Positions 1 to 64,000 of a DNA stretch of 64,000 nucleotides are shown here, piece after piece. The DNA is taken from the NCBI RefSeq assembly GCF_026151205.1, contig NC_087080.1, positions 17,275,337-17,339,336 on the forward strand. The letters are read 5' to 3'. The stretch comes from Bolinopsis microptera (Eukaryota > Ctenophora > Tentaculata > Lobata > Bolinopsidae). A model generated the notes under the pieces. The model ran no database searches and was not told where the DNA came from. It worked only from the letters and a program-made list of their open reading frames with translations. Numbering within the stretch: position 1 is the first letter of the stretch; every line of letters starts with the position of its first letter. The translations under genes and the position numbers were made by a program.

Positions 1-1
1 G

Positions 2-721
2 CTATGTTGGGAACCACATCTTAATCATTTATCTTTAAAGCTGAACTCCAGTATTGTATCGATTAAGAGAATTTGCAAATTCATTCCCAAATCTGAATAT
101 TTGAAACTATACAATGCTCTTTTTATGTCACATCTTAGCTATTGTATAAGTTGCTGGGGTGGGATCCCTAAACATAAGCTGAATAAAATCTTTGCTATTC
201 AAAAACGATGTATACGACTGCTATTTGGTAACATTCCCAATTTTGATCATAAAGAATACTACTTAACCTGTGCACGTTCAAGAACTTATAACGAACATAT
301 GGCTAAAAAGAACTACTGTCTTGAACACACTAAACCGCTATTCACTGAGCAGAAAATTATGAACCTGGAGAATCTGCACATGTACCATACATTTATGGAG
401 CTATTCAAAATTCTTAAATTTGATGTCCCCCAGTCGATTAAAGATCTTTTCAAGTTCTGTCCTAGAAATGAAAAACTTCGTCTGATTGTCCCATTACTGA
501 GGTTAGATATCTCCCAACAGAACTTTTTGTACACCTCTACGAAAATATGGAATGATCTCATCCCCTATGTATTCGAAATATGTGATGCTAATGTAGATGG
601 GATAATAATCCCGGGGTCTTCCAAAAATTCAGACTTATCAGCCTCGTCAGGTATTATTAAATCTAACCTTAAAAAGCACTTGCTATCCCTCCAAAATCGA
701 GGTGACCCTAATATATGGTAA
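2..721 (+). pseudogene. LINE reverse transcriptase C-terminus (partial)
   Basis: The frame is open from the left window edge to a stop at about 721; the element starts outside the window. The translation carries the post-catalytic part of a non-LTR reverse transcriptase: a thumb-like segment with HLSYCISCWGG and IQKRCIRLLFGN, then the EHTKPLF block followed by NLHMYHTFMELFKILK. The same blocks occur in the LINEs at 59806-60647 and 29160-30425, so this is one clade (CR1/jockey-like group, exact clade not resolved). No disabling mutation is visible in the part present, but the catalytic domain lies outside the window. The 3' UTR and tail follow. Confidence 0.85.
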
Positions 722-1127
722 CTAATCTATATTATATCTCAAATTCTACATCTGGTACGGCTCTGCACACACGATATCTCTCTCTGCCATGAAACATGGC
801 TAACCTTTCAAACTATGATTTAAAACATAAACCTAAACTAAAACTCAACTGGGCTCTCCTATGTCACCAAACTAGACCAATAAGCAATTTTAGCTTAGAT
901 AATTATATTTTTCTATATTTGTATAATAAGTTTTATATTGACGTAGTGGATGGTTGAGGGGGTTTCAAGCACAGGTCACTCTCAAATCCTAAAGATAAGC
1001 AGTGGCCTTCGGCACTTGAAACCTCTTCAAACCTCCCCTGATTTATTTATTATTGATATTGTTTGATTGTGCCGTAAAAATAAATATTTGTTTTATTAAT
1101 ATTTGTTTTAAATATTTGTTTTATTAT
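722..1127 (+). mobile_element. LINE 3' UTR with variable tail repeat
   Basis: Non-coding stretch between the LINE stop codon and a terminal block (about 1078-1127) of imperfect direct repeats built on ATATTTGTTTTATT. The same architecture, GTAAAA-type lead-in followed by short T-rich direct repeats, ends several other elements in this window. The 53-bp satellite begins exactly where the tail stops. Confidence 0.65.
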
Positions 1128-1541
1128 TAATACTGCATACACTATATTATAATACTGTGTACTACAGGGCACAGGCTATATAATACTGCATACACTATAT
1201 TATAATACTGTGTACTACAGGGCACAGGCTATATAATACTGCATACACTATATTATAATACTGTGTACTACAGGGCACAGGCTATATAATACTGCATACA
1301 CTATATTATAATACTGTGTACTACAGGGTACAGGCTATATAATACTGCATACACTATATTATAATACTGTGTACTACAGGGCACAGGCTTTATAATACTG
1401 CATACACTATATTATAATACTGTGTACTACAGGGCACAGGCTATATAATACTGCATACACTATATTATAATACTGTGTACTACAGGGCACAGGCTATATA
1501 ATACTACTGTATACACTATATTATAATACTGTATAGAATAT
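1127..1541. repeat. 53-bp tandem repeat, about 8 copies
   Basis: Units containing TACTGCATACACTATATTAT and GTACTACAGGGCACAGGC recur every 53 bases with very few differences (one G-to-A change in GGGCACAGG, one T insertion). Homogeneity suggests recent expansion. The array lies directly beyond the LINE tail. Confidence 0.95.
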
Positions 1542-1763
1542 TTATACGAGGGAGTATTTTGATTACTATATTCAATATTCATGATGCTCTCCTTGCATCT
1601 AAAATGTGCAAACATGTGGCTACGGGTCTGCAGATTGCATCAATTAGATACCGGATTTTAGGAAGAGAGTATTTCAAATATTGTAACAATTATTTATCTT
1701 ATATTTTTGTAAAAGTGAGTCACAAGTGGGAAACGATAAACAGGGTGCTGTAAGGGTCCCCAT

Positions 1764-1769
1764 TTTATT
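1764..1769 (-). terminator. ARMC2: candidate poly(A) signal of ARMC2
   Basis: AATAAA on the minus strand, about 315 bases beyond the ARMC2 stop codon; the first good hexamer I see downstream. Not confirmed by any cleavage-site evidence. Confidence 0.4.
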
Positions 1770-2082
1770 TGGGCGTTGGGAGAACGTTTTTGGCGCGTAA
1801 GAGGTGTACATTTTAGGCATTGGTCCTCTTTCATACGAGTCATATGAAAGACCTAACCAATGTCGAGAAAAACAGATCAAACAGAAATATGATGAATTAG
1901 AAGAATTTTTGATCGATTATATAATAATGGGACAGTGGATAGGATTTTAAAATATCATACGGGATGAATTTTAACTGGAAGAATATATATTAATTCCCTC
2001 GCAGCACTCCAATTTCAAAAAATTCAGTAAATATATTCACTAAGGCTCGCACAGTAATAAAAGTTATCACATTCGATAGCAA

Positions 2083-2249
2083 CTACAAGGGCATAAACTC
2101 GCTGTTTGTATCTAACAGAACTATCAGTTTCTTAGCAACAGGATGAAATTGAGTAATCCAAGATTGGATGTCACAGTAACTGTGGTCGGTGTAATCAGTG
2201 AGAAGGGAGAGGAGTCTGGTCGTCTCATCTTCTCTTCTTTTTACTTCTT
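2083..2249 (-). CDS. ARMC2: ARMC2 exon 17 and stop (residues 616-670)
   Basis: Acceptor GATAACCCCAG, then a frame of 54 codons and TAG. Encodes EVKRREDETTRLLSLLTD, IQSWITQFHPVAKKLIVLLD and the end NSEFMPL. The W..(E/Q)F.PVA..L...FxPL ending is characteristic of ARMC2. Confidence 0.9.
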
Positions 2250-5200
2250 CTGGGGTTATCACTTTGGTTATTCAGTCATTTCTGTCGCAGGATAATTAGA
2301 AATAAAAGCGAGATTTAATGTTTAAACGATTTATAGAGATTACAGTTTTAATATAAAATATAAATCAAATATGACTAGAATGCAATTTAACGTGCATAGA
2401 CTTACTGAGATAGAGTACATTCCACAGCAAGTATAGAGTAACAGTTGATAGTTCCACATCTAGCATTCCAACATCACACAACACATCTATACACTGGGTT
2501 ACCTGATGAAGAGGGGCTAATAACACATCTCAACAACAAGGAAATATCGTAAACCTATTGTCAAATATCGGTATCAAGTAATAAATGTAATATATTCATA
2601 TTTCATAAACTCAACATACTATTTTGGAAGGAAGTTTATTGTGAAACTCTTTGAATTTAGTGATGTTAATCAACACTCCGCACGCCTTATACACCAAATC
2701 ACTGTTCTCAGAATCTGGGAATGAAATAATCTTAATTAGTTTTACTATTGTTTTTAATATTGTTATATGTCATGTAAATAAACTTGAAAACTTTATTCCT
2801 CTCTTCCGACTAGACCTATGATATGGGCTATGGCTCTAACATTACTATACTATATATATTTAATACTTACAACACTACTATATAACAAATAATTTGAGGA
2901 AACGATGTAACAGAGTCGATATATTTTAATGTTGCCATGGGGTGGCAAGTCCCCATACATCGCAGTCCGGTAGTTTCATTGCGTCATAATATAACGTTAC
3001 GTGAAGGTAAAGAAAACTATGACCCACCGAGAAGAGTGGCTGCAATCTCAATAACGTGCTTATCTCCAGCAAGCTTTTCCACTACATCGTGATATTGAGT
3101 CAGATTACCCAGCACTCCGAGTGTCTGAGGATAAATCAATTAATCATTAATCGGCTGATTCATTACGTTATTTTAATGCAGAATAACTAATATCATAAAT
3201 CTGATTACATAGAACGCCTGCACCGAGATAGTGCCAGTTAATGAGCAACACTATTCACTAACTTCTATAGTAATAGCCGTGTTGTTGACAGCGAGCAGTC
3301 GGATAAGGAAGTCGGTGAGAATACCCCTGTGTTTAACAAACACTGAACCCTCCTTGTTATGATACGACATATTGTTCAGCCCACACAATACGTTCAGTGA
3401 TATCTGGATACATGTTGTTAAGTGTCAATACCATTAATTAGATATAAAGCAGCACACAACACGTTCAGTGATATCTGGATACATGTTGTTAAGTGTCAAT
3501 ACCATTAATTAGATATAAAGCAGCACACAACACGTTCAGTGATATCTGGATACATGTTGTTAAGTGTCAATACCATTAATTAGATATAAAGCAGCACACA
3601 ACACGTTCAGTGATATCTGGATACATGTTGTTAAGTGTCAATACCATTAATTAGATATAAAGCAGCACACAACACGTTCAGTGATATCTGGATACATGTT
3701 GTTAAGTGTCAATACCATTAATTAGATATAAAGCAGCACACAACACGTTCAGTGATATCTGGATACATGTTGTTAAGTGTCAATACCATTAATTAGATAT
3801 AAAGCAGTATCCCATATCAATAATCCATACTATTAAAGATACAGAATGCTGAAATAATTTAAAAATAACATGAATTTATACAAATCTAAATTTAAACTAC
3901 AACTTGAACTTCTACATTTAGAATGATCCTGAAGGGGGATTATTTAAAACATAACACGAAAAGATTGTTTAGCAGTGCCCAGTGACTGTCGATGAAGCAG
4001 AAAACTACAATGACAGCCTTGGTGGTGCCATCGATCACATACCACCCCACAATTTACTATGCGTTGTAGGAGACCTCAATGCGCATGTCTCATCATCAGG
4101 AAACTGGACTTCTTTCCGTTTAAAGGGTCCAGCAAACCGAAATGGTAGACTGCTAGAGGATATGTTGTTGGAGCGACAGCTAGAAATCACAAACACCAGA
4201 TTTCAGAAGCGAAGAGGTAAACTCTGGACATATCTTTAAGTTATGAGTCAGAGTAGATCTCAAATCGACTTCACCATTTGCTGGAAGAAATGGCGGAACG
4301 AACTCCGAAGCATATGGTAGTTTCCACAGTATTGGCTAAGATCACAGAGTAGTCGTAGCAAGGGTTAAGCTTAGTCTCCGGATGAGCGAAACGGAGAAGA
4401 GGGATCCGGTTCTGGACTTGTCTAAACTTAAAACTGACATCGCTCTACAAGAGAGATATACAGTATAAAATAAAAACAGATTTTCTATACTTGAATAGGA
4501 TGATCAGACAGCAACAGAAAGGTATCAATGCTTCATTGATGCGAATAGTACAACTTCTCCATTTTTGCTCCCTACAAAGGAGAAAAAGAAAAGAAGTAAA
4601 ATCTCAGCGACTCCAAGTGTTGAGGTTGCTAGGCTGAAGCTGAGGGAATGTAGCATAAAAGTTTACCTCATGTATCTTAGCTTGAGAAGCAATCTGACCA
4701 AGTGACACGAACATCTTTATGAGTTGAGGTGTTACTGATACGGCTATTTTCTGAAAAACAAATATTTAAACTTTGGCTAGTAAGGTAATTAAAAAAGGTT
4801 TTTAACTAGTTAGTTATCAACCATTTCGTTCGTATAACGGCAAATAGGTATAATGTCGCGCCTATTTTACCCATATTAGGGGTGTATATGTAGTATGTCG
4901 CGCCTATTTTACCCATATTAGGAGTGTATATGTAGTATGAATCAGGAAGCGGGGGTAAGAGGAGCGAAAATGGGCCAACTTTTTGGGCTCATTTGGCCAA
5001 TCTGCCATTATCTAATTTACCTTTAATTGGGTTTCTGACATTTTATATTTACCAGAGTGGACCAGCAATACATACACATGATATTGTATTGTCAGAAAAT
5101 AGTTTGGACTGTAGATGTTTTGGATTGTAGATACTAAAAGGTTTATCATAAAATAACCACGTTGTACATAAGTAATTACGTTGTACATAAGTAATTAAAC

Positions 5201-8200
5201 TGGACTGTAGATAATTGTTAATAATAATGGACTTTAGTTCCAACTATGTAAAAACTTCTGATGGGGTAACATCCAAACTTGCACAAATTATTTGTCTTAA
5301 AGCTATCTTACTATCTAGAAATTTTCAAGAAAATCGTATCGTTGGATCTCCATATATAATAATATGCTTTGGAACCACTGAAAACCACCGAATTGGATAT
5401 ATTTTTTGTGTTTAAGGTAATATCATAAACTTGGCACATAGAAACTCGCTCAAACTCCTGGAGATAATTCGTCCTATAACCACCATACTTTATGGAAAGT
5501 TTTAAGAAAATCGTACGGTAGGATCCGACATAAACTATTGTCCAAATAACCTATTTTCTGAGTCGGACAGATGTCGCTGTCGGACAGATGTCGCCCAATC
5601 ACTTGATGGGTATGCGAATAGTTATACACATTGTAATCCAGATCTTGCATGGGAGCTTAGAAATAAAAATTTACTGCAAAATAGCGATCAACATTTCTTA
5701 CTTCATTTTGAAGAGTGTTGGTAATAACCCGAACTGCTTTACACAGAACATCCTTTGTTATTGTTTGCTTCTCTTTTGTCGTCTTGTCCCCTAATTTCGC
5801 CTTGTAAACTGTAATTCAAGATTATTCAGAAATTATTTGGATCTGAACTGATCCCAAACAAGGAGAATGAAAGGAATTACTCCTAGCAGTATCCCGGAGG
5901 AGTTCATAACACAAAACGCCTGACACTTAGTGTCATATTAAGATAACCCCTCGTGCTATTTATGATGATAATTTGATCATCATTAATAAATCGTGTTTAA
6001 TTAGATAGGTATATTAACATCTGTTATGTTTGTTAATTAATATGTTGGTTAATCAATATCTTACTATATATAAAACGAGACGATATATTATACTAACTAG
6101 CAGGAACCCGTCTAACCCTAAAATGGTGTCAAGACTCAAGAGACTAAAACAATTATTACCTATTTAATTCGCGTTTTTGACACCACTTGGGGTACCAAAT
6201 TTTGGGCTCTAAAACTCCTATTTCTTGGCCAATTTTTTATTTTTTCATGCTGATTTGGAGGCCATTAAAGCATTTGACCCAGTCAAAAAAGTTTCAGTTG
6301 TATATCTTTTACGGTTTTTGCAGAAATTCGCGTTAAAGTTGATGCCGTGGTGTCAGTAAAATGGCACGGATAAATATATATATATATATACAACAACTAT
6401 TTATTATATATATATTATATATATATATATATATATAATAAATAGTTGTTGTTTGGTTTCCCAAAGAGAGTGCTCGACTGCAGTTAAGCAGGAGCATTAT
6501 AATTCGAACAATTGAAACAAATCAAATTGGCGGGCAAACGATCCGTTTCATGATATGTATAAAAACAATACCAATCATCAGTGCCAAATAGAATAATGAA
6601 TTGTAGCGCTATGACATGTTGCTCCTTTATAAAATAATTTTTATCGATCATGAAACATTTTCAAAATTATCAAAATTTACAAAATTTCCAAAAAGACAGT
6701 TTATTGTGTCCGTCCCAATTTTAAAATTTTAAAATTGTCTATGAGTATGAAGTAAGGTAGTAAGATATCTTTGGCTTTTAAAGTTGTAAACTGCGTTGGC
6801 CTTCGTGTAGTGGTAGAGGAAAATTCTTTACTGAGTTCCGTGAAGCTGGTAGAACTAGGATCCGTATTTGAGAGTTAATTGTTGATTCTGGTTATCAAAC
6901 GAGAGTGCTCAACAACGACGAGTCGAAGGAGCATAACTAATAAATAGTTGTTGTTTGGTTTCCCAAAGAGAGTGCTCGACTGCAGTTAAGCAGGAGCATT
7001 ATAATTCGAACAATTGAAACAAATCAAATTGGCGGGCAAACGATCCGTTTCATGATATGTATAAAAACAATACCAATCATCAGTGCCAAATAGAATAATG
7101 AATTGTAGCGCTATGACATGTTGCTCCTTTATAAAATAATTTTTATCGATCATGAAACATTTTCAAAATTATCAAAATTTACAAAATTTCCAAAAAGACA
7201 GTTTATTGTGTCCGTCCCAATTTTAAAATTTTAAAATTGTCTATGAGTATGAAGTAAGGTAGTAAGATATCTTTGGCTTTTAAAGTTGTAAACTGCGTTG
7301 GCCTTCGTGTAGTGGTAGAGGAAAATTCTTTACTGAGTTCCGTGAAGCTGGTAGAACTAGGATCCGTATTTGAGAGTTAATTGTTGATTCTGGTTATCAA
7401 ACGAGAGTGCTCAACAACGACGAGTCGAAGGAGCATAACTAATAAATAGTTGTTGTTTGGTTTCCCAAAGAGAGTGCTCGACTGCAGTTAAGCAGGAGCA
7501 TTATAATTCGAACAATTGAAACAAATCAAATTGGCGGGCAAACGATCCGTTTCATGATATGTATAAAAACAATACCAATCATCAGTGCCAAATAGAATAA
7601 TGAATTGTAGCGCTATGACATGTTGCTCCTTTATAAAATAATTTTTATCGATCATGAAACATTTTCAAAATTATCAAAATTTACAAAATTTCCAAAAAGA
7701 CAGTTTATTGTGTCCGTCCCAATTTAATTAAAATTGTCTATGAGTATGAAGTAAGGTAGTAAGATATCTTTGGCTTTTAAAGTTGTAAACTGCGTTGGCC
7801 TTCGTGTAGTGGTAGAGGAAAATTCTTTACTGAGTTCCGTGAAGCTGGTAGAACTAGGATCCGTATTTGAGAGTTAATTGTTGATTCTGGTTATCAAACG
7901 AGAGTGCTCAACAACGACGAGTCGAAGGAGCATAACTAATAAATAGTTGTTGTTTGGTTTCCCAAAGAGAGTGCTCGACTGCAGTTAAGCAGGAGCATTA
8001 TAATTCGAACAATTGAAACAAATCAAATTGGCGGGCAAACGATCCGTTTCATGATATGTATAAAAACAATACCAATCATCAGTGCCAAATAGAATAATGA
8101 ATTGTAGCGCTATGACATGTTGCTCCTTTATAAAATAATTTTTATCGATCATGAAACATTTTCAAAATTATCAAAATTTACAAAATTTCCAAAAAGACAG

Positions 8201-11200
8201 TTTATTGTGTCCGTCCCAATTTTAAAATTTTAAAATTGTCTATGAGTATGAAGTAAGGTAGTAAGATATCTTTGGCTTTTAAAGTTGTAAACTGCGTTGG
8301 CCTTCGTGTAGTGGTAGAGGAAAATTCTTTACTGAGTTCCGTGAAGCTGGTAGAACTAGGATCCGTATTTGAGAGTTAATTGTTGATTCTCTCAAATTAT
8401 TCTATTTGGCACTGATGATTGGTATTGTTTTTATACATATCATGAAACGGATCGTTTGCCCGCCAATTTGATTTGTTTCAATTGTTCGAATTATAATGCT
8501 CCTGCTTAACTGCAGTCGAGCACTCTCTTTGGGAAACCAAACAACAACTATTTATTAGTTATGCTCCTTCGACTCGTCGTTGTTGAGCACTCTCGTTTGA
8601 TAACCAGAATCAACAATTAACTCTCAAATACGGATCCTAGTTCTACCAGCTTCACGGAACTCAGTAAAGAATTTTCCTCTACCACTACACGAAGGCCAAC
8701 GCAGTTTACAACTTTAAAAGCCAAAGATATCTTACTACCTTACTTCATACTCATAGACAATTTTAAAATTGGGACGGACACAATAAACTGTCTTTTTGGA
8801 AATTTTGTAAATTTTGATAATTTTGAAAATGTTTCATGATCGATAAAAATTATTTTATAAAGGAGCAACATGTCATAGCGCTACAATTCATTATTCTATT
8901 TGGCACTGATGATTGGTATTGTTTTTATACATATCATGAAACGGATCGTTTGCCCGCCAATTTGATTTGTTTCAATTGTTCGAATTATAATGCTCCTGCT
9001 TAACTGCAGTCGAGCACTCTCTTTGGGAAACCAAACAACAACTATTTATTAGTTATGCTCCTTCGACTCGTCGTTGTTGAGCACTCTCGTTTGATAACCA
9101 GAATCAACAATTAACTCTCAAATACGGATCCTAGTTCTACCAGCTTCACGGAACTCAGTAAAGAATTTTCCTCTACCACTACACGAAGGCCAACGCAGTT
9201 TACAACTTTAAAAGCCAAAGATATCTTACTACCTTACTTCATACTCATAGACAATTTTAAAATTTTAAAATTGGGACGGACACAATAAACTGTCTTTTTG
9301 GAAATTTTGTAAATTTTGATAATTTTGAAAATGTTTCATGATCGATAAAAATTATTTTATAAAGGAGCAACATGTCATAGCGCTACAATTCATTATTCTA
9401 TTTGGCACTGATGATTGGTATTGTTTTTATACATATCATGAAACGGATCGTTTGCCCGCCAATTTGATTTGTTTCAATTGTTCGAATTATAATGCTCCTG
9501 CTTAACTGCAGTCGAGCACTCTCTTTGGGAAACCAAACAACAACTATTTATTAGTTATGCTCCTTCGACTCGTCGTTGTTGAGCACTCTCGTTTGATAAC
9601 CAGAATCAACAATTAACTCTCAAATACGGATCCTAGTTCTACCAGCTTCACGGAACTCAGTAAAGAATTTTCCTCTACCACTACACGAAGGCCAACCCAG
9701 TTTACAACTTTAAAAGCCAAAGATATCTTACTACCTTACTTCATACTCATAGACAATTTTAAAATTTTAAAATTGGGACGGACACAATAAACTGTCTTTT
9801 TGGAAATTTTGTAAATTTTGATAATTTTGAAAATGTTTCATGATCGATAAAAATTATTTTATAAAGGAGCAACATGTCATAGCGCTACAATTCATTATTC
9901 TATTTGGCACTGATGATTGGTATTGTTTTTATACATATCATGAAACGGATCGTTTGCCCGCCAATTTGATTTGTTTCAATTGTTCGAATTATATATATAT
10001 AGCCAAGTAGCCAATCATAATATATGTATTTCTACCGGTGGCACATACTGGATGACGGTTAGATGAGTACACTACTCTCACAAGCATCTCGAGTCTCTCG
10101 GTGATCCTGCCTCCACACCACACTCAGTCTGGACTCCCTTCCGGCCGACCGAACTATTTTCCTAATATCTCCTAATATAACTTTGATCGAACAAGCCTAA
10201 ATTCATGATGCACTATAAACTTGATTTGAGACAGAAATTTTAGACAATTTATCTGCTTACGTGTAATTTCAAACTCTTATCAGTTACCATGTCTTTTATC
10301 TAATTTTTATCAGCAGATTTATAAATCTGCTGTTCATTTGTAGTTATTACCTTGCTAGTTATGAGTAAATTTTTGCCTTCCATCAATTGAGTGCAGCTTT
10401 CAGTTTTAAAATTTTCAGTTTATTCAGATTTTTCGTTTTCGATATTGCAAATTTTTAATAAATCATGTTCAGATTATGGTGATAATGGATGTAAAGGTAC
10501 TTCAACCGAATTAACAATCCAACCGTGTGTATGACGTGTCCCAGTAGCCAATCATAATATATATATATATATATATCGTCTCGCTTTATATATAGTAAGA
10601 TAGTGTGGCCTAGTGGTTAGAGCATCCGCCTTATGCGCAGAAGGTTAAAGGTTCGAATCCCAGTATCACCTAGTCTAGGGAGTAGCTAAGGATTCATTGG
10701 ATCTATGCGATCTCCTCGGTCGACTCAGTCGAATGATAGGAAAATTAATTGAGGGTAAAATAAGGAGGGGTACCTGTTAAAAGTTTGAGAAACTTCCTAG
10801 GAATAAGATACCCCTTCAGTACATACTGTAAACATAGTACAATTAACTATCAACAAGTGGTGTCAAAATCACTTGAAATTAAATAAATATCATTGTCTAA
10901 AAGTTTCTTGACACCACTTTAGAGAAACACTGCTAGTTATAATAAGTAGCAGGAACCCGTCTTACTATAAAGTGGTGTCAAGACTCAAGAGACTAAAATA
11001 ATTATTACCTATTTAATTCGTTTTTGACACCACTTGGGGGTCCAAATTTTGGGCACTAAAATTCTTATCCCTTGGCCAATTTTTTATTTTTTCATACTGA
11101 TTTGAAGGCCATTAAAGTATTTGACCCAGTCAAAAAAGTTTCAGTTGTATATCTTTTACGGTTTTTGAGGAAAGTCCCGTTAAAGTTGATGCCATGGTGT

Positions 11201-14200
11201 CCGTAAAATGGCACGGAACCATATAGTAAGATGTGTAAAACCTTTGCAAAGAGAAAGCATCGACTCGATGACCGCTCCATTTTGGTGCAGGTGTAATGCA
11301 GCGTGACTGTGCTGTCCTGTTATATTTCCTGCAACAAGTTTATCGGTATAAATTAATTAAAATTATTTTTCATGCTTTTATTTCTGAAGTTGTTTGTTTC
11401 TGAATATTTTTACCACACCCTTTAGAACCACTCTGACATATAATAGTCAATACCTGACACTTGTGTCTGTTGCTAACCATATGGGCGGTATACAAGCACA
11501 TTATTTAATTTCATTTCAAGTTCACGAATAATTTAAAGTGAAAAGTTTATTACTCATGACAAATGTTAATTTACCGAGTACAAAAGCGCATCGTACAAGA
11601 AGTTGAGGATCGTTAGTGTAGTTGTCAATAACTTTGAGGAGCAGATTGAGAAGATGCTTATTGTGAGATATAATGTTACACGTATCCGTAAACAGAGACA
11701 TCCTGGAGAGCAGTCTGCAGCTGTTCAGTAAAACCTGCAAAGTGCGGGGTTTAGCTAATCTCCGTACAATTTCCCATTATATATATAACAATTAATAATG
11801 AACCCTTAACAAAGTTACCCAATGAATTGTTGACATATAAACCAAATACTTGGAATGTTTGGGATACAGAAGAATTATAACATGTAGAAGTAAATTAGAT
11901 TTGGCCTGTAGTGTAAATTATGTTTCAATCATGTTTATGTGACGGTGACCGACAACTAGGAACCTTTCAATCCGGGCTCCCACAGGTATCACATCACACA
12001 TTGCCCAATCAGTGACGTATCATTTGTGATGTGATCCATATTCTAACCATCCGGCATCCTAACAGCCGGACAACCAAGAACCTGGGTAGGGTTCACATGA
12101 CAGTTTAGTAAGTAGCTGTGTATTATGAAGTATATTGAAAAGAGTTTGAGCTCTCGGTATGTGTTCACATTACGGACGGGAGCCGGGTCCGAAAGGGGCT
12201 GGTTCTCGTATTCAAGGATGTGAGCCGAGCATGCAATGAGAGTGATACGAGACGTACAATCATTATCTTTAAAAAATATTTGTTAATTAATGCTCAAATA
12301 TATACAGCTCAGCTGTGAAATCAGTGGATCTGAATGCTTTAAGTATCTCCAGAGGCTTGAGATATTTTGTAGAGTAAATTTTCAAATGCTTTTGTCCTCA
12401 ACGAAAAAAAGTTTCCCATCTGTAGATATCGCACATCAAATTTTTAGATTTGCCTGTAATTCTATCGACGATAGTATCGTAAATGAAATCTTTAAAGAAG
12501 GTTTTAGCAGAAATCGAGTGTGCGTCACGATATTTTCGACAATTTCCAACTAATCAGGCCATTGATTGAGTGAAGAAAGCATTGATAAAGTGCCGGGATC
12601 ACGTATCCGTCAGATATTAAAATGGTTTAGACATTTAATAAACATTAAACCCCAGGGGGGGGGGGGGGGGGGGGGGGCCAAAAGTCAGTTTACATACGTT
12701 GGCCTCAGTCACTGAGTGTCCGTTTGAGATAATTCTTAGAACCTAAGTGAATTATTTTATTTAAAGTTATTGCTGTAATCTTATATAATGTTTGAAAGTT
12801 TGAAAAAAAGGAGAGCAATTTCGAGTCTTACTAGTAATTACAGCTGTTAAACCTCAAACTTTAGCGCGCAATATCTCAGGAACACAAGGTCGGATTTTGA
12901 TGCAGCTATAAAAACTATGTAAAACTGAACAATATGTGTTTAACTGAATGAACAATAAAAAATCAGCGCATATAAACCCCAACCTCAGAATCATTGTAAT
13001 GATGCGTCATAGTGTACTGCAACTGTTCACAGACCCCCGTATCAGCTAGTAACTTCTCCGTCGCTGGAATGTCACATAAATTCCTAAATGCTCCTAAGAT
13101 CTGGATCAGCAGGCTGCTCTTCAATTCACCCTTCATTTCATTACTTGTGTTGCATGTAACAAGATGTCGTTCTAATACCTAAAAAAGAAATGATCTTTAA
13201 AATTTAAATGGATTAAAACGATTCAAAAGTCAAATTACAATGGTAATGTCTGACCCAATACAAGAGAGTGAGAATAATATTGAAACCACCATATTATAAT
13301 AAACAAAATATTAATATGATATTTAACAAAGAAATAATCTCCGCAAATCTTCAGAATGAGATTTAATTTTTTTATGAATTAAACTAACTCTTCTAAAAGT
13401 CAAATAACGGAGTATTTCTGAGTGGAGTTGGGTTAGAAACATATCAGTATGTCTGATTAACGTGGCCGTTATACAGTACAAGGAAAGAAATAGGAATATC
13501 ATCGCATGGGTATTGCAATCAAACGAACTACTATTCTCTAACTCCTAAAACTGTATGGCTGTACTGATGATGACAGATGAGCTGAGGGTGTTGTTGTCCA
13601 ATACAAAGCTACGGGCGAAGGTTAATGGAGTTTTTTCAGCTGGATTGTAAGTCTTTTCGGACTTCGGAGGCGTTGTACTTGTTTTTCGTTGAAAGCTTTA
13701 TTCGAGAAATGGAACCTTTTTGTCAATGAAGACAAAACCGACTTTACTCATGTCTTTAGCTACTACAGGTGAAGTGGAAAATTATTGTTGGGGAACGAAG
13801 TTACGAAGCATGGAGGAAAAGGTTTGGGTCCGTCGTGTGTGGCAAAGCTGATATTCAGCGTCGCATAAACTTGGGATATGCTGCTTTAAACAACTACAAG
13901 AAGGCGTGATAAACTGTCTCTAAACAAACGTGCAATGCTTTAAACTTTTAAACAACTACAAGAAGGCATGGAGTGATAAACTGTCTCTAAACAAACGTGC
14001 AATTCTTTAGTCAACTACAAGAAGGCATGGAGTGATAAACTGTCTCTAAACAAACGTGGAATGCTTTAGTCAACTACAAGAAGGCATGGAGTGATAAACT
14101 GTCTCTAAACAAACGTGCAATGCTTTAGTCAACTACAAGAAGGCATGGAGTGATAAACTGTCTCTAAACAAACGTGCAATGCTTTAGTCAACTACAAGAA

Positions 14201-17200
14201 GGCATGAAGTGGTAAACTGTCTCTAAACAAACGTGCAATGCTTTAGTCAACTACAAGAAGGCATGGAGTGATAAACTGTCTCTAAACAAACGTGCAATGC
14301 TTTAGTCAACTACAAGAAGGCATGGAGTGATAAACTGTCTCTAAACAAACGTGCAATGCTTTATTCAACTACAAGAAGGCATGGAGTGATAAACTGTCTC
14401 TAAACAAACGTGCAATGCTTTAGTCAACTACAAGAAGGCATGAAGTGGTAAACTGTCTCTAAACAAACGTGCAATGCTTTAGTCAACTACAAGAAGGCAT
14501 GAAGTGGTAAACTGTCTCTAAACAAACGTGCAATGCTTTAGTCAACTACAAGAAGGCATGGAGTGATAAACTGTCTCTAAACAAACGTGCAATGCTTTAG
14601 TCAACTACAAGAAGGCATGGAGTGATAAACTGTCTCTAAACAAACGTGCAATGCTTTAGTCAACTACAAGAAGGCATGAAGTGGTAAACTGTCTCTAAAC
14701 AAACGTGCAATGCTTTAGTCAACTACAAGAAGGCATGGAGTGATAAACTGTCTCTAAACAAACGTGCAATGCTTTAGTCAACTACAAGAAGGCATGGAGT
14801 GATAAACTGTCTCTAAACAAACGTGCAATGCTTTAGTCAACTACAAGAAGGCATGGAGTGATAAACTGTCTCTAAACAAACGTGCAATGCTTTAGTCAAC
14901 TACAAGAAGGCATGGAGTGATAAACTGTCTCTAAACAAACGTGCAATGCTTTAGTCAACTACAAGAAGGCATGGAGTGATAAACTGTCTCTAAACAAACG
15001 TGCAATGCTTTAGTCAACTACAAGAAGGCATGAAGTGGTAAACTGTCTCTAAACAAACGTGCAATGCTTTATTCAACTCATTCTCCAGTCCCTAAAATAT
15101 TCCTTCTAAAACTAGATGTTGTTCACTAACAAAAACTTGTATAAACGCTGCAACGCTGACCCATTGTCAAAAAAGTGGATAATGTCCATAGTCTGTGGAG
15201 AATGTTAGAACATGTTTTGCGGGGTCCTGGTGATGGACCAGCGTTTTCCTCCTTCGTTTTTACCCTAAATACACTGAACTTACCAGAAGAAGAGGAAGAC
15301 CCCAAAGCAATTTATTTTTGCTGATTGTGCATGATTTATGTAAACGAAATCTATTTATTAATAATATTTTTGATCTCTACTATCTCCGTAAATTAGCTTA
15401 TGAAGAGAGATATTGGCAAAAACTACATCGAGGCTTTGACATTTAGTTATTTGTTTTAGGGGAAGATGATACTTGGGCGTTGTTAAAAACTTTCATTTTA
15501 ATAACATAGTTACCTGAAGAACGCCATATTGCACGAGTATGTCACCGATAGTGTTATCAGTGTTAGCAGACAAGACCTTCAGCGCCCCAATACAATAAAC
15601 GAATGCGAGACCATTGTCCTCTATCTGAAAGGTTACTGTTTTATGGGTTGGGTGGGGCGAAAGTCAGTGTATATACACAATATAGTCTATATACCATTAG
15701 TACATTTAGTGCACTATGCCAAACCATGCGTTATCCGAAGAAACCCATGAGGACACAATTTTTAAAGTGACACTAAAATGACTTGAGTGCCATGACACTT
15801 TTGGCAGTGAAAGTGAAATGACTAGTAGTCTAGAAAGTGTGGCACAGAAATGCCTTCAATCTTAACTGCCCCTGTAAGGAAAATCCATCAGTTAGTTAAT
15901 ATTTCATAACATACATTATACATAGTACCAAGACAGTGTAAATTTTTAGCATTTTGGACTATAATGTTTAAAAAGTCCATAAAAAACTGAATTTTGCGAC
16001 TTTCCTACGTTTAAAATTCAGAATATATCTCATCCATCTTATTCAAAGATTGAAATACTGATATCTGGATATTATCCGGTTGGAAGAGACAAGGACAAAT
16101 GAAACAAGGAAGTTAGGAGTAAGGGCAAATTTTCGGCGTCAACGCCATCTTCAGGCTAAAATTGTTATAAATGTTAGTATATAATAAATGCTTCTATACT
16201 AGTTAAAATGCTAAATTAAAATTACACACACTGAATACAGGTTACATCAAATGGTATCATACATTACATTGAAAATAGTGATGTACACACGTTTTACACT
16301 CTGTCCAAGTACATAATATCTACTGAACAGCAGGGTCGTGTGCTATTTGTTTAAATTTGTCTTTGAATATGTTGTAAAAGAAATCCCTTAAGCTTCTCGC
16401 ACTCTTCTTTGTTATTGATACTAGGTTTAAATAAATTAATGTAGTAAGCTTCTGTCACTTTACGTTTAATGGTGCTATATAAGTTAATTTCTAAAATATC
16501 GAAGGAAATATCTGGTTCTATGTTATCGTGAAACTCTGAATAATGAGCAGCCAACGCATTATCAGGATAGGTTAAAGGCCTGTTGACTGCTCTTCGATGC
16601 TCTGAAAATCTATCGTGTGCTGTTCTACTCGTTTCCCCTATATATAGCTCTTGACATAATTTACACGTAACTTTGTATATGACACATTTTGGTTTGCAGT
16701 CGTGATTTGTTGTGATGAGTGGACATATGATACAGTTTGGTATGGTGCAGTGTGGTTTGTCGTGTGGTCGTGATGAACATAGGATCTCTGAGAGTTTCTT
16801 ACCTGGTGTGAATATGAATTTGACCGGTAAGTTGTGTGAGAGGGCAAATTGAGTGACTTCTTTGGAAAATGGCTCGTTGATGAATGGTAGAGTGCATGTT
16901 ACGTGGTCGGTATCTTGTATGTTTGACGATGAAGGGTTATGACGTGTTGTAGGTGAGAGAGGGTGAAGTCGTCCTGTTTTGTTTATACGTCGTGGGTCTT
17001 GGTAACCGTTGTTGACCAACAAGTTGTCTACTATCTTCATGGACTCTTCTTTATACTCTGGTGTTGATGAGCAAAAAGCAGCCGTTTTGTAGAAGTTCTT
17101 GATGGTTGCTACTTTAGTTCCCTCATTGTGGTGGCTGTTGGCGTGCAGTGTGATATTCTTTTTCTGCTTCTTTCTGTAGAATTTGTGGTGTAGTGTTCCC

Positions 17201-20200
17201 TGTTCGTCGATCTTTATCTGGGTGTCGAGGAATGGGGTGAAATCCTGACGGCTTTCCGGATAGTCAATTTCCCATTTGAGCAACTGGTCTGGGTCCTCGT
17301 TTGAGATGGACTCCACTATCCTCAGAGCTTCTTCTTTGGAGCTGGCTAGAGATGAGTAGGATGTGTAATTATGACAGCAAAACAGTAGACTTATTTAAAT
17401 CACATAATACCCAACTACCGACTATTTATTTAATACAGAAAACTCATAAATTTGATTGTGATGTCTTAGTTTCAGATGTAGATATTATTTCTAATTGTAA
17501 AATACGTCCAATTGTGTCTTGTATAAATTCCCCTTCTGAGAAGCTTGCTTGGATTGTTAAATCTATTCTATCTCCTCTGCTTAATCATGTTCCATCTCAC
17601 CTGAGCAATATACACACTCACCTAGAAGAGCTTCAAAACATGTCACATCAACAACTCTCAGGTCTCTCATTCTTCACAGCTGACGTCACAGCACTGTACA
17701 CAAACATCAACATCAGTGGCTGCATTCAAGACCTCATTACACTCACCGAAGAACATTGGGAAGACCTCGACACCTGGGGTCTAACACTCACGCACATCCA
17801 CAAGATCCTTGAATTCGTCTTCACCAACTCATACTTTACATATCACTCAAGACTCTACCTCCAGAAAATTGGTCTCTTCATGGGGTGCCAACCATCACCA
17901 ATAGGAGCGATAGTACGAGTATATATGTTCGAGAGAAGATCGATTTACACTGATTTACACGTCTCATTCTACCGGAGATACGTGGATGATGCCGGGAGTC
18001 TAGCCAGCTCCAAAGAAGAAGCTCTGAGGATAGTGGAGTCCATCTCAAACGAGGACCCAGACCAGTTGCTCAAATGGGAAATTGACTATCCGGAAAGCCG
18101 TCAGGATGTCACCCCATTCCTCGACACCCAGATAAAGATCGACGAACAGGGAACACTACACCACAAATTCTACAGAAAGAAGCAGAAAAAGAATATCACA
18201 CTGCACGCCAACAGCCACCACAATGAGGGAACTAAAGTAGCAACCATCAAGAACTTCTACAAAACGGCTGCTTTTTGCTCATCAACACCAGAGTATAAAG
18301 AAGAGTCCATGAAGATAGTAGACAACTTGTTGGTCAACAACGGTTACCAAGACCCACGACGTACTTACAAAACAGGACGACTTCACCCTCTCTCACCTAC
18401 AACACGTCATAACCCTTCATCGTCAAACATACAAGATACCGACCACGTAACATGCACTCTACCATTCATCAACGAGCCATTTTCCAAAGAAGTCACTCAA
18501 TTTGCCCTCTCACACAACTTACCGGTCAAATTCATATTCACACCAGGTAAGAAACTCTCAGAGATCCTATGTTCATCACGACCACACGACAAACCACACT
18601 GCACCATACCAAACTGTATCATATGTCCACTCATCACAACAAATCACGACTGCAAACCAAAATGTGTCATATACAAAGTTACGTGTAAATTATGTCAAGA
18701 GCTATATATAGGGGAAACGAGTAGAACAGCACACGATAGATTTTCAGAGCATCGAAGAGCAGTCAACAGGCCTTTAACCTATCCTGATAATGCGTTGGCT
18801 GCTCATTATTCAGAGTTTCACGATAACATAGAACCAGATATTTCCTTCGATATTTTAGAAATTAACTTATATAGCACCATTAAACGTAAAGTGACAGAAG
18901 CTTACTACATTAATTTATTTAAACCTAGTATCAATAACAAAGAAGAGTGCGAGAAGCTTAAGGGATTTCTTTTACAACATATTCAAAGACAAATTTAAAC
19001 AAATAGCACACGACCCTGCTGTTCAGTAGATATTATGTACTTGGACAGAGTGTAAAACGTGTGTACATCACTATTTTCAATGTAATGTATGATACCATTT
19101 GATGTAACCTGTATTCAGTGTGTGTAATTTTAATTTAGCATTTTAACTAGTATAGAAGCATTTATTATATACTAACATTTATAACAATTTTAGCCTGAAG
19201 ATGGCGTTGACGCCGAAAATTTGCCCTTACTCCTAACTTCCTTGTTTCATTTGTCCTTGTCTCTTCCAACCGGATAATATCCAGATATCAGTATTTCAAT
19301 CATGAGACTAATAAACAGCGAACTACTCCGTTATTTGATATTCAAAGATTATTTGGATTTTGGTCGGAATACTTAAACTGTGCCCAAAATGAGTAAAAAG
19401 TCATTGATTTGGTAAAATTTTGAAGGCCCATACTTTTGATCAGCTTATGAATGAACTGTAACAACTTCCAAGAAACGTTGGTCTGTAATTATGTTACCTA
19501 GGAAAAACCTATTGTGTGCCTGTATTCAGTAAAAATTCACTCAAAAAATTACGATTGAGTTTCTTTACATTGCAGTAGCTAGACAGCAACAAATTATAAC
19601 GTTTTTATATCATACTGTCGAGATTAAGTCTGCTCAAAAAAATATCAATGGTATGAACACACTGCTCCCTCACACCGCTCCCTCAAACTCTCAAACAATG
19701 TTCTCAACTAAAAAGAGTGCCATTTAACAGTAAAAATGACCATTTCCGTCGAATAAGTCACTTTTTACTGATTTTCAGGACACATATGCTGTTTAATTTG
19801 TCAGAATACAACTAAACTAAGATTTATATCTGCAACATAATCGATTCGGTGGTTAGATAAGATTTCAATAATGCTGATATTGACTTATAATAGTTGGTAA
19901 TTCCCAAGTTGGCTGATGTTGCAGGTTTTGTAGTATTACTAGTCCAACATTTAGGACATTGATCATTTTGGGAAACTTCCACCCTTGTGTCATGTGATCA
20001 ACCTCCGCGTCCGCCCTCGCGACTTCCGCCCTCGAGTCAAACCATTTAGGAAACTTCCGCCCTTGAGTCCTACGCCTTTGGGACTTCCGTCCTCGCGACC
20101 TCCGCCATCGCGATTTCCGCCCTCGCGACCGTTGGCTGCAGCAGTCACTACAGCTGATTAGTGGCACTCTAATATTTTTATCTCTTTTTGAGCCCTTTAT

Positions 20201-23200
20201 GTACATATTACTTTTCGAAATAGATGCTCAAACTAAGACTAACATACCATGGATCAAGAAATAAACAATTTTTGTCTTTTTACATCTTTCTATATGACTG
20301 ATATAGTGATATACTGAATTTGGGCACTCGGGACATGATTAAGTGTAAGCAATACAGAGTTCAAGCCTTCTTTTAACTGATTTTAACTGATCTTGAATCT
20401 AAAAGTCAATGAGGTGACTGAAAAAGAAAACTGAAATTTTAATACTTATTTGATCAATTTTTAAAATAAAATTCCAACCTAATTTAGCTCTTTCTAGTCC
20501 CCTGCTACACGGCATGTAAACAGGGATTGGCTAGTTAGAGGCGGTCCGTGTAGGCCTTACACTGTGCTTTCAGCAATACTCATAAGTATTTCCGTGGCTG
20601 TGGTTGCAATGCGCCTAGTCTACTGGAATGATTCTTCGGAATTTCGCTGGATTGTACAACTTTCGTCTTGGTAGATTCCAAACACAAGGAAATTTTCCTC
20701 TTGGTTGGTAATATACTCAATGATGGAAGTATAGTGTATTGGCTATGCCCCGCTTACTAGTTTAGCTCTTTCTAGTCCCCTGCTACACGGCATGTAAACA
20801 GGGATTGGCTAGTTAGAGGCGGTCCGTGTAGGCCTTACACTGTGCTTTCAGCAATACTCATATGTCTAGGTAAACTATAGGTAAAAATATAATATTAATC
20901 ATAAGCTAAAATGTACTAATCTTTGTATTCTAAATGGGGAAAAAGAAAAAACATTGTCAGTCAGTCGAGAAAATTGTCAGTCAGGCTATATGGCAGTCGT
21001 ATTCAGATATAGAAATGACTTTTTGCTGGATTCTGTCACCTACTGGAATTGCTAATGATGACTAAAATGCTGAAATATTTTTTAGCAAAATGTAACGAAA
21101 TTGATGAAATTAGTGATTTGGAGGTTAAAATGGTTTGCTGTTTTTGGCACAGCTGCTGAATATTTTCACTTCATCCTATGTAGTATGTACATTGTACAAA
21201 TGTATGGTTGCACTTTAAAAAGCATTATGACTTTTACTTCATTTTGTGCACTCTACTTTGAAAAAGGTAAAATCAGCAAAACAGTGTCACTTTTTTAAAA
21301 CGTGTCTATTACGAGAAGAAAATTTAAACTTTTTTTGTAAAGATTTTGCACTTGGTACTATGACCCAAAAATTGGAAAAAGTTACTGCATTATGTTTCCC
21401 GTTTGCAGTCTATGATTTTTCTAAGTGATTATGTTGACTGAAATCCAAGAGTTTTGTGTTCAAAACGTTCTAATACAGACTGAAATAACCAGAATTTACA
21501 AGTACAATGGAAGTAGATTTAAATAAGTTACAATTAAATACTAATTCTAGACCTAAGTCTTTTAAGGAGAACTAAGGAGAACTATTACTCTCAAACCCAA
21601 TTTTTTTTCGGGAGTCAGAACTTGCTTTCAAACCTTTGCATTGCTTTCCTTAATTAGAATACTGTTATCTGATTGTTTTCATCAATTTATTATATATTTT
21701 TGATATATTCTAACCGCAATCATCGAGTAAAGTGCACCTTTTGCTGATTGAGAACGTTTAACAAACTGTGAACAGTTTTCTCCTCTAAAAAGATGGCGTC
21801 ATTGTTTTCGCATCGTGTTAGCTTGAAGATTAACTTAGAAATACTAATCAAGTTCTTCTCGTACACTCCCAGGCACAACAGTAGTCTGAAATTACAAAGT
21901 TCCGAGGTTAAATTTGAACAAAATGGATGAATAAATTTTAGTATTTTTAACACGCTTCGAAAATAATAACACGTGACGTGTCTTTCTCAAATGACTTTCA
22001 GGGTTATGATACTTTCAGGGGGGTTAGGGTTTACCCCTGCTGTGATGTGATGGTACAAATTAATACAGCAAATGGAGAGATCAAGTTCTGGTTGTTTGGC
22101 CCCTTCACCTAAAGTGATATATTGACATAATTATAAATATTTTATCACCACGATTATCAACAACCCACAAATAATTCATTTTTAATTTCAAGAATTTTAT
22201 ATAAATGTAATAGATTTGTAGTAAAAATTCTAATAATGGCTCTACGGTTGAAATTGTGCTCGTTACCTGGAAATCTTTAGTAAAAGTCTACTATCTTTTT
22301 TATCAAGCAGGTTAATGAGACATTGGAACACTTTGACTTTGTATTGGTGAGGAAGAACAACTGATCCTGTGAGAAAACCTCCGCGCAACAAACACTCTGA
22401 CAGTTCCTCGACCTGTTGATACACTGTATACTATATACTTATACTATATTATACTGTATACTATACACTGTATACCATACACTGTATACTATACACTGTA
22501 TACTATATACTTATACACTGTATACTATACACTGTATACTATATACTTATACTATACACTGTATACTATATACTTTTACTATATACTGTATACTATACAC
22601 TGTATACTATAAACTGTATACTATACACTGTATACTATATACTTATACACTGTATACTATACACTGTATACTATACATTGTATAATATACACTGTATACT
22701 ATATACTTATACACTGTATACTATACACTGTGTACTATATACTTATACTATATTATACTGTATACTATACACTGTATACTATAAACTGTATACTATACAC
22801 TGTATACTATATACTTATACACTGTATACTATACACTGTATACTATACATTGTATAATATACACTGTATACTATATACTTATACACTGTATACTATACAC
22901 TGTATACTATATACTTATACTATATTATACTGTATACTATACACTGTATACCATACACTGTATACTATACACTGTATACTATATACTTATACACTGTATA
23001 CTATACACTGTATACTATATACTTATACTATACACTGTATACTATATACTTTTACTATATACTGTATACTATACACTGTATACTATAAACTGTATACTAT
23101 ACACTGTATACTATAAACTGTATACTATACACTGTATACTATATACTTATACACTGTATACTATACACTGTATACTATACATTGTATAATATACACTGTA

Positions 23201-26200
23201 TACTATATACTTATACACTGTATACTATACACTGTGTACTATACACTGTATACTATACACTGTATACTATACACTGTATACTATACACTGTATACTATAC
23301 ACTGTATACTATATACTTATACACTGTATACTATACACTGTATACTATATACTTATACTATACACTGTATACTATATACTTTTACTATATACTGTATACT
23401 ATACACTGTATACCATACACTGTATACTATACACTGTATACTATATACTTATACACTGTATACTATACACTGTATACTATATACTGTATACTATATACTT
23501 ATACTATATTATACTGTATACTATACACTGTGTACTATACACTGTATACTATACACTGTATACTATACACTGTATACTATACACTGTATACTATACACTC
23601 CGTAGTATAGGTATATATAGTATAAGTATATAGTACATATAGTATAATATACAGTGTATACTATACACTGTATATTATACTATATGTACTATATACTTAT
23701 ACTATATATACCTATACTACGGATACAATTTAGAAAAATAAATTGTTTTCACATGCAATATTAATTTATAACAAGCGATCTTTAAAATAAACAGTATAAA
23801 TGTAACCTGATTAAGTATGTCCACATTTTCTATCTCCATGTTCAAAGCAGCAAGGATTGGTGTTATCTTCGATCTCCAGTACGCTTCAAAATTGCTACTT
23901 TCTTTCTTTTTCTGTTCTTAAACAGAATCGGTGATAAAGATAGAATCATTGCTTATCATTTTCAATTAAAGCAACAAAATTCGATTTCTTGGGTTTATTA
24001 AGATTGGAAAAGTTTTGGAACTACAAAGAATGAATGGGCAATCACATCGATGTTTTTATCACAGAAACTAAACCGCATATATTTGTGCGACTGGTGATAT
24101 GAGCAGTAAAAAATAACTGTCAAATTTTGCATACCTTCTTCCCGTTTTTGAGTTTGAGGTGAATCTATGGGTGATAAAACTCGTGGAGTAACATTAAGCT
24201 CTGTCAGCTGTGTAAGGTCGATCGAAGAGGAGGAAGAGGTCGGGCGAGTAGTGAACAAACTCCTTTTGTTTTCGCTTGGAGTCTAAAATATGATAACATA
24301 ATTTAATACTTCATGTTAAATGTTTGGCTTTGTGATAAATTGCTCTGAAGTTCTAAACCATTTTCACAACTACAATTAAATACATTTATTGAGGACGTTA
24401 CAAAAGGAATATATTGATTGAAATAAATTTTCGTGCACATACAGAATGAATGGTTAATAATTTAATATATATGTAGACCAAGGTCTGTGCACGGGATGCT
24501 TCCTGGAAGAATCCAGTTCTTTTAGCGGGGCACCCTACCTAAAGCCAAATTGAGATATAATAATCATATTCCTAAGAAATAATCAGAAATCGAATACCAA
24601 TCAAATAATATGATATACGTATAGGAGTAGTAACCATATTTACTATGCAAAATGCCCCAACCACATAGTGTAAATTTATATAGAATTCAAATTCCATATC
24701 ATCATTAAACCTCAATAGTCAATATAATAGCCCAAGCAAAATTAAATAACTTCTTATATACCTTACTGTCATACTACAAATTGATTAAACATTTGAAATC
24801 TGTTAACCAGAGAATAAATTTCTAAACCTAATGCAAGTGAAATAATTTAGATGCAATAATGAATGCCTAATGTGAGTATCATCTGTCAATGTCCTTGTAA
24901 AACAGTCTGTACAAGAGATATGAGTAACTAAAATAGAAGAAAAAACAGGAAGTTGTCGTCTGTTGAAAAATAAATAAAATATCTAGAATATAAATTAGAA
25001 TATAAAATAACATTCAGTCAATGTGTCGTCAATAAACTGTACAATTATCAAATGTTAAAACTGGGTGATACAGTCACCAAAAATAAATACTAAGTATGAT
25101 AAGTTAATAAATTAAATGTGGTCTATAGAACTACCACTAGGTATAATAGGTCAATAAATTAAAAGTGGTTTATAAAACTACCACTGTGCGAATCCCTTCT
25201 CCAGTTAAAACATGTCAGTCATGTGCAAAATCAATCAGAATGGTAAGGTGGTCAAAAAGGGAATATCCTTTCGACATAAATTATATATGCCTCAGATTTA
25301 AAAGAATAAGAAGATACTTAGTTATCGTCGACTATGATTGCAGTGTAAAATTTGTCATATGAATTGTCGACGGTGTAATTAGGGTCTGTTGTTATATTTA
25401 ATGTAGTCTGAGAAATCCTCACTCTCCTCCCGTCCTAAGAGGGTGTTTCTTTTGTCGTTTATACGAACCAAGCACCTCTGCGATAACAAAGTTCACATAT
25501 CATAGGAAAATTTACCATGAACAAATTTAGTATAAAAACCAACATAAGCACCTTTCAAGCCTCAGTGATAAAAAATCCAAAAATTCTTTATAAAATTTCT
25601 CTCGAAATTGATTTTATAGTTGTTTCTGATAGAGGGGAGTGATATCTATCAGCTGCTTTTGGTCCCATGGAAAAATATTGTTCCTAGCCGAAGTTATCGC
25701 CGGTCAAACTCAAAAGTCACCTCTCATGTGTAATTGTATTGTGCGAGCGATTTTCAATCACGCGCCCTGAAAATCGAGTCTAAAAATCTATCTTCTCCTA
25801 TATTTTTTGAGCAATCACCTTGAAACTTTCAGGATATGTTCTAAGGACCATTTAGAAGATTCTGGTGTATCAGAATTTTAAGATAGGCCTTTGAAAATTT
25901 TTCTTCGATTTTGAAAATGTTGAAGATTTTCAAAATCGCTCGCGCAATACAATTACACATGAGCGCTGATCTTTGACCGGCGATACTTCGGCTAGGAACA
26001 ATATTTTTCCATGGGACCAAAAGCAGCTGATAGATATCACTCCCCTCTATCAGAAACAAATTTAAAAAACCAATTTCGAGAGAAATTTCATAAGACCCCT
26101 GTCCCCTTAACATAATAATATTATTGCGATAGGTCATTGAATGTGGAATATGATCTGAAAATATTAGGGGCCACATCCAATCAATATTGAATTGCTTGTA

Positions 26201-27932
26201 CTCGTTTTTGTGAACATCTAAACTCTATCGTAATCCGGAATATGTTTTAAAAAGATGTCGAAAATCGGGTTTAAAATGACAAAGTTATCATTATCAAGGA
26301 ATTTGTTTCTCTCGTTACCAAAATCGATATTGGTAATCAATGATTATCCAATCATTGATTCCCACGATACGGACCTTGTCAACCCAATAACCCGATCAAA
26401 CGTAATTAATTATGCTTCATATCTCGGTCATCTGAGAAACTAGAACTATTATTTTTCAGGGCGAATGTAATTCGAATGGCCAAACACAATTCGATACCGA
26501 GCTATTAAGGCCAATATATGTAAACTGACTTTTGCTAAAGTCAACTTTTCTGTATTTTAATTTCATATAATACCACTATAAATAATAAATAGTACGAGAT
26601 ACAGAATGTTTAGATTTAAGATGAATCTTTCTGTGTAAAACGTTATGACTTGATTATAAACTTACTCAAAGGAGTCTGTAGATTATCGCTAGGGCTAGCA
26701 AGGATTTCCTTTTATTTCTTCTTTTTTAAAGAGAGGCTTGGCCTGGTTGGCCTACGAGAGGATAGTATGGGGATGCTCTGCCTGCCTCTGGAGGTTGTCG
26801 GAGAAATCAAAGTGTAAAGTGGAGGATTGTGTAATGATGGGAGACGAGTCATATATGAACGCTTAAGTGCCAGCTGGGTCTGGAAAAGGAAGATGAGCTA
26901 AGACAACGTGCGTGTAGTCTTTATGTCACACCGGTCCAGGCTCCAGCTCCTCTGGCACATAAGTGTTTGGTTTGCAAATTTAAAATAGTGAAGATGTGTT
27001 GGTTGTCAAATAATTCATTGACGGAGAGGTAACAGTCTTGAAAATATTGCCCTCTTATTTGGGCAATAGCTGGGCACTGTCCAAGGAAGTGTGAGACAGT
27101 TTCCTCTTCGTCACCGCAAATAGGACAAGCACTGGTGCTTGATTTGCGAATGATGTGGAGATGTTTAGTTAGGCCACAGTGTTCTGTGATAAGGTGCACT
27201 GCAGTTCTGTAATTTTGTCTGTTGTTGCTGAGTGTAGTGTTAAGATTTTTGATGATGTTGATGTGTTTGTGGCCGAGCGTTATTTTGGTGAGTCTGGGAC
27301 CATCAGTTAACTTGGTTTCTTGATTCAGTCTGGGGACTTTGTCGTCGATCAGACGTTTAATGCCTTAGATTTGGACAATTTTAGGCTATAACCTCGAACG
27401 GCCGTAAATTGGTTTCCTTAATGATGGTCAAGGATGCAAACACAGTCTCGAACACAGAACTAAGACTATCTTTGGTGTGCGGTAAGAGGTACACGTGATC
27501 TCTTATCTCTGCAGTCTGCTCCAATCAAGTCGCTAAAGTAATTTCTACCAATTGGCACACAGCAAAAATGTAAAATTGTAAATCAATTCATCAAAAAGGA
27601 CCCGTTTGGCTCGCAGTAACCATGTCCCGGCGTCCCGCTTAGACATTGTCATAGTTTACTAAGGAAGTGTAGTCCTGCTCATATACTCTCTATACATAAA
27701 AACCTACAGAGTGTAAGAACGCTATAAATAAATGTTCCAAAAAATATGATCCAATACTTTGGATATAAAATATCAAAAAAACAAATTTTACTGGACCCTT
27801 CAACATCCGGTAAGAACTTACGTAAGGTCGAGAGGTTCCAGCAGCTCTGATTGAATGCCTGGCAGCATTTATTATATCTGAGCTAGTCGCAATATTCGGC
27901 AACTCGTAGAACTCTCTTTTTGATTTAGCCAT
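2083..27932 (-). CDS. ARMC2: ARMC2, armadillo repeat-containing protein 2 (17 exons)
   Basis: Seventeen coding exons (listed separately) join in perfect phase to a 670-residue frame with start and stop. Recognition rests on collinearity with ARMC2 as I know it: the N-terminal SDIINAARHSIRAA...SRPYTP block (residues 19-39), an EAYW...ITPILAAL segment, many armadillo-type helices (for example CLGVYEKNLISISKLIFKLT, LVRCAFVLGNIT, TLGVLGNLTQYHDV, ACGVLINIT), a terminal LWN block and the C-terminal ITQFHPVAKKL...FMPL signature. Known role of the family: cargo adapter for intraflagellar transport of radial spokes in Chlamydomonas; human mutations give malformed sperm flagella. The protein is shorter than the human one, mainly in the disordered N-terminal part. 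Introns hold most of the satellites and transposons of the left half of the window. No in-frame lesion seen. The exon model is inferred by hand and not supported by transcripts. Confidence 0.92.
2406..2459 (-). CDS. ARMC2: ARMC2 exon 16 (residues 598-615)
   Basis: A 54-base exon: acceptor GGAATGCTAG, consensus donor GTAAGT; phase 1 on both sides. Encodes VELSTVTLYLLWNVLYL, matching the LxxxLW(N)xS block before the ARMC2 C-terminus. The preceding intron 15 would be only 43 bases. Confidence 0.8.
2503..2554 (-). CDS. ARMC2: ARMC2 exon 15 (residues 581-597)
   Basis: A 52-base exon between a weak acceptor (TTGACAATAG) and donor GTAACC; phase 0 in, phase 1 out. Encodes VYDISLLLRCVISPSSS. Phase agreement on both sides is the main support. 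Intron 14 is 65 bases. Confidence 0.75.
2620..2714 (-). CDS. ARMC2: ARMC2 exon 14 (residues 549-580)
   Basis: Acceptor TTTCATTCCCAG, donor GTATGT; phase 1 in, phase 0 out. Encodes DSENSDLVYKACGVLINITK, with the ACGVL.N(I/L)T core typical of the last ARMC2 repeat. Confidence 0.92.
3028..3124 (-). CDS. ARMC2: ARMC2 exon 13 (residues 517-548)
   Basis: Acceptor TTATCCTCAG, donor GTGGGT after CTTCTCG; phase 0 in, phase 1 out. Encodes TLGVLGNLTQYHDVVEKLAG and HVIEIAATLL, a full armadillo unit. Reading past the donor gives a stop after two codons, supporting splicing here. Confidence 0.92.
3263..3403 (-). CDS. ARMC2: ARMC2 exon 12 (residues 470-516)
   Basis: Acceptor ATGTATCCAG before ATATCACTG, donor GTTAGT after ATAGAA; 47 codons, phase 0 on both sides. 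Encodes ISLNVLCGLNNMSYHNKEG and ILTDFLIRLLAVNN. The acceptor and the first bases of this exon are part of the 71-bp tandem repeat at 3382-3807, so several copies of the same acceptor lie upstream. Confidence 0.9.
3382..3807. repeat. 71-bp tandem repeat, 6 copies, containing a splice acceptor
   Basis: Six near-identical 71-base units (landmark AGTGTCAATACC at 3421, 3492, 3563, 3634, 3705, 3776). On the minus strand each unit carries ATGTATCCAG followed by ATATCACTGAACG, the acceptor and first bases of ARMC2 exon 12. The unit closest to the exon is the functional one; the rest lie upstream in intron 11. Confidence 0.96.
3978..4660 (+). pseudogene. RTE-type LINE fragment, endonuclease region
   Basis: Protein-level copy of the internal part of the element at 36544-39515: VDEAENYNDSLGGAIDHIP, VVGDLNAHVSSSGNWTSF, LLEDMLLERQLEITNTRFQK, then frameshifted continuation (GSFHS.GxDHRVVVARVKL, TEKR.PVLDxSKLK, KISATPSVEVARLKLRECS). 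Both ends are cut and several frameshifts and stops are present. It is antisense to ARMC2 inside intron 11. Confidence 0.9.
4667..4750 (-). CDS. ARMC2: ARMC2 exon 11 (residues 442-469)
   Basis: Acceptor TTTGTTTTTCAG, donor GTAAAC after CATGAG; 28 codons, phase 0 on both sides. Encodes TPQLIKMFVSLGQIASQAKI. An RTE-type LINE fragment ends about 6 bases beyond the donor hexamer. Confidence 0.88.
4853..4938. repeat. 42-bp tandem duplication
   Basis: ATGTCGCGCCTATTTTACCC...TATATGTAGT occurs twice in succession, one G/A difference. Intron 10 of ARMC2. Confidence 0.9.
5702..5808 (-). CDS. ARMC2: ARMC2 exon 10 (residues 406-441)
   Basis: Acceptor TGAATTACAG, consensus donor GTAAGA; phase 1 in, phase 0 out. 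Encodes a charged stretch then TKDVLCKAVRVITNTLQNE, matching the DVL.K..RV(I/L)AN helix of the family. It is separated from exon 9 by the 5.4-kb intron 9 with the giant palindromic array. Confidence 0.88.
6062..6086 (+). repeat. left flank of palindromic element (inverted to 10574-10598)
   Basis: TACTATATATAAAACGAGAC and following GATAT match the reverse complement of 10574-10598 with one mismatch. The pair encloses the 502-bp arrays, so they may be terminal inverted repeats of a 4.5-kb element; no clear target duplication is visible. Confidence 0.55.
6099..6370 (+). repeat. AT-rich dispersed repeat, copy 1
   Basis: About 270 bases from AGCAGGAACCCGTC to ATGGCACGGA, repeated in the same orientation at about 10948-11220 with roughly one difference per 12-15 bases. 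Inside is a small hairpin whose arms are GGTGTCAA and TTGACACC (6125-6190). The two copies bracket the palindromic array. Confidence 0.85.
6437..8390 (+). repeat. 502-bp tandem array, forward orientation, 3.9 copies
   Basis: The landmark GTTTGGTTTC recurs at 6451, 6953, 7455 and 7952 (periods 502, 502, 497; the short one has a TTTTAAAA-type deletion). Copies look almost identical. Each unit begins and ends with related segments containing GAGAGTGCTC and GGAGCAT. No long ORF. A degenerate A-box-like GTGTAGTGGTAGAGG is present but no convincing B box. Lies in ARMC2 intron 9. Confidence 0.97.
8391..9990 (-). repeat. 502-bp tandem array, inverted orientation, 3.2 copies
   Basis: The same unit in reverse complement (GAAACCAAAC at 8533, 9027, 9529; periods 494 and 502). 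With the forward array it forms a palindrome of about 3.5 kb. It starts and stops mid-unit, ending in a TATATATATA run at about 9990. Confidence 0.97.
10574..10598 (-). repeat. right flank of palindromic element
   Basis: Reverse complement of 6062-6086 (ATATCGTCTCGCTTTATATA). The sequence AGTAGCCAATCATAATATAT occurs at both 10005 and 10541, marking a duplicated 0.5-kb edge. Confidence 0.55.
10600..10850 (+). mobile_element. tRNA-derived SINE with conserved central block
   Basis: Head GTGTGGCCTAGTGGTTAGAG contains an A box and is followed by a B box GGTTCGAATCC, at tRNA spacing. The anticodon stem does not pair, so it is not a working tRNA gene. Downstream, TATGCGATCTCCTCGGTCGA and TGAGGGTAAAATAAGGAGGG match the reverse strand of 40360-40660, showing a SINE family with a conserved body. 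Confidence 0.85.
10855..10920. repeat. short hairpin, AAGTGGTGTCAA arms
   Basis: AAGTGGTGTCAA...TTGACACCACTT, a 65-base inverted repeat. Similar hairpins occur at 10973-11033 and 6122-6191 inside the dispersed repeat copies, so this motif is mobile or duplicated. Confidence 0.75.
10936..11228 (+). repeat. AT-rich dispersed repeat, copy 2
   Basis: Second copy of the 6099-6370 repeat, from AGCAGGAACCCGTC to ATGGCACGGA, reaching to within about 13 bases of ARMC2 exon 9. Confidence 0.85.
11242..11328 (-). CDS. ARMC2: ARMC2 exon 9 (residues 377-405)
   Basis: Acceptor AAACTTGTTGCAG, donor GTTTTAC after TGCAAAG; phase 1 on both sides. Encodes (G)NITGQHSHAALHLHQNG and VIESMLSLCK, completing the FVLGNIT armadillo core. 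A dispersed AT-rich repeat (10936-11228) ends only about 13 bases inside the intron next to the donor. Confidence 0.9.
11575..11734 (-). CDS. ARMC2: ARMC2 exon 8 (residues 324-376)
   Basis: Acceptor CACTTTGCAG, donor GTAAAT after GTACTCG; phase 0 in, phase 1 out. Encodes VLLNSCRLLSRMSLFTD and a helix ending LLVRCAFVL, whose LGN partner motif is completed in exon 9. Confidence 0.92.
11945..12120. other. non-coding stretch with GACCGACAA motif
   Basis: Contains GGTGACCGACAACTAGGAAC and, 100 bases on, GCCGGACAACCAAGAACC. The first resembles the hairpin at 62643-62690. No gene recognised between ARMC2 exon 8 and the poly-G tract; a frame at 12290-12553 is open but matches no family I know. Confidence 0.35.
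12655..12677. repeat. poly-G tract
   Basis: An uninterrupted run of about 22-23 G, immediately followed by a mariner-MITE end (GGCCAAAAGTCAG...). It replaces the expected CAGGGTGGG terminus. Confidence 0.9.
12678..12760 (+). mobile_element. mariner-type MITE fragment
   Basis: GGCCAAAAGTCAGTTTACAT and ACGTTGGCC, then CAGTCACTGAGTG, match the left end of the complete element at 60761-61532. Confidence 0.7.
12984..13178 (-). CDS. ARMC2: ARMC2 exon 7 (residues 259-323)
   Basis: Acceptor TTTTTTAG before GTATTAGAACG, donor GTTGGG after GATTCTGAG; 65 codons, phase 0 on both sides. Encodes VLERHLVTCN, LIQILGAFRNLCDIPATEKL and GVCEQLQYTMTHHYND. Intron 6 upstream carries the 59-bp satellite. Confidence 0.9.
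13690..13890 (+). pseudogene. LINE reverse transcriptase remnant, left part
   Basis: Plus-strand translation shows WNLFVNEDKTDFTHVF, then after a frameshift SYEAWRKRFGSVVCGKADIQ and RRINLGYAALNNYKKA. This is the W.L.vN..KTe....KKLGS..c...DI.RRi.lg..A block of non-LTR reverse transcriptases after the catalytic motif. The reading is interrupted by the 59-bp array. Confidence 0.8.
13890..15080 (+). repeat. 59-bp satellite, about 20 copies, derived from LINE codons
   Basis: Unit landmark CTGTCTCTAAACAAACGTGC recurs every 59 bases. Read in the frame of the flanking LINE a unit gives ALVNYKKAWSDKLSLNKRAM, which directly continues the LINE reading at 13870-13890. Two variants alternate: GGAGTGATAAAC (majority) and GAAGTGGTAAAC (about 5 copies, scattered). 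Lies in ARMC2 intron 6. Confidence 0.97.
15080..15450 (+). pseudogene. LINE reverse transcriptase remnant, right part
   Basis: Plus-strand frames give NLYKRCNADPLSKKVDNVHS, MLEHVLRGPGDGPAFSSFVF and later NLFINNIFDLYYLRKLAYEE with frame changes. This is the C-terminal W..lGHvLR block of the same LINE family as 33960-34310. Confidence 0.75.
15514..15624 (-). CDS. ARMC2: ARMC2 exon 6 (residues 222-258)
   Basis: Acceptor CCTTTCAG, donor GTAACT; phase 0 on both sides, 37 codons. Encodes GLAFVYCIGALKVLSANTDN and ILVQYGVLQ. Intron 5 before it (15625-21737) contains the paired Penelope-like elements. Confidence 0.9.
16050..17351 (-). mobile_element. Penelope-like element, inverted 5'-truncated copy
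   Basis: Minus-strand frame 17316-16351 (321 residues) begins in the reverse transcriptase after its YVDD region and runs through a Cys/His cluster (CTIPNCIICP, CKPKCVIYKVTCKLC) into a GIY-YIG endonuclease (LYIGETSRTAHDRFSEHRRA). The 3' UTR continues to about 16050. It is the mirror image of 17999-19300 with very few substitutions. Confidence 0.93.
17352..19300 (+). mobile_element. Penelope-like element, longer copy
   Basis: The open frame 17361-18998 (about 545 residues; the in-frame ATG at 17301 lies in the neighbouring inverted copy and is not the true start) has PLE reverse transcriptase blocks: IYLIQKTHK, IRPIVSCINSPSEKLAWIVK, FFTADVTALYTNI, the FMGCQPSPIGA block, YRRYVDDAG (catalytic), then TPFLDTQIKID, and a GIY-YIG domain with its preceding zinc-binding cysteines. 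The N-terminal part of the polymerase is missing, so it is 5' truncated. Lies in ARMC2 intron 5. Confidence 0.93.
19195..19218 (+). ncRNA. hammerhead-like core in the PLE 3' region
   Basis: CTGAAGA, a 4-bp stem (GGCG/CGCC) with TTGA loop, then GAAA: the CUGANGA...GAAA arrangement of a hammerhead. PLEs are known to carry hammerhead motifs. Stems I and III are not evident, so activity is doubtful. The mirrored copy has the same core at 16131-16154. Confidence 0.4.
19960..20140 (-). repeat. degenerate short tandem repeats (ACTTCCGCCCTCGCG)
   Basis: A run of imperfect 15-30-base units built on (G)ACTTCCGCCCTCGCGAC. The open minus frame over it (Arg/Gly/Lys-rich) is a by-product of the repeat. 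Confidence 0.7.
20483..20861. repeat. 101-bp direct repeat flanking 177 bp
   Basis: TTTAGCTCTTTCTAGTCCCC...TTTCAGCAATACTCAT occurs at 20483-20583 and 20761-20861, apparently identical. Either a recent 278-bp tandem duplication or a small element with terminal direct repeats. Confidence 0.9.
20865..20995 (+). repeat. dispersed repeat shared with 50507-50640 (inverted)
   Basis: GTCTAGGTAAACTATAGGTA...TCAGTCAGGCTATAT matches the minus strand at 50507-50640 for about 130 bases with few changes. Confidence 0.85.
21738..21885 (-). CDS. ARMC2: ARMC2 exon 5 (residues 172-221)
   Basis: Acceptor TTGTAATTTCAG, donor GTGCAC (weak) after CAGCAAAAG; phase 2 in, phase 0 out. Encodes LLLCLGVYEKNLISISKLIF and CENNDAIFLEE, one of the best conserved ARMC2 stretches. 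The non-consensus donor is the one doubtful boundary. Confidence 0.9.
22267..22412 (-). CDS. ARMC2: ARMC2 exon 4 (residues 124-171)
   Basis: Acceptor CAACAG before GTCGAGG, donor GTAACG; phase 0 in, phase 2 out. Encodes VEELSECLLRGGFLTG, VKVFQCLINLLDKKDSRLLL: two helices of an armadillo-like unit. The acceptor abuts the TATAC satellite that fills intron 3, so there is no normal polypyrimidine tract. Confidence 0.9.
22413..23598. repeat. 14-bp satellite (TATACTATACACTG)n with higher-order variants
   Basis: About 1.19 kb of TGTATACTATACAC units, broken at intervals by a TATACTTATA variant giving longer blocks that themselves recur. All long open frames here (Tyr/Thr/Ile/Leu repeats) are artefacts. 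It fills ARMC2 intron 3 and touches the exon 4 acceptor. Confidence 0.97.
23599..23723. repeat. perfect 125-bp palindrome
   Basis: Left arm 23599-23660 (begins TCCGTAGTATAGGTA) is the exact reverse complement of 23662-23723, with one unpaired centre base. It caps the 14-bp satellite. Confidence 0.97.
23807..23916 (-). CDS. ARMC2: ARMC2 exon 3 (residues 87-123)
   Basis: Acceptor TTTAAG before AACAGAAAAAG, donor GTTACA after AATCAG; phase 1 in, phase 0 out. The nearer AG (before AAAAAG) would break the phase with exon 2, so the upstream AG was chosen. Encodes a lysine-rich lead, NFEAYWRSKITPILAAL and NMEIENVDILNQ, the start of the helical domain. Confidence 0.88.
24135..24282 (-). CDS. ARMC2: ARMC2 exon 2 (residues 38-86)
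   Basis: Acceptor ATATTTTAG before ACTCCAAGC, donor GTATGC after GAAGAAG; phase 0 in, phase 1 out. Encodes TPSENKRSLFTTRP, a serine run and LTELNVTPRVLSPIDSP. Low-complexity, probably disordered. It continues the RPY-TP motif directly from exon 1. Confidence 0.88.
25587..26097. repeat. foldback element, arms about 190 bp
   Basis: 25590-25770 (ATTTCTCTCGAAATTG...GTGTAATTGTATTG) is inverted at about 25925-26097 (CAATACAATTACACATGAG...TTTCGAGAGAAAT) with scattered differences. Non-coding. ARMC2 intron 1. Confidence 0.88.
26375..26545 (-). mobile_element. mariner-type MITE remnant
   Basis: TATGCTTCATATCTCGGTCA and ATTCGAATGGCCA...CTATTAAGGCCAA match 61030-60970 and the right end of the element at 60761-61532, in reverse order, with an internal deletion. 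Confidence 0.7.
26700..27385 (-). pseudogene. LINE C-terminal (RNase H-side) fragment
   Basis: Minus frame reads KITLGHKHINIIKNLN, NYRTAVHLITEHCGLTKHLH, ACPICGDEEETVSHFLGQCP and IAQIRGQYF. The C-x2-C...EET..H.L..CP cluster is the C-terminal zinc-binding region of jockey/I-type LINEs. The part before it is missing. Same orientation as ARMC2, in intron 1. Confidence 0.75.
27822..27932 (-). CDS. ARMC2: ARMC2 exon 1 (residues 1-37)
   Basis: Starts ATG, encodes MAKSKREFYELPN and SSDIINAARHSIRAAGTSRP, and ends in TAC followed by a consensus GTAAGT donor; phase 0. The DIIN.AR..(I/L)R...T.RP(Y/F) pattern is the ARMC2 N-terminal signature. The 3.5-kb intron 1 (24283-27821) holds a foldback element, a MITE remnant and a LINE fragment. 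Confidence 0.9.
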
Positions 27933-28057
27933 GCCTTTATCCGAGAACCTAATGTTGGAGATGGTAAGTGCGACTTATTGACAGAATTATTGCCTTATTT
28001 TCAATTACAACAAACTATATATTAATTAGCATTGAATATACAATCACTGTATTCAAA

Positions 28058-28567
28058 TACCTTACAAGACATATTTATAACGTACGAAATGTGGCGGTTT
28101 TCCGAAAATTTCGCCATATTTTCGGACCGCCAAAATTTCAGTCGTCGTAATAGAATCCGTCGCATTATCTTTTAGCTTATTTCAATGACTGTGCCTTCAC
28201 TGCTTTATTTTGTTTCTAAAAAGTAATATCAAGTAAAATAAATAAATAAATTCTGGCATCTTGGGACAAATTATCACCACACCAATGACGAATTGAATGT
28301 CAAGCAATACAGTTTAAATTTGCATTAAAATACATGTATGTGCTAACATGAAAGTCTTACAGTCTTAATACAGACTAAGTTTGAACATGATTTTACCGAA
28401 TTTCAGAAATTTCCTTACTGCTTACTGTCACAAAAAATGATGAAAAATACCCTTATTTTCTGTGACGTCCGAAATTTGACGGTTTTTGTTCAATTTCGCC
28501 ATATTTTCGGACCGCCAAAATTACGGTCGTCGCAAATTAGGCCGCCATAAATATGTCTTGTAAGGTA
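28058..28567. mobile_element. 510-bp TIR element upstream of ARMC2
   Basis: Perfect 21-base terminal inverted repeats: TACCTTACAAGACATATTTA(T) at 28058-28078 and its reverse complement at 28547-28567. Subterminal GGCGGT and CCATATTTTCGGACCGCC blocks occur near both ends. No ORF; a MITE of unknown superfamily, 126 bases upstream of the ARMC2 start codon. Confidence 0.8.
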
Positions 28568-29159
28568 GTAAGTAATAAAGTAGAGGGAGGCGAGGGGGAA
28601 GTACAAAAGAAACAACCCTAATTTAAAGGAATTTTCTGCAAAATAAAAGGAAGCAAAAGGCACTTTTGGATACATAAACTTAACATTTAAGGCCACCAGG
28701 GGAGGGGGTTCCGAGATAAAATTTGAGATATTATGTTGTAGACTGTAGATCTCCATCTAAATTTTCAAATTATTTTTTTGTCATAGCCGAAAAAAAGTTC
28801 CCTATCTGACATCCTATTGTAAGTAAAAGCTTAAAATGCAATTTTGTTTTAAAAATCTATCTTCTTTTACAGTTTTCGAAATGAGCCCTTGTAACTCGGC
28901 AACAGTGTTCGTCAAGGACTTTTCGACAGTTAACTTCATAAAAAGAGTTAGAAGCAAACATTTTCAAATCGCTGCTTTACAATTGATTGTGCCTATCTCA
29001 GGAACAAATGTTTCAAACGGATGAAAGCTCTAGGGTAAGATAGGTTTTAAAGGTGGTTTCAGGAGACCCAAAAGACTGATTTTTGAGAAAATATGTTAAC
29101 CTCAATTTTTCAACAAATAAATGGCATTTGTAATATTTCTGTTAACGTTAACAGAACCT

Positions 29160-29652
29160 AGAGTAGGTGGATTGCCACCTCAATCTTACCACAAACCATG
29201 CTGATGACCCAATATTTATCACTGGACCGTCCAAAGAATCAACATACTTGAAGGCCAATAAAGTTCTTGATTTCGTATGCAGATTCATGAGAAGTAATCT
29301 CTTACATATAAATATGTCTAATTGCTGCTACATAAATTTCTACCTGCATACGAATCTGATGAAACCTGTGCCAGGGTTAGGCCGTATGCCAATGAATACG
29401 ACAAATCACAAGAAATATTTATAAATGGACACAAAATTGTCAAGGTTAGCTACACCAAATTTCTTGGTGTAGTAATTGATGAAAAACTTAGCTGGGGCCC
29501 ACTTATAGAATATCTAAGAATAAAACTTAGATCCGCTGCAGGAGCACTTAACAAGATAAAACATTCAGTTCCAGGGGAACACTACCAAAAACATACTCTG
29601 CATTATGAGAATCACATCTTGCTTGCGGCTCAGCCCTTAAAGACCAATCAAT
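29160..29652 (+). pseudogene. LINE reverse transcriptase fragment, left of a SINE insertion
   Basis: Frames give LTTNHADDPIFITGPSKEST (motif C of the RT), NKVLDFVCRFMRSNLLHINM, then VSYTKFLGVVIDEKLSWGP and SAAGALNKIKHSVPGEHYQK. Frameshift near 29400. Same clade as 2-721 and 59806-60647. The reading breaks off in LKTNQ where a SINE is inserted. Confidence 0.85.
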
Positions 29653-30098
29653 TAAACAAATAATCAATTAAACAAATAATCAATTAAACAAATAATCAAA
29701 GTTTTAGCACATTTTACAGCATAAAATTTAAACAAATGAAAACATATAATAATGCTAGTAGTGGTAAATGGCCGTTTGTTCTGAGCTGTATGGTTTTTTG
29801 ACAATCAACTAGCGGGCAAGGAATGTACTGGCTGGTAGCTTTTGTACACACCAGAACGCTAGTCTGGTTGATTAGTGACCAAATTAGAGGCGTTGATAGG
29901 AAGGCATTATAATTTGTGGGTGTAAGAGGGAATATTTGGCATGCACTATTCTAGCAGCTATTTTGTAACAAATGGTCTTTACAATTAAGGGACGGTAAGT
30001 ATTTTGGGTGTTCAATACTAAATCATGGCTAAATGTCTAAGTGGGGGCCGGGGCTTTAAAATTAGGGGAGAAAAAGAAATGAATATTGGGTTATAATA
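29653..30098 (-). mobile_element. short element family A, inserted in a LINE
   Basis: On the minus strand it ends in a 3' tail of TTGATTATTTGTTTAA repeats (29641-29700) preceded by GCTGTAAAATGTGCTAAAAC. Near-identical copies lie at 40795-41222 (minus) and 42624-42835 (plus). The LINE reading resumes at about 30098 with TNQTKLFITQTRCI; the repeated ACCAA(T/C)CAA at both edges looks like a target duplication. Confidence 0.85.
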
Positions 30099-30945
30099 TT
30101 AAACCAACCAAACGAAGCTGTTCATAACTCAGACACGTTGTATAAGATTTTTTTTTGGAGACCTCAATGCATACCTCGACAAACATGCCACTTGTGCACG
30201 AGCCAGACCTTATACAAAACAGAGGTTAGGAGTTGCTTTTTTCGAAAAAGAGCACACCAAGCCCATTTTTAATCGACTAAAATTGCTTACTTTTCGCACT
30301 CCATACTCGTTGTATTGTACTATAGACTCATCAAAACGTGATACAAGCAATGTCATAATCCTCCCAAAAAAAACCAACACCTTTCTTTACATAGCCTCCA
30401 AATTGTGGAATATTCGACCAACTTAGGGCGGCTTCAGCGTCCGAACAGAAATAGTCTTCTTCCAAATCTGTCTATCCAGCATGAGTTTGTTAATCTCTGT
30501 GGAATATTAGCTTACATAAACGGATTCTAAATGAGAATGGGGAAATCCTCACACTTCTATATCTTTGGTTAAATCACGCTGTAAAACTATCATCCTAGGA
30601 TCTCAATCCATCAACAATAATAATACCTGGACTTACCACAACTTTCACATCGCCCCTCACTCAGTCACAGACCAAACCAGTTCATCACTCACTCACCCAC
30701 CAAATTGCCGACCCAATATCTATTGAAGTGGCGAAAATTTTCTAGACAAATGACATATCGATATTATTGCTGCAGCAGATACAAATGTGTAAATTAATTT
30801 ATTAATTTATCACTAATTATTTTATTATAATAAAATCACTTATGAGAAATGGTTATTTTGACTTTGAATATTTGAAGTAAATATGAATTGATTGTGGGTA
30901 TAAAATAAAATTTGTTTTACTAAAAATTTGTTTTACTAAATACCA
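30098..30945 (+). pseudogene. LINE C-terminus and 3' UTR, right of the SINE insertion
   Basis: KLFITQTRCIRFFFGDLNAY, CARARPYTKQRLGV and FFEKEHTKPIFNRLKLLTF continue the LINE at 29160-29652, ending LYIASKLWNIRPT and stop at about 30425. The UTR runs to a tail of AAATTTGTTTTACTAA repeats at 30900-30945. Confidence 0.82.
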
Positions 30946-31670
30946 ACATAATTATATTCCCAACCGTCTGAATCATTAAATTAACTTGGAAATTCAATCC
31001 TCAACTTAACTTTTAACGTTTTAAACTGCTATGGTGACATTATCTTAACTTATTTTTTTTACATACTTCTTCTAGTGTGGTGACTTGGGGTCCATAAATA
31101 TAACAATACAAGCTGATAAACCAAAAAGAACAACGGGGTACTGGGTAGGTAACCCTGGGTGCGTAAACTTTACGGTCTGCTCTCTCCAAGATCAGCCTGC
31201 TTCTCCATTTTACCGTGAAGCCTAATTTCTAGTTTTTATGCAAGTGCATGTTTACTAATCTTAATGTACTTAACAACTCAATAGCCCAAGTCACCATACC
31301 CGTAGTATATTCCATGGTAATAGAAGAACTTTAAAGTTTTTCAAATTGTTGCTATAATTGATTTAAATAAAAATTTGTTGTTTTCTTGAAAATTTTGTTG
31401 TTTTCTTAATCAATCATGAGTATCGTTTGTGGCTAACAATCAGAAGATATTATATCGCTCTTATTGTATAAAAGTCTCCATGTATTGTTGAGTGCAACAG
31501 CACAGTGTATCATTGGTACTATTGTAGTAGTTGTTGTATGCTTATCGTGGTATGCATTATTCTGCATTTAAACAGGCACAGTGTATTTTCTGGTGATCGA
31601 ATTGTCACATCAACTTTGATGATAACCTTATTATATTTGTTATTTAAATATGCATTATATAACATAAATA
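30946..31670 (+). other. non-coding, includes another tail-bearing short element
   Basis: No gene seen. About 31130-31410 ends in two copies of AAATTTTGTTGTTTTCTTGA-like repeats (31365-31408) after a TTTAAATAAA lead-in, so it is probably a further short retroelement of the tail-sharing group. Confidence 0.5.
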
Positions 31671-32215
31671 CAGGGTAGGCCAACAGTCACTGGACATGCG
31701 TTGGCCTTAATAGCTCCGCCGTGTTTTATATTTGAGAGCTGTTGCTTTGCAGATAGCATACTGTACCTTCTGATTCGAGGATTCCGTCGTCAAAATGTGA
31801 AAAATTCTAATATTTAAGATCACGCCCATTCAAAATTAAAACACCTACATTGTTCTCTCTGAACATGCTGGACGCCTGATTTTTTTCAGAGAGGGTAGAT
31901 TATTGACTAGGTTGCCGTTTGGTGTGAGCAATAGCGAACAGCACGCACACTCCTTTGCCCCGTCAACCTATATCTAATCTATTTAAAGAGTGACAACCAT
32001 ACTACACATTGAATTAGGATTCCTTTAAATATCAAATTGATTTATTGTAAACTTGTTTACTCTGTAATAAATGGCATAAAATTGAATTTTGTTTAACTGA
32101 ATTTTGTTTAACTGATTGAATGTTGCATATGATCTAAAAAATTTACGTGAAACAGATTAGAAATGACGAAGTTATCAAGCATTTTTTGTATCTCGTTAGT
32201 GCCTTACAAAATGAC
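31671..32215 (-). mobile_element. mariner-type MITE interrupted by a short element
   Basis: ACAGGGTAGGCCAACAGTCA starts the element; TAGCTCCGCCGTGTTTTATA, ATTCCGTCGTCAAAATGTG and, after the interruption, AACAGATTAGAAATGACGAA match the reverse complement of 61190-61532. The insertion (31910-32117) splits GATTAT from the ATGTTGCATATGATC continuation. Confidence 0.85.
31910..32117 (+). mobile_element. short element family B, nested in a MITE
   Basis: GTTGCCGTTTGGTGTGAGCA...CCTTTGCCCCGTCAACC to a tail of AATTTTGTTTAACTG repeats. A near-identical copy is at 51852-52060. The body motif CACGCACACTCCTTTGCCCC resembles family A and the element at 40085. Confidence 0.88.
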
Positions 32216-33304
32216 AACCCAAAACGGCATCACTTCAAATCCGATTTGGGAAAAAGTTTCATTATTCTTTCACGTGTCTTACTGTTAGATATATATATGA
32301 TGTTTTAAATATTATACCAGTTCTGTTTTTACCAGAATATATTAAAAAAGGAAAATTTTTTATACTTTGAAAAAAATTTAAAAACGTCATTTTGTGAGGC
32401 GTAAAAATCATTTTTTGTTTTCATACTTGAACACAGTATTTGGTTATATTTGATATTTTCTATGACTGGATAGATCACTTTTCAGTGTTTAGTCAACGTT
32501 TGACATGTTTTAGGAGTTTTTATTACTCTCTGCTTTCACAAAATAGAAGCTTTATTTCGTTGAGTTTTGAAATCAGAGTTTGAAATCAAAGAGTTTGAAA
32601 TCAAAGTTTTGATATATCAGAGCTGCACTTTTTTAATGCTACTTGATTGTTAACTGTCAGATTATGATTATTTTTTACTCCTTCTTTTATTGACTGTTTC
32701 TGATCCATTTTAGATGATGAAAGTAATTCAATCTGAAACATTGTCATTTTGTAAGGCTTTTCGGTGTCATTTTGTGAGGCATTTTGATCAAAATTGATGA
32801 TCAAACAAACACATTTAGGCTCATCATAAGCTTACTGGGTTTAAGAATACCAATAATTAGGCAAGGGGCATCCAATATAAATATGCCATCTTTGTATCAT
32901 AAAATAAAACTGTCATTTTGTGAGGCATAACACTGTCATTTTGTGAGGCTAGGTCATTTTTTTGTCATTTCTTCTACCAAAGTCACTAAATCAGTTTTTT
33001 TTTATTTGATCAGAGTAGTCTTTGATTGACGTAAGTCATGGTAGTACCTGGTTTTCTGGGGTTAAATTCTAAACTTTGGTCTCCATTCTGGGTAACAGTT
33101 AGGCGGGGCAATGACTGAACAGCAAAAACGTCCATATTTATTTAAGAAATATAGATTCTATGTCATTATCATTCCTTGGGAAGTGTTAATTAATGCTTTT
33201 TTCTTTCATACAGTAAAATGAATAGGCTTCAATGTATAGGGACCCTAAGCTACAGCATGGTCAATGTGAGCTGTCATTTTGTGAGGCCTGTCATTTTGTA
33301 AGGC
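32201..33304. repeat. eight dispersed copies of TGTCATTTTGTRAGGC
   Basis: The 16-mer occurs at 32201-32216 (inverted), 32385-32400, 32742-32757, 32765-32780, 32911-32926, 32934-32949, 33272-33287 and 33289-33304 (the second of these has a one-base change at its start). Spacing is irregular, so this is not a simple satellite. Confidence 0.85.
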
Positions 33305-33790
33305 CGATACCCGTACCAAATTTATTATTTTCAATAAAAATGTTCAAATCCAAAAATGTTGCACGTTTATTATTTATATTCGTTCTTTCTAATATTATAC
33401 ATGGCAGATACATCTCTTTATGGTCTTTATCAGAATTACTTATACCATTAGGGTTACAAAGATCATCAATATATCCAAAACAATATTTAAAATATTTTTT
33501 ATGATTACAATCTACTGGTATTAACTCACCAACATATTTATATTCGTAGAACATAAGGTATAAAATATAAATTTGCTAAAAATGGTGCACAATCACAACC
33601 CATTGGCACTCCTATAATCTGCTTGTATATATTGCCTTTAAATTTAACAAATATATTATCTAACAAATATCTTAATAACTCTTTAATATTGAAAGTGAAA
33701 AGCAAAAGGTTGCACAGTAACCACGTGGTATCGTGCACGTGCAAAGATTTGCAAGCGCCATTTCGATCGGTTTTCAAGTGGTAATAACGT
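33291..33790 (-). pseudogene. Penelope-type reverse transcriptase fragment
   Basis: Two minus frames give KQIIGVPMGCDCAPFLANLY and then YEYKYVGEL, YCFGYIDDLCNPNG, ATFLDLNIFIENNKFGTGI. The GVPMG.DCAPFLANL and YIDDL catalytic blocks mark an RT of Penelope/DIRS-like type, different from the pair at 16050-19300. Frameshifted and truncated. Confidence 0.75.
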
Positions 33791-33959
33791 TGTGTTTAGT
33801 GCAAGCAAAATTTTAATCAGCTGTGTCTTAGCTTCAGTTGTGTAGGATATTTTTTGACGCGATTTAAACTACCTAACAACCGCTCCTAAGTCAGTGTTTG
33901 AGAAACCTGATGTTCAATGTTCATGGACCTCATCTTAGAAATGTTTTGAATTATTAATA

Positions 33960-34310
33960 CCCCTTATTTATTTCTACTGATAACTTGTATAAACGCTGTA
34001 ATGTGGAGCCATTATTAGCAATAGTGGACGGAATTCGATGGAAAATGTTGGGTCATGTTTTACGTGGACCTACTGATGGTCCAGTCTATAGCTCACTTGT
34101 ATTTGCAAACTAACCTATTTTCAATGATTAAGTGTGATTTAAGTGACCGTAATATTTACTTAAATATGAAAGATCACTTAAATTGTTGAAGAAACTTAGC
34201 ATTGAACAAAGTTTTTTTGGAGAAGACTGCAATTTGATAAAGATTTAATTTTAGCTTACGAAAAAAATAAGGCAGCAGCGTTGTAAAATTTGTAGCTATC
34301 TGTTGCTTAG
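33960..34310 (+). pseudogene. LINE C-terminal remnant
   Basis: NLYKRCNVEPLLAIVDGIRW, KMLGHVLRGPTDGPVYSSLV and later SDRNIYLNMKDHLN. Same family as 15080-15450. Confidence 0.7.
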
Positions 34311-35378
34311 AACTTTAGTACAGTACAATTTATTGTGGGTATTTCCGACTTTAATATTTTCCGACAATATTGATCATTTTTTTAGACAGTCTAGTCACAA
34401 TTTTTCAACAAAATTGAGTTGTTTGTACAAGGATTGCTATAAACACAAACTTTTTTGAATCTCTTAGAAGTTCACGTTTAGAGGAGTCAGGAGGGTGATT
34501 ATCCCTGAGATGAAGCAGAGGGCATCTAGGCATCCACGGACGCTCTGAAATTATTGTCTGGTGCTTGAAAAAAGAAATCGTGTTCGAAAATATTGCGATA
34601 TGAAGCTTCTCATTTTACTCAAACCTTTGAATGTAAGCGCACGCATGATCTTTGTGAAATCATGTTTTGAGGCATCCAATCCTCGTTTTGGACGCCTCAG
34701 CCGCTCGTAGTCAACAAACAGCGCGTAGTCAACAACCCGACACAACTGTCAAGCAGCTCTAACGAGCCGCCTCTGAGATGTATTAGACTTTGTTGACGTG
34801 ATATAGTATTAGTACTGAGAATGCGACCCCTTATGCAAACTCATTAGCTCGGTTCAATGTGTGCTTGTTAGCTGATGTGCCCGTTACTGCTTCTCGAATC
34901 ATGTACTTAAAATCATAATATGATCTCATATTACCCCTTAACTCCTCTAATGCTTAACAATACTTCATGACAACAGGGTACCAATACTTATTTTGGATAC
35001 TTTGGAGAGTTTTATAGATTCCTCTACTGGGTCATCAAATAGTTCGACCGCCCTTGCAGCATCGCTGCTGCCTTATTCATACTCCAGTCCAACAAAGAAT
35101 GAGGTGAAGATCTGATGCAGATGGATTGGTGTTCCATACACGTGGCCCCATTACTGGAATGAACAGAGGCGGCTATTGAGGGCGTCCAGGCGTCCGTGGA
35201 CGCCCTAAAATTATCATCTGGTGGCTGGTACTTAAAAATAGAAATAGTGCTTTACTTGGTAATTATAGTATAGTGTTCGGAAATATCTAATCGTAATATT
35301 TATTTATTTATTTGCTGTTTCATCTGCGCTGCAGCAGGGCCATCAACTGAAATGACCACCCTTATGCTTGCGAGGAAA
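34311..35378. other. non-coding transposon debris
   Basis: GCATCCACGGACGCTCTGAAATTAT... (34535) and GGCGTCCAGGCGTCCGTGGA...AATTATCATCTGG (35190) are related and each contains an inverted GGACGCC; GAAAGCGCACGCATGATCTT-like sequence at 34640 recurs at 40690. Probably remnants of one DNA transposon family. No intact gene. Confidence 0.45.
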
Positions 35379-36073
35379 GCTTAAACCTAAGATGGCAAGT
35401 ACGTACGGTACAGGGCTTTAAGTACATACGGTACAGCTACTTTTAAAGGTACGTACCGTACAGGCCCTATAGGGTACAGCCTTTTTTGGAAAAAAATTTA
35501 ACTTTTTTCAAAGTTAGTGGAGTACTTGCAATGTTCCTTTGGCTTTAGTATTATCATAATTTTATTTGACGTAGTAGTCGAAGAGAAACATGAACTGTTA
35601 AGATAATAAATTAACAGTGAGAGATAAAAATGAGCAGTGACAGATAAAATCAGTATCTCATTTTAATGTGCTTATTGGAGTAAATAAACACTAGTTTTTC
35701 AGCAAGCTGAGGCTTCAGCCTCAGCCTTCTTTTATTCATAAGATATTCGTAATCTCTAAATAAAAGTTTGTTTCACATAATGAGGATGCGCTCAAAATCG
35801 CGTAAACAACATCTGCCAACTTTTTCAACCAACATAGTTCAAGCCGCCAATTATACAATGTCATTGTACAACTGCTCTGAATCTAATGGTATAAATTGAA
35901 ATGCAGCGATGAGCGAATTCAGCTTCCATGAAAGTTGTCGTGTAAACACTGGGTTTTTGTGCATTTTTTTGCAATTGCAACCACTGTACCTTTTAGCCCA
36001 CGTTTAAAAGTACGTACCGTACAGCTATTTTTAAAGGTACGTACCGTACGTACTTGCCATCTAAGGCTTAAAC
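35379..36073. mobile_element. 695-bp TIR element with GTACGTACGGTAC ends
   Basis: Left GCTTAAACCTAAGATGGCAA...GTACGGTAC (35379-35411) is inverted at 36041-36073 with two mismatches. Subterminal GGTACGTACCGTAC palindromes repeat at 35449 and 36008-36050. No transposase frame; a MITE. Confidence 0.8.
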
Positions 36074-36515
36074 GTGCGCTATTAGCCAATCAGCATAACC
36101 ACGCCCTGCTTAATTGGACCGTAAAAGATTTTGACTGCACAAATATTGTTTTCCAAACATTATAACTGGCTGGTCACACACATCTCAATTAAATTCCTCT
36201 AGGCTACTGTTTTCCAAGTCTTGTCCTGTGAGTAAAGAATGTGTGAGAAAGTTTTAATAAAATAAATGTATATTTTTTGAATTTTCTTAAACTAATCTGA
36301 GAATGAAGTATAAAGAAATTTTTGATTAGCACTGTATAGTTTAAGATGTTTATAGTTTATTATAACCATTGATACAAAGGCCATAATCTTTCGCCAGCTC
36401 TCTAATATCCACCTTGAAGCTGCATTTTATATCCTTGAACTACACAATATAAACTAAAGATTTACTGAAGACTTTTTGTCACAACAAGACTGCAACCTAT
36501 AGTAACAACTATAAA
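36074..36515. other. no recognised feature
   Basis: AT-rich sequence between the MITE and the tail of the RTE-type LINE. No exon, RNA or repeat relationship seen. Confidence 0.4.
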
Positions 36516-36537
36516 CACTACTACTACTACTACTATG
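36516..36537 (-). repeat. (TAG)n 3' tail of RTE-type LINE
   Basis: Seven ACT/TAG triplets directly following the ORF end on the minus strand, the kind of trinucleotide tail expected at an RTE-clade 3' end. Confidence 0.7.
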
Positions 36538-36543
36538 TCGGAG

Positions 36544-39515
36544 CTAAGTCCGATCTACGCCAGAAAACCCCCTCCATATATCCCTGTCCCGCATCAGGGT
36601 TCGCAGTTCCTCTTTAGAGTTTGTCCCAACTTCCTTCAGTAACATAGACAAGTAGCTTTGTCTTGGTCGGCCTTGCTGTGCTCTACCGTGCGTAGGTTCC
36701 CATAAGACTAAATCACTGGCAAGTAGCTCAGGATGTCGGATGCAGTGTCCCGCCATTTTTAATCTCCTGCTTCGTAACTTGTTTGACAGCCTTGGGAGGC
36801 TACCATACAAAGTTATATTGCTGACCTTGTCCTTCCATGAGATACCCAGCACCATACGCAACATCTTTGTGTATGTCCCGTCCAAACTTTTCTCTTGAGC
36901 CTTTGTCAGTGTCCAGGTTTCTGATCCGTAGAGCAGTACTGATTCACAAGCCGCTATGAACAATCTAATCTTTAGGCTCTTTGAGAGTTTGGATTTCCAG
37001 ATATCCTTCAGTCTATGTAGGGCACCCCACGCTTTTCCCTTTCTAACCCTTATCTCCCTATCTGTGCTCTCAATCCAGGAGCCTAAGTAGATGAAATCAT
37101 CTACATTTTCTATGGCTTCCCCGGATCGACTTTGTAGGTCGCTAGATCGATCCTCCATATTCAGTGTCATGACCTTGGTCTTGCCTTCGTTTATGTGTAG
37201 TCCCACGCTTGCTGCCGCCGATTCTACTCTGAGCAGGAACTCGTTAGCCTTGTCCATGTCCTCAGATATAAGTGCTATATCATCTGCAAAGTCCACATCG
37301 GTGATGATCTTGGGCCCCACTCTTCTGCTTTTTCTACGTTCGAGGGTGAGTCCAAGTCGCTCCGCATCATCGCCTATGGCTTGCCTCATACAGTAGTCGA
37401 TGACTATTGCAAAGAGGTAAGGTGCTAAGGTATCACCCTGTAACACACCTGCAAGTATCTCGAACAATTCAGTTTCTCCGTCTGGAGTTAGGACTTTGGC
37501 CATTGTCTTCTCGTACATGAGCCGTATAAGCTGCACGATTTTGACTGGAATGCCGTAAGCTTCTAGAATCTTTAGCATTTTCCCACGATGTACACTGTCG
37601 AAAGCCTTCTTAAAGTCTATAAATGTCAGAACAGCTGGCAGTTTCCGACTCTTGACACCCTCTATAAGACGTCTCAGTACCAATATCTGTTGAGTTGTTG
37701 ACCTTCCTGGTCTGAATCCATTCTGGTTTCTACGCAGAATTGTCTCGATTTCTGGCTTCAACCGGTTTAGAACCATCTTGTTTAGAGACTTGGCAACTAG
37801 GGATGACAAGCTTATTCCCCGATAGTTCATTGGTTCGCTAAGGTCGCCCTTCTTTGGAATTGGTATGATGTTGGCAGTTGACCATTGGTCTGGTTTCTCA
37901 CCTTTCAATAGAGCATTGTTACAGAAGTCTAAGACAATTTGATCAAGGTCGCATCGTTTTAAGACTTCTGGGGCTATGTTGTCGTCACCCCATGCTTTCC
38001 CTTCCTTTATGCTGGACTTTGCTTTCCTGTACTCATCCAACGTAAACGGTTCTGTTCCGATATTCAGAGGTGGGTGGACTGGATCAATATCCTCTTCCGC
38101 GTTCTCTACCGTCGGTGGTGAGCCGAGAAGAGTAGCAAAATAGTCCTTCCATTTCTGAACCCTTTCCGTTGGTGAGTTTCCCTTGATTTTGCCAGTATAT
38201 GATGGAGCTTTACCTGTGATCTTGTTGATCATGGTCCAGCTTTTAGCATGTCTGCCCTGCCAACTTGCTTCCTCCAGTTCCCGGACCTGCCCCTCCAGCA
38301 GGTGCTCTTTGGCTGCTTGATAAGCATCGCCTAGCTTCTGTTTGCCCTCTTGAACAGCTATTCGGTTGTCTTCTGTAGCATCTGAGTGGTATTTTATGCT
38401 ACATTCCCTCAGCTTCAGCCTGGCAATCTCAACACTTGGAGTCGCTGAGATTTTACATCTTTTCTTTTTCTCCTTTTCAGGTAGTAAAAGTCGAGAAGTT
38501 GTCCTATTCGCATCAATAAAGCATTGGTACCTTTCTGTTGCCGTCTGATCATCCTTTTCAAGTATGGAAAAGCGGTTTTTAACTTCCACTGTGTACCTCT
38601 CTTGTAGAGCGATATCAGTTTTAAGTTTAGACCAGTCCAGAACCGGAGCCCTCTTCTCCGTCTTGCTTATCCGTAGACTAAGCTTTACCCTTGCTACGAC
38701 TACTCTGTGATCCGAGCCAATACTGTGGAAACTACCATATGCTTCGGAGTTCTTGACGGAGTTCCGCCATTTCTTCCGGCAAATGATGAAGTCGATTTGA
38801 GATTTACTTTGACTCATATCTGAGAGATATGTCCAGAGTTTACCTCTTCGCTTCTGAAATCTGGTGTTTGTGATTTCTAGCTGTCGCTCCAACAGCATAT
38901 CCTCTAGCAGTCTACCATTTCGGTTTGCTGGACCCTTGTGGAAGGATGTCCAGTTTCCTGATGATGAGACATGCGCATTGAGGTCTCCTACAACGAATAG
39001 TAAGTTGTGGGCTGGTATCTGGTCGATGGCACCACCAAGGCTGTCGTAGTAGTTTTCTGCTTCGTCGACAGTCGCCCCCTCTGTCGGGCTATAACTCACA
39101 ATAACAGTTGTGACCGGGTTCCCTGCAAAGTTGGCTACCATCGTCCTCCTGTCATGTGAGTATACACTAATCAATGAGTTGAATACTGTCTTTTTGTCCA
39201 AGACAATACCAACCCCACCAGCAGCCGCCCCATTGCTGGTTCTCCATGCCGAAGTTGTTATGAGGTGAGAGCTTCCAAGATCTTGATACTCGATTTCAGT
39301 GCTATGTACTACCCGATGCTCCTGAATGCCCAAAATATGTACGCCACTATCCCTCATGCATACACCCAGCTCATCCCTCTTGTATTGTTCTCTTATTGTT
39401 CGTACATTAAGAGTTCCTACAAGAATTTCCTTCTGGCCACGTAGTAGTAGGGTACCAGCCTTTGAAAGAGTTGGAGCAGGAGATTTGGGTGTGACCCGCC
39501 GGTCGAGAGATTAAG
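36544..39515 (-). CDS. RTE-type non-LTR retrotransposon ORF (APE endonuclease + RT), nearly intact
   Basis: The frame is open from a stop at about 39515 to 36544 (first ATG at 39357 gives 937 residues; homology TLNVRTIREQYKRDELG continues upstream of it, so the real start is earlier or lost). N-terminal apurinic endonuclease: ILGIQEHR, VVGDLNAHVSSSGNW, SQIDFIICRKKW, GSDHRVVVARVKL. Reverse transcriptase: NYRGISLSSLVAKSLNKM, QNGFRPGRSTTQQI, TFIDFKKAFDSVHR, LAGVLQGDTLAPYLFAI, DVDFADDIALISED (catalytic, about 37285), then LLYGSETWTLT and CIRHPELL. All key residues are present and no stop or frameshift is visible over 2.9 kb, so it is young or recently active. Intergenic between ARMC2 and LITAF. 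Confidence 0.93.
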
Positions 39516-40084
39516 GTGTGTGCCCGAGGTAAATACCCCACACACCATGTGTTGAGTCTACGGCGGCGCCCGGCCAATAGGCAGGTCACAAATTGTTTTG
39601 CCAGACTTGTATAACCGCATCATAGTACTCAAGCGAACAACCATCCCCCTGTTCGCTAGGGCCGTTACTGCAGAAAGCCTCACGTCTAGAACAATTGATC
39701 ATTTGTCGCTCCTGATCCTAGAGCATCCTTGTCTCGTTACTTGTCACATGCACTTTTTCTAAAGAGGAACTGTATAGTGATATACAGAAAGAAAATCTGT
39801 AGTAGATTTTCAAAGGCGACTGATAATATTGCGGACGCCACACCAACAATATGACAACCATACCATAATCCAACATTCCCATGCACCTTTATAGTTTAGA
39901 GTGCTTAGCACTATCCCAACTGCCAATATATTGCCAAAACGTTTTTGTCCAACAGAAATGCCAACTATAGTTATAGTGTTATACACTGTGCCTCAAACTA
40001 TAAACAGAACCCCTAATGTCTACTAACAAATTTCTTCTAGTCCTAATATGAGCCTTGTCTCTAAAAACCTAACTGAACTAGCGC
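39516..40084. other. 5' region of the RTE-type LINE and flank
   Basis: GC-rich sequence to about 39590 is probably the 5' UTR of the minus-strand LINE (GGCGCCGCCGTAGACTCAAC). Beyond that nothing is recognised up to the short element at 40085. Confidence 0.4.
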
Positions 40085-40342
40085 TTGAGGTGTGTGCAAA
40101 AGCTTTCAGGCACGCACATTCCTTGCCCCGTTAGTTACCTGTCCTTCCAAAACCAAACTAGCAGTCAAGGACAAAAAGTCATACACCAAATGGGCATTAT
40201 ATTTTATGAATTGTTTTACATCTTTTTATTCTGTAAAATGTGCTAAAATTAAATTTCTTGTTTCATTGAAATTTCTTGTTTCATTGAAATTTCTTGTTTC
40301 ATTGAAATTTCTTGTTTCATTGAAATTTCTTGTTTCATTGCT
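40085..40342 (+). mobile_element. short element with six-fold tail repeat
   Basis: TGTGTGCAAAAGCTTTCAGG, CACGCACATTCCTTGCCCCG and CTGTAAAATGTGCTAAAATT resemble family A. It ends in six near-identical AAATTTCTTGTTTCATTG repeats (40250-40342). Confidence 0.82.
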
Positions 40343-40359
40343 TTACTTCGGACAACCAT

Positions 40360-40660
40360 GGCTACATAGTTACGCTGTAACCAGCACTTACAGGAAACCG
40401 AAGGATCAAGTACTAAGGCCAGCGACGGTTAGGGTGTTATACCACACTTTCTTCGCCCGAAGCTTCGCTGTATTGATCATGTACAGCTCCTCATTTAACC
40501 CTCACACACGATTGCTCGAGCATTCAGCTGCGTAGACCGGGGGCTGCATAGGTCCAACGGAACCCTTAGCAGAGCGTCAACGATGCTTACCCCATGGCTA
40601 GCGGCACAGACAGGAATCGAACCCGGGACCCTAACGAACTGCGCAACATAGCCATATAAA
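40360..40660 (-). mobile_element. tRNA-derived SINE, same body as 10600-10850
   Basis: The minus strand shows a B box (GGGTTCGATTCC) after a shortened tRNA head, then GGACCTATGCAGCCCCCGGT, CAGCTGAATG and TGAGGGTTAAATGAGGAGCT, parallel to the plus-strand SINE at 10600. Confidence 0.8.
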
Positions 40661-40794
40661 GCTCTTTATTCACTCAAACGTTCGAATGAAAGCGCACGCA
40701 TGATCTTTGTGGAATTTTGTGTTGTTGGTCGTCCACTCCTACGTTTGGACGACTAAGCCACTCAGTTTTAACACATATTTAATTGTAAACAATC

Positions 40795-41222
40795 AAACAA
40801 ATAATCAATTAAACAAATAATCAAAGTTTTAGCACATTTTACAGCATAAAATTTAAACAAATAAAAACATATTATAATGCTCTTAGTGGTAAATGGCCGT
40901 TTGTTCTGAGCTGTATGATTTTTTGACAATCAACTAGCGGGGCAAGGAATGTACTGGCTGGTAGCTTTTGTACACACCAGAACGCTAGTCTGGTTGATTA
41001 GTGACCAAATTAGAGGCGTTGATAGGAAGGCATTATAATTTGTGGGTGTAAGAGGGAATATTGGGCATGCATTATTCTAGCAGCTATTTTGTAACAAATG
41101 GTCTTTACGATTATTAAGGACGGTAAGTATTTTGGGTGTTCAATACTAAATCATGGCTAAATGTCTAAGTGGGGGTTTAAATTTAAGGGAGAAAAAGAAA
41201 TGAATATTGGGTTATAATATTA
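40795..41222 (-). mobile_element. short element family A, full copy
   Basis: Almost identical to 29653-30098 over its length, including CTAGCGTTCTGGTGTGTACA and the TTGATTATTTG tail repeats, which lie at the low-coordinate end. Confidence 0.88.
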
Positions 41223-41239
41223 AACGGGTACAAAGCACA

Positions 41240-41950
41240 TCAAGCGCATCTACTACAGGTATTCTATATGATTTGCTCGTCCACTGTCCAGGACACCTTG
41301 CAATTTGAACTATTGGCTGCTATCATACTGCGCGGCTGAGATCGTACACGTGTGGTGTCTTGTTTCAACCATATTATAAGTTTTTGATTTTGTTTGCTGT
41401 CGTCTGTGAAGTGTGACACATTACATACATGAGGCCCTGTGTGTAATGTAATCAGTAGTTTGGTGGGAGCTTGGGCCGGCCCCAAGTCCCCCCCCCCCCC
41501 CCCTCACCAGTTCGTCGATTAGACACCCAACAAAACTGCCAGCCACCTCCCACGAGCCGCCTCTGGAAATGAACCAACATACAATGACTGTTGACGTTGA
41601 ATATTGCTCTTTCGGAGACTTGGAATGGTGGCATTGATTCCGTGTCTTGATGGAGTAAAAATTGGATCCCCAGGTCATTAAGGCAGGGTTGGATTTTCCA
41701 CATGTGGATGACAATATTTAAACGCTCTCTCCTCCTTTGCATCGAAATTACATTTAGTGCTTTGAGCCGCTGCCAATAGTCAAGATGTTTAACACCCCAA
41801 ATCCTTGAGGTGATACTCCTTTGATCTGTTGGATGTCTGAGATTTTACTAGTATTCCACAGAGAGCAGCAGTACTCTAAATGACTTCAGACAAAGGACTT
41901 GTAAAGTGGCAACATTGTGACCCTATTTCTGCATTTGAACGCATTTGAGG
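41240..41950 (-). pseudogene. LINE reverse transcriptase C-terminal fragment
   Basis: Minus frames give LPLYKSFV, SHLEYCCSLWNTSKISDIQQ and SMQRRRERLNIVIHMWKI, then LNDLGIQFLLHQDTES. Same family as 61974-62696. Poly-C at 41490-41502 interrupts the 3' part. Several frameshifts. Confidence 0.75.
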
Positions 41951-42225
41951 TAGATGTTAAGAATTTGGTAAATTTCTAAATTGTATGACTATTTCCAATA
42001 TTGAGATGTTTTTAATATTTAATTTAGGAGGGTTTTTGTAATTTTTATAAGACTGGTTCACAGTGTGAACAGATTCCAGATTTATATATTTTAAACTGAT
42101 ATTTAATAAATGATTAAAAGAATCAATTTTAAAGTTGCCATACTGCAGCCTTTAGGTCCAAAAATATACCCATTATGCAGCTCAAATAAAAACAACTCTA
42201 AATCAGTAGGCTTTCACTCTATTAA
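41951..42225 (+). repeat. dispersed repeat, copy 1 (also at 51480-51750)
   Basis: TAAGAATTTGGTAAATTTCT...GGTTCACAGTGTGAACAGAT...AACTCTAAATCAGTAGGCT is shared in the same orientation with 51480-51750, about 90 percent identical by eye. Short open frames in it are not conserved. Confidence 0.85.
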
Positions 42226-42623
42226 TGTTGTTATATAAACAAATTGAGGTCTATTTTTCCAATGTTGTTAAGTGTCTCTTTAGATCTGTTTTGGTATTTC
42301 GTGGGAGTTCCCACATTTGTTGGTTGAGAATGCTCAACATAACATACATGATGCTTGACTGCTTTATTGACCCGGACAGGCACCGGGGGCAGACATCCCA
42401 ACGCCAGTGCGTTGGGACATAGTGTTGGTCTGCTTCAGGACGTGTTAGATCCTAGAGAAGCCGCCATCCCCTAGAGAAGCCACCAACTGATTGATAAGTA
42501 CATATCAATGTACGATTATCAAAAATATCATGTCTATAGATTTGAGGCCTTATTCACCCATGGACTGCAAACCCCTATTTAGTTTTTGATTCCCCAAAAA
42601 AGAGGTAAATCAGGGTTTTATTG

Positions 42624-42835
42624 ACTAGCGTTCTGGTGTGTACAAAAGCTACCAGCCAGTACATTCCTTGCCCCGCTAGTTGATTGTCAAAAAATCATAC
42701 AGCTCAGAACAAACGGCCATTAACCACTAAGAGCATTATATGTTTTCATTTGTTTAAATTTTATGCTGTAAAATGTGCTAAAACTTTGATTATTTGTTAA
42801 ATTGATTATTTGTTTAATTGATTGTATTATATCAT
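42624..42835 (+). mobile_element. short element family A, 5'-truncated copy
   Basis: CTAGCGTTCTGGTGTGTACA to TTTGTTTAATTGATT; the 5' 200 bases seen in the other copies are missing. Confidence 0.85.
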
Positions 42836-42981
42836 TGTATTATTATTATCATAATGCTTGATTTTGCCTTGCTTCTGAATTAATACTTGACATCAATTAA
42901 TGGTGATAGGAATAATAAACTTTCAATATTATAGTAGGGGACTACTATCAAGGATGTAGAATTTCGCGAAAAAAGTCTGCT

Positions 42982-43101
42982 ATGGGTAAAAAGAATGCTG
43001 AAGAGCTACCACCACCACCTTACCAGGAAGCCGTACAACCGCAGACTATAATAGTGTATGAAAGATCTGACACTGTTACATATCAAGACTCCCCTCAGCA
43101 G
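42982..43101 (+). CDS. LITAF: LITAF exon 1 (residues 1-40)
   Basis: ATG, 40 codons ending SPQQ, then donor GTGATA; phase 0. Reading on gives a stop after two codons. The PPPPY motif is at residues 10-14. Confidence 0.9.
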
Positions 43102-46100
43102 GTGATATAATATATTGCAATGAATTCATAAACTACATGAGGGGCCAAAATTCAGTACACATACCTTGGGGCTAATGTATCAGTCACCAAGTACCCAATT
43201 TTTTAAAAATTGTTGGCATTACTTGCTATTGTCACTCATTCGAGCAATACATCAAACCCAATAATAACAATGTTCATATTTTTCGAATGGCCGTTTAATA
43301 TCACGGTTTTTAGATATTTTTAATGATTGGATCAAGTCAAATAGATTGTGTTGGGCCTTAGAATGCACTTTTTCTGATGTACTTGTCCTGAAAAATGGGA
43401 AGTCTAGCTACTCAGATGGCTTAATATCAAGCATGCAGAGTTTATTCATAATGTGGTATCAGGTTGATTGATACAGAAACAGTGGCGTAACGTTGCCTGT
43501 TGGCGCCCCCTGCTGAAAAAGCCCCCCCCCCCCCCCCCACCCCCCCCCCCCCCCCCCCCCCCCTCAAGTTGGTGCCCCTCCCTAAAATTGAACTAATTCA
43601 ATGATTTTAGAGGATACGCTGGTAAAATCCGTAAAAAAGTGTGTTTCTAGAACTAAACAGTTTTGCTGGATAAGTTTTTCCAAATTGTCCCACACTCAAA
43701 CGACGATTTGATAGCTCCCACCCCCCCCCCCCCCCCCCCCCCCCTTCATTTTGTATTCGTTTTACTTCATCTAACCCCCTAAACTTTTAAACTATTCAAA
43801 CAATAAACACATAATATAGCAATGACCCTATATAAAAATTCTGTAAAAATGGTACAAATTTAAAAACTGAGGTAAAAATAAAACCCTTTGTAATAATATA
43901 TATAAAATCCACTAAATCACATCACAACAAAAAGCAGTTTAGACCCCCGTCCAACTAGCACTCCATGACCTTTTAGGGTTTAAGAGTGTTGATCAGATTA
44001 AGGTCCAAATCACTTATTGCCGTGGGTGGAAGGGTTCTGGTACCTCTGTACCCCCTGATAGAGATTATACAGGTTCTGAGTAGATCAAAACGCAGTCTGC
44101 GTCTGACAAATGACATCACATCACAATACCGTTGGCCTTTCTTTAGGCTGATCTTTTCAGCGAGATGTTTTAGAAACTGTTTAGCCTCAGTTGCCATTCC
44201 TCCTGTAGTACTGAACACCAGTGGCGTGAAGGTAGCCTTTTCAACATTGAGGACTCTGTCATTGTACTCACGTTTTTTGCTTTTCTCGTGAGATTGGTAC
44301 ATCTGTGAGATGCTTTTGTCACTGTTGGACTGGGCTTGAGGGTGAAGTACCCTTACATCTGTGAATGCCCTGTCCAGCGGCGACCAAAATGATCTCGCAC
44401 TGATGTCCAGTCTTGCACCATCCTGTCTATTTGTTTCATTAGATAGTTCAAGTGTGTGAGGAACAGAGAGAAGCTGGGGTTCTGTTTCAACGTCTTTGCA
44501 AACAGTGGTTAGGAGTTCAGCTATTGTATCTCTTAGTGAATTGTGTCTAAGTGAAACGTAGCCTCCGATTTTGCAGGTTAGAGTATGGTTCATATGATTT
44601 TGATTTCCACATACACATAGGGGACTTCTGTTAGCTGTAGACAGTGTAAGATTATATCTGAGTGAGAGGGCATCAAAAAATTCTTGTTTGTTAAGGACGT
44701 ACCCACATGCTTTTAGAGGGAGTGTGGATAACAAAATGGATGCTCCTTTTTCACTAAGGAGTTCTAATTGCCTTTGTGTTGATGGGGATACCTCATTCAT
44801 AATAGTTTCACGTTGGTGTTTGTAAAGCTCTTCCTTGCGCTTCTTTACTTCACTTATGATGTCATGCTGCAGTTCTTCGTTTAGTTGGAAAGTAGTAAGC
44901 TGTTGAAAAACTGCTTCTGTGAGCTGTTTTGTAGCATTTACTGAGTTTGTGTACTCCATCTCTGCTGTTGATGTGCAGTCTGGAATGCTCAGCCCGCCCA
45001 TTCTTGCAGGAAGTGAAGCTATTTTTCTGATTTGATCAGGCACAAAACTTTTGCCCATAATGGCTGGTATAAAGTCTTCCTTGACACAATATTCCAAGAG
45101 TTTCAGATAGTCGGAAATCCCTGGGGTTGTACGGCAAACAAAATTCCATCTTTTGGATGTTCCGTAGATGAAAGCGGAGTAGGCTAGCTGGGGTTCGTTT
45201 GCAGCTATTTCGACGAGTCCAAGAATGTCTGCTTTCCAACTTTCGGTCTCCTTTAGTATGAATTCTTTTACCCCTTCTTCTGATCCAATAAATGACCCAA
45301 GATAACGGTGGCCTTTGGTAGTGATCTGAACATCTGGAAAGAGTTCCTTAGCTTTGGTTGCATGCTTTGGTTTCACTATCAACCATGTCTTGCTGGGTTT
45401 TGGGTAATAACCCATACATGGGACCATGATCTTTAAGGTCCTCCCACCATTTCGTGAGTTGATCAAGTTTACCCCCTGCTGCAGAGTCGTCAGCATACCA
45501 AACTTGTTTGGGATAAGTGTTGGGTTCCCTGTCTGATTCTAGTTCTGTTTCAGGTTCTGTCTGTTTAACCTGGACTTCTCTGAGCAGAGGCATTAGGCTC
45601 AGTGCATACCATCCGAGTGCACAGGTATCTCCCTGTGTAGTTCCTTCCTGAGATTGTAAGTGGTCATCACTGTTGGCAATGAATAGGTTAGCTTCTTGTC
45701 TGTATGTATTTAGGATGTAAGTGAATAGCTCTGGACAGGTGTATCGAAGATTCCTAAGGGCTGTGTTGCGATTTAATGCATTGAAGGCGTTTTCAGCATC
45801 AACAAGCAGGATCGCTTCTGTGGATTCCTCTTCAAAGATCTTTCTGACTGCATGAATGGCCGCTTCCACTCCTCCTTGTAAGCCACCACACAGTTGCATG
45901 GGTGCTGTGTTCATGATAATGTCCTGTTTCAATGTGGTCATCACTGCTTTTCCGACTATTCTTCTAAGGACTTCACCAATCCCAATGGGTTTAACCCCTG
46001 GGTCTTTATCAAGGGGGATGAGGCGACCTGCTATGTATGTTTTCAGGAGGGCTGTATCTTTTGGCAACACAGCTTTCTGGCCAAAACTGCAACTGCTTCT

Positions 46101-49100
46101 TTTTAAAGTTCAGGCTTTTTCTTAAACTGCTTAGAGCAGAGAATATGCTGCCATGTCTCTGCATCAGTTCCTGAGGGCCCACCAGATCCGCTGAGGTCTC
46201 TTGCAACCTTTTCAATTCTGCTGGAATCAATGGAATCAAATATGACGTTGTCTACTTCTTCAATGGGTCCCTTCATCAGACTAGATTCGAGTGATGGGCT
46301 GCTTTCGGGGTGTTTCTTTATGAGTTCCTGTATGACAGTAGGGCTTGTGTCCAGGAGTTTACTTCTCTGGCTCCCATTCCATCTTAAGGCTGCGGAGACT
46401 TTCCCTAGTAACATGAGTCGTGTAAAGACTTTGTTGTGATGTCCTGGGCTGTACTTAGATTTGAGTAGGCGGTCTTGTATAGATTTACATTCCCTAGCGA
46501 GTTTCTCTATTTCGCCATCTTTCCATAGTTGGAGTCTTCTTTCCAGGTGTGCTACATGGACTTTGGCTTTAGAGGATTTGGAGGGTTTCTGGAGCAGGAG
46601 GGGAAAAATTATAAGCGTCATAGTAATTGCAACACTCTCAAGGTTAGAGCCACTGTTAAAGAGATTGATGGTATTGGCAACTTCCTCAATAAAACTCTCT
46701 CCTATCTTGCCTTTCGGTACCTTAAACATGTTCTTCTTCCAAAGGACTACCCTCTTGTAGATAGAGTCTACAGCTGGCCTTATCTGTAAACCTTTTAGGA
46801 CTCCCCATTTTGCATTGTTGATCGATGCGATGACTGCATCCGGGGGAGGTAAAGTAGATGTAGTAAGGTGTTGTTTTTCACAGTTACCACATACAAATGC
46901 AATGTCGAACTTTTCATCTTGGAGGTGTTTGTATTCTTTGGTGTTGATTTCCTCACAAATTTAGTAAAACAAAATTTAGTAAAACAAAATTTAAATTTTA
47001 TTGCCATTACAATGAATAATTATATCATTATAAATATACGTAGACATCCGATAATAAAAGTTTGTTACATCCAGTACAACCCAAGATGTCAGCCGACTAA
47101 CAAAAAATTTTAAAAAAGCTTGCATGTTCATAGTTTTTCTAACGAGCATACTTAGGCTGTACGGAAATAGCTTTAATTCTACGTCATATTAAAAACTTTA
47201 CATCATTTTTGCGATACAAAAATAAATTTTTAAATAAATAAATAACTCTTTTGCTGCTTAGGCGCGGAACCGCGCTTGACCCACATGCTATACAGCGTGT
47301 AGCAACACAGCGCTGAAAACAGAAAATGAAGAAGCTATAACATATAAGCGGTGCGCCGCGCCTAAACCTAGAACCATACATTTTAAATATTGTCAAGATA
47401 TTAAACGAGTTTTGCGAGATAATATAGCATGCTGACTTCGTATGATATTACGATTATACCCGTGCCAGTTCCAAATGTGAGTTAGCGCCTAAACCAAAAG
47501 CAGTTGGCAAAAGGAGCCAGTTGCCTGCAAGAGCTTTACTAGCACCCGATTTACCACTTTTGAAGCACAAACTCAAACCTAAAACCGGCCACCAAATAGA
47601 TTTCAGTCTTTCCGATGTTATGAACTCATCTATGGCTGTGTAAGGAGCTTGGATTTCTTGTGCTATTTTGTGAATGTGGATTGGGAGAGCATGCTTTTCA
47701 CTAAGGGAGGTGGGATTTTGAGATTTACGGCTTCTAGGAGGGGGTATAGGAGCAGTAAGTGTGGATTCTAACTGGGGAACTGTTTTAGATCTGGTGTTCA
47801 TTTCCAACCCAAAAACGGGGACCACTACTGTTTTCCGAGTCGATTACCAGCAGGAGCTGTAGCTTACCGCCAACAGTCCCTACTGGGTGCGGGTCTCCTT
47901 AACAGTAGTGATCCCTTTTTCAAAACTCAAGGTATCAATGTAATTTCAAATTTCATTCTCTCTATTAAACTACAAAACTTAATGTTCTAAATATTTACTA
48001 ACCCCCTAAACTGATCACAACCCCAATGATTATGATTAATTACTCTACACTCGACTGTCACGTGACTTTTTCAACATGTTCTCTAGCTGGCCCTGAACAA
48101 ATATTAGAAACCCTAACCCTCTAATCTGATCCCAACCCTTACCTAATCTCCAACAAAAGCTTTTACTAAAACCCAAACCATAACGAGAAATTACACCAAC
48201 TTCCTTATAAGGTCATATCACGTGATCGAGACAGTTTTTCTCCAACATCTTGCCAGGGTAGCATTTAAACCCTATGTCATGGGGTTATTATCTAATCTAA
48301 CAAAGCTAATAATGACCTAAGTATTAATGGGGTTGAAAAATTACTTTCATAGTAGGTAAGAATTTTTTTTAAGGAAAGAAAAATTGTTATTTACCACAAA
48401 ATAATCAATACATAATATCATATTCATAAATAAATTCAAATTTCAATTTCAACCACATATACAGAACGCCGCGCACACAGCCACAATTTTGAATTTGCAA
48501 TTGTTGAGAAATTCTTAGGTGCAGCTGCAGCTGTAGGCGCCGCGCACAGCTACAGGATCTATTTAATTGTTACCTTACAATTACATGTCGCATTTTTTAA
48601 TATAATTACTAAAGCCAAAATTTCAGAAGCAAAATAATTAATTGATATTTCTGTCGTTCGCGCAGTACAGGCCGTGAGCACCGCAATCTAATCACTGCGA
48701 TCTAATTAATATAGCGCGCGTTTTTTAGGATCTCTCCATTATTATGTAATTGTATTAAAACAAAAAGAATATTAATTTTAGTAATAATTGACATAAACAT
48801 GTGTTTAAATTACATCTATAATCTAGCGAGTTACTAATACTATTTGTTTGTATTATTGATTATATATGTTTACATTAGCCTATAATATTATAATGGAGAT
48901 ATACATTATATAATTGCTCTAATCTTCAACACTGCTAAACAACAAATACCTACTCGAGCGTACTAAATCACTTTACAGTCGATCTTCGAGATTGTTCTAA
49001 AAGGGCCCCCGACAGTTGAAACCAACTTCAATCGATGTATTTTCGGACGCTGATTCCGAATCACCCCCATGACATAGGATTAAAATGCTCCCCTGACGAT

Positions 49101-52100
49101 ATATAGGCGAAAAACTGTCTCGATCACGTGATATGACCGTATAAGGCAGTTAGTCTAATTTCTCGTTAGGGTTAGGGTTTCAGCTTATGCTTTTGTTAAG
49201 GATTGTGTTAGGGTTAGTGTTGGGATCAAATAAGAGGGTTAGGGTTTCGAATAGTCGTTCAGGACCAGCTAGAGAACGGGTTGAAAAAGTAACGTGACAG
49301 TCGAGTGTAGAGTGATTAATTATCATCCATACCTACTCGCCCATCGATGAAGCAGTAGTAATCTTTTTTAAAGTGGGGAGAGCAATTTATAGTGGGAGCG
49401 TGGTCAGCTATTATCTCAAAGACACGGTCTACAAACACAATACCATGCAGAGCATTTCCGTGCTTCCAGAAATTGTGAAGACTAGAGGGACAATTAAAAT
49501 TTTTTCTTTGACATAATTATTTTCTCCTCACACAAATCCTTGAGTTGAAAGTACGCTATACTCCTTCAATCTGTTGGATGTCTGAGATTTTACTGGTATT
49601 CCACAAAGGGCAGCAGTACTCTAAATGACTTCGGATAATTAAGTGACTTGTTATAAAGTGTAAACATTGTGATTCTATTTCTGCATTTGAACGCACTGAG
49701 CACCCAGATTGCAACTTTTCTAGCTCGAGATGTGCTTCAGTATACGGGTGTCATCAGCAAAGAATCTTATAATTGAACCAGTCACACAAAGCTTCATGTC
49801 ATTTACATTTCCTCACAGTAACATCCCAACCGAGGTTGGCAACAACGTTTTTTCAAGTCAAGTTCTTAGATATGGTAATGTTTGCACTAGATTGGATATC
49901 TTTACCTCCCATCTTCACAAGATATTCAAAATTCTAATTGATAGAGGACATAGCCGTGATAGACTGATTAAAGGTATTAAACATTGTCTGAGGAAATATA
50001 ATAACGTTTTCAGGAAGTTCGGTATTCTAAATGACCATAACATTATTAAAGAACTCCCCTGATATCTTTTGATTTTATTGAAACACGGGTACTAACTCTG
50101 CTAAACTGAAAAAATTCTGAAACTTAGGTGAATAAGTGTACAACGTGCTAAACCGAAGTTTCAGACTGACCAGTGAAAATGGGCGAGCGTACCAAGTGTC
50201 ATTTTAATTAGATGTTTTAGTCAGTGATTTATTATTGAAGCTTGTAATTACAATAACTAATGCTCCTGTAAATACTTTAATTAATTGTTTGTTCCGTTAT
50301 TCTTTTTCCTTCCTCTTTTCCTTGTCATCCCCTTTAGTTTTAAGATTCTTGCTATAAATGGCTACAGCTAACACTATTAATGCTAAGTACCAAACAACAA
50401 GTGGGAGGTGGATCGTTGGTATACCGTTAAATCGATTTAACACCGCAATTCCAGTCGCAAGCCTGGGACCACTACTAGCATTGTCACAACATCTACAAAG
50501 CTGCCATATTATATAGCCTGACTGACAATTTTCTCGACTGACTGACAATGTTTCTTCTTTTCCCCATTTAGAATACAAAGATTAGTACATTTTAGCTTAT
50601 GATTAATATTATATTTTTACCTATAGTTAAAGTTTACCTAGACTAGATTATTATATTACCTAGACTAGATTATTATATTACCTAGACTAGATTATTATAT
50701 GAAGAGCATAAAAGTATCAAAGTGATACGTAATAATTTATAACTTGTTTGAGCAACGATCTGGAAGGGTTGCATCGTCAATCAAGCCAATCAGAGAACAA
50801 GAATCCGCAAACTGCAAAGTTATAAAATATAAAGCTGCGCACTTTTATAAGGCCCAAAATAAAACTTTTCGCGATAGTTCAAAATCTACGTTGTTTTAAA
50901 ATTTCCTCCTGGGGAGGAAACGTTATTTTTACAAGGCGAATATTTTATTGAAAACCAGACGTTTCTATCTCTTTTATTTTCAAAGTTAGGCCCCTACCAG
51001 TAAGGTTTCCTGGAAGGACTCTGGATAGATTTGACCATTGTTAATGGTCTGGCCCGGCGCTTTACTTAATTGACGATGTCAATTCTTCGCAGCTCGGCTA
51101 GGCCCAGTAGCAAATTTCGCCGATCTAGCGATGTGATTGCGAAAAGCATAATTGAGTGCGCGGAGCACAATTGCACCTAAACTTAAGCTTTTTGACTACT
51201 CCTACAAGATTAGCCTTGCTAAAAGTCGCCTGAAAAAGGCACTTCTAAAGCTGCAACATGCTTATAATGATTCAGCATGGACTACAAGCGATTATGACAT
51301 AATGCAGCTGTCATTCGAAAACAATCCCCTTCAACAAATTTAATCCAGTGTTCTCGGCCCACAGGTTAGTCCTATTAAAAAATTTTGGTAAATGTGTGCT
51401 GACTCCACCACCTATGTATTTAACCTAATATTTAGTGTATTACAGGTAGACATTGACTTAGGTAGGTATTTTTCTCTTAAGGTAGATATTAAGAATTTGG
51501 TAAATTTCTTAATTGTATGACTATTTCCATTATTGAGACGTTTTAAATATTTGATTTAAGAGGTTTTTTTATAGGACTGGTTCACAGTGTGAACAGATTC
51601 CAGATTTATATATTTTTAAAGTGATATTTAATAAATGATTAAAAGAACCAATTTTAAAGTTGCCATAGTAAAGCCTTTAGGTCCAAAAATATACCCATTA
51701 TGCTCACTTAAAAACAACTCTAAATCAGTAGGCTGTCACTCTATTAATGCACCGCACCGCTTCCTCCACTGCACTAAAAGTTATACAATAAATTCTACAA
51801 TCCTAATTTTGTATCGTGATGGAGACCGGTGTCCATACAAAACATTTAAAAAGGTTGCCGTTTGGTGTGAGCAATAGCGAACAGCACGCACACTCCTTTG
51901 CCCCGTCAACCTATATCTAATCTATTTAAAGAGTGACAACCATACTACACATTGAATTAGGATTCCTTTAAATATCAAATTGATTTATTGTAAACTTGTT
52001 TACTCTGTAATAAATGGCATAAAATTGAATTTTTGTTTAACTGAATTTTTGTTTAACTGAGTAACTAGGCTGTGCGCCATCGACCGCTGACCATTGAATG

Positions 52101-55100
52101 GTGATGATAAATCACTCTACACTCGACTGTCACGTGACTTTTTTAACCCGTTCTCTAGTTGGTTCTGAACGACTTTTCGAAACCCTAACCCTTTAATCTG
52201 ATCCCAACCCTAACCCTAACTATAGGGGGTGCATGACGATAAAAATAAACTTGCTCGGATTTTTAAAATTTTTGTACCACTGTTTTCTAGAGACTGTGAT
52301 GTGTGAGAATTTTCACAATCCCAAATTTGTCATACCTTTTTGGAAAAATCAGTAAGTTTCGCCTAGGTGCCATATTTGATGGTGCGCGGCTTTTGGAGAA
52401 AAAGTAGCTGTAAAAGCCACGTAATTTGACCAAATTCGTTGATTTTTGTCGTATTATTCGGATATATGAATATCTTCAATCTTCAGTTCCTTGAATTTGA
52501 TCATTCTGAAAATTGGCGACGACCTTCCACTAAGGCTTTCACAACTGTCCGAAAAATTTGGTGGATATCGGAGTTGATATAGTAATTAAAATGGGGCAAA
52601 ATACGCTGCTTTTAGCTGTAACATAATGTCTAATGGTTGGATATGCTTTATATTTTTCGGACACTTTCCTTGTAAGTCTATGAGTAAGCTTACCAATTTT
52701 TGTTGCAATTGGAGATCGGGAAAGATTGAAAATACTTAATATCTATTTGTTTGAAGAAAATTGTGCTGGCCGAAATTAGCGCTAAAAAACCATCCTACAG
52801 TCGGCACGCGCGGCTCACTGTCGATGGCGCACTACATACCCTATGCCTAGCCCAATCTTTAACAAAAACATATACTGAAATCCTAACCCTAACGAGAAAT
52901 TAGACTAACTTCCTTATAAGGTCGTATCACGCGATCGATACAGTTTTTCGCCAATATCTCGTCAGGACAGTATTTTAAGCCTAGGTCATAGGGGTGAAGT
53001 TCGTTACAACCATCAGGGCCCTTTTAGAACAATCTCAAAGATCTACTGTAAAGTGATTTAGCACGCTCGGTATGCTTCAATCAGGGATTTACCTGGGGAC
53101 CTCAGGCTATTATGTTTTCGGCGGAATGACAGGCTGAGCGCGGAATGACAGGCTGAGCGCGGAATGACAGGCTGAGCGCGGAATGACAGGCTGAGCGCAG
53201 CCAAGTAATCAGGGATATGGCTAGGATTATTAATATTAGCAAACAAATATTTAATTTATTACATGCGCGCATGCCAGGCTTGTAAAACGTAAATTTGCTT
53301 ATTTAAGTATTAAAATGGTAGTTAGTTTTGGATGATCATGATTATTTAATCTATACTCGACTGTCACGTTACTTTTTCAACTCGTTTTTAGCTGGCCATG
53401 AACGACATTTCGAAACTCAAACCTTTTAATTTGATCCCAACCCTAATATATATAACCCTGACCCAATCCTTAACAAAAGCATTTGCTGAAATTCTAACAG
53501 TAACAACAGTAACTTCTTTATATCGTTACACTTACAGTCATATGCTCAAATGTTGTAGCGCGATGCACTACTGGGTCGCGCGCGCGCAATAATGCTTCTC
53601 GCAACCACGTATGCAGATCGGCGAGATGCGAAGGATTGACATCGTGAATCAAGCTCAAATGCTCAAGGCACAATGCTCAAATAATTGATATGTCGGATAC
53701 TTCAACTTACATGAGTACCACTGTGCCCTGCTCGGATGCCTTCCGAAATAGCTTTTTTCATAGATCTATGCTGAAATGGAATAGTCTACCAGTATGTATC
53801 CGGCAGTCAGAGCGGATTTCTACTTTTAAGGCCAAACTGATCAAGTACCTCTGGGCTGCCGATACAGTCTGGCCAGATTAGCTCATCAGTCTTATGAGTC
53901 TCAGAAATTTGTTTTTGTTGGTTACAATTCTGTCCATCCAATTTCCTATCTGCTTGTCCTTTTCTTTTTCTTTATCAGTTGTGACGGAATTGTAATGAAC
54001 AAAATCCTTATAATTATTTATGATATGTTTGATTTCTTGTTAATGTTTGTCATTCAAATTTGGTAGACGGCCCCAACGTTAATGTGGCTCTTGCTATGTG
54101 TTGGTTCAGCCGAATTAATTATTATATAATCAAGTTTATTTTTCTCGTTAGTTGTCATCCGGCCAAACATTAAGCAACTTATATTGCAGTACCATTTATC
54201 ATTTAGTAATCAAAATATGTCATTGTAATTTTGCATGGCTGAAATGTAACGCTTGATTTATATATATAATGATTAATTGAATTTTCAAATAAATCACGTT
54301 ATCGAGACAGTTTTTGAGTTTTTTGCAAATATCTCGTCAGGGGAGCATTTTAACTACTATATGTTATATGGCAGATGATTTGGAATCAGCGTCCGAAAAT
54401 ACAACGATTGAAGTTGGTACAATTCAACTGTCGGGGGCCCTTTTTAAACAATCTCGAAGATCGACCGTAAAATGATTTAGCACTGACCAAAGCCAATTAC
54501 TGAACGTTACCTGGGGACCTCAGGCTATCTTACCTGGGGAGCTCAGGCTATTATGTTCATAAACATATAGAGATTAGGCGGAATGACAGGCTGAGCGCGG
54601 CCCAGTAATACTGAGCGGCGCTTAGCCTGTCAATCCGCCGAATCTCTATTCTATGTTTATCATTATGTAGTTATTATGAACATGATAGCCTGGGGTCCCC
54701 AGGTAATATACGTATACAAGGTTACAAATTTATAAAATAAAAATGCTTCCCTGGAGAGTTATGGGCAACAAAACTGTTTTTGTCATGTGACAGGCTAGTA
54801 AAACATGAATTCGATTGTTTAGGGCTCAGGTTAGAGTTAGGGTTGTGGTTAGAGTTATGGATAGATTCGGCCTTCGAGGGTAGGGTTAGGCTTGACACAC
54901 GCTGTAACCCCTTTTGAGCTCGCCGGCCGGCCGGCCGGCCTGCACGCTTCGCGTGCACGAGAGGTATACAACGTGTAGCAAGGTTAGGCCATTAGGGTTA
55001 GGGTTGGGAATGGGATTTATAGCCTTTTCTTTCACATGCTTATTTTCGATTTCAACTACCCAGGTACACTGTTTGAATTGCAGTAACGATGTAGTGACCA

Positions 55101-55562
55101 CAATAAGCTATGAATCTGGATTACTGACTTGGCTATTATGTGGTCTAATTCTTCTTCTAGGGTAGGTATTTCCAATCCGATTACAGAATTTTTCACATTT
55201 TTAAACTTTATTAGCCAACAACAGTTGGACTAATTTTAAGTCGAAAATTTAACTTTACTTATATCATTTGTATTTTTATTACATTTAAACCCCGATGTAT
55301 CACGCCTTAATTTACCGCAAACAAACCATTTTCATTCCCCTAAATGGGGGTTGAAAAAAAGCCCTGATTTAAAACAAACCCTAATTCCTTCTCCCAATCT
55401 CCACGGTAAATGAGTGCTTTGCTTTACATAAAATTTATTAAAGATTATTACAGGGGCTGGTGTTGTTGCTGCATTATTCCATTATTTGTTGACAGATGCA
55501 AAGATGTCCACCACAGCTGTTCTGTCTGTTACTATGATTTAGGAAGATATAAACGTCTTTAA
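42982..55562 (+). CDS. LITAF: LITAF-domain protein (3 exons)
   Basis: Three exons join in phase into 108 residues. Residues 1-40: MGKKNAEELPPPPYQEAV, an N-terminal PPxY motif, in human LITAF known to bind WW domains of NEDD4-family ubiquitin ligases. Residues 41-108 form a complete LITAF domain: CLNC, then YESGLLTWLLCGLILLLG (membrane-inserting hydrophobic part), WCCCIIPLFVDRCKDVHHSC, CSVC and the terminal GRYKRL. The family sits on the cytosolic face of late endosomes and lysosomes, both CxxC pairs binding one zinc. Length is normal for short invertebrate members. Whether it is the LITAF or CDIP1 orthologue cannot be told. Intron 1 is 12 kb and full of retroelements; intron 2 is 292 bases. 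Confidence 0.93.
43141..43480 (+). mobile_element. mariner-type MITE, degenerate copy
   Basis: GAGGGGCCAAAATTCAGTAC at the left, then TTTTCGAATGG, GATTGGATCAAGTCAAAT, CTTGTCCTGAAA, TAGCTACTCAGATG and TTATTCATAATGTG, collinear with 60761-61090. Confidence 0.7.
43485..43750. repeat. poly-C tracts in a CAGTGGCGTAAC element
   Basis: Two long C runs (about 43523-43563, interrupted by A, and 43721-43744) in a block that begins CAGTGGCGTAACGTTGCCTG, a hAT-like terminus. Open frames here are meaningless. Confidence 0.7.
43973..46950 (-). pseudogene. R2-group-like non-LTR retrotransposon, frameshifted
   Basis: Read on the minus strand from about 46950 in three frames (46950-46103, 46070-45348, 45496-43973). 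N-terminal CGNC...H zinc finger (about 46880); a domain with DLSGSGGPSGTDAETWQHIL; reverse transcriptase blocks RLIPLDKDPGVKPIGIGEVL, AILLVDAENAFNALNR, SQEGTTQGDTCALGWYAL and QVWYADDSAA (catalytic YADD, about 45490). The C-terminal part has a CVCGNQNHMNHTLTC knuckle (C-x-C-x7-H-x3-C) and GARLDISAR...AFTDVRVLHP, like the CCHC plus restriction-like endonuclease of R2-type elements; no APE domain. Two frameshifts (near 46090 and 45420) disable it, and the 5' end is lost at a tail repeat of another element. Confidence 0.85.
46955..47010 (-). repeat. 3' tail repeat of an unidentified element
   Basis: On the minus strand GTAATGGCAATAAAATTTAA is followed by two AAATTTTGTTTTACT repeats, the same tail type as in short families A and B. 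It abuts the truncated R2-like element. Confidence 0.65.
47011..48044. other. unassigned LITAF intron segment
   Basis: Holds an inverted AGGCGCGG...CCGCGCCT pair (47258-47366) and a minus frame of 123 residues (47825-47454) rich in Pro/Ser at its start (ESTLTAPIPPPRSRKSQN). I do not recognise that frame; it may be an N-terminal piece of a retroelement. Confidence 0.35.
48045..48310 (+). repeat. dispersed repeat D with CCCTAA runs, copy 1
   Basis: TACACTCGACTGTCACGTGA, TCTAGCTGGCCCTGAAC, AACCCTAACCCT, TAACGAGAAATTA, TTCCTTATAAGGTCATATCA and CACGTGATCGAGACAGTTTT in order. Further copies at 48955, 52110 and 53345. Confidence 0.88.
48311..48954. other. no recognised feature
   Basis: AT-rich intron sequence with a few GCGC-containing palindromes (48475-48545, 48655-48725). 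No coding or repeat relationship established. Confidence 0.35.
48955..49322 (-). repeat. dispersed repeat D, copy 2 (inverted, longest)
   Basis: Reverse complement of copy 1, extended at one end by CACTTTACAGTCGATCTTCG, TTCTAAAAGGGCCCCCGACA, which also occurs in copies 3 and 4, so the family consensus is about 370 bases. Confidence 0.88.
49560..49700 (-). pseudogene. LINE RT fragment
   Basis: Minus translation contains LEYCCPLWNTSKISDIQQIE, the family of 41240-41950 and 61974-62696. Confidence 0.65.
49760..50062 (+). pseudogene. Penelope-type RT C-terminal fragment
   Basis: FPHSNIPTEVGNNVFSSQVL, RYGNVCTRLDIFTSHLHKIF and LIDRGHSRDRLIKGIKHCL: the block after the catalytic domain in the family of 33291-33790 (pattern FP.SNIP....N.F.SQ..RY...C). 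Only this piece is present. Confidence 0.65.
50297..50640 (-). CDS. hypothetical small single-pass membrane protein
   Basis: A 93-residue minus frame (50578-50297) has one strong hydrophobic segment (LPLVVWYLALIVLAVAIY) followed by a lysine/glutamate-rich tail (KTKGDDKEKRKEKE). I do not recognise it. The sequence upstream and its first 20 codons are shared with 20865-20995, so the 5' part belongs to a dispersed repeat. It may be a small gene inside LITAF intron 1, an exon, or chance. Confidence 0.35.
50634..50700. repeat. 22-bp triplicate
   Basis: TTACCTAGACTAGATTATTA(TA) three times in succession. Confidence 0.9.
50701..51479. other. unassigned LITAF intron segment
   Basis: Contains a short plus frame at 51152-51343 (LAKSRLKKALLKLQHAYNDS) that matches nothing I recognise. 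No splice-flanked exon compatible with LITAF. Confidence 0.3.
51480..51750 (+). repeat. dispersed repeat, copy 2 (also at 41951-42225)
   Basis: Second copy of the repeat with GGTTCACAGTGTGAACAGAT. A short element of family B follows about 100 bases downstream. Confidence 0.85.
51852..52060 (+). mobile_element. short element family B, copy 2
   Basis: Almost identical to 31910-32117, including the two AATTTTTGTTTAACTG tail repeats. Confidence 0.9.
52110..53065 (+). repeat. dispersed repeat D, copy 3, split by a 624-bp insertion
   Basis: 52110-52220 (CACTCGACTGTCACGTGAC...AACCCTAACCCTAAC) and 52845-53065 (CCCAATCTTTAACAAAAACA...AACAATCTCAAAGATCTACT) are the two halves. Confidence 0.85.
52221..52844. 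mobile_element. 624-bp insertion with imperfect terminal inverted repeats
   Basis: Begins TATAGGGGGTGCATGACGAT and ends ATGGCGCACTACATACCCTA(TG); the ends are imperfect inverted repeats (ATAGGGGGTGCATGACGAT against ATAGGGTATGTAGTGCGCCAT). It interrupts copy 3 of repeat D cleanly; the uninterrupted reading is known from the other copies. Flanking CCTAAC/CCTAGC may be the target duplication. No ORF. Confidence 0.75.
53120..53198. repeat. 19-bp tandem repeat, 4 copies
   Basis: GCGGAATGACAGGCTGAGC four times in a row. The same 19-mer appears once in the foldback at 54531. Confidence 0.93.
53345..54490 (+). repeat. dispersed repeat D, copy 4, split by a LINE 3' end
   Basis: 53345-53545 and 54292-54490 are the two halves (the second begins ATCACGTTATCGAGACAGTT). 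Confidence 0.82.
53546..54291 (+). mobile_element. LINE 3' fragment inside repeat D
   Basis: Frame 53690-53881 ends with DAFRNSFFHRSMLKWNSLPV and STFKAKLIKYLW, the F..R....WN.LP...(R)....F...L C-terminus of CR1/L2-type LINEs, followed by about 400 bases of 3' UTR. Confidence 0.65.
54520..54712. repeat. foldback palindrome
   Basis: TTACCTGGGGAGCTCAGGCT...GAGATTAGGCGGAATGACAG is mirrored by CTGTCAATCCGCCGAATCTC...GATAGCCTGGGGTCCCCAGG: arms of about 75 bases. Confidence 0.85.
54921..54958. repeat. (CCGG)n and adjacent TGCACGC hairpin
   Basis: Five CCGG units followed by a perfect 7-bp stem, TGCACGC-TTC-GCGTGCA. About 100 bases upstream of LITAF exon 2. Confidence 0.85.
55064..55161 (+). CDS. 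LITAF: LITAF exon 2 (residues 41-72)
   Basis: Acceptor TTTCAACTACCCAG, donor GTAGGT; phase 0 in, phase 2 out. Encodes VHCLNCSNDVVTT and ISYESGLLTWLLCGLILLL: the first zinc knuckle and the start of the membrane segment. Confidence 0.95.
55454..55562 (+). CDS. LITAF: LITAF exon 3 and stop (residues 73-108)
   Basis: Acceptor AAGATTATTACAG, phase 2 in; TAA at 55560-55562. Encodes GWCCCIIPLFVDRCKDVHHS, CSVCYYDLGRYKRL: the rest of the membrane segment and the second zinc knuckle. Confidence 0.95.
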
Positions 55563-55588
55563 TATTTTGGTATGTTTCTGAACTATAA

Positions 55589-55594
55589 AATAAA
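55589..55594 (+). terminator. LITAF: candidate poly(A) signal of LITAF gene
   Basis: AATAAA 27 bases after the stop codon, which would give a very short 3' UTR. Confidence 0.5.
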
Positions 55595-55659
55595 ACCTCT
55601 GATCTCTACGAAAAATGTACTGTATGTATCCTATTCCCCAATATGTCAAGTGTCTCATA

Positions 55660-57347
55660 TAGGGTGTCCCAAAAAGGACGCCCTCCTCATTTCCTCAATT
55701 GCCTTTAATGGTACTCATCTCTTAGTATGTTTACCTCAAGGGTTGGAAGACTTGTTTGTGACTTCTGAAAACTTAAGCAAACTATTTATAATCGTGTATA
55801 TTAAGTCCTCACTTTGTTAAATGTCAAAAATTGTCCGAAATAGTCCTCAAATTATGGGCTCGTCCACCGTTTGGAGCGATGAGCCAAGAGGAAAAATTGT
55901 TTGTCATAATTTGGATTGCAAACTGTTCCGTTTTGTCTCATCGAACTCCTGAACACCTCAGTTGATGCTAAAAATCTTTTCCCAGCAGACCTGAAACCCA
56001 AAAAAGGACGATAGGCCGAATTTGTATAAGTTATGCGATTTTCTTATGTGAAAGTCGTTGATTTTGTAGTTTTAATGGTCTCACATGTTCCTTGGTAAGT
56101 GTACTGACAGAGTAAGGTAGCCAAATATTTAAACGATTATGAAAATAGGACAAAATAACGCCGTGAAATACAAAAAAAGAAGTGGCCCGAAAATGCTCGC
56201 AAAACATGCTGGACCATATTAAAAAAACCTCCATTTCAGTTCTCATGTAGTACTAGTAGTAGTAAACCCGCGATCTGGGGTGGCATAGAGTTAAGTGTTA
56301 TCCCTCCACTTAACTCTATTTTATTTCGTTTTGAATTCCAAATAATAATCATATGATAATATTTACATATTAGCAAGGCGGTAGAAATCCAAGTATTTTT
56401 GTTATCACGCGATGCGCAAGGAATTTTGTAAAAAATGTATAGATAAGCCTAAGTGTGACAGTGAAGTTTGAAAAATTGCAGTGACTGACTTTTAAATGCA
56501 TTATGACTGCACTAACGTTTAGGATTCTTACAGCTGTTATATTTCATTAGTATTTTGTTTACTAGTTGTAAAGAACAAAGTTATCAGTCCACGAAAAGTT
56601 TTCTACGTCAAGTTTTTGTTCATCAAGTAAATAACGTACAATTTCGTCCTAAAAGGATTAATGAACTTATTTTGTAACTTAAGTACGTTAAAGGGAAGGT
56701 TTTTATTTATTTCATTTACCGTGTTGTTATATACTCGTTGTAATGTTTCTTCTGTAGGTAATAGAAACGTAGCCGTTTCTTGAGAACTATATCAAATCAT
56801 AAAGGGACCTAATATAGAACAATCAATAGGTTAGTACATATAAATAATCAATATAATATAATACTACGACAACTTCCCTTTTAAAAGTCTATGTATTCAT
56901 CTCCCTTCTAACATCGAAAAACTTTCGCGTCTTACATACAGTACCATTCGAAAATCAACTTTATCAACATGTTTCTTATCTATAATATAGAACCATTAAC
57001 CCTTTCTGATAAATATAAAATATAACTGTGAAAAAATTGCGATAACACAACTCAATGTCTATTACACTCAAGTCCACTGATTTTTACTTACCTTTAACTG
57101 GCTTATCTACATCTAAAATAATTCTCAAATGTGATACACTCTAAACATCTAAATGTAAAATGAAATTTTACGAGTACTATAAATTTAATTGTAAATCGTG
57201 AAACTCTCTGATATGAAAATCTGAATAAGTTATAAAATCGGAATTGCAAATCGTATAAAACTTTGTGAGAATAACGTAGAAATATCAATCTTAATAAACA
57301 ATTAACTAGCATATGCTGTAAACTAAGCCTCAATATTTAGTTCAACT
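55660..57347. other. non-coding, possible mariner remnant at the left
   Basis: ATAGGGTGTCCCAAAAAGGA (55659) looks like a mariner terminus, and ATGAGCCAAGAGGAAAAATT with an open reading of about 27 codons follows at 55879, but I cannot confirm a transposase. From 56300 to 57347 nothing is recognised. Confidence 0.35.
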
Positions 57348-57885
57348 TTAATGGGCTACAGGATTACCATAAAACTCTGGTTTCCTGGTCGATCGCTGTG
57401 AGAGGCGCAGGGGGCCTGGGGGTTGAAGGGATACAGGGACAAACGCCGGGTTCGGTACAATTGGTTTTGTAACCGTACTTGGTGTGGCAACTTGGTTTTC
57501 AGGTAAATCTATATCATATTTCATCTCCTTACTAGCTCTATCGTGTAACATAAGTCTTCGGTTTCTGTTAACCAAGTTGCCAAACTTGTTTTGTAGTGTG
57601 TATGAGCGATCAGGGTTGCGAACTGACATTATTTGGCCTGGATGCCAATTTCGGTCTCCATTAAAGTTTTTGAACTGCACTAAGTCACCTTCTTTAAACT
57701 CTCTTCTAACCTCATTTCTTACGTGTCTGTTATAAAAATCACTTGATTTCTCCTGCCTGCACTTCAACATTTTCCTGTTTTCAATATCACTATCAATTTT
57801 TGAGTTTAACATCGGTTATCGGTAAGTTAGTTCTTAGCTTACGATTAAAAAATAACACATATATAGCATCTCTAGACTCTACATT
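57348..57885 (-). pseudogene. Ty3/gypsy integrase C-terminus
   Basis: Minus reading FFNRKLRTNLPITDV, then after a frameshift DSDIENRKMLKCRQEKSSDF, YNRHVRNEVRREFKEGDLVQ, NWHPGQIMSVRNPDRSYTL and the Pro-rich end. The R.LR(T).LP...RH.V....GD.V......W.PG.I......SY.(L/V) series is the end of gypsy-type Pol. Nothing upstream of it is gypsy, so only the 3' end was captured. Confidence 0.82.
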
Positions 57886-58265
57886 AAAGATGCTATAATC
57901 GGTGATACGTAATCTGTTGAACTTAATTTCAAAATACTGTAGATTTCCCCTTTCCGTTTGCCTGAGCGGTACCTTTTCAAATATATTACCGATACTTGAT
58001 GGTGCTACTCCCATATAAACCTTGTGTACAGTTAGACAGCTTTTCGCAATAAGATTAGGAAGAGCCAGAATTCCTATTTGTTGGAGATAGCTTTCGTGTG
58101 AGATGGAAATTTACGTTTTTCTTTGTCGTAAAAATAGTTATGATATTCTGAATCAGTAGCGCGAATAGCTTTCTTTTGAGCAGAGAATAAAGACTGAATG
58201 GTATTTAAAGATTTAGTACCCCAAACAGTAGCGCAATAATAAAAGTGAGATTGTATAGCATTTTT
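57886..58265 (-). pseudogene. LINE RT C-terminal fragment joined to the gypsy fragment
   Basis: Minus reading HFYYCATVWGTKSLNTIQSL, FSAQKKAIRA, then in another frame MGVAPSSIGNIFEKVPLRQT and RITDYSIF. This is the YCA.VWG....I..LQKKA.R block and C-terminus of a LINE; it runs directly into the gypsy frame at about 57885. Confidence 0.75.
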
Positions 58266-58905
58266 TGCGCTTTATTCGGAATGGAGCTCTTAAGTTTCAT
58301 CATATCGCCAGCATTTCTAAATATTTTGGTCTTTAACTGTTTTAAGTGTTTAATGTGCGTCAATAATGACACTTAAAAATCGTTCATGTTCACTTTTTAC
58401 TAGATATAGATCAGTAGTCAATGACTAGACAGGGTTATTGAAAATTACAAAGAATAAAATGGCGTCTGGACTTGGGACCAGCTCATAGTACATTTCATTA
58501 ATGCCCTCTGAAAACCATTCTGCTAGCTAAAAATGATATTGTTAGGTAAAACGTACTGAAAATTAAAATTAAGATTAAAAATTGAAAAATTGAAAACGAA
58601 CTGAACTAACAAAAAGAATGACACGTCATGCTAAAATACATATTCCGAAGTAAGATTAATCCCAAATTTTCCCCAATATCTATACTGATATCTATATCTT
58701 CTGGTGATCTGTTAGTGACTAATAACTTGGTAACTAGTTAATAGTGAACATCATGTATTCAGTTTACCTACATTAAGTTTATTTTAAACAGACTACAGTA
58801 TTTAAAACATTATTTGGACGCAGTTCAGTCTCATTGTGAAGAAGACTTGTGTCTGTATATGCCTGGTTTACAACTTGGGACAGTCTTAAAGTTTCAAAAC
58901 TAGGA
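58266..58905. other. no recognised feature
   Basis: AT-rich; no ORF, RNA or repeat relationship seen. Confidence 0.35.
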
Positions 58906-58922
58906 CTGGATGAAAACTGTCA

Positions 58923-59805
58923 TTGACAGTGCCACCTCTCACTAGTAGGGATACAGAACTGGTACTCACACCTAACCACATCGTGGAAGCTATATCTGAG
59001 ATTAAGCTGGACTCTGCACCGGGACCTGATGGTATTTCTGCTATTCTCCTCAGAAGATGTGCTTCAAGCTTGAGTGTTCCGATTCATCTCCTCTGGTCTG
59101 AATCCATGTATAGTGTATACAGGCATCGTCTCAAGTTTCTACAAAACTGGATATGTCACACCGTTTTTTTTTTCAGAAGCTGCTGGACCAAAATGCTCGA
59201 TCACTTTCACGACATCTTTGAAGGGTTTACTCAGGGGAAAGACACAGACTCTATTTACCTCGACTTCGCAAGGGTTTTAAAAAGATAAGGATTTCACGGC
59301 AATGAAATCCAGCCATTTCTCTTTGACCGTGAACAAGTTGTAGTTCTAAACGGTGATCATTCGGACAGTGCCAGGGTTCTAAGTGGTGTCCCTTAGTGTT
59401 AGTGTGTAAGGAGTTTATGACCACTATTGTTCATTTTGTTTATTAACGATCTAGAGCTAGCTGTTACCTCTTCTAGGGCAAGCTCCTTTGCTGACGATAC
59501 TAGGGTCTCCAAACGTATCGATTGCTTTGAGGACTGTCTGCTGCTCCAGGCTGATCTGTACGGTATTCTCGACTGGTCACGCTGCAACAACATAAAGCTC
59601 CACGAACAAAAGTTAGAGCTCCTGAATCATCTCCACAACAGAGAGAGAGAGCCACTTTTCTGAACCCCCTTTTTACGTGGAGACTCTACTTTAAAAGGTC
59701 TCCAGCGAGGAAATAATATATCCTGTTGAGAACAGGAACGTTAGGGACCTCGGAGTTATGGCACCAAGCGATTTGAACTGGTCCAAACGAATCGGTACTT
59801 ACTAA
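58923..59805 (+). pseudogene. LINE reverse transcriptase, decayed
   Basis: IVEAISEIKLDSAPGPDGIS (RT motif 1), DTDSIYLDFARVLKR (motif A region), PLLFILFINDLELAVTSSRA and SSFADDTRVSKRI (catalytic FADD), DLYGILDWSRCNNIKLHEQK, VRDLGVMAPSDLNWSKRI, spread over several frames with stops at 59286 and 59662. A CR1/jockey-type element, different from the one that follows. Confidence 0.82.
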
Positions 59806-60760
59806 CTATGTTGAGTTCATCCGTGGAGTACCTTGAATTCTCAAACTCTCGATCCAACAAAGATGAAGATACACCCTCTGATCAAGAAATCAATATCAAT
59901 GGCATACCTTTGGAGAGAGTACATGAAACTAAATTCTTAGGTGTAACAATCGATGAAGACCTAAACTTGAACGCACATAGAAGGAAATTAGCAAAAAAAC
60001 TAGCCAGCTGCTGTGGCATGCTAAATAGAATTAAAGATAACATTCCCACATCACTCCACAAAGATCTGTATCACACTCTGTTTGAAAGCTATCTTGCATA
60101 TGGTATAACTGTCTGGGGAGGGGCATCTAACAAAAAACTTGAACCTCTGTTCAAAGCACAGAAAATGTGTGCCCGCATAATGTTTGGAGATAAAGAAGCA
60201 TACTTGGATAAATTTAAAACTAGTGCACGATGCAGACCCTACGGGGAGCAAATCCTGGGCAACGAATTCTACAGAAAGGAGCATACAAAACCCCGCTTCA
60301 ACACTCATGAAATCATGAATGTGCATAATCTGTACTTCTACCATTGTATTAATGACATCTTCAAGGTCTTGAAATATAGAACCCCTATATCACTATACTC
60401 CCTCTTTGAAACATCTGGCAGACTTGGCAAAGAGACACTCATTCTCACACCTAAACCATCAGACAGCTACATATACAGAGCAGGGACAATATGGAATACA
60501 GTACGACAAAATCTCATGCTAACTACATTCACCTGTTATAAGCCCAACCACCTCAAATCATCCATAAGAATCACCATCACTCACACTCAAAAGGAAGGAG
60601 AACCAAATGACTGGAACTTAGCCTTAAACAGCGTTCAACAAAATTAAAAACCTTTAAAATTGACTTTGACTAGATTACTTAAGCTTGAAAAAGCGGTAAT
60701 ATCTTAGCAAAATATAACTTGCAGCAGCCCCATACCTTGTCATGAACATAATATCGAAAC
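59806..60760 (+). pseudogene. LINE RT C-terminal part (EHTKP clade), intact frame
   Basis: Open 279-residue frame: VHETKFLGVTIDEDLNLNAH, GMLNRIKDNIPTSLHKDLYH, YGITVWGGASNKKLEPLFKA, ARIMFGDKEAYLDKF, EFYRKEHTKPRFN. Homologous to 2-721 and 29160-30425. It lacks the catalytic half; the junction with the preceding LINE is near 59806. Its 3' UTR is split by the MITE at 60761-61532 and ends at the tail 61918-61964. Confidence 0.85.
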
Positions 60761-61532
60761 TACAGGGTGGGCCAAAAGTCAGTACCCATACGTTGGCCTT
60801 TATAGGTCAGTCACTGAGTGCCGAATTTAAATACTTCTTTCTGGCATGACTTAGTACCACCACTGGTTCGAGGAATTTGTCAACTCGAAAAATATTCGCG
60901 TTCATTTTTTTCAAATGGAGGTTCATTTTCACATTTATTTGATAGTTTGGATAGTCGGATCAAGCTAAATGTTATTTAATTGTGTCTGGCCATTCGAATT
61001 ACGTTTGTCCTGAAAGAATTAGAACTGTAGCTTCTCAGATGACCGAGATATGAAGCATAACGAGTTTATTCATTACGTGTGATCAGGTGATTGGTTTACC
61101 TAATCACGTGATAAGGTGACCCCGTTAACTACCCCGTTAAACATTATGGGAATTGTTAAGGGTGCCCAATTAAGGTGTCGTGTCACGGTGTCACATAATC
61201 ACCCAGTCAATTGTGTTAACGAGATACAGAAAATGCTTGATAACTTCGTCATTTCTAATCTGTTTTGCCTCATGTTTTCAGATCATATGCAACATTTGAT
61301 AATCTACCGTCTCTGAAAAAAATTAGGCGTTCAGCATGTTCAGAGAAAACAATATAGGTGTTTTAATATTGAATGGGCGTGGTCTAAAATATTCGAATTT
61401 TCAAATTTTGACGACGGAATCCTCGAACCAGTAAATACAGTATGCCATCTGCAAAGCAACAGCTCTCAAATATAAAACACGGCGGAGCTATTAAGGCCAA
61501 CGTATGGGTACTGACTTTTGGCCCACCCTGTA
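60761..61532. mobile_element. complete mariner-type MITE, 38-bp perfect TIRs
   Basis: TA, then CAGGGTGGGCCAAAAGTCAG...GTTGGCCTT (60763-60800), mirrored exactly at 61493-61530, then TA. The TA duplication and CAGGGTG terminus fit Tc1/mariner. No transposase. It gave the reference for the degraded copies at 12678, 26375, 31671 and 43141. Confidence 0.93.
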
Positions 61533-61964
61533 CTTCTAGGATCACATCTTTCTCTGGGTGCAAAATGAATATATGTATAGGTTTATTAGTTTTATAGAAA
61601 TTTAAAAGTTCTATAGTAATTTATTATAGAAGGATTTTAAACATTTTGTATGTGTGTTTTGTGTTATGTATTTTTATATCTATTTTAGAAGAGATTTTTA
61701 TAGAATGTAAGAAGTGCAGTAGGGTCAGTTTCAGACGAATTAAGCATAAATGACATCATTGCCATGTCTGAAGTGGTTTTTAAATGGGCCATTGTTAGCC
61801 CCAAGCGTTTTGGTTTTTTAAAAATAATTATATACAACCACTAAAGAATATTTCCTCAAGTTTACTTCTAGTTTTAACTAATTCGTGGTTTAAGCTCTTA
61901 TTTTATTTATGAAAGGAATGTAAAATAAAACTTATTGTTTCATTGAAAACTTACTGTTTCATTG
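61533..61964 (+). mobile_element. LINE 3' UTR remainder and tail
   Basis: AT-rich UTR continuing from 60760, ending AATGTAAAATAAAACTTATT and two TTGTTTCATTG repeats. The tail is nearly the one of the short element at 40085-40342. Confidence 0.65.
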
Positions 61965-61973
61965 GAAGGGTCA

Positions 61974-62696
61974 TCAGATATCTGACCACCTGGATGGCGA
62001 GTAGTCAACCAGTGAGTTTGACCAACTGCAGCTGTACTTGTAGCCGGCGACCGGAGTGTTTTCCGGTATCAAAACAAAAAAGTTCGACACATTACACTTA
62101 AACATGTCAAAGGATGTATAGTGAGGCACTATGTTCCACAGTTTCGGTCCTTGGACCGCAAAAGACCTGTCGTACAGTGATTGGTTGCGTAAGGAACTTG
62201 ACTTGGACAATGAGGGTATGACAGCTAAATCACTGTGTCTTGGGGTCACTTTGAACTTGATATCACAGCAGTTTGGTACCACTTTATGGAGAATCTTCCA
62301 CATCATGAGAATGATATACCTCTCCCGTCTGCGCTGTAGAGACATCAATTTAAGCTGTACGAGTCTTTTCCAATAGTAGAGATGTTGAAGACTGCCAATA
62401 CGACTGGTGAAAGTTCTTTGCACCCCCTCTATCAGCTGTGTTTCAGTCACCTTGGTAGGGCTCCAGAGTGGGAAGCAATACTCCAGTAAGCTTCTTACTA
62501 GTGACTTGTAGAGAGTAGTCATTACGGTCTTGTCGCGAGTTTTGAACACACTGAATACCCAAGATAGCGTGCTCCTTGCTTTGGGTACCATGTTGCCGAT
62601 ATGTGTCGACCAGCTAAGAACACTTGAGACCATAGCCCAGAGCGGTGACCGACAAGTAAGAACCTCTCCAGAGGTTCTTAGTTGTCCGTCAGCCAT
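61974..62696 (-). pseudogene. LINE RT C-terminal part, intact frame
   Basis: 240-residue minus frame: LSWSTHIGNMVPKARSTLSW, MTTLYKSLVRSLLEYCFPLW, VQRTFTSRIGS, LVQLKLMSLQRRRERYIILM, QGPKLWNIVPHYTSFDMFK. The LYKSLVR..LEYC.P.W...K......E.VQR.FT..I block identifies a jockey/Crack-type LINE. The catalytic half is missing upstream of 62696. Confidence 0.85.
62643..62692. repeat. hairpin, 17-bp arms
   Basis: GACAAGTAAGAACCTCT, two bases, then AGAGGTTCTTAGTTGTC: one mismatch in 17. It sits at the break of the LINE frame, suggesting the end of a foldback element or a repair scar. Confidence 0.8.
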
Positions 62697-62699
62697 TTG

Positions 62700-64000
<1,301 letters not shown>

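What the first reader, a model, noticed from the sequence alone, without database searches (positions are those of the whole stretch)
6437..9990. Giant intronic palindrome made of 502-bp tandem units in opposite orientations
Four forward and three inverted near-identical units give about 1.6 kb of paired arms inside ARMC2 intron 9. The pre-mRNA could form very long dsRNA. The unit has no ORF and no classic transposon end, while the flanks (6062-6086 and 10574-10598) are inverted repeats, so the whole may be an unusual 4.5-kb mobile unit with an internal satellite.
Basis: partly seen in the sequence, partly recalled or inferred. Interest (0 to 1): 0.75.

Follow-up and report, generated by a model that had tools for sequence, protein, structure and literature searches.

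The report
Retrozyme-like palindrome copied from both strands
The giant palindrome is an insertion of a small non-coding retroelement that was apparently reverse-transcribed round and round from both cut DNA strands at once, and its sister copies follow a rule about their ends that makes an unsolved retrotransposition mechanism testable.

Summary
In detail: 502-bp units run forward (6436-8390), switch once, then run inverted (8396-9993). Of 38 loci mapped, 29 have both orientations, each with a forward-to-inverted switch at a locus-specific position. In 26 of 28 simple palindromes one outer end lies at unit position ~1 (S1) and the other at ~441 (S2); two have S1 plus a non-site end; none has the same site twice. 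A Penelope-like element (PLE) in the same window (16048-19339) is also a head-to-head palindrome. In its family 19 of 19 strand switches counted are head-to-head; 10 of 10 palindromes with both ends readable (11 examined) have one end at site A and one at site B. The unit carries a hammerhead-like core, not called by Rfam, and two hairpins shared with a canonical hammerhead retrozyme of this genome. Best reading: a non-autonomous retrozyme-like element mobilised by a PLE; each nicked target strand primes reverse transcription at its own start site on a multimeric or circular RNA, and the two cDNAs are joined. The 35-bp inverted flanks belong to a host repeat, not to the mobile unit.

The parts
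6436..8390 (+). forward arm (cDNA sense; the RNA template would be the - strand): partial unit from S2, then 502-, 502- and 497-bp units, ends at unit position 392
8391..8395 (.). strand-switch junction with 5 unassigned nt
8396..9993 (-). inverted arm, about 3.2 units, ends outward at S1
6436..6449 (+). left outer end = start site S2 (unit position 441, TAATAAATAGTTG)
9984..9993 (-). right outer end = start site S1 (unit position 1, TATAATTCGA read on the - strand)
6370..6435 (.). (TA)n-rich target on the left
9994..10001 (.). short TA run on the right
8406..8460 (+). hammerhead-like motif (example copy): CTGATGA 8412-8418, GAAA 8444-8447, predicted cleavage after T8456; on the RNA strand
   Evidence: Rfam does not call it
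8498..8526 (+). hairpin 1 (example copy), next to S1
8563..8593 (+). hairpin 2 (example copy), next to S2
6338..6371 (-). one half of host repeat B, split by the insertion
16048..19339 (.). Penelope-like element of the same window, head-to-head palindrome: - arm 16048-17350, + arm to 19301 plus a tail of about 38 nt; RT and GIY-YIG; target duplication TATTCAAAGATT

Best explanation
The array is one insertion of a non-autonomous, retrozyme-like retroelement moved by a Penelope-like protein. Inferred steps: (1) the element is transcribed on the - strand of the forward unit; its RNA carries a hammerhead-like motif, then S1 and hairpin 1, then S2 and hairpin 2, and is used as a circle or multimer. 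(2) A PLE reverse transcriptase/GIY-YIG endonuclease, probably a dimer, cuts both strands of a (TA)n tract about 11-12 bp apart. (3) Each free 3' end primes cDNA on the RNA, one at S1 and the other at S2, and each polymerase runs round the template several times. (4) The two cDNAs are joined at an arbitrary point. Result: forward tandem units, one switch, inverted tandem units, ends {S1,S2}, and a target duplication. Shown here: the arrangement, the end rule, the target duplications, the shared hairpins, and the same end rule in a PLE family of this genome (and in a second, tentative one). Not shown: which PLE acts, that the RNA is circular, and that the ribozyme cleaves.
For: All 29 mixed-orientation loci have one '+-' switch; the only '-+' is an extra one in L036 across a (TA)n run; switch positions are scattered. 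Ends are {S1,S2} in 26 of 28 simple palindromes and S1 plus a non-site end in 2; never S1/S1 or S2/S2; of 9 single-orientation loci 7 have one S end and 2 none (end classes were set after seeing the data). Flanks share 10 bp or more in 22 of 37 loci (7 of the 22 pure TA alternation) against 14% of 400 cross-paired flanks; copies of host repeats A and B without an insert give empty sites. PLE1: 42 clusters from 66 of the 78 rows listed, 19 with both strands, 19 of 19 switches head-to-head, one array ---++; A/B ends in 10 of 10 readable palindromes, 11 of the 19 examined (the window's own right end is the reference and is assigned by motif); target duplications of 10-13 bp in 9 of 9, longest of 72 cross-pairs 7. 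PLE3 tail: 6 of 40 clusters have both strands; 5 are head-to-head, each with one end at S1 and the other running through S2. Hairpins: two GCTC-N-GAGCACTCT in the 502 unit and two in the 277-bp hammerhead retrozyme, same strand and order; 0 of 20000 random units have two; 292 hits genome-wide against 1 for the reversed pattern. Two-strand extension and two internal start sites were measured in vitro for an Anolis PLE (PMC11167929, parts 1-2 of 4 read). Units within a locus are alike (median difference 0.25% in one arm, 0.4% between arms, 1.9% between loci); in 14 loci 78 non-consensus columns are fixed through both arms, 12 are mixed and 98 are in a single unit.
Against: Rfam calls no hammerhead in the unit or in the PLE3 tail; the descriptor was written after I saw the motif. 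The 277-bp retrozyme shares both hairpins but shows both strands in only 1 of 21 multi-row clusters (1 of 40 in all), so hairpins alone do not cause two-ended insertion. L027 and L035 do not show both sites; 15 of 37 loci show no shared flank of 10 bp. One PLE3 pair is tail-to-tail. A 25-aa antisense row inside a + row (C2:4244024), left out, would read as a '+-' order. In the Anolis PLE start sites did not differ between strands and hammerhead mutants did not affect insertion in vitro. PLE1 has no GCTC hairpin; PLE3, which has one, is only tentatively a PLE (GIY-YIG E 0.0064; no Pfam hit to 399 aa of its frame; 30% identity to PLE1 over 114 aa, E 8e-5; its RT motif was seen by eye). Junction microhomology is at most mild: 1 bp or more in 16 of 29 against 57% simulated, 4 bp or more in 11 of 29 against 21%. 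Loci are not all independent: L016 and L024 share a left flank and a private deletion, L019 and L026 a left flank. No reads, RNA or protein data.
Confidence: 0.77

Rival explanations
1. Self-priming: PLE or retrozyme cDNA folds back on itself, or uses an antisense template, giving an inverted repeat whose junction is a palindrome, as proposed for rotifer Penelopes.
For: Proposed in PMC3846280 (passages seen) to explain head-to-head PLEs with palindromes at the junction; two junctions here join nearly equal unit positions (L030 383/383, L034 366/371).
Against: Fold-back would give the same end on both sides; ends are S1/S2 in 26 of 28 and A/B in 10 of 10 readable PLE1 palindromes. Most junctions join unrelated unit positions. 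Target duplications bracket the PLE1 palindromes in 9 of 9.
Confidence: 0.08
2. LINE-1-like twin priming: one strand primes at the RNA start site, the other at a random internal position.
For: Gives an inverted part and a scattered junction; L027 and L035 have one non-site end.
Against: The second end is also at a fixed site in 26 of 28; a random second site would scatter that outer end.
Confidence: 0.08
3. Foldback-type DNA transposon (FB/Galileo-like, recalled) with terminal inverted repeats made of tandem units.
For: Tandem units in opposite orientation; a (TA)n target.
Against: The two ends differ (S1 and S2); the switch differs between loci; single-orientation copies exist (9 of 38); polarity and end rule match the local PLE.
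Confidence: 0.03
4. Assembly or library artefact (fold-back chimeric reads) at the window and sister loci.
For: Long palindromes are a known artefact type (recalled); no reads could be inspected.
Against: Far-side flanks are the other half of the split host repeat at 7 A loci (L009, L016, L018, L019, L022, L029, L034) and 6 B loci (window, L020, L027, L028, L032, L037); 29 loci with different junctions but one polarity.
Confidence: 0.03

Closest known systems
Metazoan non-LTR retrozymes (PMC7229834; part 1 of 6 and found passages seen)
   Same: short non-coding tandem units of low GC (34% here), target duplications longer than 4 bp, type I hammerhead-like motif, presumed circular RNA; a canonical 277-bp member with Rfam-positive hammerheads exists in this genome
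   Different: full-length units 457-502 bp; palindromic with ends {S1,S2}; hammerhead not called by Rfam, with a U-U at the base of helix II (a U-U there is described in that paper for axolotl). The main text of that paper has no word starting with 'inverted'.
Penelope-like elements with inverted pLTR and tail (PMC3846280, passages seen; PMC11167929, parts 1-2 of 4 read)
   Same: head-to-head inserts, an optional tail at one of the inverted ends, target duplications (8-10 bp in the passages seen), AT-rich targets, two internal RT start sites, hammerhead
   Different: here the element is non-coding, concatemeric on both arms, and the end usage is one of each site in 26 of 28
Foldback / Galileo transposons (recalled)
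   Same: inverted arms built of tandem repeats
   Different: ends unequal, switch point different between loci, truncated single-orientation copies

Membership tests
metazoan non-LTR retrozyme | non-coding short tandem repeats dispersed in the genome | tested here: met
   38 loci mapped; 56 full-length units in 25 loci, 457-502 bp; a little longer than the 150-450 bp given in PMC7229834
metazoan non-LTR retrozyme | type I hammerhead ribozyme | tested here: inconclusive
   core and three short helices fit a descriptor found in 8 of 20000 random units, but no Rfam hit; descriptor written post hoc
metazoan non-LTR retrozyme | target site duplications longer than 4 bp | tested here: met
   shared flank of 10 bp or more in 22 of 37, 7 of them pure TA
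metazoan non-LTR retrozyme | circular RNA form | not testable with these tools
   no RNA data; only indirect: units alike within a locus
Penelope-like element (window 16048-19339) | RT plus GIY-YIG endonuclease in one ORF | tested here: met
   PF00078 E 2e-5 and PF01541 E 0.0024 in the expected order, both below Pfam's gathering score
Penelope-like element (window 16048-19339) | head-to-head / pLTR arrangement with tail and target duplication | tested here: met
Penelope-like element (PLE3, L077/L080) | RT plus GIY-YIG endonuclease | tested here: inconclusive
   GIY-YIG E 0.0064 on 109 aa; no Pfam hit to 399 aa; 30% over 114 aa to PLE1's GIY-YIG region, E 8e-5; RT motif by eye
Penelope-like element (the 502-bp array itself) | own RT/EN | tested here: not met
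   stop-to-stop ORFs of 60 aa or more touching the array are two, of 62 and 72 aa (6333-6521 -, 8621-8839 +)
foldback transposon | identical inverted termini | tested here: not met
   ends S1 and S2 differ in 26 of 28

The most novel reading that the evidence does not exclude
Penelope-type retrotransposition is a two-handed reaction: an RT dimer sits on two neighbouring start elements of one RNA (two hairpins in the retrozymes), and each protomer is handed one of the two cut target strands, so every complete insertion is a head-to-head palindrome with one end at each site. On a circular RNA both protomers roll, so a tiny non-coding RNA becomes kilobases of inverted concatemer. The shared hairpin is the motif that ties animal retrozymes to their PLE.
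Probability: 0.46. Interest if true: 0.87.

Novelty: new variant of a known kind. Interest (0 to 1): 0.76.

Why it matters
Two open questions become directly testable. A 2020 review names PLEs as likely movers of metazoan retrozymes but says that the repeats show no conserved motif from which the autonomous partner could be deduced (PMC7761336, passages seen); here start-site usage is shared with a PLE, and the hairpin and hammerhead-like core with a tentative second PLE, of the same genome. The origin of inverted PLE copies was left between models in 2013 (PMC3846280, passages seen); the one-end-per-site rule favours priming from both target strands, in line with the in vitro two-strand extension reported in 2024 (PMC11167929). 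It also explains a class of giant intronic inverted repeats as retroelement products, with a possible case of RNA editing fixed in DNA.

Tried and rejected
Rejected: a 4.5-kb composite mobile unit with the 35-bp flanks as its ends. Rejected: a tRNA start of the array; the tRNA-like hit 10599-10668 lies outside it and ARAGORN finds no tRNA. Rejected: GCTC hairpins in the 3' ends of the second PLE group (46-48% identical); in the five copies read (L070-L074, sense strand only) one GCTC..GAGC stem was found, and it does not continue as GAGCACTCT. Rejected: strong microhomology at junctions. Not done: PF01541 search of the whole genome; end reading of the 8 remaining PLE1 palindromes; any check of the ARMC2 gene model beyond Pfam.

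Rows dropped before counts: short internal self-matches of the unit near positions 216-245, 12 of 78 PLE rows (10 at 46-48% identity, and two short ones of 59 and 25 aa); L031 in the real and null means (flank too short); loci with fewer than 3 units or one arm, and L036, in the column count; L061/L062 (left end unreadable), and also L065/L066 in the strict test.

Full report
OBSERVATION. The palindrome is real. Units of 502 bp run forward from 6436 to 8390 and inverted from 8396 to 9993, with 1228-nt gap-free arms at 100% complementarity. The unit is dispersed in the 264.65-Mb genome: 144 matches from 40 scored of 266 candidates, so a lower bound. I fetched the 37 further clusters listed there (L009-L045), so 38 loci including the window were mapped.

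ANATOMY ACROSS LOCI. Twenty-nine of 38 loci carry both orientations, and each has a forward-to-inverted switch. Only L036 has a further, opposite switch, across a (TA)n run. The switch joins scattered unit positions. The outer ends do not scatter in this way: they fall at unit position ~1 (S1) or ~441 (S2), mostly next to (TA)n, and a palindrome has one of each in 26 of 28 cases; the other two (L027, L035) have S1 and a non-site end; none has S1/S1 or S2/S2 (classes set after seeing the data). Nine single-orientation loci have one S end and one other end (7) or no S end (2). Flanking sequences repeat for 10 bp or more in 22 of 37 loci, 7 of these being pure TA alternation, against 14% of 400 cross-paired flanks.

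TARGET. Many insertions split two dispersed repeats at their (TA)n: repeat A at 7 loci and repeat B at 6 loci including the window. Copies of A without an insert occur in L036 and L043 (36 and 19 bp between its halves) and copies of B in L012, L037 and L040 (0, 10 and 12 bp); in the window the B halves are 4199 bp apart.

WHAT THE UNIT CARRIES. On the strand that would be the RNA (the - strand of the forward unit) there is a hammerhead-like core with a U-U at the base of helix II. It fits a descriptor, written after I saw it, that 8 of 20000 random units meet; Rfam does not call it. Downstream lie S1 and hairpin 1 (GCTC-N-GAGCACTCT), then S2 and hairpin 2 of the same form. The genome's canonical retrozyme, a 277-bp unit with Rfam-positive type I hammerheads (69 matches, 67 over the cut-off, 74 of 35380 candidates scored; L046-L048), has the same order on the same strand; of 20000 random units 3 have one or more such hairpins and none has two. 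The hairpin pattern has 292 hits genome-wide against 1 for the reversed pattern. That search led to PLE3 (L077/L080), with a hammerhead-like core and one such hairpin in its 3' region. PLE3 is a Penelope-like element only tentatively: GIY-YIG E 0.0064, no Pfam hit to 399 aa of its frame, 30% identity over 114 aa to the GIY-YIG region of PLE1, E 8e-5, and an RT motif seen by eye.

A PLE OBEYS THE SAME RULE. In the window, 16048-19339 is a PLE (RT E 2e-5, GIY-YIG E 0.0024, both below Pfam's gathering score) with 1303-nt arms at 100%. Its family, from 66 of 78 rows listed (76 of 1234 candidates scored): 42 clusters, 19 with both strands, 19 of 19 switches head-to-head, one of them ---++. I examined the ends of 11 of these 19; in 10 both ends were readable, and all 10 have one end at site A and the other about 44 nt further at site B, the 'tail' (the window's right end is the reference itself and is assigned by motif). 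With strict end motifs 9 were readable, all with target duplications of 10-13 bp; the longest of 72 cross-pairs is 7. In a tandem copy the tail runs into the next unit and spans an ATG of the following open frame (L069); in the Anolis PLE the start sites also lie in the beginning of the ORF (PMC11167929, parts 1-2 of 4 read). PLE3 tail: 6 of 40 clusters have both strands; 5 are head-to-head with one end at S1 and one through S2, one is tail-to-tail.

MECHANISM. One polarity in all mixed loci counted, two fixed and different ends, target duplications and scattered joins are what two-strand target-primed synthesis from two start sites predicts. Arms of up to about five units (L014, L023) need a circular or multimeric template. 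Uniform units within a locus and variants fixed through both arms (78 columns, 12 mixed, 98 in a single unit, in 14 loci) favour repeated copying of one monomer; the window itself has 8 fixed and 8 mixed. The joining step is inferred; short homology is at most mildly enriched. The published self-priming model (PMC3846280, passages seen) would give equal ends and is not favoured. In the Anolis work start sites did not differ between strands and hammerhead mutants did not affect insertion in vitro; the first fits either strand taking either site, the second means that ribozyme cleavage may not be needed.

A SIDE RESULT. L036 carries 41 A>G of 45 changes in its forward stretch and 8 of 8 in an inverted piece, on the same strand; edited adenosines by 5' neighbour: T 14 of 23, A 22 of 42, C 9 of 22, G 4 of 15. 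This looks like A-to-I editing of a hairpin RNA that was later reverse-transcribed. It is one locus, and the neighbour trend was not tested for significance.

LIMITS. Counts are lower bounds. There are no reads, RNA or protein data. Loci are not all independent (L016 and L024 share a left flank and a private deletion, L019 and L026 a left flank). The acting PLE is not identified: PLE1 matches in behaviour, PLE3 in RNA motifs. The 277-bp retrozyme shares the hairpins but shows both strands in 1 of 21 multi-row clusters (1 of 40 in all), so something else decides between one- and two-ended insertion.

NOVELTY. Retrozymes, inverted PLEs, tails and two RT start sites are each published. A palindromic retrozyme-like family, the one-end-per-site rule and the hairpin shared between retrozymes and a PLE-like element I did not find in my searches (open-access full texts only, listings and the passages cited).

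Noticed in passing
L036:2504-2830: 49 A>G changes on one strand over both arms of a hairpin, with 4 other substitutions; looks like ADAR-type editing of an RNA that was then inserted.
   Followed up: partly
window 16048-19339: Head-to-head Penelope-like element with 100% identical 1303-nt arms, a tail on one side and a 12-bp target duplication.
   Followed up: yes
window 9994-10570: Stretch of about 560 bp between the array and the host repeat, with direct repeats 10003-10034 and 10540-10571; by eye its end also flanks L076 on the right.
   Followed up: no
window 10599-10668: tRNA-like sequence (Rfam 38.5 bits) that ARAGORN does not call, at the end of repeat B; perhaps a SINE head.
   Followed up: no
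L046, L047, L048: Canonical 277-bp hammerhead retrozyme arrays with, by eye, A-box- and B-box-like (tRNA-like) stretches.
   Followed up: partly
L070:292-382: A copy of the second PLE group (46-48% identical) appears, by eye, to sit at repeat A's TA tract.
   Followed up: no
L026:3332 onward: A single-orientation copy of the 502 unit is followed, 15 nt on, by a (GACCCT)n run.
   Followed up: no
window 1128-1532, 3382-3807, 13953-15078, 22419-23708: Several minisatellites (53, 71, 59 bp and a 7/14-bp unit).
   Followed up: no
window 20479-20587 and 20757-20865: 109-nt direct repeat at 278-bp spacing, the length of the retrozyme unit, but without a hammerhead hit at Rfam's gathering score.
   Followed up: no
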